This document shows positions 1 through 34,323 of a stretch of 34,323 bases of DNA, one piece after another (position 1 is the first letter of the stretch; each line of letters begins with the position of its first letter). The position numbers were made by a program, and so were the translations under genes. The DNA comes from Euryarchaeota archaeon Ods01. Its GTDB lineage: Archaea; Halobacteriota; Halobacteria; Halobacteriales; Halorutilaceae. Under the pieces are notes generated by a model. That model was given only the letters and a program-made list of their open reading frames with translations. It did not search any database and had not been told where the DNA came from. The stretch lies in the NCBI GenBank assembly GCA_028751095.1, contig JAQZCZ010000011.1, positions 1-34,323 on the forward strand, written 5' to 3'.

Positions 1-41
1 TACAAAATACCAGAGGTGATGCTAACAAGGTGGAACGTGAC

Positions 42-65
42 GAATCCGGGCTGTGACCCGGATTC
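42..65. repeat. Perfect 9-bp inverted repeat (hairpin)
   Basis: GAATCCGGG, six spacer bases, then CCCGGATTC. The arms are perfectly complementary. It sits in the otherwise featureless 164 bases ahead of the first gene. It may be a terminator for a gene outside the window or a protein-binding site. Confidence 0.6.
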
Positions 66-164
66 AATAGCTTCGGTGTGCTGAAGAAGCGTATCTGTAT
101 CTTCCAGGTACGCGCTCTTGAAGCTTTCGAAGAGAGTTAGCAGTAGGAGCAGCGCCAGCTGAAT

Positions 165-638
165 ATGCAGACGAATGAACTATATGACAACAACAGAACA
201 CAAGAGATTGAGCAGACCCGTTCCAAGCGGGTGCGTCAGAGAAGCGACGAAGAGATTAGGTGGTGCGAGATGACTGCAAAGGAAGAGATTCCGGAACTCC
301 TTCGCAGGGAACCGGAGTCATGCACGCCCCGAGAGATCGCCGAGAAGTTGAGCTACAGCACCAACCATGTCCGGCGAGTCGCGAAGGAGTTACGTAGCAA
401 CGGGAAGATAGAGGGTCGCAAAAGCCGTGAAGGTGGTGCACCGATGGTAGTCATCAGAGGCAACATCGAGGTCATCACGGGGAACAGGGATCAGCTCATC
501 GAGCTGGTCAAGAAGTACTCGCCAAGTGACCTCTCCAAGGCGAAGGCGATGCCGACTGACGAACTGATCGAATTCGTTAGAGACGTAGTAGCTGACGGGG
601 TCGCTGGCGTCGTACGGACCTGGGAGTTCTGGAACTAA
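165..638 (+). CDS. Winged-helix DNA-binding protein of the integrated element
   Basis: A 157-residue protein. Residues about 38-90 look like a winged helix: a first helix (EEIPELLRREPES), then TPREIAEKLSYSTNHVRRVAKELRSNGKIEGRK, which reads as helix-turn-recognition helix-wing. The C-terminal third (about 105-150) is helical and acidic without a recognisable motif. The first ATG (165) has no obvious ribosome-binding site. A second in-frame ATG at 270 (residue 36) lies just before the winged helix and could be the true start. The first 35 residues are rich in Arg, Glu and Gln and look disordered. Three of the five GATC sites of the window are in this gene, which supports recent acquisition. A regulatory or replication role within the element is likely, but the target is unknown. 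Confidence 0.7.
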   Translation: MQTNELYDNNRTQEIEQTRSKRVRQRSDEEIRWCEMTAKEEIPELLRREPESCTPREIAEKLSYSTNHVRRVAKELRSNGKIEGRKSREGGAPMVVIRGNIEVITGNRDQLIELVKKYSPSDLSKAKAMPTDELIEFVRDVVADGVAGVVRTWEFWN

Positions 639-646
639 AGGGAGTT

Positions 647-1006
647 TTACTCCCACTCGGTGCTCCCGCACCGAGGACATTCTTCTCTTGCTACGGACAA
701 TAGGAGACCACAGACAGAGCACTCGTTAGTAGAGTCTTCATCTAGGTTGTACTTTTCCTCTGTCTCTCTGAGGATGTCTTCGGGGACAGAGAGATATTTG
801 TCTAGAGGGCTACTACACTCTGCATGGTGTACTAGCACGCCATCGTTTCGCTCAAGAGCATCCGCCAATCCCGGCTCTTCACCTCTAATATGCTCTATGA
901 GTGTGTGGGGAGCTTCACTCACCTCCAGCGTATTCCCTTCGTCAACACTAATCGTTTCCCCGCAGACACAACATTCGGGTTCGGGGAGTTGCTCTACTTC
1001 TTTCAT
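647..1006 (-). CDS. Zinc-ribbon hypothetical protein
   Basis: A 119-residue acidic protein with CxxC pairs at both ends. A CCVCG knuckle lies near residues 12-16, and CSVCG plus CPRCG close the C-terminus, which ends CGSTEWE. The N-terminal CVCG and a later HHAEC could bind one zinc, and the two C-terminal knuckles a second. No enzyme signature is visible. It converges with the winged-helix gene, eight bases separating the stop codons. Its frame has moderate codon quality and the cysteine spacing argues that it is real. The family is not recognised; a small nucleic-acid-binding or adaptor role is typical for such proteins, but this is inference. Confidence 0.65.
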   Translation of the reverse strand: MKEVEQLPEPECCVCGETISVDEGNTLEVSEAPHTLIEHIRGEEPGLADALERNDGVLVHHAECSSPLDKYLSVPEDILRETEEKYNLDEDSTNECSVCGLLLSVAREECPRCGSTEWE

Positions 1007-1073
1007 AGGTGTGTGCTAGACTGTCTCATGGCGTAATAATCCTTTGTCAGACTTCCGGCATGCGGTTCACGAT

Positions 1074-1694
1074 TCATAGCCCTTCTAGCATCTCCCCCTC
1101 AGCCTTGAGGACGCGCTGTAGCTCCTCCGAACTACCGCCACGGTCCGGATGCTTCTCCTTCTTCAACTGACGTGCCGCGCCCTTCACAACCGCCTCGGGA
1201 GCATCCTCTGCCACACTGAGGACCTCGTGGGGTTCGCGCGTCGGCTCGACCGCGATAGCGTCGACGTCCTCGTCACCGGGTGGTAGGCGCGCGGTGGCGA
1301 ACTCGGATTGCCCGGTCTTGACGGGTCGGTTGTCCATCTTCCTCTTCTCCCTGACGTACAGCCCGATGACACGGACGTTGTCGCGGAGTTTCGTGTATTG
1401 GTCGCAGGCGACGGGATACTGATTGCCATCCTTCGTCCAGCGGACTACGGCACCCGGGTCGTCGGGGTTGGCGTCGGCGTAGGGACGTCCATCCTTCTTC
1501 CTGTGTGGAGCTGCCGTCGAGAAACGCCAGTCGTCGACGTCGACGCGGCCCTCTAGCTCGGTCTCGATATCGTCGATGGACTGAGCCAGCGTTACTTCGA
1601 ACTTCCTAGTTCGCTCTCGTCGACGCGGGGGCGTTCGGTCGGCGAAGTCTACCCGGTCGATGGTTCCGGCGGTTCTGTCTCTTTCACTTGACAT
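1074..1694 (-). CDS. J-domain (DnaJ-like) protein, provirus type
   Basis: A 206-residue protein when started at the ATG at 1694. The open frame continues upstream to 1769, but that extension reads through tRNA-like sequence and translates as an artefact-like peptide, so I chose the internal ATG. The C-terminal 60 residues form a J-domain: helix II region (EAVVKGAARQLKKEK), the diagnostic HPDRGG loop, then a helix with ELQRVLKAEGEML. The N-terminal 140 residues are basic and unrecognised. J-domains bind Hsp70 (DnaK), which haloarchaea possess. Short J-domain proteins of this layout are found on haloarchaeal viruses and integrated elements, where they may recruit host chaperone for assembly or replication. 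Very near the integrase gene and transcribed in the same direction. Confidence 0.75.
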   Translation of the reverse strand: MSSERDRTAGTIDRVDFADRTPPRRRERTRKFEVTLAQSIDDIETELEGRVDVDDWRFSTAAPHRKKDGRPYADANPDDPGAVVRWTKDGNQYPVACDQYTKLRDNVRVIGLYVREKRKMDNRPVKTGQSEFATARLPPGDEDVDAIAVEPTREPHEVLSVAEDAPEAVVKGAARQLKKEKHPDRGGSSEELQRVLKAEGEMLEGL

Positions 1695-1708
1695 AGTTAC
1701 CTCCCAAG

Positions 1709-1806
1709 TACCGAGACGAGGAATCGAACCCCGCGACGCGTAGACGATGGAAAGGTGAATCCGGCCCATGGAGGCGGGTTTCGTACGCGTCCTGCCTTAG
1801 CTCGGC
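1709..1806 (-). other. tRNA-like sequence (degenerate tRNA or remnant)
   Basis: On the minus strand the 3' part is a canonical T-arm: stem CGGGG, loop TTCGATT, stem CCTCG, followed by TCTCGGT and a discriminator-like A. A matching 5' acceptor half, GCCGAG, occurs 98 bases upstream at 1801-1806. It is followed by TA and a hairpin AGGCAGG/CCCGCCT in the D-arm position (one mismatch). The middle does not fold into a standard seven-base anticodon loop: ATGGG/TCCAT can pair but encloses 13 bases. So this is not a functional tRNA by eye. It may be a decayed tRNA, an element-borne tRNA with an intron, or an old attachment site. Confidence 0.35.
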
Positions 1807-1832
1807 TTCGTGACACGGTGGTGTGGTTACGA

Positions 1833-2939
1833 TTACCCCATTTTTCCGAGAGCGTTCTGTCTATCCTCTACAGGAGTTTGATCATACTTCATGGTCGTAA
1901 CCTCGCTCTTATGCCGGAGCTGTGTCTGAGCCGCGGCTAAACCTTCCTCGCGAGTCATATACGTTCCTACACTATGCCTTATCGCATACCACGACGCCTG
2001 CCGGTTCTCAACAGGTATATCGGCTATATCGCAAAGACGGTGGAGAGTATACCGTAGAGAACTCGAGGCATATGAATTGTCTTCCCGTGTCAGCCAAATC
2101 TCGTCTCTGTTTCTGTATCGGTTGTACTGTTCGCGTTCGTTGAGCCATCGTCGAAGTATCTCCGCAGTTTTGTCTTGAAGGCTCACGCGCCAATGGTCGA
2201 AGCTCTTCGACGAGTCTTCCACCGGAATTCGGAGCAGGCTGTTGTCTACATCGACCCAAGAGGTAGTTGCGCGCGAGACCTCAACCGGACGTAGACCTGC
2301 GTCAAGGCTTGCCCAAACTAAGCTGGGTATTTTCCAGCTGTTAGCTCGATCCCAGTCTTTCGGCGTGACTTCGCTTTTCGGTTTCTCGAATCTTTGCGCG
2401 AGGTGTTCTTTCCAGCTATCCCGTTCATCTGGTGTCAGAGTACGGTATGTCGGAACACTACCGTATTCTAATGCGGCTTCGCGGAGCTTCGCGCGCTCTT
2501 CCTTGGTGAAGTAGTCGCGCGGGTTGTTACCGCTGGTGTTCGACGAGAACCGGATGTCAGGTTCCCATTCGTCTCCGTCGAGTTGGTGGTGACGCCATTT
2601 GTAGAGACGTTTGAGTGCCTTGAGACATTTTGATTTATGGCTGTCGGTGGTGTCGTCGTAGGCGAGTTCTTGAAGGTATTCGTCGGCGTCCTGGGTGGAT
2701 ACTTGAGTGGTGTATCCACGTTTGTTCCAGACCCAGCGGTAGAACTGGTCTATTCGGTAGGAGCCTGCGCGTATGGTGCCGTAGGCGTATCCTTCGGCGC
2801 GTTCTGGTTTTTTACCGACGTTTAGCAACCACGTCAGCATCTGTTTTCGGTGTGCGCGGTAGTCGACGAGCTGTCTTTCATTTAATCGGTTGCGCGCGGG
2901 TTTGGGGACCAGCCGGATGTCTTCTATTCCGCTGGTCAT
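1833..2939 (-). CDS. Tyrosine recombinase / phage-type integrase
   Basis: A 368-residue site-specific recombinase. The N-terminal half (about 30-130) is a SAM-like core-binding domain, containing RIDQFYRWVWNKRG and a helical KCLKALKRLYKWR segment. The catalytic half shows the tyrosine recombinase residues: Arg217 in GLRPVEV, probable Lys245 in SSKSF, Arg321 in YAIRHSVGT, His343 in LRHKS and nucleophile Tyr352 in KYDQTP. The usual His of the HxxR box is replaced by Tyr318, which is tolerated in several archaeal integrases. Length is normal for haloarchaeal integrases. It lies 142 bases from the 3' end of tRNA-Glu, consistent with integration there. Two GATC sites (1880 and 2348) fall inside the gene, unlike chromosomal genes in this window. 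Confidence 0.92.
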   Translation of the reverse strand: MTSGIEDIRLVPKPARNRLNERQLVDYRAHRKQMLTWLLNVGKKPERAEGYAYGTIRAGSYRIDQFYRWVWNKRGYTTQVSTQDADEYLQELAYDDTTDSHKSKCLKALKRLYKWRHHQLDGDEWEPDIRFSSNTSGNNPRDYFTKEERAKLREAALEYGSVPTYRTLTPDERDSWKEHLAQRFEKPKSEVTPKDWDRANSWKIPSLVWASLDAGLRPVEVSRATTSWVDVDNSLLRIPVEDSSKSFDHWRVSLQDKTAEILRRWLNEREQYNRYRNRDEIWLTREDNSYASSSLRYTLHRLCDIADIPVENRQASWYAIRHSVGTYMTREEGLAAAQTQLRHKSEVTTMKYDQTPVEDRQNALGKMG

Positions 2940-3025
2940 TTTCTGCCCTGAACCTGGTTTTCGGCTCCGGGGTTTTGCGGATGTCGGTGCTGTACTGCGA
3001 TTCGTGTTTCAACTAACTTCGATTG

Positions 3026-3057
3026 GCTAAGCATGGTTTTGTCTGTTTTTGCTTAGC
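3026..3057. repeat. 7-bp inverted repeat between integrase and tRNA-Glu
   Basis: GCTAAGC at 3026-3032 and GCTTAGC at 3051-3057 are perfectly complementary around an 18-base T-rich spacer. The pair sits between the integrase start and the tRNA target. It could be an integrase arm-binding site, the integrase promoter region, or a T-rich terminator hairpin for tRNA-Glu. Confidence 0.4.
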
Positions 3058-3081
3058 GGCTGGAAAATCGCAAGAGGAGGA

Positions 3082-3156
3082 TGCTCCGTCGGGGATTTGA
3101 ACCCCGGTCATCGGCTCGAAAGGCCGAAATGATTGGCCGGACTACACCAACGGAGC
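3082..3156 (-). tRNA. tRNA-Glu (anticodon UUC)
   Basis: A 75-base cloverleaf on the minus strand. Acceptor GCTCCGT pairs with ACGGAGC and the discriminator is A. The anticodon stem TCGGC/GCCGA encloses CTTTCGA, giving anticodon TTC. The T-arm is CGGGG, TTCAAAT, CCCCG. No CCA is encoded. A TATA-like element (CTTATTG on the minus strand) lies at 3186-3192, about 30 bases upstream of the 5' end. It is the likely attachment site of the neighbouring integrase element, whose DNA adjoins its 3' end. Confidence 0.95.
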
Positions 3157-3220
3157 GCCTGCAGTTGCAGAATGCAGGGACGGCGCAATAAGAGTTTCCT
3201 TTGCCCGCCGGTATCACAAG

Positions 3221-3227
3221 GTATAAC
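3221..3227 (+). promoter_or_regulatory. TATA-like box of the F420-NADP reductase gene
   Basis: GTATAAC lies about 28 bases before the ATG at 3252. With archaeal spacing, transcription would begin at or within a few bases of the start codon, so the mRNA is probably leaderless. This supports the 3252 start over the upstream in-frame codon at 3201. Confidence 0.5.
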
Positions 3228-3251
3228 GTACGGAGTCGCCTGCTTTCCCGT

Positions 3252-3887
3252 ATGAAGGTAGCAGTTCTCGGAGGCACGGGAGAATTCGGTGGAGGACTCG
3301 CGCTACGTCTCGCAGACGCGGGGCACGAAGTCGTGGTCGGAAGCAGGGACGAGGCGGACGCACGCGAAGTAGCCGACGAGTATGCAGACGATACCGGAGG
3401 CGACGTATCGGGCGCGACGAACAGTGGCGCGGTGGACGACGCCGATGTCGCCGTTCTCGCCGTGCCGCCCGAGTACGCCGCGGATACGGCGGATGACGCA
3501 CTCAGTGGCTTCGACGGTATCGCGGTTACTCCGGTTGTCGGTATGTCGCGCGAAGACGGCGACTTCGTCTACACGCCCCCCAAGGAAGGTAGTTACGCGG
3601 CACGGATTCGAGACTCGCTTGACGACGACGTACCTCTTGCGGGTGCTTTCCACAACCTCGCCGCCGGAAAGCTCGCCGCTACCCACGTCGATATAGACGG
3701 CGACGTAGCCGTCTTCGGAGACGACGAAGCGAAAGACACCGCCTCTGAACTCGTCGAAGACATAGGTACGCGCGCCCTTGATGTCGGCGGATTCGGAGTC
3801 GCGCCGCAGGTCGAGGCTCTAACGCCGCTCCTCATTAACGTCGGGACGAAGAACGGTATCAGGGATGCCGGCGCTAAGTTCGTGTAA
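3252..3887 (+). CDS. npdG: NADPH-dependent F420 reductase (F420H2:NADP oxidoreductase)
   Basis: A 211-residue enzyme that transfers hydride between coenzyme F420 and NADP+ in the cytoplasm. The N-terminus MKVAVLGGTGEFGGG is the Rossmann dinucleotide loop. SRDEADAREVA just after strand two is where Fno enzymes recognise the 2'-phosphate of NADP. Later segments AVLAVPPEYAADT and GAFHNLAAGKLA match the family's NADP/F420 cleft. The length equals the family norm. The upstream in-frame ATG at 3201 lies before the TATA-like box and is rejected. It is the first chromosomal gene past the tRNA and stands alone. F420 is used by haloarchaea, though partner F420 enzymes are not seen here. Confidence 0.88.
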   Translation: MKVAVLGGTGEFGGGLALRLADAGHEVVVGSRDEADAREVADEYADDTGGDVSGATNSGAVDDADVAVLAVPPEYAADTADDALSGFDGIAVTPVVGMSREDGDFVYTPPKEGSYAARIRDSLDDDVPLAGAFHNLAAGKLAATHVDIDGDVAVFGDDEAKDTASELVEDIGTRALDVGGFGVAPQVEALTPLLINVGTKNGIRDAGAKFV

Positions 3888-3935
3888 GTATAATACTGAC
3901 AACAGGCTTTTGGCGGCGGGGGCACATCTCAAGCT

Positions 3936-4829
3936 ATGTCCGAGTACAGCCTTGATAACTCCGCCAAGACGTACCGGTACTACAGAAACGCCGTAGAACG
4001 CCACTGGGACCCGCACGAAATAGAACTCGACGAAGACCGCGAGGCGCTCGCGGCGTTCGAGTTTGAGGACGGCGAGGAAGGCTTCGGCTACTTCCGGCAG
4101 ACCCTCGCGCTGTTCGGCGCGGGCGAGGAGGCGGTAACCGAGGACCTCGCGCCTCTCGCCGTCGCACTGGAGGGTATCGAGGACCAGATGTTCGTGACGA
4201 CCCAGATGTACGAGGAGGCGAAACACGCCGACTTCTTCGACCGTTACTGGCGTGAGGTCGTGAATCCGGTCGAGGAGACGAAAGGATACGAGGTCACGTC
4301 GCCCACCGACGACCGTTTCTTCCCCGAGAACTACGACAGCCTCTTCGAGAGCAACGAGCGCGCGATGCGCCGCCTTCTCGACGACGACACCCCCGAAAAC
4401 CGCGTTAAGGCGCACGCCAACTACCATCTCGTTATCGAAGGTATACTCGCGCAGACGGCGTACTACGCTATACACAAGAACTTCAGCGAGGAGATAGACG
4501 ACTACCCGCATCTCCCCGGACTCGTCGAAGGATTCTCGAACATCAGGAGCGACGAGGGTAGGCACGTCGGATTCGGCATGCACAAGATTAAGCAACATAT
4601 CACCGAGGACGGTGTCGGCATCTCGGTTCTGAACGACACCGTGAACGACCTGATGGTATACACGAACGGTATACTCGTCGATACGACGGAGGGGGACGCG
4701 CCGGGTGTCGGACGTGACCGCCTCATGGAGTTCGCGTCGGAGAAACACCGCGAACGGTTGGAACAGATAACGAACGCCGACGCGGATATCCCTGACGTGG
4801 ACGAACTGGTGCGTCTCTCAGGAGACTGA
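3936..4829 (+). CDS. R2-like ligand-binding oxidase (R2lox-type ferritin-fold protein)
   Basis: A 297-residue ferritin-like di-metal protein. Metal ligands fit the ribonucleotide reductase R2 pattern: Glu64, Glu94 and His97 (EAKH), Glu168 (VIEG), Glu207 and His210 (DEGRH). Two further residues point to the R2lox subgroup rather than a true R2: Val67 lies three after the first ligand and Tyr163 lies five before Glu168. These are the positions that form the Val-Tyr ether cross-link beside a Mn/Fe centre in characterised R2lox proteins. No RNR large subunit is nearby, which also argues against a ribonucleotide reductase role. R2lox binds a long-chain fatty-acid-like ligand, and the genes that follow act on acyl-CoAs. 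The physiological substrate is not known for the family. Confidence 0.85.
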   Translation: MSEYSLDNSAKTYRYYRNAVERHWDPHEIELDEDREALAAFEFEDGEEGFGYFRQTLALFGAGEEAVTEDLAPLAVALEGIEDQMFVTTQMYEEAKHADFFDRYWREVVNPVEETKGYEVTSPTDDRFFPENYDSLFESNERAMRRLLDDDTPENRVKAHANYHLVIEGILAQTAYYAIHKNFSEEIDDYPHLPGLVEGFSNIRSDEGRHVGFGMHKIKQHITEDGVGISVLNDTVNDLMVYTNGILVDTTEGDAPGVGRDRLMEFASEKHRERLEQITNADADIPDVDELVRLSGD

Positions 4830-4878
4830 GGAAGGGGTTCGCGGCGTCTCGGTCCGTCGTTCGTCGAACATAGAACGT

Positions 4879-4886
4879 TTTATACA
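4879..4886 (+). promoter_or_regulatory. TATA-like box before the crotonase gene
   Basis: TTTTATAC lies about 30-37 bases upstream of the ATG at 4916. This suggests that the crotonase and the genes after it start a new transcript rather than continuing from the oxidase gene. Confidence 0.5.
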
Positions 4887-4915
4887 CGGCTTTCATCCAA
4901 TATGGAACGATAGTC

Positions 4916-5767
4916 ATGTCTGAGGAGGAAGAGCAAGAGAACGACACGGTAGAGCCGGACGTGGACGGCGACGAGCTATCGAACGAGGACTTCGACGCGA
5001 CCGTGAGCGACGACGGCGCGGTCATACGTGCGACGCTCGACAGACCCGATAAGGGCAACTCGATAAACCAGAACATTCTGGAAGGGCTGAACGCGACGCT
5101 CGACGCCGCCGACGAGAGCGAACTCGTCCGTCTCGTCGTGGTCCGTGGCGCTGACGGCAAGTTCTGCTCGGGCGGCGACCTGAGCGAGATGTCGCGTCTC
5201 ATCAACGCCTCGACGCAGGAGTACCGCGACTACCTGTCGGGCATCTCGGACGTGATGGGTAAGATGCGTAAGACAGACGCCCTGACCCTCGCCGCGGTCG
5301 AGGGCTACTGTCTCGCGGGCGGAATGGGTATAGCGACCGCATCCGACTTCATCGTCTCGGCGGACGACGCGACGTTTGGCACGCCCGAGAAGGAGAGCGG
5401 TCTGTTCCCGATGCAGGTCATGGCACCTATCATGCGGACCGTCAACGAAAAGAAGGGTATGTGGATGCTGTTCACGGGCGAGAAGATAGACGCCGAGGAA
5501 GCCGAGGATATCGGACTCCTCTCGCAGACGTTCGACGCCGACAGCTTCGACGAGGAACTCAACGACGCCGTCGATAAGCTCGTCAACTCCAGCCCGACGA
5601 TGATTTCGATGGGTAAGGAGGCGTACTACAGCCATCTCGACATGGAGTTCGACGACCAGCTCGACTACCTCAAGGAGATGTTCTCGCTCCTCGCCATGAG
5701 CGACGACACGCGCGACGGTATGGAGGCGAGGATGATGCAGCAGGACCCCGACTGGAAGATTCGTTAG
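4916..5767 (+). CDS. Enoyl-CoA hydratase/isomerase (crotonase) family protein
   Basis: A 283-residue crotonase with an extra acidic N-terminal tail (about 25 residues). The oxyanion-hole segments are clear: FCSGGDLSEM near residues 83-92 and CLAGGMGIA near 132-140. Of the two catalytic glutamates of enoyl-CoA hydratase, the one in FGTPE (Glu158) is present. The position of the other is Gly138. With only one glutamate, the enzyme may be an isomerase, thioesterase or another crotonase chemistry rather than a standard hydratase. It lies between the R2lox gene and the beta-keto acid cleavage enzyme, 50 bases before the latter, suggesting a shared acyl-CoA pathway. The exact substrate cannot be inferred. 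Confidence 0.85.
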   Translation: MSEEEEQENDTVEPDVDGDELSNEDFDATVSDDGAVIRATLDRPDKGNSINQNILEGLNATLDAADESELVRLVVVRGADGKFCSGGDLSEMSRLINASTQEYRDYLSGISDVMGKMRKTDALTLAAVEGYCLAGGMGIATASDFIVSADDATFGTPEKESGLFPMQVMAPIMRTVNEKKGMWMLFTGEKIDAEEAEDIGLLSQTFDADSFDEELNDAVDKLVNSSPTMISMGKEAYYSHLDMEFDDQLDYLKEMFSLLAMSDDTRDGMEARMMQQDPDWKIR

Positions 5768-5817
5768 AAACGGACAGAAAGAAGAAAGACCGATACAAAG
5801 AACGAAGGTGAGACAGA

Positions 5818-6744
5818 ATGGGAGATGACTCTGACATAGGCACCCATATGGGTGTTAAGACACAGCGTACAGTACGAGGAAACGACCCTGACAAAGCCGT
5901 CATCTCGGTAGCGATGACGGGCGCGATGACACTCAAGAGCCGGTGTCCGTCCGTCCCGTACACGCCGCAGGAGATAGCCGAGCAGGCGCAGGAGGCGCGT
6001 GAGGCAGGCGCTTCGGTTGCGCATATACACGCGCGCACCGAGAACGGTAGCCCGACGTTCGACACACAGACGTACCAGGAGATATACGACGAGGTACGTG
6101 ACCATACCGACATACTCATCAACTTCTCGACGGGCGCGCTCCACGAACCGCTTGAGTCGCGTATCGACTACATACAGGAGGTACAGCCCGATATAGGCGC
6201 GCTCAACATGGGTTCGATGAACTACGCCAAATGGTCCGACAATCAGGAGGACTATGCCTTCAACATGCTGTTCGAGAACCCGTTCGACGAAATCGAGGAG
6301 ATGGTTGAGGCGATGAACGAGGCGGGTGTCAAGCCCGAACTCGAATGTTTCGACACCGGACATATCGGTAGCATCCGTCCCCTCCTCAAGCAGGGAATAC
6401 TCGAACATCCGATACATTTCTCGATTATCATGGGTATTGTTGGAGGTATCCCTCCAACAGTCAACAACCTGATGAACCAGGTCCGCCAGCTACCCGACGA
6501 CGCCAACTGGCAGCTAATCGGAATCGGATACCCGACACAGTGGCCCCTTGTGAGCGCGGCGCTTTCGATGGGCGGAAACGTCCGTGTCGGCGTCGAGGAC
6601 AACTACTACATCAACCAAGACCGCGACAAGGCGACCAACGCCGAACTCGTCGAGAAGGCGGCGCGGATGGCGCGCGACGTCTGCCGCGAACCCGCGACGC
6701 CTGACGAGGCGGCGGATATAATGGGATTCGAGCCTAACAGGTAA
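5818..6744 (+). CDS. Beta-keto acid cleavage enzyme (BKACE, DUF849 family)
   Basis: A 308-residue TIM-barrel Zn enzyme of the family that includes 3-keto-5-aminohexanoate cleavage enzyme. These condense a beta-keto acid with acetyl-CoA and split it into acetoacetate and a new CoA ester. Zinc ligands His69 and His71 (HIHAR) and Glu260 (GVEDN) are present, as are AMTGAMT near the N-terminus and the GGIPPT loop. A ribosome-binding-like GGTGAG lies seven bases before the ATG at 5818. The gene follows the crotonase and precedes a small winged-helix protein by four bases, so it is probably in an operon. Substrate preference depends on side-chain-pocket residues that I cannot assign. Lysine-fermentation partners are absent, so the original kce function is unlikely. 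Confidence 0.88.
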   Translation: MGDDSDIGTHMGVKTQRTVRGNDPDKAVISVAMTGAMTLKSRCPSVPYTPQEIAEQAQEAREAGASVAHIHARTENGSPTFDTQTYQEIYDEVRDHTDILINFSTGALHEPLESRIDYIQEVQPDIGALNMGSMNYAKWSDNQEDYAFNMLFENPFDEIEEMVEAMNEAGVKPELECFDTGHIGSIRPLLKQGILEHPIHFSIIMGIVGGIPPTVNNLMNQVRQLPDDANWQLIGIGYPTQWPLVSAALSMGGNVRVGVEDNYYINQDRDKATNAELVEKAARMARDVCREPATPDEAADIMGFEPNR

Positions 6745-6748
6745 CCGA

Positions 6749-7015
6749 ATGACGGAAGAAGGAGTAGGCGGCGAGGAGTACTCAGACATTCTTGACGCCG
6801 AGATGGATATACGCGACGTGGTCGACGCCATCTGCGAAGAACGTGAGGACTCGAAGGTACGCCGCGAGGTAGCGATAGACGCGGCGGAAGCCGCCGGAAT
6901 CGACCGTGACGAGGCTTCGCGGTTCATGAACGAGTTCATCAGCACCACCGAAATCGTCGAACTTGACGACGGATACGTTCAGACGCGCCGGCACTTCGAC
7001 GAGAAGTTCGAGTAG
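6749..7015 (+). CDS. Small winged-helix protein (MCM C-terminal-like fold)
   Basis: An 88-residue acidic protein starting four bases after the BKACE stop codon. AGGT lies just before the ATG. The pattern is helix (DIRDVVDAICEERED), helix (RREVAIDAAEAAGI), recognition helix (DRDEASRFMNEFISTTEIV) and wing (ELDDGYVQTRR). It resembles the C-terminal winged helix of archaeal MCM, in which a short helix-turn-helix is followed by a paired strand wing. I cannot name a family. Position in the operon suggests a local regulator or an accessory of the surrounding acyl-CoA genes, but DNA binding is not certain for such acidic winged helices, which may also bind protein. Confidence 0.7.
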   Translation: MTEEGVGGEEYSDILDAEMDIRDVVDAICEEREDSKVRREVAIDAAEAAGIDRDEASRFMNEFISTTEIVELDDGYVQTRRHFDEKFE

Positions 7016-7063
7016 CCGGATTACAGGCGACAGCTATTTGTCGCGGTCCGACAACCTCGGAAT

Positions 7064-7867
7064 ATGGCACTTGGAGAAACGTTACCATCGACTGATATCT
7101 TCACAGACGACCTCTTCGAGGGCGAACGCGTGCTGATTACCGGTGGCGGCACGGGTATCGGCAGGCATCTGTCGCTCGCCTTCGCAGACCACGGCGCGGA
7201 CGTTGCTATCGCCAGCAGAAACATGGACCATCTCGAACCCGTCGCCGAGGAAATCGAGGCACGCGGCGTCAACGCCTGCGCGACGACGGTCGATGTCCGT
7301 GACAAGGAGAAGGTCGATGAGATGCGCGACACCGTCATCGACGAACTCGGCGGCGTCGATATACTGGTCAACAACGCAGGCGCGAACTTCCTCTGTCCCG
7401 CCGAACAGCTATCGGCTAACGGCTGGCGCGCCGTCGTCGGTACGATACTCGACGGCACCGCGTACTGCTCGTTTAGCGTCGGCGAGCATATGATAGAGAA
7501 CGGCGGCGGGAGCATAATCTCGATGGGCGCGTCGAACTCCGTCGAAGGCGCGCCGTACCATTCGCACAGCGGAGCGGGGAAGGCTGGTATCGACAACCTG
7601 ATGAAGACGCTCGCCTCCGAATGGGCGGAACACGGGATACGGTGTAACACCGTCGCGCCAGGTGTCATTCTCACGGACGCGATAGACGAAATCCTCCCCG
7701 AGGACTACCGTGAACAGGTCACCGACTATATCGCCGCCGACCGCCTCGGCGAACCTGAGGACTGCGTCCCGCCCGTGCTGTTCCTCGCATCGGACGCCGC
7801 CTCGTACGTCACGGGTTCGTACTATCAGGTAGACGGCGGTCAGTTGGTCGCGCCCTCGCCCCTGTAA
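7064..7867 (+). CDS. SDR family oxidoreductase, 2,4-dienoyl-CoA reductase-like
   Basis: A 267-residue short-chain dehydrogenase. The cofactor loop is GGGTGIG (27-33), followed by SRN after strand two, which favours NADPH, and LVNNAGANF. The catalytic lysine is Lys173 in SGAGKAG, but the residue four before it, normally the catalytic tyrosine, is Ser169. Missing tyrosine with a retained lysine, together with GAPYHSHSGAGKAGID, matches the peroxisomal-type 2,4-dienoyl-CoA reductases, in which that tyrosine is also absent. These reduce dienoyl-CoA intermediates of unsaturated fatty acid breakdown. The C-terminal YVTGSYYQVDGG strand is standard. The gene fits beside the crotonase and BKACE genes. 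The next gene starts at its stop codon (TAATG). Confidence 0.85.
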   Translation: MALGETLPSTDIFTDDLFEGERVLITGGGTGIGRHLSLAFADHGADVAIASRNMDHLEPVAEEIEARGVNACATTVDVRDKEKVDEMRDTVIDELGGVDILVNNAGANFLCPAEQLSANGWRAVVGTILDGTAYCSFSVGEHMIENGGGSIISMGASNSVEGAPYHSHSGAGKAGIDNLMKTLASEWAEHGIRCNTVAPGVILTDAIDEILPEDYREQVTDYIAADRLGEPEDCVPPVLFLASDAASYVTGSYYQVDGGQLVAPSPL

Positions 7868-8055
7868 TGCGGGAAGTAGTTCGTTGGCGGTACCACGCTG
7901 TCGGCACCGTCTTGATGGGGGTGGTACTCGCAACCTTCCAGACCGTCTTCCGGGACGGGGCTGATACCTCCTTCGTCGTTGCGGCGTGCGTCCTCTACTT
8001 CGTTATCATGGTGGGGCTTGACATCGTCCGTAGCCGCGTCGAAGAAGACGCTTAA
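7867..8055 (+). CDS. Small two-helix membrane protein
   Basis: A 62-residue protein whose ATG shares one base with the stop codon of the SDR gene, so it is translationally coupled. Two hydrophobic segments (about 11-27 and 35-53) flank a short charged loop (RDGADTS). The N-terminus is positively charged and the tail ends in an acidic cluster. It resembles small haloarchaeal membrane proteins without known function. It could anchor or assist enzymes of the same operon; there is no further evidence. Confidence 0.7.
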   Translation: MREVVRWRYHAVGTVLMGVVLATFQTVFRDGADTSFVVAACVLYFVIMVGLDIVRSRVEEDA

Positions 8056-8066
8056 TTACTCAGCCG

Positions 8067-8092
8067 CCCACCGCGGACGGTACTGCGGTGGG
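8067..8092. terminator. GC-rich hairpin between convergent genes
   Basis: CCCACCGC and GCGGTGGG pair perfectly around a ten-base loop. The hairpin lies in the 64-base gap between the stop codons of the small membrane protein (plus) and the carboxyltransferase (minus), so it may act in both directions. Archaeal termination relies more on T-tracts, which are weak here. Confidence 0.45.
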
Positions 8093-8119
8093 TATGGCGG
8101 CGGGAGAGCGGAGACGCCG

Positions 8120-9829
8120 CTAGAACAGGACGGTGCCGTGGTGACGGTCTATCTCGTTACGTTCCTTGTCCTCAAAGACACGGAACCGCGCCTCTAGCTG
8201 TTCGCGGAGGTCGCCCGCCGGAACGAGTTCGTCAACCTCCATCTGGCTCGCCTGCTTCCGTATGTCGATGTACTTGTCGTACTCCTGCTTGAACATCTCC
8301 TTCGTCGATTCGAGGGCGTCACCCTCCATCTCTTTGAGCTTGTCACCGAACAGGGCATGAACCGCCGCTTCGGGACCCATGACGGCGATTTCTGTCGATG
8401 GGAGCGCGAGAACCTCGTCGGGACCGAACGAGGGACCCGCCATCGCGTAGATACCTGCGCCGTACGCCTTGCGGGTCAGAACCGAAATCTTGGGGACCTG
8501 TGCGTTCGAGGTCGCGTAGATGAACTTGCGTCCGCGACGGAGAACGCCTTCCTGCTCAACCTTCGTACCGACCATGAATCCCGGCGTGTCACAGAGGTAG
8601 AGGAGGGGGATGTTGTATGCGTCGCAGGTCCAGACGAATCCCGAAGCCTTGTCGGCGGCGTCGGGGAAGATAGCGCCTCCGTTGACGTTGGGCTGGTTGG
8701 CGACGACCCCGACAGGGCGTCCGGCGATACGTCCTATACCGGTCACGATTTCCTGTCCGTACTCGGGCTTCATCTCCTGCCACGAGCCGCGGTCGATGAG
8801 ACGTTTGATGACCTCGTTGACATCGTAGTCCTTCTGCGACTTTTCGGGGATTACGGCGTCGAGACCCTTGGGGTTGAGTTCGGGCTGTTTAGGCTCCTTC
8901 CTCTTGGGCTTCTGTCGGAAGTTCTGCGGCAGGTAGTTGAGAACCTGCTTCGTCTTCTCGACAGCCTCCTCCTCGTCCTGTACGACGATATCGCAACTGC
9001 CGGAGTGCTGCGAATGCACGTCCGCGCCGCCGAGTTCCTGCATATCAACGCTCTCGCCTATCATTGCCTCGACGATACGTGCGCTCGCTATCGCCATCGA
9101 ACCCATGTCCTCGACCATCACGAGGTAGTCGCAGAAAACAGGCGTGTAGGCGCTTCCCGCGATATCGGGACCGTACAGGACGCCTATCTGCGGAATCTTG
9201 CCCGACATCCTGCACTGGTTGTAGAACATCTTGCCGCCGGTGTAACGGTCGGCGTGCGTATCACCGGGTTCGCGTTCCTCCTGATTGAGACGCGCGCCCG
9301 CCGAGTCGATGAGACGGACCATCGGAACGCCCAGACGCATCGCCTTCTCCTGTATCCGTATAATCTTCTCCGCCCCGTTCTGTCCAAGCGTACCCGCCTT
9401 GACGGTGTAGTCGTTGGCGGTGAAACAGACCTTACGTCCGTCTATCTTGCCGACGCCCGTGATAACGCCGTCGGCAGGGAGTTCGTCGTCCTCGTTCGAG
9501 AACGAAGCAAACGTGCCGTCCTCGAACTCGATTTCGTCGAACAGCAGGTCAAGGCGCTCGCGGACGAACAGTTTGTCGAGTTCCTCAAGCTTCTCCTTCT
9601 TGTCCTCCTTCCTGCCCTTCATTATCCCCTCGATATCCTCGCGGAGACGTTCCTCGCGTTCGGTGACTACGACGCCCTCGTCGTCCCAGTCCTCCTTCTC
9701 GCCTGCCGAGGCGACGGTGGAGCCGTCCTCGGACACCATCTCGACGGGCTTTCCAAGATGTTGCGAGACAGCGGCGACGACAGCGCGTGCCATCTCCTCG
9801 TCGTCGGCGTCTTCTACGTTTATCTTCAT
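8120..9829 (-). CDS. Acyl-CoA carboxylase carboxyltransferase subunit (PccB-like) with N-terminal extension
   Basis: A 569-residue carboxyltransferase of the propionyl-/acetyl-CoA carboxylase beta type, which moves CO2 from carboxybiotin to an acyl-CoA. Family segments are clear: LIDSAGARLNQ, the oxyanion region GPDIAGSAYTP, GGADVHSQHSG, then the second half with GRPVGVVANQPNVNGGA, CDTPGFMVG, RKAYGAGIYAMAG and GPEAAVHALFG. About 55-60 residues precede the normal start of the subunit: an acidic segment, then EEMARAVVAAVSQHLGKPVEM, reminiscent of small accessory subunits of such carboxylases. The ATG at 9829 was chosen because the extension to 9880 is hydrophobic and out of character. No biotin carboxylase or biotin carrier gene is in the window, so partners must be elsewhere. 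Confidence 0.88.
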   Translation of the reverse strand: MKINVEDADDEEMARAVVAAVSQHLGKPVEMVSEDGSTVASAGEKEDWDDEGVVVTEREERLREDIEGIMKGRKEDKKEKLEELDKLFVRERLDLLFDEIEFEDGTFASFSNEDDELPADGVITGVGKIDGRKVCFTANDYTVKAGTLGQNGAEKIIRIQEKAMRLGVPMVRLIDSAGARLNQEEREPGDTHADRYTGGKMFYNQCRMSGKIPQIGVLYGPDIAGSAYTPVFCDYLVMVEDMGSMAIASARIVEAMIGESVDMQELGGADVHSQHSGSCDIVVQDEEEAVEKTKQVLNYLPQNFRQKPKRKEPKQPELNPKGLDAVIPEKSQKDYDVNEVIKRLIDRGSWQEMKPEYGQEIVTGIGRIAGRPVGVVANQPNVNGGAIFPDAADKASGFVWTCDAYNIPLLYLCDTPGFMVGTKVEQEGVLRRGRKFIYATSNAQVPKISVLTRKAYGAGIYAMAGPSFGPDEVLALPSTEIAVMGPEAAVHALFGDKLKEMEGDALESTKEMFKQEYDKYIDIRKQASQMEVDELVPAGDLREQLEARFRVFEDKERNEIDRHHGTVLF

Positions 9830-9912
9830 GCTTGAGGAACAAAGCCAAGTCAAGAATATCATACTACCGGTTTTCGACACCGTTTAATCTGTGGTCAGCG
9901 CCACGTATCCTC

Positions 9913-10039
9913 ATGGACTTGGATAAGGACGGCTTCTTTGGGGTATTCAGCGGGGATAGTCGGTGCGGTTTTCCTCGCCATAGGCTCAGCAATCGTCATT
10001 TACGCTTCCATCGGTAAACCGAACAAAGGACCGTCTTAG
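9913..10039 (+). pseudogene. Tiny membrane protein with a one-base frameshift
   Basis: The ATG at 9913 opens MDLDKDGFFGVFSG and then runs into four consecutive G (9952-9955). In the next frame the sequence continues as IVGAVFLAIGSAIVIYAS, a clear membrane helix, ending GKPNKGPS and a stop at 10037-10039. Removing one G joins the halves into a coherent 41-residue single-span protein. A TATA-like TTTAATC lies about 20-25 bases upstream. The break may be a sequencing or assembly error, a true mutation, or programmed frameshifting. The following small membrane protein starts five bases after the stop. Confidence 0.55.
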
Positions 10040-10043
10040 GACA

Positions 10044-10172
10044 GTGCGGCGTTTCATCGACCCGAATGCCGCCGCTCTATACCGCGACTTGGTGGTTATG
10101 CTTCTGATAGGGGTGTTCACCGCGGTATTCGGGGCATTCCTGCTTGGCGTCGACTACATCAGCGAGGACTGA
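10044..10172 (+). CDS. Tiny membrane protein (42 residues), GTG start
   Basis: A GTG start gives MRRFIDPNAAALYRDLV followed by a hydrophobic helix (VMLLIGVFTAVFGAFLLGV) and an acidic tail DYISED. It begins five bases after the stop of the preceding frameshifted small membrane protein, and both have one span with opposite charge patterns, so they look like a paired small complex. Such pairs accompany membrane enzymes in haloarchaea, but no partner is adjacent. No family recognised. The frame lacks an ATG before residue 18, so the GTG is inferred from composition and spacing. Confidence 0.5.
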   Translation: MRRFIDPNAAALYRDLVVMLLIGVFTAVFGAFLLGVDYISED

Positions 10173-10229
10173 GTGCCTACGCGAGGTTTTGACAACAGAG
10201 TGATGTGAACGGAGGACATACTTGGCTCC

Positions 10230-11201
10230 ATGCAGTACACGACGCTCGGCTCTACCGGCGTAGAGGTATCGCGTATCTGCCTCGGCTGTATGAGCTTCGG
10301 CGACCCTGACTGGCGTCCGTGGGTTCTCGAAGAGGACGAGGCGCTCCCTATCATCGAGCGCGCCCTTGACCTTGGCATCAACTTCTTCGACACCGCGAAT
10401 ATGTACTCCGACGGCGAGAGCGAGCGTATCTTGGGAGAGGCTCTCGACGGACGATGGGACGACGTATTCGTGGGGACGAAGTGCTACTTCGAGGTAGACG
10501 GACGGAGGCAGTCGTCGGGTCTTTCGAGGAAGACGGTCGAGCAGGAACTCGACGCGTCGCTCCGGCGTCTCGGAACCGATACCGTCGACCTGTACCAGAT
10601 TCACCGTTGGGACTACGAGACGCCTATCGAGGAGACGTTACGCGCTCTCGCCGACGCGGTGCACCGCGGTAAGGTCCGTTACATAGGCGCGTCGTCGATG
10701 TGGGCGCACCAGTTCGCCGACGCTCTACGGACGAGCGAACGTCTGGGTCTCGAAAGCTTCGCCACGATGCAGAACCACTATAACGCCGTCTACCGCGAGG
10801 AGGAACGCGAGATGCTTCCCCTCTGTGAACGCGAGGGCGTCGGAGTCATCCCTTGGTCTCCTCTCGCACGCGGCTATCTGACGCGTCCGCACGAGGAGAT
10901 AGACGCGACGGACCGCGGAGAGACGGAGGAGCATATGTACGAGCATCCGTACCGTGACGGCGGCGGCGACGAAATAAACGAACGCGTCGAGGAGGTTGCC
11001 GAGGACGAAGGGCTGAGCATGGCGCAGGTATCGCTCGCGTGGCTTCTGTCGAAGGATGCCGTTGACGCACCCATCGTCGGCGTGACGAGCGTCGAACATC
11101 TGGAAGAAGCCGTCGAAGCGGTCGAAGTTTCGTTGGACAGAAACGATATCGAGTATATCGAGGAACCGTACGAAACCGTCGAGGTGTCGGGACACGAATG
11201 A
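10230..11201 (+). CDS. Aldo/keto reductase
   Basis: A 323-residue NADPH-dependent oxidoreductase with a TIM-barrel. The catalytic tetrad is intact: Asp54 and Tyr59 (FFDTANMYSDG), Lys84 (VGTK) and His125 (QIHRWD). The MQYTTLGSTGVEVSRICLGCMSFG start and the SPLARGYLTRP segment resemble the YajO/Tas group (AKR11-14). It reduces aldehydes or ketones; the substrate is unknown. Its stop codon overlaps the arginase start (ATGA), so the two are translationally coupled. That coupling could mean shared amino-acid or osmolyte metabolism but may be only genome compactness. Confidence 0.93.
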   Translation: MQYTTLGSTGVEVSRICLGCMSFGDPDWRPWVLEEDEALPIIERALDLGINFFDTANMYSDGESERILGEALDGRWDDVFVGTKCYFEVDGRRQSSGLSRKTVEQELDASLRRLGTDTVDLYQIHRWDYETPIEETLRALADAVHRGKVRYIGASSMWAHQFADALRTSERLGLESFATMQNHYNAVYREEEREMLPLCEREGVGVIPWSPLARGYLTRPHEEIDATDRGETEEHMYEHPYRDGGGDEINERVEEVAEDEGLSMAQVSLAWLLSKDAVDAPIVGVTSVEHLEEAVEAVEVSLDRNDIEYIEEPYETVEVSGHE

Positions 11202-12067
11202 ACCTCTCCGTCCTCGGCGTGCCGACCGACTACGGCGTCAATCGACGTGGCGTCGATATGGGTCCTTCGGCGGTACGTTACGCCGGACTCGTCGATGAAC
11301 TCGAAGAAATCGGTGTGTCCGTCACCGACCGTGGCGACGTGAACGCACGTCCGTCGTGTCCTATCGAGTGCGAGGAGCCGTCGCTTTTCGAGGAGATACG
11401 TGACGTAACCGGGTGTGTAGCCGACTCTGTCGCCGAGGCGGCGCACGACTCGGTTCCTCTCGTCGTCGGAGGCGACCATTCGGTTTCGATAGGCTCGGTC
11501 AAAGGCTCGTCGCGCGACGCCGACACCGGCGTTCTCTGGCTCGACGCACACGGCGACTTCAACACGCCTTCCACGTCGCCGTCGGGGAACGTCCACGGAA
11601 TGGCGCTCGCCGCCGCGCTGGGGTACGGCGGGTTTTCGGACGAAGACTGGGCGCTCTCCTCCGTCGAACCATCGGACGCCGCGGTCGTTGGTGCTCGGAG
11701 TCTCGACGAAGGCGAACGCGAAAACCTCCGCGACTCCGAGGTTTCTGTCTACACGATGTCCGAGATAGATAGCCGCGGAGTAGCCGACGTTATCGAGGAT
11801 GCGCTCGCCGTAATCGACGCCGACGGTCTCCATGTCTCGCTCGACATGGACTGGCTGAGTCCCGACGAAGCCCCCGGTGTCGGCACGCCTGTCCGCGGCG
11901 GCGTCACGTACCGCGAGGCGCATCTGGCGATGGAGAATATCGCTGAACATGCCGAGGTCCGTTCGGCTGACCTCGTCGAGGTGAATCCGGTACTCGATAA
12001 CTCGAACAGAACGGCGGAGTTAGGCGTTGAACTCGTCGCCAGCCTGTTCGGTAAGACCGTCTTCTAA
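11198..12067 (+). CDS. Arginase (ureohydrolase family)
   Basis: A 289-residue Mn-dependent hydrolase that converts arginine to ornithine and urea. Metal-binding motifs are present: GGDHS, LDAHGDFNT, and SLDMDWLSP, with both aspartates. The substrate loop TSPSGNVHGMALA is characteristic of arginases rather than agmatinases, as is APGVGTPVRGG. One change is visible: the usual aspartate before proline in the last metal motif (D-P) is Ser-Pro. Its ATG overlaps the aldo/keto reductase stop. Its TAA stop shares bases with the TAG stop of glutamate synthase on the opposite strand. Arginine breakdown would feed the neighbouring glutamate pathway through ornithine. Confidence 0.88.
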   Translation: MNLSVLGVPTDYGVNRRGVDMGPSAVRYAGLVDELEEIGVSVTDRGDVNARPSCPIECEEPSLFEEIRDVTGCVADSVAEAAHDSVPLVVGGDHSVSIGSVKGSSRDADTGVLWLDAHGDFNTPSTSPSGNVHGMALAAALGYGGFSDEDWALSSVEPSDAAVVGARSLDEGERENLRDSEVSVYTMSEIDSRGVADVIEDALAVIDADGLHVSLDMDWLSPDEAPGVGTPVRGGVTYREAHLAMENIAEHAEVRSADLVEVNPVLDNSNRTAELGVELVASLFGKTVF

Positions 12068-15000
12068 TCGACGCGTTCGCCGCCGTCCGTCACCGTCTCG
12101 GCGGGCGGTTCAGGAGGTGGGGAGACACGGATATCCTTGCCCTCTTCCATATGCTCCTCGACTACACGGGCGTATGGGTCGGGCATGACCTTGACGAACT
12201 TACCGAAGTACTCGTCCCAGTTGTCGAGTACCTCGCGCGCCTTCTCGCTGTTGGTGTACTCGTAATGGTTCTCGACCATACGACGGACGAGACGTTCGTC
12301 GCGGTCATCCGTGGGTTCAACATGGACCATCCCGTCGTTGAGGCGGACCTCCTCGAAATCGCCGCGCTCGTCAAGGACGTACGCCTCGCCCCCGCTCATA
12401 CCCGCGCCGAAGTTGCGTCCCGTCTCGCCGAGTACGACGGCGACACCGCCCGTCATGTACTCGCATCCGTGGTCGCCGACGCCTTCGACGACCGTCTTGA
12501 CGCCCGAGTTACGGACGCCGAAACGTTCGCCCGCGACGCCGTTGAAGTACGCCTCGCCGTCGGTCGCGCCGTATAACGCGACGTTTCCGATGACGATATT
12601 CTCGCCCTCGTCGAAACCGGCGCCCTCGGGCGTTTCGACGACAATTTTCCCTCCCGACAGACCCTTGCCGACGTAGTCGTTAGCGTCACCGACAAGATGC
12701 ATCGTCATTCCGTTGACGGCGAATGCGCCGAACGACTGTCCCGCGGAGCCTTCGAACGCAAGGCTGACGGTGTCGTCCGGAAGCCCGTTCTCGCCGTGCG
12801 CCTTAGCGATTTCGCTACTCAGCATCGCGCCCGTCGTCCGGTCGCGGTTACGTATCTTACGTTTGACCTCGACGGGTTCGCCGTCGGTGATAGCGCGACG
12901 CGCCGCACCGATGAGTTCGTGGTCTATCTTGTCGTCGAGCCTATGGTTCTGCTCACGTGTCTTGACGGGGTCGTCGTCGCCATCGGGTTCGCGTAGGAGG
13001 CGCGACAGGTCGATGCCCGACGCCTTCGGATGGTCTACGTCGCGCTGGCTGAGTGCGTCAACCTCACCCACCATTTCATCGACCGTCCGGAAGCCGAGTT
13101 CCGCCATGAGTTCGCGCGTCTCGCGCGCCATGAACCGCATGTAGTTGACGACATGCTCAACCTCGCCGCGGAACAGTTCGCGGCGCTCGGGGTCCTGTGT
13201 CGCTATACCAGTCGGGCATTTGTTCGTATGGCACTCGCGGACCATGACACAGCCTTCGGCGACGAGCGCCGACGTGCCGAAGCCGTACTCCTCAGCGCCG
13301 AGAAGTGCCGCGACGACGACATCGCGTCCCGTCTTCATGCCGCCGTCCACACGGACACGGATACGCGACCGCAGGTCGTTCTCCATAAGCACCTGATGCG
13401 CCTCGGCGATACCGAGTTCCCACGGAAGGCCCGCCGACTTTATCGAGGTACGTGGCGACGCGCCCGTGCCGCCCGAATGTCCGCTGATGAGGACCGAGTC
13501 GGCGCGCGCCTTCGAGACGCCCGCGGCGATAACGCCGACGCCGTCCTCGGCGACGAGCTTAACGTGTACGTCCGCGTCGGGGTTGGCGCATTTGAGGTCG
13601 TGTATGAGCTGTCCAAGGTCCTCGATGGAGTAGATATCGTGCTGAGGCGGCGGCGAGATGAGCGCAACGCCGGGCGTCGTATGGCGCGTCTCGGCGATGG
13701 TTTCGTTGACCTTGTGTCCTGGAAGATGTCCACCCTCGCCGGGCTTCGACCCCTGCGCCATCTTAATCTCGATATGGTCGCCGTCGTTGAGGTACGAGAC
13801 CGTGACGCCGAACCGTCCGCTCGCAACCTGTTTAATCTTCGACCGGCGTTCCGTCCCGAACCTCTCGACGGGTTCGCCGCCTTCACCCGAACCCGACTTA
13901 GCTCCGATACGGTTCATTGCCTTGGCGAGAGTCTCGTGCGCCTCCTCGCTAAGCGAACCGAACGACATCGAACCCGTGAAGAACCGTTGGACGATTTCAT
14001 CGACGGGTTCGACCTCCTCCAGAGGCACGGGGTCGCGGTCGGAGTCGAGTTCAAGGAGTCCACGGAGAGTGTGATGGTTCTCGGTGTCGTGGTCCATCAT
14101 ACGTGAGAACTCCTTGTAGCCTTCGTAGTCGCCCTCACGGACCGCCGCCTGTAGCTTACGTACGGTTCCCGACCGCCACGCGTGAAACTCGCCGTCGGGC
14201 TTCCAGTCCATCTCTCCGCCCGGGTCGAGTTCGACCTCGTCTTGGTCGAAGCCGAAGTCGTGGCGCTCCAGAAGGTCGTTTTCAACCTCCTCTATGCCGA
14301 TTCCCTCGGTGCGCGCCGTCGTGCCGTAGAAGTACTCGTCAACGAACTCCGTCTTCAGACCGACAGCCTCGAATATCTGCGCGCCCTTGTACGATTCGAG
14401 CGTCGAAATGCCCATCTTCGACATGACCTTGAGGATACCCTCTTCGACAGCCTCGACGTAGCTCTCGACGGCTTCCTCGGGCGTCGCGCTCGGCTCTTCC
14501 TCGCGCCAGTTTTCGGTCAGGCGTAGGTCGTCTTCACGCCCTAGCTCTTCGATAGTCTCGTAGGCGAGGTACGGATTGACGGCGTCTGCTCCGTATCCGA
14601 TTAGGGTGCAGAAATGATGGACGAGACACGGCTGTCCCGATTCGAGAACGAGTCCGGTATCGGTCCGTGTTCCTTCACGTATGAGATGATGGTGTGTTCC
14701 TCCGACGGCGAGGAGCGACGGTATCGGCACGCGGTCCTCGTTCGTCGCGCGGTCAGAAAGAATCAGCGCCTCGTATCCTTCCTCGACCGCGGCGCTCGCC
14801 TCGTCGCGTAGGTCTTCGACCGCCTCGCGCAGGGACTTCTCGCCGCGCTCGTACGTGATATCGAGCTTCTTGGCGCGGATTCCGTTCTCATCTATCGACG
14901 CGAGGGCGTCGAGTTCGTCGTCCGTCAGTATCGGCGAGTCGAGCTTGACCTGCTGGCAGTGCTCCGGCGTTTCGCCGAGCATGTTACGCTGTCTTCCGAG

Positions 15001-16593
15001 ATGGCTTTCGAGAGACGTAACGAGGTCCTCACGTAGATGGTCGATAGGCGGGTTCGAAACCTGCGCGAAGAGCTGTTTGAAGTAGGTGAACAGGGTCTTG
15101 TTCCTATTCGAAAGCGCAGAGAGAGGCGTGTCGTTACCCATCGAGCCGACGGGGTCGTGACCCTCAACCGACATCGGCTTGAGCATATCCTCAATATGGT
15201 CCTCGGTGTAGCCGAACGCCCGATGGTAGGCGTCGATACCGTCGCGGACCTCGGCGGGCGCGTCGGGGTCATGCTCTACAATATCACCAAGATGGACGCG
15301 GTTTTGGTCGAGCCATTCGCCGTACTTCTCGTCGGTGAGTTCGTCGAAGACCTCCTCGTCGGGGACGACGCGTCCCTCGTCAGCGTCGGCGTAGAACATC
15401 TGTCCGGGCTGGAGACGCCCTTTCTCCTTGACCTCGTCGGGCGGCGTTTCGAGAACGCCGGTTTCGCTCGCCATTACGAGCCTGTCGTCCTCGGTCACGA
15501 GGTACCGACAGGGTCGCAGACCGTTCCTGTCGAGGACCGCGCCGACGCTGTATCCGTCGGTGAAGGCGACGAGCGCGGGTCCGTCCCACGGCTCCATGAC
15601 CGTCGAGTGGTAGTCGTACCAGTCGCGCCGGTCGTCGCCCATCGTCTCGTCCTTGTTCCACGCCTCGGGTATGAGCATCCGGAGGGCGTGCGGAAGTTCG
15701 CGTCCGCTTTCGACGAGTAGTTCGAGAACGTTATCGACGACAGCGGTGTCGCTCTGGTCCTCGTGCGTAACCGGCTTGAGCTTCTCGACATCGAACTTCT
15801 CCGTCTCAAGGTCCGCCTCGCGCGTCGCCATCCAGTTGAGGTTTCCGCGAAGCGTGTTTATTTCGCCGTTGTGGATGATATTCCGGAACGGATGGGCGAG
15901 TTCCCAAGAGCCGAGCGTGTTGGTTGAGAACCGCGAATGGACGAGCGCGAGCGAGGTTTCGACGCGTTCGTCACGTAGGTCTTCGTAGTAGGTCCGTACC
16001 TGTGCGTTTGTCAGCAGACCCTTGTAGACGAGCTTACGCCGGTCTAGAGAGCAGACGTAGAACCTGTCGACGTCGTCCACTTGCTTCTCGATGACACGCC
16101 GCAGTACGTAGAGAGCCGTATCGAGGTCCTCGCCCGTCTCGTCGCCCGTCACGAAGAACTGCCATACATCCGGCTCCGTTGCGACTGCGCTCTCACCGAG
16201 TTCGGAGTTGTCGGTCGGCACATCGCGCCAAGCGACAACCTCGAATCCTTCGCTACGCGCCGCTTCTTCGACCGCTTCGACGGCGTTTTCACGCTCGTCG
16301 GTATCCTGAGGCATGAAGACCTGTCCGACGCCGTAGTCGTCGAACCCCAAGCCGCGGTCGCCGAGAGCCTCGACCTCATCGACGAAGAAGGCGTGGGGCT
16401 TCTGTAACAGAATCCCTGCGCCGTCTCCGGTGTTTTCCTCAGCACCCCGCGCTCCTCGGTGGTCGAGGTTTTCGAGCGCGTCTAAGCTGTCTTCGATTAG
16501 CTCGTGACTCTTCTCGCCCGTCATATCCATCAGTACGCCTACGCCACAGTTCGAACGTTCGCGTGCGTTTATGCCCTTTCTGTCGTTTCTCAT
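12064..16593 (-). CDS. gltB: Glutamate synthase, large subunit
   Basis: A 1,509-residue multidomain enzyme making glutamate from glutamine and 2-oxoglutarate. Order: class II glutamine amidotransferase beginning at Cys16 (CGVGVLMD, the nucleophile after a 15-residue propeptide), a central linker domain, an FMN-binding barrel (SGEGGE, PGEGGHLPG, GGTGASP), the 3Fe-4S cysteines CVMVRECHTNKCPTG, and a C-terminal GXGXG beta-helix. The ATG at 16593 is preferred over that at 16641: an AGGTGA ribosome-binding-like site lies just before it, and the upstream ATG sits almost on the TATA box. No small subunit (gltD) is present, so a ferredoxin-dependent type is possible. Expression may be controlled through the inverted repeat at 16656-16674. 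Confidence 0.96.
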   Translation of the reverse strand: MRNDRKGINARERSNCGVGVLMDMTGEKSHELIEDSLDALENLDHRGARGAEENTGDGAGILLQKPHAFFVDEVEALGDRGLGFDDYGVGQVFMPQDTDERENAVEAVEEAARSEGFEVVAWRDVPTDNSELGESAVATEPDVWQFFVTGDETGEDLDTALYVLRRVIEKQVDDVDRFYVCSLDRRKLVYKGLLTNAQVRTYYEDLRDERVETSLALVHSRFSTNTLGSWELAHPFRNIIHNGEINTLRGNLNWMATREADLETEKFDVEKLKPVTHEDQSDTAVVDNVLELLVESGRELPHALRMLIPEAWNKDETMGDDRRDWYDYHSTVMEPWDGPALVAFTDGYSVGAVLDRNGLRPCRYLVTEDDRLVMASETGVLETPPDEVKEKGRLQPGQMFYADADEGRVVPDEEVFDELTDEKYGEWLDQNRVHLGDIVEHDPDAPAEVRDGIDAYHRAFGYTEDHIEDMLKPMSVEGHDPVGSMGNDTPLSALSNRNKTLFTYFKQLFAQVSNPPIDHLREDLVTSLESHLGRQRNMLGETPEHCQQVKLDSPILTDDELDALASIDENGIRAKKLDITYERGEKSLREAVEDLRDEASAAVEEGYEALILSDRATNEDRVPIPSLLAVGGTHHHLIREGTRTDTGLVLESGQPCLVHHFCTLIGYGADAVNPYLAYETIEELGREDDLRLTENWREEEPSATPEEAVESYVEAVEEGILKVMSKMGISTLESYKGAQIFEAVGLKTEFVDEYFYGTTARTEGIGIEEVENDLLERHDFGFDQDEVELDPGGEMDWKPDGEFHAWRSGTVRKLQAAVREGDYEGYKEFSRMMDHDTENHHTLRGLLELDSDRDPVPLEEVEPVDEIVQRFFTGSMSFGSLSEEAHETLAKAMNRIGAKSGSGEGGEPVERFGTERRSKIKQVASGRFGVTVSYLNDGDHIEIKMAQGSKPGEGGHLPGHKVNETIAETRHTTPGVALISPPPQHDIYSIEDLGQLIHDLKCANPDADVHVKLVAEDGVGVIAAGVSKARADSVLISGHSGGTGASPRTSIKSAGLPWELGIAEAHQVLMENDLRSRIRVRVDGGMKTGRDVVVAALLGAEEYGFGTSALVAEGCVMVRECHTNKCPTGIATQDPERRELFRGEVEHVVNYMRFMARETRELMAELGFRTVDEMVGEVDALSQRDVDHPKASGIDLSRLLREPDGDDDPVKTREQNHRLDDKIDHELIGAARRAITDGEPVEVKRKIRNRDRTTGAMLSSEIAKAHGENGLPDDTVSLAFEGSAGQSFGAFAVNGMTMHLVGDANDYVGKGLSGGKIVVETPEGAGFDEGENIVIGNVALYGATDGEAYFNGVAGERFGVRNSGVKTVVEGVGDHGCEYMTGGVAVVLGETGRNFGAGMSGGEAYVLDERGDFEEVRLNDGMVHVEPTDDRDERLVRRMVENHYEYTNSEKAREVLDNWDEYFGKFVKVMPDPYARVVEEHMEEGKDIRVSPPPEPPAETVTDGGERVD

Positions 16594-16640
16594 TCCGTGT
16601 TCACCTGTTCGCTGGTAGACCAACCCCCTACAGTCTGTCA

Positions 16641-16674
16641 TTATAGTTATATGGGGTGTGGTAACTATTCACAC
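16641..16674 (-). promoter_or_regulatory. gltB promoter: TATA box with an adjacent inverted repeat
   Basis: On the minus strand, TATA-rich sequence at 16641-16653 lies about 50-60 bases before the chosen gltB start. Directly upstream of it is GTGTG (16656-16660), nine bases, then CACAC (16670-16674). A related GGTGTA/TACACC palindrome lies upstream of the gdhA TATA box. The position, right at the TATA/BRE, suits a regulator that assists or blocks TBP/TFB binding. Confidence 0.5.
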
Positions 16675-16758
16675 ATCTAGAGGGTCCACCTGTCCGTAAA
16701 AAGATTTTTATTATGGGCGACCCTAATTATAGAAGTTATAGTTTAATCGTCTTGATGA

Positions 16759-17382
16759 CTACTTCTCACGCCGGAGTATTTCACGTATTACATCGTTAAC
16801 GTCCTGACCACCTCCTTGACCTGGAAGTATATCTCCGAGCGCCGCGCCGAACGCTGCCGCAGTCCAGATGACGGAGATACGGGCGAAGGCTACGTCAGGA
16901 TACGTCCAGTCAACGCGTCCCCAGAGAGTCATCGTGAGAGTGGCGGTCAAGAGCGAGATGAGGAGGACGCCCAACAGACGTCGCGGAAGTACGCCGAACA
17001 GGGGTTCGTGGATACGTACGTTACGTATGTCGGACCAGTAGAGAAGACCGGACGCCATGACCACGATAAACAGGAAGTTGCCGACGAGGAAGACGGGTAT
17101 GCCGTAGAAGGTAGCTGAGAGAAAGTGGTTGGCTATGTCGTAGACGCCGTCCTCAACGAGGAGCGGTAGGGATATGATGATACTTCCGACGAACGCCTGC
17201 GCCATGTCGCGTGTCGTGTACCTCTCGATGGTCCTGACGAAAGGCAGCTGTTCGACCATCGAGACGGTCTTCTGTACCTCCTCGCGCTCGTCTTCGTCGT
17301 CAACCTTCTCGCTTAGTTCCTCAAGCTGTTCAAGTACGTCGTCCATGTCGACCGACTTCTCCGGTGTGTGGTCGTCCTCCAT
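16759..17382 (-). CDS. DUF2391-like integral membrane protein
   Basis: A 207-residue protein. Residues 1-55 are cytoplasmic, highly acidic and probably coiled coil (VLEQLEELSEKVDDEDE). Four hydrophobic segments follow: about 58-76, 92-114, 133-154 and 165-184. The order and the ERYTTRDMAQAFVGSI entry to the first span resemble the putative membrane family DUF2391. The tail DVNDVIREILRREK is charged. The gene is transcribed towards gltB with 165 bases between the coding ends. No function is known for the family, and transport or signalling would be guesswork. Confidence 0.7.
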   Translation of the reverse strand: MEDDHTPEKSVDMDDVLEQLEELSEKVDDEDEREEVQKTVSMVEQLPFVRTIERYTTRDMAQAFVGSIIISLPLLVEDGVYDIANHFLSATFYGIPVFLVGNFLFIVVMASGLLYWSDIRNVRIHEPLFGVLPRRLLGVLLISLLTATLTMTLWGRVDWTYPDVAFARISVIWTAAAFGAALGDILPGQGGGQDVNDVIREILRREK

Positions 17383-17454
17383 GAGGTAAGAACGGACTCT
17401 CGGGTGAAAAAGATGGGTCTGTCCACGCCTTTCCGTCCCGTTCCTGTCGGCGGG

Positions 17455-17595
17455 TCAGCGCATATAGGGTTCGACCTCGACACAGTCGAACTCTCTGCAC
17501 GCAGGGCAGACCACGTCCTCGGGGTCGACGTGCCCCGAGATATCGCGCGCGTACACGAACGTGCCGCACGACTTACATCTGGTTCCGTTCATCAT
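17455..17595 (-). CDS. Short zinc-finger protein (46 residues)
   Basis: A short gene that is easily missed. Two CxxC knuckles are present: CKSC at residues 7-10 and CPAC at 30-33, separated by GTFVYARDISGHVDPEDVV, then an acidic tail with one more Cys. This is the pattern of a zinc-ribbon microprotein. The first of two adjacent ATG codons (17595) is preferred since GAGGTG lies seven bases before it. A TATA-like CTTATAATC (minus strand) is about 45 bases upstream. It sits between gdhA and the DUF2391-like gene, all on the minus strand. Haloarchaea encode many such small zinc-finger proteins, some with regulatory roles; the role here is unknown. Confidence 0.7.
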   Translation of the reverse strand: MMNGTRCKSCGTFVYARDISGHVDPEDVVCPACREFDCVEVEPYMR

Positions 17596-17689
17596 ATCTG
17601 TTCACCTCTTGGTGTGTGTTACCATTTGTCACGGGAGATTATAAGCCTAACGCCTGTCCCAAGTAGCGCGAAAAATCCGCAGAAGGAGG

Positions 17690-18964
17690 TTAAGGATACA
17701 GACCGCGCATCTCGTGCGACTCGGCGACGCGTTTGAGGGCGACGGTATATGCCGCGGTACGGATACAGTCGGTATCTATCGACTCGTGAGCCTCCATGAC
17801 CTCCTCGAAAGACTCGCTCATACGGTCTTCGAGCTTCTCGTGAACGTCTCCCTCATCCCACGAGTACCTCTGTGTGTTCTGGACCCATTCGAGGTACGAG
17901 ACTATGACTCCGCCCGCGTTGGCAAGTATGTCGGGGAAGATACGGACGCCGCGTTCGACGAGTATACTGTTCGCCTCGTCGGTCGTCGGACCGTTGGCGG
18001 CTTCGAGTACCGTATCGGCTTCGACCTCGTCGGCGATAGAGGCGCCGATAGCGTTTTCGAGAGCCGCAGGAATGAGTATATCGACGTCGAGCTTGAGGAG
18101 TTCCTCGTTCGTGATTTGGTTCGCGTCACGGAACTCCGTCACCTGTCCCGTCTCCTCCTTGTGGTTTTCGACTCCCGCTATGTCGAGTCCCTCGGGGTCG
18201 TAGATACCGCCGGCAGAGTCGCTGACCGCGACAACGTTGGCGTCCTTCTCGTCGAGGAGACGTGCGGCGACGCTTCCCGCGTTGCCGAATCCCTGAACCG
18301 CGACGGTCGCGTCGTAGAGCGGCTTGCCGAAGTAATCAGCGACACAGTCGGCGAGCATCGAGACCCCCGTTCCCGTCGCCGTCGAACGCCCCTCGCTTCC
18401 GCCGAGTTCGACGGGCTTTCCGGTGACGACCCCCGGGATGGTGTAGTCGTGGTGTATTGAGTAGGTGTCCATTATCCACGCCATAGTCTGCGGTCCCGTG
18501 TTAACGTCGGGCGCGGGGATATCCTTCTCGGGACCGATAAGGCTACGCATCGCCTTGGTGTAACGTCGCGTCAGACCTTCGATTTCGCGTTCCGACATCT
18601 CCTTCGGGTCGCAGACGACGACGCCCTTTGCCCCTCCGAACGGCAGACCGACGACGGCGGTCTTCCACGTCATCCATCCGGCGAGTGCCGTCACCTCGTC
18701 GCGCGAAACGTTCGGATGGTAACGGATACCTCCCTTGTACGGACCACGCGCGTCATCGTGCTGGCAACGGTACGCGGTAAACGACTCAACGCTCCCGTCG
18801 TCCATACGGACAGGAATATTGAACTCCGCCACGCGGTCAGGATAACGAATACGTTCAAAGATATCATCGCTTATATCGATATGCTCCCTCGCGTTCCGCA
18901 ACTGAGACATCATGTTGTCAAGAGGATTTACCTCCCCGTCGTACTCTTTCTCTTCTTTCGACAT
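17690..18964 (-). CDS. gdhA: Glutamate dehydrogenase
   Basis: A 424-residue enzyme interconverting glutamate with 2-oxoglutarate and ammonia. The substrate region has GPYKGGIRYHP and the catalytic-lysine motif PFGGAKGVVVCDP. PAPDVNTGPQTMAWIMD follows. The Rossmann domain begins VAVQGFGNAGS. VSDSAGG after strand two leaves a small polar residue where NAD enzymes carry an acid, so cofactor choice is unclear. LEAANGPTTDEA and PDILANAGGVIVSYLEWVQN are typical hexameric GDH segments. Length is normal. It lies near gltB, so both ammonia assimilation routes are in one 7-kb stretch. A winged-helix regulator is divergent from it across 132 bases containing a perfect palindrome. Confidence 0.96.
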   Translation of the reverse strand: MSKEEKEYDGEVNPLDNMMSQLRNAREHIDISDDIFERIRYPDRVAEFNIPVRMDDGSVESFTAYRCQHDDARGPYKGGIRYHPNVSRDEVTALAGWMTWKTAVVGLPFGGAKGVVVCDPKEMSEREIEGLTRRYTKAMRSLIGPEKDIPAPDVNTGPQTMAWIMDTYSIHHDYTIPGVVTGKPVELGGSEGRSTATGTGVSMLADCVADYFGKPLYDATVAVQGFGNAGSVAARLLDEKDANVVAVSDSAGGIYDPEGLDIAGVENHKEETGQVTEFRDANQITNEELLKLDVDILIPAALENAIGASIADEVEADTVLEAANGPTTDEANSILVERGVRIFPDILANAGGVIVSYLEWVQNTQRYSWDEGDVHEKLEDRMSESFEEVMEAHESIDTDCIRTAAYTVALKRVAESHEMRGLYP

Positions 18965-19011
18965 CCGTAGTAGTCGTATGACCGATTCTACTGTTATACT
19001 TTTCGCAATTT

Positions 19012-19044
19012 GTTAACTTTTATCACGAGGGTGTAAACTACACC
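19012..19044. promoter_or_regulatory. gdhA TATA region and GGTGTA palindrome (candidate operator)
   Basis: GGTGTA, AAC, TACACC at 19030-19044 is a perfect palindrome with six-base arms. It lies immediately upstream of the AT-rich GTTAACTTTTATC (19012-19024), which reads as a TATA region for gdhA on the minus strand. It also lies about 55-65 bases before the divergent regulator gene. The regulator may bind here to control gdhA and itself. The half-site GGTGT recurs at the gltB promoter. Confidence 0.5.
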
Positions 19045-19096
19045 GTCCTCGGAACTCTTTTACGCCGACGGGAACAGTCTCAACTACCGCTGACAC

Positions 19097-19873
19097 ATGG
19101 ACGTTCTCACCGACAGACGCGAGACGACACGGTTCCGGATACTCGTCGAGGTAGCCGAGAACCAGCCTGCCGTCAGTCAGACCGAGATAGCCGACTCAAT
19201 CGGGCTGACTCCACAGGCGGTTTCGGAGCATATGTCAAGCCTCGTCGACGAAGGACTGGTCGACAAACGTCGACGGGGGCGGTACAAGATAACCAAGGAG
19301 GGCGCCGATGTGGTTCTTTCTCGCGCCGAGAGCCTTGAGGAGTACGTCGAACACGTCACGGAGGAGGTCGTCGGACGCGTTTACGTCGACACCGCGGTCG
19401 CCGAAGAAGCCGTCGAAGAAGGCGATGAGGTCGAGCTGAGGATGCGTGATGGGTTCCTGCGTGCTACTCCTGCCGACCAGCCGGAGCGACCGAAGGCGCG
19501 TGCCGTCACCGACGCCGACGCGGGCGAAGACGTAGGCGTCGCTGACTTCGACGGCATAATAGAGTTCGACCGCGGCACCGTAACCGTCGTAACCGTGCCG
19601 TCGGTAGAGGACGGAGGAAGCTCTGAGGCTGACTTAGAAGGTCTTGATATCTCTTTCGACGGCGAGGTCTTTGCGGTCGGAACCGAGGCGGCGGTAGCGC
19701 TCGAAAAGGCAGGCGTCGACTACCGGCGCTACGCCGCCACCGAAGCCGCTGTCGGGGCGTCACGCAACGGCGTGTCGTCGACCGTCGTCGCCGTCGAAGG
19801 ACGCCTCGGAACCGTCACTGACGAACTCAGCGCCGAGAACGTTAAGTACGAGGTCGTCTCGTCTCAGAGGTAG
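19097..19873 (+). CDS. Winged-helix transcriptional regulator
   Basis: A 258-residue haloarchaeal regulator. Residues 1-75 are a MarR-like winged helix: RFRILVEVAENQPAVSQTEIADSIG, recognition helix TPQAVSEHMSSLVDEGLV, wing DKRRRGRYKITKEG. The remaining 180 residues form an unrecognised acidic domain with repeated alpha/beta segments that could sense a ligand. It is divergent from gdhA across a 132-base region with a palindrome. A TATA-like CTCTTTTACG lies about 35 bases before its ATG. Regulation of gdhA, and perhaps gltB, is the natural hypothesis. Its stop overlaps the 3' end of the CopD-like gene on the opposite strand by ten bases. Confidence 0.8.
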   Translation: MDVLTDRRETTRFRILVEVAENQPAVSQTEIADSIGLTPQAVSEHMSSLVDEGLVDKRRRGRYKITKEGADVVLSRAESLEEYVEHVTEEVVGRVYVDTAVAEEAVEEGDEVELRMRDGFLRATPADQPERPKARAVTDADAGEDVGVADFDGIIEFDRGTVTVVTVPSVEDGGSSEADLEGLDISFDGEVFAVGTEAAVALEKAGVDYRRYAATEAAVGASRNGVSSTVVAVEGRLGTVTDELSAENVKYEVVSSQR

Positions 19874-20310
19874 GCAAAAAGGACGCCGTTTACGAGGAGG
19901 GCGACGCCTAGGAGTGAGCCGAGTACGAACCATGGGTAAGCCTCCGACGCGGGTTCACGGAGCCGCCCTTCCGAGACGCCGGCGTCGAGCTTCTTGGTGC
20001 CCGCATGTAGAACGCCCGCCAGCACGAACCAGAGCGCCGTCATCGACAGAACGAGGTTGCCGCGTGTCGTCTCTACGAGCGAGTCGAAGGTGTACATCGT
20101 CCCTGCGAGATGTCCGCCGGTTAGTAGGAGGACGACGACGCTCGTTATTGACAGGACCGTGAACCGCGACGACAGGCGCTCGACGAACTCGGTACTCCCC
20201 CCGCCGTCGCGTAACGCCGGAAGGACCGCCACGGTTATGTAGACGGTTGCGCCGACCCAGACGGCGGCGAAAAGCTGGTGTAACGACCGCATTACGATGT
20301 CTATCTCCAT
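19864..20310 (-). CDS. CopD-like membrane protein
   Basis: A 148-residue protein with four predicted membrane helices: LHQLFAAVWVGATVYITVAVL, FTVLSITSVVVLLLTGGHLAG, NLVLSMTALWFVLAGVLHAG and PWFVLGSLLGVALLVNGVLFAYL. The HQLFAAVWVGA entry with its conserved histidine, and the GG-H in the second helix, fit the CopD/copper-resistance-D domain, which may bind copper or heme. The open frame extends to a GTG at 20331, but the ATG at 20310 gives a more typical N-terminus. It follows the ABC transporter genes on the same strand, but overlap or coupling is weak, so membership in that operon is uncertain. Confidence 0.7.
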   Translation of the reverse strand: MEIDIVMRSLHQLFAAVWVGATVYITVAVLPALRDGGGSTEFVERLSSRFTVLSITSVVVLLLTGGHLAGTMYTFDSLVETTRGNLVLSMTALWFVLAGVLHAGTKKLDAGVSEGRLREPASEAYPWFVLGSLLGVALLVNGVLFAYL

Positions 20311-20331
20311 ACCGGTGTTTGCCGACCGCAC

Positions 20332-21447
20332 CTAATCACGGTTGCGTATCTCCTCGACAGCCTTGACGGGTTCGGCGTCGTCAACCACCGGCGTCTCCGT
20401 CTCGGGGACGGCTCCGCCTTCGCCGGCGACTACTGCGACGGCTTCGTCGGCGAGTTCCGAGGCGCGCGCCAGCGTCTCGTTGCTAAGGGGTTCGAAAGGC
20501 GGCGAGACGACGACGTTGCCGTCGGCGGCTTCCGCGACCGCGCTTCCTTCGGGGACGATGCCGACCGACACCTCGTAACGGCGTTCGAGGACGCGTAACG
20601 TCATGGGGTCGTCTCCGACGTAATGGACGCGTCCGCTCTCGTCTTTCGCTGTCGCCGTTTCGTCAGCCGTTCCGCCGTCAGACGCACGCTCTGATTTGAG
20701 AGCCGTTACGCGGACCGCACCGGTCGCCGTATCGCGTTCGACGACAGCGGCGGTCCCGAAGACTTCCTCGACATTCTCCTGCGTCAGAACATTCTCAGGC
20801 GCTCCCGATGAGACGACGCGTCCGTCGTCGACTAAGACGAGTTCGTCGCAGAAACGCGCCGCGAGGTTGAGGTCGTGTATCGCCGCCACGACGGTTTTTC
20901 CGTTGTCTACGAGGGAGCTGACGAGCGAAAGCGTCCCGACAGCGCGTCCCACATCGAGGCTTGCGGTAGGCTCGTCTAGTAGGAGTACGTCAGCGTCCTG
21001 TGCGAGACACCGCGCGAGAAGGACGCGCTGGCGCTCGCCGCCGCTGACCTCGTGGACGGAACGGTCGGCGAACCGTGCCACGTCGACGCGTTCCATCGCT
21101 TCGTAGACCTTACCTGACGTATCGGAGCCGAACCGAGATACGTGCGGATGGCGTCCCATGCGGACGACCTCCTCGACGGAGAACTCGAACGATACGTCGG
21201 TGTTCTGCGGCATCGTCGCAACCCGGCGCGCCGTCTCGCGCGACGACAGCGACCTGACCACGTCGCCTTCAAGACGCACGACACCGTCGTTAGGTGTCGC
21301 CGTGCCGTTGATGGCGCGTATCAGGGTCGTCTTTCCTGCTCCGTTAGGTCCGACGACCCCGATGAAGCCGTCGTCGGCGGAGGCGGTAACGTTCTTCAGA
21401 ACGCGTTCACCCGCAAGCGAAACGTCGATGCCGTCAACCTCTATCAT
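20332..21447 (-). CDS. btuD: ABC transporter ATP-binding protein (cobalamin/siderophore type)
   Basis: A 371-residue ATPase that drives import through the adjacent FecCD-type permease. Walker A is GPNGAGKT (33-40), the Q-loop is in TMPQNTD, the signature is SGGERQR, Walker B is [12 protein letters not shown], and the H-loop is AAIHDLN. After about residue 245 a haloarchaeal C-terminal extension of about 125 residues follows, with [24 protein letters not shown]. It may be regulatory and is common in haloarchaeal BtuD proteins. Its start overlaps the permease stop by four bases, so the two are translationally coupled. The symbol reflects the commonest assignment; iron-siderophore or heme import cannot be excluded. 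Confidence 0.88.
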
Positions 21448-22514
21448 AGCTCGTGTACCTCCCTGTCACGGAGCAGGTATAGGAAGAACGGAACGCCTAC
21501 GAGCGCCGTGACGATGCCGACCGGAAGTTCGGAGCCGCCCATCGCTGAACGTGCGACGGCGTCGGCGGAGACGAGGAAGACTGCGCCCGCGAGAGCGCTC
21601 GTGGGTATCAGGATACGGTGGTCTGGTCCGACTAGAAGACGCATCGCGTGCGGCACGACCAGACCGACGAAGCCTATGACGCCCGCGACGGCGACCGCGG
21701 CGGCGGTGACGATGCTCGAAACCGCAAGGAGGACGAGCTTCGTACGACGCGGGTTAACTCCGAGCGTGTTCGCCTCTCTTTCGCCGAGCAGGAGGACGTT
21801 GAGGTCACGGGCGTAGAACATCAGAACGCCGAAGCCGAGGGCAACGGGCGGTAGAACCGACGCTACGTCCGACCAGCTCTGGTAGGTCAGGTTACCCATG
21901 AGCCAGTAGACGGCGGCGCGGAGGCTCTCATCGTCGCTGACGTGCATCATGTAGGAGACGATAGCGCTGAGAAACATCTGGACAGCGATACCCGCGAGGA
22001 GGAGCGTGGCAACGCCGGTCCGACCGTTTTCGGTCGCTATTCCGTAGACGACCGCCGCGGCGGCGAGAGCGCCGACGAAAGCCGCCGTCTGCCCGCCTAC
22101 GGGAAGCGGGTAGACGACCGCGGCGACGGCACCGAGCGCCGCGCCCGACGAGACGCCGATGATGGTCGGGTCTGCCATCGGGTTACGGAAGAAGCCCTGC
22201 ATGACAGCGCCGGCTGAGCCGAGAGCGAACCCGACGACAGCGGCGACAGCGAGACGCGGGAGACGGACGTTCAGTATTATCGTCTCGTGGGATTCGGGTC
22301 CGACATAGAACGTAGTCGCTGAGACAGGTAGCGCATCCGTGACGCCGTCGGCGATTATCGCCGCAACGGCACCGTATCCAATTTCGACGGCACCAAGACC
22401 TGACGCTACGACGACGGAAGCGCCGAGGAGAGCCGCGAGAGCCGAACACCAGACGACGACGGCGGTAGCTGTTGAGGCTCCGAAGGCACCCGCTAGACGT
22501 TCCCGTGTAGCCAT
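21444..22514 (-). CDS. btuC: ABC transporter permease, FecCD family (cobalamin/siderophore type)
   Basis: A 356-residue membrane protein with about ten hydrophobic segments. Family signatures include [45 protein letters not shown] at about residues 85-130 and the ATPase-coupling region [55 protein letters not shown]. The C-terminus [16 protein letters not shown] is also typical. It forms the membrane channel of an importer with the overlapping ATPase gene downstream and the divergent binding protein. The ATG at 22514 opens on the 58-base bidirectional promoter region. Confidence 0.93.
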
Positions 22515-22572
22515 GGGGACAAATCGAGTTGGTTTAGTTAAAGTTTTGTTGTATTAGGTTCAGGTCAGTCCT
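22515..22572. promoter_or_regulatory. Bidirectional promoter between permease and binding-protein genes
   Basis: This 58-base AT-richer gap separates divergent start codons. On the minus strand TTTAACTAAACC could be the TATA region of the permease-ATPase operon. On the plus strand GTTGTATTAGG could serve the binding protein. Shared control of the complete importer is likely. I see no structure resembling a cobalamin riboswitch, and there is no room for one. Confidence 0.5.
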
Positions 22573-24333
22573 ATGAGACCTAAGACGACGGTGGCGCTGG
22601 CTCTGTTACTCGGGCTAGCGTTCGCGGCGACTGGTGCGGTGACGGTGACTGCACAGACGGCAGAGGACTGCGGCTTCCCGTACGAGACGACGGGCACCTA
22701 CGGCGAGACGACGTTGGAGGAAGAGCCTGAAGATATCGTGACACTCGCGCCGAGTGTTTCGCAGACCCTCTGGGAGATAGAGGCGCAGGACAAGGTTACC
22801 GGCATGGACAGCTTTTCGTTCTATCTTGAAGAAACCGAAGACGTGACCGACGTGGGAACGGCGTTCGACCCAAGCTTTCCAGAGCAGGTGGTCGCTCAGG
22901 AGCCTGACCTCGTCCTCGGCGCTCTCCTAAACCCTGACCAAGCAGATGCGCTCGACGACGCCGGTCTTGAGTACCATACCGTGGCGTCGACCGGCGGCTT
23001 CGACGGAATCTACGAGAAGGTTGAGGAGCTAGGACGGCTCGTCGGCGAGTGTGAGGGAGCGGACGAAACCGTCGCGGATATGAAGGATACTGTCGCAGAG
23101 GTTGAGAGCGCTGTCGATAACATGAACGAACCGCTCGTCATGTTCGGCGCACCGTCCGAAGGACAGGATAACTTCGTCCCCGTAAAGGGAACCTTCAAGC
23201 ACGATATCATAACGACTGCGGGCGGTGAGAACGTCTACGCCACCATCGGAATGGAGGACGAAGACGGACTTGAGCAGCTAATCAGCGACGAGAAGGTCGC
23301 CGAGGCGCTATCTGAAGACCCTGACTGGATAGTTCTCGCCGGAGAGGGTCCCGAGGCGGTGCCGAACACCGATATGTACAACCAGACGACCGCCGTGCAG
23401 GAAGACCAGATACTCACCGTAAACCGGAACTACATCAACCAAGAAGCGCCGCGGATACTGATACCGCTCGAAAGGATGGCGCGTGCCTTCCATCCCGATG
23501 CTTTCGCTGACACAGCCGGAACCGGAGGGGGCGCGGGAGCCGGTCTTCCCGAACCTGACGTTGGTGTCGAAGAAGCCTCGTCCGGTCTGTCGGTCGCCGA
23601 CGGGGTGTCGCGCGCTGAGTTCGCCGACGGACCCGTCGACGCAGTCGAAGTTCACGCCGAGCTGGAGGGCGAAGTAACCGTCTCGGTCGTTGACACCGGC
23701 GACGCTCCTGGCACGCCGGTTCAGCGCGTCACCGTCTCGGTCCCCGAGGAAGCGCGCGACCTTTCAGGCACGGTCCGTTTCCTCGTCGACAGCGACAGAC
23801 TCGAAGCCGCTGACGTGCCCGCCGACGACCTGCTCGCTGTCAAGGACGACAACGGCTGGACTCCCTTAGAAACCGCGGCTCTCGAAACCGACGACGGCGT
23901 AACTGTCGTCGCTGATACGCCGTCGTTCTCCGACTTCGCTGTCGTAGCCTCGACGCCGCCCGTCGTTCTCGCTGACGCTTCCGTTGATGACGGTACCGTA
24001 ACCCTCTCGGCGGCGGATTCGTACGACGAGTACGGCGATATAGTCGACTACGGATGGAGCGTTGACGGAGAGACTTACGAAGGAGAGACCGTTGAGGTTG
24101 AAGCCGACGAAGGCGAGGCGACACTGACCGTCACCAACGACGCCGGACTGACGAACGAGACGACGGTCGAGTTCTCCGTCGACGAGGAAACGGCAGACTA
24201 TGAGACCGGAGCCGAGGAGGGCGAAGCCGACGATGTCGCTGACGACGAGCCTACCGAGGAAGAAGGGCTACCCGGATTTACCGCCGTCGCCGCTCTCGTC
24301 GCTCTGTTATCTTTCGCCCTCGTGCGACGTTGA
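22573..24333 (+). CDS. btuF: PGF-CTERM-anchored ABC transporter solute-binding protein (BtuF-like)
   Basis: A 586-residue secreted protein. A signal peptide (MRPKTTVALALLLGLAFAATGAV) is followed by a periplasmic-binding domain of the cobalamin/siderophore class at about residues 35-315 (DIVTLAPSVSQTLWEIEAQDKVTGMD, EPDLVLGALLNPDQ). The next region, about 330-470, is a beta-rich domain seen on haloarchaeal surface proteins, and a PKD-like or Ig-like domain follows (VDDGTVTLSAADSYDEYGDIVDYGWSVDG). The C-terminus is an acidic spacer, then LPGFTAVAALVALLSFALVRR, the PGF-CTERM signal processed by archaeosortase ArtA for lipid attachment. It is divergent from its permease and ATPase. The ligand is probably cobalamin; iron chelates are an alternative. 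Confidence 0.88.
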   Translation: MRPKTTVALALLLGLAFAATGAVTVTAQTAEDCGFPYETTGTYGETTLEEEPEDIVTLAPSVSQTLWEIEAQDKVTGMDSFSFYLEETEDVTDVGTAFDPSFPEQVVAQEPDLVLGALLNPDQADALDDAGLEYHTVASTGGFDGIYEKVEELGRLVGECEGADETVADMKDTVAEVESAVDNMNEPLVMFGAPSEGQDNFVPVKGTFKHDIITTAGGENVYATIGMEDEDGLEQLISDEKVAEALSEDPDWIVLAGEGPEAVPNTDMYNQTTAVQEDQILTVNRNYINQEAPRILIPLERMARAFHPDAFADTAGTGGGAGAGLPEPDVGVEEASSGLSVADGVSRAEFADGPVDAVEVHAELEGEVTVSVVDTGDAPGTPVQRVTVSVPEEARDLSGTVRFLVDSDRLEAADVPADDLLAVKDDNGWTPLETAALETDDGVTVVADTPSFSDFAVVASTPPVVLADASVDDGTVTLSAADSYDEYGDIVDYGWSVDGETYEGETVEVEADEGEATLTVTNDAGLTNETTVEFSVDEETADYETGAEEGEADDVADDEPTEEEGLPGFTAVAALVALLSFALVRR

Positions 24334-24347
24334 ACGTCGAAGCATGG

Positions 24348-24355
24348 TTATATAT
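24348..24355 (+). promoter_or_regulatory. TATA box deciding the start of the SDR gene
   Basis: TTATATAT lies 18-31 bases before the ATG codons at 24373 and 24379. Transcription would begin close to those codons, giving a leaderless mRNA. This rules out the GTG at 24358, which would lie upstream of the transcription start. Confidence 0.6.
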
Positions 24356-24372
24356 CGGTGGAGTTACAGGGT

Positions 24373-25254
24373 ATGGGTATGCAGGGACCAGACTTAGACG
24401 GAAGCACCGCTTTCATCACAGGAACCACACGCGGAATCGGTAAGGAGATTGCGCTCTCGCTTGCCGAACACGGATGTAACATCGTATCGACAGGCAAGAC
24501 GGTCGACGACTCCGATACCGACCTTGAGGGTACGATACACAAGACTGCCGAAGCGTGCCGCGAGAAAGGCGTCGACGCACATGCGATACAGCTAGACGTG
24601 CGCGACCCCGAGAGCGTGGGCGCGGCGGCTGAAGAAGCGATAGACGAGTTCGGCGAGGTCGACATCGTCATCAACAACGCGAGCGCGATACAGATAGCCA
24701 ACGTCGAGGACATGCCCGCGAAACGGTTCGACCTGATGACTGAGGTCAACGTACGCGGCACCTACCTCGTCAACCGCGCCTTCCTGCCGCATCTGAAGGA
24801 ACTCGGCGAGGGATGGATACTGTCGAACTCGCCGCCCGTCCGTGTTGACCGGTCGCCTGGCAAGGCGGCGTACGCATGGTCGAAGATGGGGATGTCGTTC
24901 GTCACCCTGTCGCTTGACGGCGAACTCGCCGGACACGATATCGGATGTAACACCTTCTGGCCCGTGACCGCTATCGACACGCGCGCCACGCGGTACTTCG
25001 GCATGGGTACGGAGAAGGACTGGCGCGAACCGCGTATAGTATCGGACGCCGTCCTCGAAATTCTTAGCCGCGACCCCGCCGAATGCTCGGGCAACGCCTT
25101 CTACGACGTTGACCTCCTGCGCGAAGCGGGTGTCGAGGACTTCTCTCAGTACAACGTCGTCGAGGACTCCGACCCCGACCCGCTCTCGGCTATAATGTTC
25201 GACCCCGACTACGACAAGAACGAGGACGTTATCACCGAGGAATTCGACGGATAA
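24373..25254 (+). CDS. SDR family oxidoreductase, HSDL2-like
   Basis: A 293-residue short-chain dehydrogenase with the ATG at 24373 (the ATG at 24379 is equally possible). The cofactor loop is TGTTRGIG, followed by STGKT after strand two, which favours NADP. IVINNASAI is the NNAG equivalent. The catalytic tyrosine and lysine are in YAWSK. GKAAYAWSKMGMSFVTLSLDGEL and NTFWPVTAIDTRATR match the hydroxysteroid-dehydrogenase-like 2 / citronellal-type subgroup, in which the usual PG motif after the active site is WP. The C-terminal DPDPLSAIMFDPDY extension is acidic. Its stop overlaps the next gene (TAATG). Substrate unknown; oxidation of branched or long-chain hydroxyacyl compounds is plausible. 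Confidence 0.88.
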   Translation: MGMQGPDLDGSTAFITGTTRGIGKEIALSLAEHGCNIVSTGKTVDDSDTDLEGTIHKTAEACREKGVDAHAIQLDVRDPESVGAAAEEAIDEFGEVDIVINNASAIQIANVEDMPAKRFDLMTEVNVRGTYLVNRAFLPHLKELGEGWILSNSPPVRVDRSPGKAAYAWSKMGMSFVTLSLDGELAGHDIGCNTFWPVTAIDTRATRYFGMGTEKDWREPRIVSDAVLEILSRDPAECSGNAFYDVDLLREAGVEDFSQYNVVEDSDPDPLSAIMFDPDYDKNEDVITEEFDG

Positions 25255-26177
25255 TGAGGCGAATGGGGGTCAGGCACTCGTTGAAGCATCTCGCGGGGAT
25301 GGCTGTCTTCTCGGTCGGCGTTGAGGAGTATATACACGAGAAGACGCCCTCAGAGTTTCCGCGCGCCACGACCGTGGGGCATTTCGAGGTTGGGCGCCGT
25401 GACGACCCTCGTTTCGACGCTTCTTCCCTCCTCCCTCTCAAGTTCGTCGAAGACCTCTACGACGTTAGCCTCGCCGACGACGAGACGCCGACGAGCTACG
25501 GCAAGGCGGGACAGCTTGACGAGAAGCTTAGCGCCGAACCCGACGAGACAGCCGTCTTCGTCCACGGCTGGCTGGCGAACCGTCGCGCCGCTCTCGGCAG
25601 GATGTCGATGATGCGTTACAACCTCCGTAAGGTCGGATACGAAGGAGATGTTGTCGGCTTCACGTGGGACTCTGAGGAAATAGCGCACCGCTGGAAGCTC
25701 GGACGGCGTATCGCCGAACGTAACGGACCTAAGCTCGCGCAGTTCGTCGTAGACTACCGTGAGGAGACGGGGGGCGACGTACGTCTCGTCTCGAACTCAC
25801 TCGGCGCGCGCGTCGTCCTTGAAGCTGTCCGTTCGCTCTACCGTTCGGGGATGAACGACGCCGTCGACTCTCTTTCGATGATGGGGGCGGCGGCGGACTC
25901 GGACTCGGTCGCGGTCGACGGACGTTACGGCGAGGCGCTCGCCGAGGCGGTCGGCGAGACGCATAACTACTGGATAGAGCACGACGGCATACTGAACCAA
26001 CAGTACCGTCTCATTGAGTTCAGCGGCGCTCTCGGTGGGACCGGAGCGAGCGGCGAAACTCCCGAGAACTACCACGACCATCAGGTTTCGTACGTCCCCG
26101 ACCATTACTCGTTCTACCGTCCCGGAAAAGGATGTGTCCGACAGGTAGTCGACCACTGGAACGGACCCGAGGAATGA
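25254..26177 (+). CDS. Alpha/beta hydrolase
   Basis: A 307-residue protein. HG at 104-105 in VFVHGW is the oxyanion loop after strand three. The nucleophile elbow is Ser182 in SNSLG, where the first Gly of GxSxG is Ser. This variant appears in DUF726-like and some lipase-type hydrolases. A C-terminal His in ENYHDHQVSYVPDHYSFY is probably the catalytic histidine, and an Asp between completes the triad. No signal peptide is seen. It overlaps the upstream SDR gene by one base and its stop overlaps the ligase start (ATGA), so three unlike genes are coupled. The substrate cannot be inferred. Confidence 0.78.
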   Translation: MRRMGVRHSLKHLAGMAVFSVGVEEYIHEKTPSEFPRATTVGHFEVGRRDDPRFDASSLLPLKFVEDLYDVSLADDETPTSYGKAGQLDEKLSAEPDETAVFVHGWLANRRAALGRMSMMRYNLRKVGYEGDVVGFTWDSEEIAHRWKLGRRIAERNGPKLAQFVVDYREETGGDVRLVSNSLGARVVLEAVRSLYRSGMNDAVDSLSMMGAAADSDSVAVDGRYGEALAEAVGETHNYWIEHDGILNQQYRLIEFSGALGGTGASGETPENYHDHQVSYVPDHYSFYRPGKGCVRQVVDHWNGPEE

Positions 26178-27808
26178 GGTTCGACGAGTTCGCCAAACGC
26201 GCCGCACGGGTCGAGTCGCTTTCGGGAGACCACGAAAAGACCGAAGAGGTCGCCGGTCTGCTCCGCGAGGCGGACGCGACCCCCGTCGTAGCGCGTTTTG
26301 TGCAGGGGCGCGTCTTTCCTGCCTGGGACGACACCAAGCTCGACGTAGGACCGTCGCTCGTATACGACGCCGTTGCTCTCGCTGGCGGCACCGACGCCGA
26401 CGAGGTTGAGCGACGCGTCGCCGAACGGGGCGACGTAGGCGAGGTAGCCGCGGAGGTCGGTACCGGCGGACAGCAGACCTTCGGCTCAACCGAACAGACG
26501 GTCGAGGGCGTGCAGGAAGCGCTACGCGGTATCGCTGAAGGCTCCGGCGAAGGAAGCGAGGAGAAGAAGAAACGCGAACTCGCCAACCTGTTCATGGACG
26601 CGTCGTCCGCCTCCGCCAAGTACCTCGCGCGTCTCGTCCTTGGCGAGATGCGTCTCGGTGTCGGCGAAGGGACGGTGCGGGACGCGGTTGCGGAGGCGTT
26701 CGGTGTCGACGTGACGCTCGTCGAACGCGGAATAATGGTGACTAACGACACCGGCGAGGTTGCCGAGGTCGCCCGCGACGGCGGCGACGAGGCTCTCGCC
26801 GACCTAGAGATGCGTCTTGGACGCCCCGTCAAGCCTATGTTAGCCCAGTCCTCGACCACCGAGAACCTCTTCGCCGACCTAGGTGCGGACGAAGCCGTCG
26901 TCGGATGGAAGTACGACGGCGCGCGTCTCCAGATACACGTCGGGGACGAGACGCGTCTCTTTTCACGTAGCCTCGAAGACCTCACCGATTCGTTGCCCGA
27001 CGTTGTCGAGAAGGTTGAGGAAGACACCGAGGAAGATGTTATCTTAGACGCGGAGGTCGTGGCTGTCGGAGACGACGGACCTCTTCCGTTTCAGGATGTT
27101 CTCCGCCGTATACGCCGGAAGTACCGTGTCGAAGAGATGCGTGACGAGGTCGGCTTGGAGGTACACGTCTTTGACGTTCTCTACGACGACGGTGCTGTCA
27201 TAGACGAACCCCTGTCCGAGCGGCGCGACCGTCTCAGCCGTCTCGTGGACGGAATACGCGGACGGTCAGCGGTCGTTAGTGATATAGACGGCGTTCTGGA
27301 GGAGCGCCGTGCCGCCCTCGACGCGGGACACGAGGGTGTCATGGTCAAGAACCCTGGGAGCGCCTACACGCCTGGAAGCCGTGGGGGCGACTGGCTCAAG
27401 CTAAAGCCCGAGCCTGAGACGCTCGACCTTGCCGTGACGGGCGGCGAATGGGGCGAGGGACGGCGCGCATCCTTCGTCGGAAGCTATCTCCTGAGCGCGC
27501 GCACCGATGACGGCTACGCGACGGTTGGCAAGGTGGCGACGGGTATCACCGACGAACGTCTCGAAAGCCTCACGAGCCGTTTCAAGGAGTTAATTATCGC
27601 CGAGGACGGTAAGGAGATAGAGTTCGCACCCGAGGTCGTCTTTGAGGTAGGTTACGAGGAGATACAGCGCTCACCCGTCTATTCGAGCGGCTACGCGTTG
27701 CGTTTCCCTCGTTTCGTCGGCGTCCGCGACGACAAGGCTCCCGAGGACTCCGACTCGGTCGAAAAGATAGAAAGGCTCTACGCACAAGATGAGGGAGATG
27801 GACGTTAA
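26174..27808 (+). CDS. lig: ATP-dependent DNA ligase
   Basis: A 544-residue archaeal replicative DNA ligase joining Okazaki fragments. An N-terminal DNA-binding domain (about 1-215) is followed by the adenylation domain with the active-site Lys246 in KYDGARLQIH, RSLEDLTDSLPD, ILDAEVVAV, HEGVMVKNP and WLKLKPE, all ligase motifs I to V. The OB-fold domain ends the protein with FEVGYEEIQRSPVYSSGYALRFPRFVGVRDDK. The ATG at 26174 overlaps the stop of the hydrolase gene (ATGA) and begins MRFDEFAKRA, a usual start. An in-frame ATG at 26132 is rejected. Its end overlaps the UPF0201 gene. Confidence 0.96.
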   Translation: MRFDEFAKRAARVESLSGDHEKTEEVAGLLREADATPVVARFVQGRVFPAWDDTKLDVGPSLVYDAVALAGGTDADEVERRVAERGDVGEVAAEVGTGGQQTFGSTEQTVEGVQEALRGIAEGSGEGSEEKKKRELANLFMDASSASAKYLARLVLGEMRLGVGEGTVRDAVAEAFGVDVTLVERGIMVTNDTGEVAEVARDGGDEALADLEMRLGRPVKPMLAQSSTTENLFADLGADEAVVGWKYDGARLQIHVGDETRLFSRSLEDLTDSLPDVVEKVEEDTEEDVILDAEVVAVGDDGPLPFQDVLRRIRRKYRVEEMRDEVGLEVHVFDVLYDDGAVIDEPLSERRDRLSRLVDGIRGRSAVVSDIDGVLEERRAALDAGHEGVMVKNPGSAYTPGSRGGDWLKLKPEPETLDLAVTGGEWGEGRRASFVGSYLLSARTDDGYATVGKVATGITDERLESLTSRFKELIIAEDGKEIEFAPEVVFEVGYEEIQRSPVYSSGYALRFPRFVGVRDDKAPEDSDSVEKIERLYAQDEGDGR

Positions 27809-28169
27809 CGTCACCGTACGTACGCAACTGAACCCGACGGAGAGCCGCGAGGCTCTCGAAGAAGCCGTCGGAAACCTTTTCCCCGACGCCGAGTTCGAGG
27901 AGGGCGACGACGAACTTGTCGCACGGTCTGAGACCGTCGAACGCCTCCGCGAGCTTATCGCCGAGCAGGAGATAAATGAGACGGCGCGCGAGCAGTTACG
28001 CGACGCGGCTCTCGGCGATACCCTCGTCTTCCGCCTGAGCAAACAGCCTGCGACTGTCGGGCGCGTCAACTTCGACGTGGGGGGACACGAACTAGGCGCG
28101 CTACGCGTCCGAATCGAAGCCGAGGACGCCGGCGCGGTAGTGGAGAACATCACGACGCCTCCGGCTTAG
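27789..28169 (+). CDS. UPF0201 family protein (archaeal RNA-binding-like)
   Basis: A 126-residue conserved archaeal protein. The start VNVTVRTQLNPTESREALEEAVGNLFPDAEFE and middle LRELIAEQEINETAREQLRDA match UPF0201 (COG1325), which has a fold like ribosomal protein L5 and has been proposed to act with the exosome. A weaker alternative start is the ATG at 27798. It overlaps the ligase end by about 20 bases. Its stop is only two bases from the stop of the UPF0146 gene on the opposite strand. Confidence 0.85.
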   Translation: MREMDVNVTVRTQLNPTESREALEEAVGNLFPDAEFEEGDDELVARSETVERLRELIAEQEINETAREQLRDAALGDTLVFRLSKQPATVGRVNFDVGGHELGALRVRIEAEDAGAVVENITTPPA

Positions 28170-28171
28170 GT

Positions 28172-28555
28172 TCAGCGACGGACGTACAGTCCGCGTCCGT
28201 ATCTACTCACCAGACGGGAGTCGAACGAGGGCGGTTCGTCGGCGAGAGGTGCAACGAGAAGGTCGGCGTCGACGCTCTCCGCAACGTCACGGAGGGCGAC
28301 GTGAATCTCGTACGGCGGACGTACCGAATAGATGAGGGCGGCGTCTTCGTAGACGGAGATGTCAGGCGACGTGATATCATCCCTTACGAAGTCGACAGGG
28401 ACGGCGTCGTAAACGTCACGGATGTCGGTCGCAGTTACGTCGTAGCCCTCGGCGTCAAGTTCACGCGCCGTCCGGTCGCGTCTGCCGACGCCTACCTCCA
28501 CTAGACGCGCCCCCATATCGTACTCGTCACAGACGTACTTAACGACGGAGTCCAC
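28172..28555 (-). CDS. UPF0146 family protein
   Basis: A 127-residue Rossmann-fold protein of an archaeal family of unknown function. LVEVGVGRRDRTARELDAEGYDVTATDI is a methyltransferase-like strand-loop-helix, but GxGxG is changed to VGVG and the protein is too short for a full SAM enzyme. PVDFVRDDITSPD and YSVRPPYEIHVALRDVAE are family segments. The start is GTG at 28555, with a TATA-like GGTTTAGCC about 25 bases before it on the minus strand. The mRNA is therefore probably leaderless. Confidence 0.88.
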   Translation of the reverse strand: MDSVVKYVCDEYDMGARLVEVGVGRRDRTARELDAEGYDVTATDIRDVYDAVPVDFVRDDITSPDISVYEDAALIYSVRPPYEIHVALRDVAESVDADLLVAPLADEPPSFDSRLVSRYGRGLYVRR

Positions 28556-28591
28556 GCAGGCTTTATTATCCGCGGCGGCTAAACCTTTGTT
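28556..28591. promoter_or_regulatory. Interlaced divergent promoters in 36 bases
   Basis: The gap between UPF0146 (minus, GTG at 28555) and archaemetzincin (plus, ATG at 28592) holds both promoters. CTTTATTATC at 28561-28570 lies 22-31 bases before the plus start. GGCTAAACC at 28577-28585, read on the minus strand as GGTTTAGCC, lies 22-30 bases before the minus start. Each TATA box therefore sits next to the opposite gene's start, and both mRNAs should be leaderless. Confidence 0.5.
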
Positions 28592-29107
28592 ATGCGTATC
28601 GACCTCGTCCCCGTCGGGGACCTTGAAGAAGGTGTCGTCGAGACCTCGAAACGCGTTCTTCGAGAAAGGTTCGGCGTTGAGGTCGTCGACCGTTCGCCGG
28701 TCACGATTCCCGAGGAAGCCTACGACCCAAAGAGCGGTCAGTACAACGCCGAGCGCCTCATCAGCGTCGCGGAACGTGTTGGTCGAGGCGACAAGAACCT
28801 AGCTATCACCGATGTCGACATCTTCTACCGCCAGCGGAACTTCGTCTTCGGACTCGCCTACCTCGAAGGCAAAGGTTGCGTCGTTTCTACGAACCGTCTC
28901 CGTATGACTGCTGACGGGGGTGAGGTAGACGACGACGAAGAGACGTTCTACGACAGGGTCCGTAAGGAGGTCGTTCACGAGGTCGGACATACCTTCGGTC
29001 TACGACACTGTGACAACGACACCTGTGTGATGAGCTTCTCACCGACGGTGCGCGAGGTCGACCTCAAGTTCGAGCGTCCTTGTCCCGAATGCTCACGCAG
29101 TCTATGA
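28592..29107 (+). CDS. amzA: Archaemetzincin, Zn metallopeptidase
   Basis: A 171-residue member of the archaemetzincin family. The signature is complete: His129, Glu130 and His133 (HEVGH), His139 as third zinc ligand, Cys140 and Cys145 and the Met-turn at Met147. A structural zinc site follows with Cys164 and Cys167 (CPEC). VSTNRLR before the active site is also typical. Peptidase activity is low or cryptic in characterised archaeal members, so the cellular substrate is unknown. The stop overlaps the acetyltransferase start (ATGA). Confidence 0.93.
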   Translation: MRIDLVPVGDLEEGVVETSKRVLRERFGVEVVDRSPVTIPEEAYDPKSGQYNAERLISVAERVGRGDKNLAITDVDIFYRQRNFVFGLAYLEGKGCVVSTNRLRMTADGGEVDDDEETFYDRVRKEVVHEVGHTFGLRHCDNDTCVMSFSPTVREVDLKFERPCPECSRSL

Positions 29108-29538
29108 GGCTCCGCGTCCGTCGGGCGCGCCCTCACGACGCCGAACGTGTCGTAGAGATAGAGCGCGACTGTTTCACCAACCCGAATCCTGCGCTTCTTC
29201 TGCACGTCTGCGGAAGGGTGGACGGACTCCTCGTCGCAGAAGCAGACGACGGCATCCTCGGCTACGTCCTGTTCACGCCGTCGTCTGCACACCGCGCCCG
29301 AGTGATGTCGCTCGCTGTCTCGCCGCGGTACAGACGGATGGGGGTAGCGAAACGTCTCATGCGTGGTTCCTTCGACGTTCTCCGCGAACGAGGCTTCCGG
29401 AAAGTAGGCTTAGAGGTACGTGTCTCTAACACGCCGGCGCAGTCGCTATACGAAGACCTAGGCTTCGTACTTACCGGAGTAGATGAAGGTTACTACGAAG
29501 ACGGTGAGGACGCGTATCTGATGGAAAAAAGCCTCTGA
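29104..29538 (+). CDS. rimI: GNAT acetyltransferase, RimI-like
   Basis: A 144-residue N-acetyltransferase. MSLAVSPRYRRMGVAKRLM gives the R-x-x-G-x-[GA] acetyl-CoA-binding loop (RRMGVA). LEVRVSNTPAQSLYEDLGFVLTGVDEGYYEDGEDAYLMEKSL is the C-terminal half seen in RimI-type enzymes, which in archaea acetylate N-termini of many proteins. The ATG at 29104 overlaps the archaemetzincin stop. The in-frame ATG at 29080 would overlap more and is rejected. A hairpin straddles the end of the gene. Confidence 0.85.
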   Translation: MRLRVRRARPHDAERVVEIERDCFTNPNPALLLHVCGRVDGLLVAEADDGILGYVLFTPSSAHRARVMSLAVSPRYRRMGVAKRLMRGSFDVLRERGFRKVGLEVRVSNTPAQSLYEDLGFVLTGVDEGYYEDGEDAYLMEKSL

Positions 29539-29551
29539 GCGCTCCGCTCAG
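29535..29551. terminator. Hairpin between convergent stop codons
   Basis: CTGAGC, GCTCC, GCTCAG forms a six-base-pair stem over the ends of the RimI-like (plus) and UPF0058 (minus) genes, whose stops are nine bases apart. It includes the stop codon of the former. It may terminate both transcripts, though a T-tract is lacking. Confidence 0.4.
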
Positions 29552-29820
29552 TCGGCGTTTTCTTCAGCTAGCTCTTCCATACGGGCACCGACACGTCCCG
29601 TGTCGTCCCATTCGTCTTCCGACATCTTCTCGGCGAGTTCCTCACCGAGCACGAAGATTGCGTGCTTATGCTCCGACTTCGACTTGTGGATATGTACGGG
29701 GCTGGTGCCGAGCGCCTCGTAGTCTTCGAACGCTTCCCCTTCTACGTCTTCCTCGTTCTCAAAGTACTTCTTTATCTCAACGAGCAGCGAGTGCAGGTGT
29801 ATTAGTTCGTCCTTGTGCAT
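29548..29820 (-). CDS. UPF0058 family protein
   Basis: A 90-residue archaeal protein of a family widespread in Halobacteria. It begins MHKDELIHLHSLLVEIKKYFE, the family hallmark, then YEALGTSPVHIHKSKSEHKHAIFVLGEELAE. Repeated His residues might bind metal. The ATG at 29820 is chosen since the nine upstream residues of the open frame do not fit the family. The function is unknown. It stands alone with its own AT-rich upstream region. Confidence 0.9.
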   Translation of the reverse strand: MHKDELIHLHSLLVEIKKYFENEEDVEGEAFEDYEALGTSPVHIHKSKSEHKHAIFVLGEELAEKMSEDEWDDTGRVGARMEELAEENAD

Positions 29821-29942
29821 GATTTCGTCCTCTGCGTATAGACACAAACGTTACCTTTACATTAAAACCTTTCGCCGTGACAAACGTTCACATACGTAGC
29901 GGCGTACGGCATACGAAACGCGGAACATTACCACACACGTTC

Positions 29943-29969
29943 ATTCCGTCTTTCGACAGCCGACGGAAT
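29943..29969. terminator. Hairpin directly downstream of the aspartate decarboxylase gene
   Basis: ATTCCGTC and GACGGAAT are perfectly complementary around an 11-base loop. On the minus strand it begins at the last base of the panD stop codon. It is the likely 3' end of the panD transcript. Confidence 0.5.
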
Positions 29970-30313
29970 CACTCTACCGAACGGACGTTGTTGTCCTCGT
30001 CGAGATGGACGACCGTAGGGTCAGGCTCCTCGTCGTCATCGTAGGTTGCGTACGCGATGAGTATAACGGTGTCGCCGACCTCGGCGAGACGTGCCGCCGC
30101 ACCGTTGAGGCAGAGTTCGCCCTCGTCGCCCTCGATTGTGTAGGTTTCGAGACGTTCGCCGTTGGAGACGTTCACTATCTGGACGCGCTCGTGTTCCTTG
30201 ATTCCCGCCGTTTCGAGAAGCTCGGGACCGACCGTCACGCTCCCCTCGTAGTCGAGGTCGGCGCCCGTGACGCGCGCCCTGTGGAGCTTTGCGTGAAACA
30301 TCTCCCGCTTCAT
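29969..30313 (-). CDS. panD: Aspartate 1-decarboxylase, bacterial pyruvoyl type
   Basis: A 114-residue proenzyme that makes beta-alanine for pantothenate and CoA. It aligns by number with E. coli PanD: Lys9, Arg12, the self-cleavage site Gly24-Ser25 in YEGSVTV, Arg54, Thr57, Tyr58 (RLETYTI), then NGAAARL and GDTVILIAYA. Cleavage would give a 24-residue beta chain and an alpha chain with a pyruvoyl group. The tail EEPDPTVVHLDEDN resembles Gram-positive and actinobacterial PanD. Most archaea lack PanD and use a PLP-dependent decarboxylase of the MfnA family, so this gene suggests transfer from bacteria. It has chromosomal base use (no GATC). It lies 36 bases before the phosphoenolpyruvate synthase gene. 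Confidence 0.94.
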   Translation of the reverse strand: MKREMFHAKLHRARVTGADLDYEGSVTVGPELLETAGIKEHERVQIVNVSNGERLETYTIEGDEGELCLNGAAARLAEVGDTVILIAYATYDDDEEPDPTVVHLDEDNNVRSVE

Positions 30314-30349
30314 CTACGTTTGGTATGGAGAGGCGGTAAAAGAGACTGT

Positions 30350-32641
30350 CTATTCTCTCTGGTCGCGGGCGTGGTTGAGCATGAGGCGCTGTTCGACACG
30401 TGCGACTCGGCGGCGTACGTCGCTTACGGCGTCGATGTTCGCCGAGATGCTCGTAATTCCTTCCTCGACGAGGAACTCGACCATCTCGGGGTTGCTTCCC
30501 GCCTGACCGCAGATGCTCGTCCTTACGCCGCGCTCGTTACACGTCCCGATGACGCGTGACATCAGCTTCAGGACTGCGGGGTGCGTCTCGTCGTAGATGT
30601 CGGAGACGTGTTCGTTGTTCCTGTCGGCGGCGAGCGTGTACTGCGTCAGGTCGTTGGTACCGAAGCTCACGAAGTCGACGCCTTCCTCGACGATATCCTC
30701 GACGACGAGGGCGCTCGACGGCGTCTCTATCATAGCACCCCACGTTATTACGTCGGTGTCGAGACCGGCGCGTTCCATGAGACGGCGCGCCTCGGCGGCT
30801 TCGTCGGCGTCGTTTACGAGCGGCAGCATAATCTCAACGTTGTCGTAGCCAAGGTCGTACAGCTTCCTGAAGGCACGTAGTTCGAGTTCGAATATGTCGG
30901 GTTCGTCGAGGGCGCGCCGTATACCGCGGAAGCCGAGCATCGGGTTGTGTTCGACAGGCTCGTCCTCGCCGCCTTCGAGGTTTCGGTACTCGTCGGTCGG
31001 CGCGTCGAGCGTCCGGACGCGGACGGGTCGGGGATAGAACGCCTCGGCAACCTCCTGTACGCCCTCAACTATCTGGTCGATATAGGCGCGCTCGCCGTGG
31101 TCCCCGACGTACTTCGCGGGCGTCTTACCGAGGTCGAGGACCATATGTTCCATGCGCAGGAGACCGACACCGTCCGCCCCTGTTTCCGACGCACGTTTGG
31201 CGGCGCTCGGTATCGAGACGTTGACCTTAACGTCGGTCGCCGTCACGGGCTGGTGTTCGACGGTCTGCGTCGCCGCGGTTTCCGGTCCTTCGGCGTGTTC
31301 TTCGTCGGTCTCCTTCCGGGCTCCGTGTGTCACCTTGCCCTTGTCGCCGTCAACGGTGACGTAGTCGCCGTCGTCGAGGACCTTCGTCGCGTTTCCGGTG
31401 CCGACGACGGCGACCTTGCCGAGTTCGCGCGAGACGATGGCGGCGTGGCTTGTCAGACCGCCTTCGTCGGTCACTATTGCGGCGGACCGTTTCATCGCGG
31501 GAACCATGTCAGGCATCGTCTGCTCGGTGACGAGAACGTCGCCCTCTTCGATACGGTCGATTTCGTCGAGCTTACGGACGATACGTACCGTGCCGCTTTC
31601 CTTGCCTGGCGACGCGCCGAGTCCTTCGAGAATACCCTCGCCGTCGGGCGACTCTTCCACCTCGGCACCCTCGTCTTCGGTTTCGCCGTCCTCCTGTATC
31701 GTCGTGATGGGACGCGACTGGAGGACGTAGAACTCGCCGTCCTCTATCGCCCACTCTATGTCCTGTGGAGCGCCATAGTGTTCTTCGAGGCGTTCGGCGG
31801 CTTCGGAAACCTCACGCACCTCGTCTTCTGAGAGAACCTGTTCGTCGCGGCGGTCGTCGGGGACCTCCTTCTCGACGGTCTCTCCCGTAGCGGCGTCCTT
31901 GACGTGCATGACGTTCTTCGACGCCACCTTAGTGTCGACGACCTCACGCGTCTCGCGGTCAAAGACGTAGTTGTCGGGCGTAACGTCGCCGCCGACAACC
32001 GACTCGCCGAGTCCCCACGCCGCCTCGACAGTAACGCGTTCCTCGCCCGTCGAAGGGTCCGACGAGAACGCCACGCCGCTCTTGTCGGCGTCTATCATGC
32101 GCTGAACGACGACCGCGATGTTGACATCTTCGTGTGAGAAGCCTTTCTCGACCCGGTAGTAGATTGCACGCTCGGTGAATAGGGACGCCCAGCAGTCCTT
32201 GACACGTTCGACGAGGTCGTCCGCGCCACTGACGTTGAGGTAGGTGTCCTGCTGTCCCGCGAAAGAGGCGTCAGGGAGGTCCTCGGCGGTTGCCGACGAA
32301 CGGACCGCGACGAATACGTCGTCACCGAGTTCTTCGTATGCCGCGGTTATCTCGTCCCGCATGTCGTCAGGCATACCGGCGTTCTTGACGAGTTCGACGG
32401 CACGGTTGTGCGCCTGCTTGAGCTGTTCGGAGTCCTCTACGTCGACATCGAGCGCCTCCTCCAAGTCGTCCTCTATACCGGTGTCCTGCAAGAGACGGCG
32501 GTACGTCTGTGCCGTGACGATGAAGCCGCCTGGGACCGGAAAGTCGTTGTTAGCCATCTCTCCAAGCGACGCACCCTTTCCTCCCACCGAATCTACGTCG
32601 TCCTTGTCCACCTCGTCGAACCACAGGACTGATTCTGTCAT
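30350..32641 (-). CDS. ppsA: Phosphoenolpyruvate synthase
   Basis: A 763-residue enzyme converting pyruvate, ATP and water to phosphoenolpyruvate, AMP and phosphate for gluconeogenesis. Order: ATP-grasp domain starting WFDEVDKDDVDSVGGKGASLGEM, with AVRSSATAEDLPDASFAGQQDTYLN; the swivelling phosphohistidine domain with the catalytic His in GGLTSHAAIVSRELG; and the PEP-binding barrel with RTLDAPTDEYRNLEGG, ENPMLGFRG-like HNPMLGFRGIRR, SFGTNDLTQYTLAADRNN and the catalytic Cys in SICGQAGSN. Length is standard. An acidic insertion of about 40 residues, DGETEDEGAEVEESPDGEG, lies between the first two domains as in other halophiles. Confidence 0.96.
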   Translation of the reverse strand: MTESVLWFDEVDKDDVDSVGGKGASLGEMANNDFPVPGGFIVTAQTYRRLLQDTGIEDDLEEALDVDVEDSEQLKQAHNRAVELVKNAGMPDDMRDEITAAYEELGDDVFVAVRSSATAEDLPDASFAGQQDTYLNVSGADDLVERVKDCWASLFTERAIYYRVEKGFSHEDVNIAVVVQRMIDADKSGVAFSSDPSTGEERVTVEAAWGLGESVVGGDVTPDNYVFDRETREVVDTKVASKNVMHVKDAATGETVEKEVPDDRRDEQVLSEDEVREVSEAAERLEEHYGAPQDIEWAIEDGEFYVLQSRPITTIQEDGETEDEGAEVEESPDGEGILEGLGASPGKESGTVRIVRKLDEIDRIEEGDVLVTEQTMPDMVPAMKRSAAIVTDEGGLTSHAAIVSRELGKVAVVGTGNATKVLDDGDYVTVDGDKGKVTHGARKETDEEHAEGPETAATQTVEHQPVTATDVKVNVSIPSAAKRASETGADGVGLLRMEHMVLDLGKTPAKYVGDHGERAYIDQIVEGVQEVAEAFYPRPVRVRTLDAPTDEYRNLEGGEDEPVEHNPMLGFRGIRRALDEPDIFELELRAFRKLYDLGYDNVEIMLPLVNDADEAAEARRLMERAGLDTDVITWGAMIETPSSALVVEDIVEEGVDFVSFGTNDLTQYTLAADRNNEHVSDIYDETHPAVLKLMSRVIGTCNERGVRTSICGQAGSNPEMVEFLVEEGITSISANIDAVSDVRRRVARVEQRLMLNHARDQRE

Positions 32642-32681
32642 CTCGGTTTAACAAATCCTTAGCCGAAACATAACGGTTTCG

Positions 32682-33446
32682 TTAGAGCAGGTGTCTGAGG
32701 TCGGCGAGCGTCTCGACCACCTCATCCGGCTCGTGTGCGGAGCCATCTACGTCTTCCTCTCCGGTGACGCCCGAACGTACGAGAGCCGTCTTAGCCCCGA
32801 CTTTCTCGCCGAGCGCCACGTCCGTGTTGAGCCTGTCGCCGACAAAAAGGGTGTCGTCGGGCGACGTTTCGAGGGCGTCGAGGGCGGCAGTTGCGGCGAC
32901 CGAGGATGGCTTTCCGACCGTCTTCGCCTCGCGTCCGACAGCCGACTCGACCGCGCTCGTTACCGCGCCGGTTCCCGGAATGTCGCCGTCGCCTGTCGGG
33001 ACGATGGCATCGGGGTCGGTAGATAAGAAAACGTCGGCGTTCCGTGCCGCTTCGACGGCATCGCGGATATCGCCGTATCCCAAGCCGCGGTCGAGTGAGA
33101 CGACCGCGACAGTCGCTCTCTCAGGCTCTTCGACGACCTCAACGCACTCGGCGACGGACTCGACGAGCGCCGACTCGCCGAGAACGTAGACGCGGGCGTC
33201 GGGGTACTCGTCGCCCACGTGCCGCGCCGTCAGGGACGCGGAGGAGAGAACTGTAGCTTCGCCAACATCGACGCCCGCGGACCGGAGACGTTCGGCGAGG
33301 TCTTCGTTCGTCACAGTCGGGTTGTTGGACAAGAAGACGAGACGGACGCCCGCATCGCGTAGAGTCTCTATTCCCTCCCGTGCCCCTTCGACTGCGCGTT
33401 CGCCGCGCAGAACGGTGCCGTCAACGTCTACCACAGCGCCTTTCAT
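32682..33446 (-). CDS. HAD-IIA family phosphatase (NagD-like)
   Basis: A 254-residue HAD hydrolase. The first motif has Asp7 and Asp9 in VVDVDGTV. FLSNNPT is motif two, and a cap domain of class IIA with STDPDAIVPTGDGDIPGTGAVTSAV follows. GKPSSVAATAALDAL has the motif III lysine, and VGDRLNTDVALGEKVGAKTALV is motif IV. It hydrolyses small phosphate esters; haloarchaeal relatives are annotated as 4-nitrophenylphosphatase or arabinose-operon proteins, which says little about true substrates. The ATG at 33446 is chosen over GTG at 33464, as it leaves the usual short lead before motif I. It is divergent from metG. Confidence 0.9.
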   Translation of the reverse strand: MKGAVVDVDGTVLRGERAVEGAREGIETLRDAGVRLVFLSNNPTVTNEDLAERLRSAGVDVGEATVLSSASLTARHVGDEYPDARVYVLGESALVESVAECVEVVEEPERATVAVVSLDRGLGYGDIRDAVEAARNADVFLSTDPDAIVPTGDGDIPGTGAVTSAVESAVGREAKTVGKPSSVAATAALDALETSPDDTLFVGDRLNTDVALGEKVGAKTALVRSGVTGEEDVDGSAHEPDEVVETLADLRHLL

Positions 33447-33494
33447 GGGTTCCGTACGCTCCACGCGCCCATGTCTCTGTCGAACCTTCGGCGG

Positions 33495-33503
33495 ATTTTT
33501 TAC
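33495..33503 (+). promoter_or_regulatory. TATA-like box of metG
   Basis: ATTTTTTAC lies 24-32 bases before the metG ATG at 33527. Transcription would start at or near the initiation codon. Confidence 0.4.
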
Positions 33504-33526
33504 GTTTCCCCGCGCAACTCAGAACG

Positions 33527-34323
33527 ATGACCGACGACTCTGACACAGCAACTCTCGTGACGTGCGCGCTCCCGTACGCCAACGGAAAGGCGCATCTCGG
33601 ACATATGCGGACATACATCCCGGGCGACGCCTATACACGCGCCCTACGGAAGCAGGGACGCGAAGCCACCTTCGTCTGCGGAAGCGATATGCACGGAACG
33701 CCTATCGTGGTCAACGCCGAGGAACAGGGACGAGAACCCGAGGACCTCGCCCTCGAATACCACGACTACTTCGAACGTACCTTCCCGCGTATCGATGTCG
33801 AGTTCGACAACTACGGACATACGCATCAAGAGTCGAACTTCCGGCGCACGCAACAGATAGTCCGCGCTCTGGAGGAGAACGGGCATATCTACGAGGACAC
33901 GATGAAGGTCGCCTACGACCCCGAGGCGGACAGGACTCTCCCTGACCGGTACGTCGAGGGTACGTGCCCGTACTGCGACGCCGAGGACGCGCGCGGCGAC
34001 GAATGTGACGAATGCGGACGGCATCTCGAACCCGGCGAAATCGAAAATCCTGTCTCGAAAATAACCGGCGCGCCCGCCGAGTACGTCGAGCAGGAACACA
34101 GGTTCTTCGCGCTCTCGGAGTTCCGTGACTTCCTAAGCGACTTCGTGGAAGACCTTGAAGGCACGTCGAACGCACAGAACCAGCCTAAGGGATGGATAGA
34201 GGAAGGACTGCAGGACTGGTGTATCACGCGTGACCTCGACTGGGGCGTTCCTTACCCCGGTGATGAAGAACTCGTCCTCTACGTCTGGGTTGACGCACCT
34301 ATCGAGTATATCTCCTCGACCGA
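33527..34323 (+). CDS. metG: Methionyl-tRNA synthetase, 5' part (runs off the window)
   Basis: The first 265 residues of a class I synthetase that charges tRNA-Met. The HIGH-type motif is HLGH at 23-26 in ALPYANGKAHLGHMRTYIPGD. FVCGSDMHGTP follows, then a connective peptide with four cysteines (CPYC and CDEC) forming a zinc knuckle. VSKITGAPAEYVEQEHRFFALSEF and CITRDLDWGVPYPGDEELVLYVWVDAPIEY are family segments. The KMSKS motif and the anticodon-binding domain lie beyond the window edge. The reading frame is open to the last base. Confidence 0.95.
   Translation, partial: MTDDSDTATLVTCALPYANGKAHLGHMRTYIPGDAYTRALRKQGREATFVCGSDMHGTPIVVNAEEQGREPEDLALEYHDYFERTFPRIDVEFDNYGHTHQESNFRRTQQIVRALEENGHIYEDTMKVAYDPEADRTLPDRYVEGTCPYCDAEDARGDECDECGRHLEPGEIENPVSKITGAPAEYVEQEHRFFALSEFRDFLSDFVEDLEGTSNAQNQPKGWIEEGLQDWCITRDLDWGVPYPGDEELVLYVWVDAPIEYISST

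Follow-up and report, generated by a model that had tools for sequence, protein, structure and literature searches.

An R2lox-type oxidase from a deep haloarchaeal branch, encoded beside an acyl-CoA gene cassette

We analysed a stretch of 34,323 nucleotides from the genome of Euryarchaeota archaeon Ods01 (contig JAQZCZ010000011.1), hereafter the window. It carries a gene for an R2lox-type oxidase, which lies among the following genes and features:

3252..3887, + strand: npdG/fno, F420H2:NADP+ oxidoreductase (TIGR01915, 176.8 bits, above the cut-off of 149.8)
3936..4829, + strand: R2lox-type oxidase gene, 297 aa, ATG to TGA, with exact open reading frame coordinates
4879..4885, + strand: TATA-like box TTTATAC, about 35 nt before the crotonase ATG, as read from the sequence
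4916..5767, + strand: crotonase-family protein (ECH; enoyl-CoA hydratase/isomerase; PF00378, 3.9e-45)
5818..6744, + strand: beta-keto acid cleavage enzyme (BKACE; PF05853, 4.2e-94)
6750..7016, + strand: small protein of about 88 aa
7064..7867, + strand: SDR, 2,4-dienoyl-CoA reductase-like (NF005811, 7.2e-61, below cut-off; PF13561, 2.1e-52)
8120..9880, - strand: acyl-CoA carboxylase/decarboxylase carboxyltransferase subunit (TIGR01117, 3e-122, below cut-off)

The npdG gene, whose likely start is the ATG at 3252 (the mechanical reading frame opens at 3201), ends 48 nt upstream of the R2lox gene. The carboxyltransferase gene is convergent with the cassette and is also found near BKACE in other genomes. 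The original prediction had named a crotonase, a BKACE and a dienoyl-CoA-reductase-like SDR as the neighbours, and the profile matches agree. Further left, a tyrosine-recombinase-like reading frame (1833-2939, - strand; Phage_int_SAM_4) lies beside a tRNA-Glu gene (3082-3156, - strand), and GC content is mostly lower leftward of the two; this is probably an element integrated at tRNA-Glu, and a search within the window found no second copy of the tRNA-Glu 3' end.

The residues of the 297-aa protein follow the layout E64-x2-V67 ... E94-x2-H97 ... Y163-x4-E168 ... E207-x2-H210, which aligns with E69/V72/E102/H105/Y162/E167/E202/H205 of Geobacillus kaustophilus (Gk) R2loxI. The metal ligands are E64, E94, H97, E168, E207 and H210, accompanied by V67 and Y163, F101, A172 and Y176. 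Both the six ligands and the placing of Val67 and Tyr163 at the positions of the ether cross-link pair (Gk V72/Y162) had been proposed at the outset, with loss of the pair in close homologues named as evidence to the contrary. None of the 108 full-length clade members that we compared departs from the six ligands, V67, Y163 or F101, and 104 have Ala in the A172 column. The corresponding Gk residue, A171, lines the R2lox fatty-acid tunnel, is Phe in ribonucleotide reductase (RNR) R2, and is a published discriminator between R2lox and R2; in six true haloarchaeal R2/R2c sequences, the column of Tyr163 holds Phe and that of Ala172 holds either Phe or Leu. F101 occupies the site of the R2 radical Tyr, so that the radical Tyr of classes Ia and Ib is absent. 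The protein also does not group with R2c and has no Phe at the A171 and Y162 sites, where R2c carries it.

The best profile matches to the protein were the NCBIfam R2lox models, down to 2.7e-46. None of their curated cut-offs was passed (the best, NF006200, gave 158.3 bits against 194), which reflects a limit of models evidently built on other branches and not the absence of a defining feature. Solved R2lox structures match the protein at the sequence level at 1.1e-27. When an AlphaFold2 model (pLDDT 84.5) was submitted to Foldseek, the predicted fold matched at 2.9e-10, with R2lox as all of the top 34 PDB matches and R2c next at 9e-6. Since the NCBIfam models, the solved structures and Foldseek all match, these are not chance similarities.

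To place the protein, a tree was built from 60 sequences, including the solved R2lox of M. tuberculosis, G. kaustophilus, Saccharopolyspora and Sulfolobus and the six true haloarchaeal R2/R2c proteins. A split with support 96/94 divides all R2lox-like sequences from R2/R2c, and the window protein, for which a position inside true R2 would have spoken against the original prediction, fell outside R2. It falls among 40 rows that form a haloarchaeal branch (support 94/97, and 99/97 when the tree had 76 rows), sister to a group of the characterised R2lox and a second haloarchaeal clade. Its branch is thus a deep haloarchaeal one, separate from the characterised R2lox.

Comparison with individual systems gives the same picture. 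Gk R2loxI (PDB 4HR0) has counterparts in the window protein for all ligands, V72/Y162, A171 and Y175 and is among the best matches to the predicted fold (TM about 0.76-0.83, the closest chains), but shares only about 28% identity and lies outside the haloarchaeal branch. The R2lox of M. tuberculosis (Rv0233, PDB 3EE4/4AC8) and Saccharopolyspora (7QBP) likewise share the ligand set, the cross-link pair and the fold, but at 26-27% identity and with other gene neighbours. Sulfolobus acidocaldarius SaR2lox I and II (6QRZ, 7QBK) are archaeal R2lox with the same active site, yet they cluster with bacterial R2lox and stand apart from the haloarchaeal branch. Class Ic R2 (Chlamydia trachomatis NrdB, 1SYY) and a set of haloarchaeal R2c-like proteins (L098-L101) share the Mn/Fe-type fold and Phe at the radical-Tyr site; class Ic R2 differs in its weaker fold match (9e-6), and the haloarchaeal examples have Thr at the Val67 site, Phe at the Tyr163 site and Phe at A172. 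At least one haloarchaeal R2c-like gene adjoins a class I large chain, the L098 copy lying directly after it.

In public records, annotated haloarchaeal relatives are named as RNR beta chains, for example "ribonucleotide-diphosphate reductase subunit beta", because PF00268 (RNR small chain) passes its own gathering score (42.7 against 33.6 bits for the window protein) while the R2lox models fall below theirs. The expectation that the protein would be labelled an RNR beta chain, and misleadingly so, is therefore borne out for these relatives. Apart from this Pfam match and the names themselves, little speaks for a class I RNR small subunit. In the host assembly (1.87 Mb, 88.7% complete) we found no class I large chain; the sole RNR large chain found was the class II enzyme NrdJ (TIGR02504, 708.6 bits against a cut-off of 400), and the R2lox-like proteins are consequently left without a class I partner in the assembly. 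The residues point the same way (F101 in place of the radical Tyr; Tyr163 and Ala172 at sites that R2 fills with Phe or Leu), as do the separation from haloarchaeal R2a and R2c-like proteins in the tree and the number of R2lox-like genes, seven or more in a genome of 1.9 Mb. We therefore reject the RNR beta chain reading, whose probability we regard as close to nil, and conclude that the window gene almost certainly encodes a true R2lox. The host NrdJ gene (L068:991-5262) carries an intein.

Of the R2lox-like genes found in the host, four belong to the window clade, and two that stand in tandem on contig 21 belong to the second clade. A divergent seventh R2-like gene is split over contigs 6 and 46 (G000 C6:1-480 and C46:1-756; L008, L007); its two pieces share an identical 47-aa overlap and have relatives in another genome (L107 and L113 in G245). 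The window R2lox and its Halorutilus salinus counterpart share 85% identity.

Next, we asked how far the neighbourhood is conserved. The order npdG-R2lox-ECH-BKACE-small protein-SDR, with the convergent carboxyltransferase, recurs in H. salinus (L009) and in another Halorutilaceae genus (L134); npdG-R2lox-ECH-BKACE is thus found in three Halorutilaceae genomes in all. The adjacency of npdG and R2lox and the small protein (87-100 bits) are kept in both other loci. In a genome of another family (G073, L169), the same cassette is followed directly after SDR by an R2lox of a different branch, an independent adjacency in which BKACE is 63%, SDR 64% and ECH 52% identical to the window proteins. The ECH-BKACE pair forms a conserved unit in 21 of the 244 sampled genomes of the haloarchaeal class, and crotonase orthologues occur in 22; the pair (L204-L221, L169) often stands with an SDR and a convergent acyl-CoA carboxyltransferase, and its pathway is possibly the breakdown of branched or isoprenoid acids. 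R2lox was present in all 21 genomes with a BKACE orthologue, whereas in the full set of 244 it occurs in 82 (p 1.7e-11 when genomes are counted and 1.8e-4 when genera are counted, both optimistic values inflated by relatedness). The idea that the acyl-CoA neighbours hint at function holds, with the exact neighbourhood confined to Halorutilaceae and one adjacency of R2lox and cassette elsewhere.

The adjoining acyl-CoA genes need not form one operon with R2lox. Each of the three Halorutilaceae loci has a TTTATA-type box some 35 nt ahead of the ECH start, and by this sequence reading the ECH operon is probably transcribed from a separate promoter. Because the box precedes ECH in three genomes, a single npdG-R2lox-ECH-BKACE operon is not established.

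Acyl-metabolism genes recur beside other R2lox branches, in different settings. On pHME505 of Haloferax mediterranei (L130:4971-10593), an R2lox gene annotated as hypothetical adjoins a gene for a zinc-type (MDR) NADPH oxidoreductase, followed by genes for an acyl carrier protein (ACP), ketoacyl synthase, holo-ACP synthase, malonyltransferase and FabG. The ACP/ketoacyl-synthase gene set, a haloarchaeal type-II-like acyl synthase set, lies near R2lox in eight loci (L130, L133, L149, L153, L236-L239), and three members of this sub-branch (L130, L149, L150) have Gly at 172 and Phe at 176. Earlier work regarded archaeal ACP systems as rare and as acquisitions from bacteria. A search of the host genome (88.7% complete) found no PP-binding ACP, and R2lox as a marker of an ACP cluster was accordingly rejected for the window organism. 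In Halostagnicola larsenii, R2lox lies in a beta-oxidation cluster, amid genes for an acyl-CoA ligase, a crotonase, a 3-hydroxyacyl-CoA dehydrogenase, a thiolase and two acyl-CoA dehydrogenases. A gene for a CoA-transferase of family III directly follows R2lox in Natrinema and relatives; in Halococcus and others, R2lox is followed by PhaC (PHA synthase). The order in Rhodococcus opacus is alcohol dehydrogenase, R2lox, and then reductase, ferredoxin, aldehyde dehydrogenase and fatty acid-CoA ligase.

Across 60 non-redundant loci, a gene of our acyl panel lay within two genes of R2lox in 17 and was absent in 43. A first enrichment test with this panel gave p 0.0008 and is biased, as the families were picked from the neighbourhoods themselves; a less biased Pfam count of nearest versus distant neighbours gave 11 versus 4 of 114 (p 0.053), which is borderline. 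We therefore do not claim a general enrichment of acyl genes beside R2lox. Candidate domain fusions in long open frames (up to 806 aa) were also set aside, since their N-terminal extensions are not acidic and resemble GC-rich read-through.

What is known of R2lox chemistry frames the interpretation: the protein has a fatty-acid ligand, and its centre reduces O2, makes the cross-link and is capable of two-electron oxidations. The most likely function of the window protein is to hydroxylate or desaturate an acyl or alkyl chain in an O2-dependent reaction. Its four-helix bundle would bind a dinuclear Mn/Fe or Fe/Fe centre, activate O2 and form the Val67-Tyr163 ether cross-link within itself; it would then carry out a two-electron oxidation, by hydroxylation or desaturation, on a long acyl or alkyl chain bound in its hydrophobic tunnel. 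The oxidised product would pass into acyl-CoA metabolism. In the window, the probable route is the crotonase-BKACE-SDR(-carboxyltransferase) cassette, and the nearby npdG may contribute NADPH/F420 redox supply. For the window protein, we infer the metals, the cross-link, turnover, the substrate and the electron donor from this framework. Acyl or alkyl oxidation as the biological role seems to us the better bet. Against it count the 43 loci with no panel gene nearby, the borderline Pfam comparison, the probable separate promoter of the ECH operon, the relatedness behind the genome co-occurrence, the nature of npdG as a common housekeeping gene, and the published alkane assay, in which crude lysates were used and a metal-site mutant lost little activity. 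To the whole explanation, a true R2lox whose acyl- or alkyl-chain oxidation feeds acyl-CoA metabolism, we assign a probability of roughly 0.62.

Two other readings also accept a true R2lox. The neighbours could be incidental and the role a different one, for example in oxidative stress or in metal/O2 protection, with the fatty acid just a structural ligand. The promoter-like box before the crotonase genes, the majority of relatives with no adjoining acyl gene and the weak general enrichment fit such a reading, which is at odds with the four acyl-metabolism settings found across branches, two of them tight same-strand arrays, and with the presence of R2lox in every sampled genome that has the BKACE cassette; we consider it unlikely, though by no means negligible. 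The protein could also be, more narrowly, an alkane-specific monooxygenase (a terminal hydroxylase) as proposed for Gk R2loxI, with the nearby genes degrading the resulting fatty acids; this is a narrower form of the acyl/alkyl explanation, and the confidences of the two overlap. Alkane loss has been reported with crude lysates of Gk R2loxI, with a metal-site mutant keeping most of the activity, and hexadecane induction of a haloarchaeal (Halorientalis) R2lox is cited in that study (primary source, Kumar 2020). The Rhodococcus gene order, with its ferredoxin and its alcohol and aldehyde dehydrogenases, suits an alkane pathway as well. The window cassette, in contrast, has no alcohol or aldehyde dehydrogenase and no adjoining acyl-CoA ligase, BKACE and SDR are not alkane-pathway markers, and the biosynthetic ACP clusters do not suit alkane breakdown, so that we rate alkane specificity slightly lower still than incidental neighbours. 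The original prediction had called the functional hint rare, which it is not: other R2lox branches and the published Gk R2loxI alkane report point in the same direction as the acyl/alkyl explanation.

A more speculative proposal is that R2lox proteins of the haloarchaeal branch are acyl-thioester oxidases (desaturases or hydroxylases), acting on acyl-CoA or, in the ACP/ketoacyl-synthase clusters such as that of Haloferax mediterranei, on acyl-ACP. We offer it tentatively, as the less probable case. If true, these proteins would be archaeal functional counterparts, with Mn/Fe chemistry, of the soluble acyl-ACP desaturases, and they would occur in a domain whose fatty-acid synthesis was long considered independent of ACP.

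The window protein adds a member to the established R2lox family: earlier work recorded R2-like genes of this type in some Halobacteria (PMC5134839), and an alkane role of a bacterial R2lox is already published. The literature that we searched appears not to describe how deep the haloarchaeal branch is or how many copies it comprises, the strict pairing of the BKACE cassette with R2lox, or the association of R2lox with haloarchaeal ACP/ketoacyl-synthase clusters. Haloarchaea hold an unrecognised and much-duplicated R2lox branch under a wrong name, several sub-branches of which sit in well-defined acyl clusters, some of them in the culturable Haloferax mediterranei, Halostagnicola larsenii and Haloterrigena turkmenica. 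The cellular role of R2lox has been open since its discovery, and acyl clusters in culturable species turn the question of its substrate into one of gene deletion and lipid analysis.
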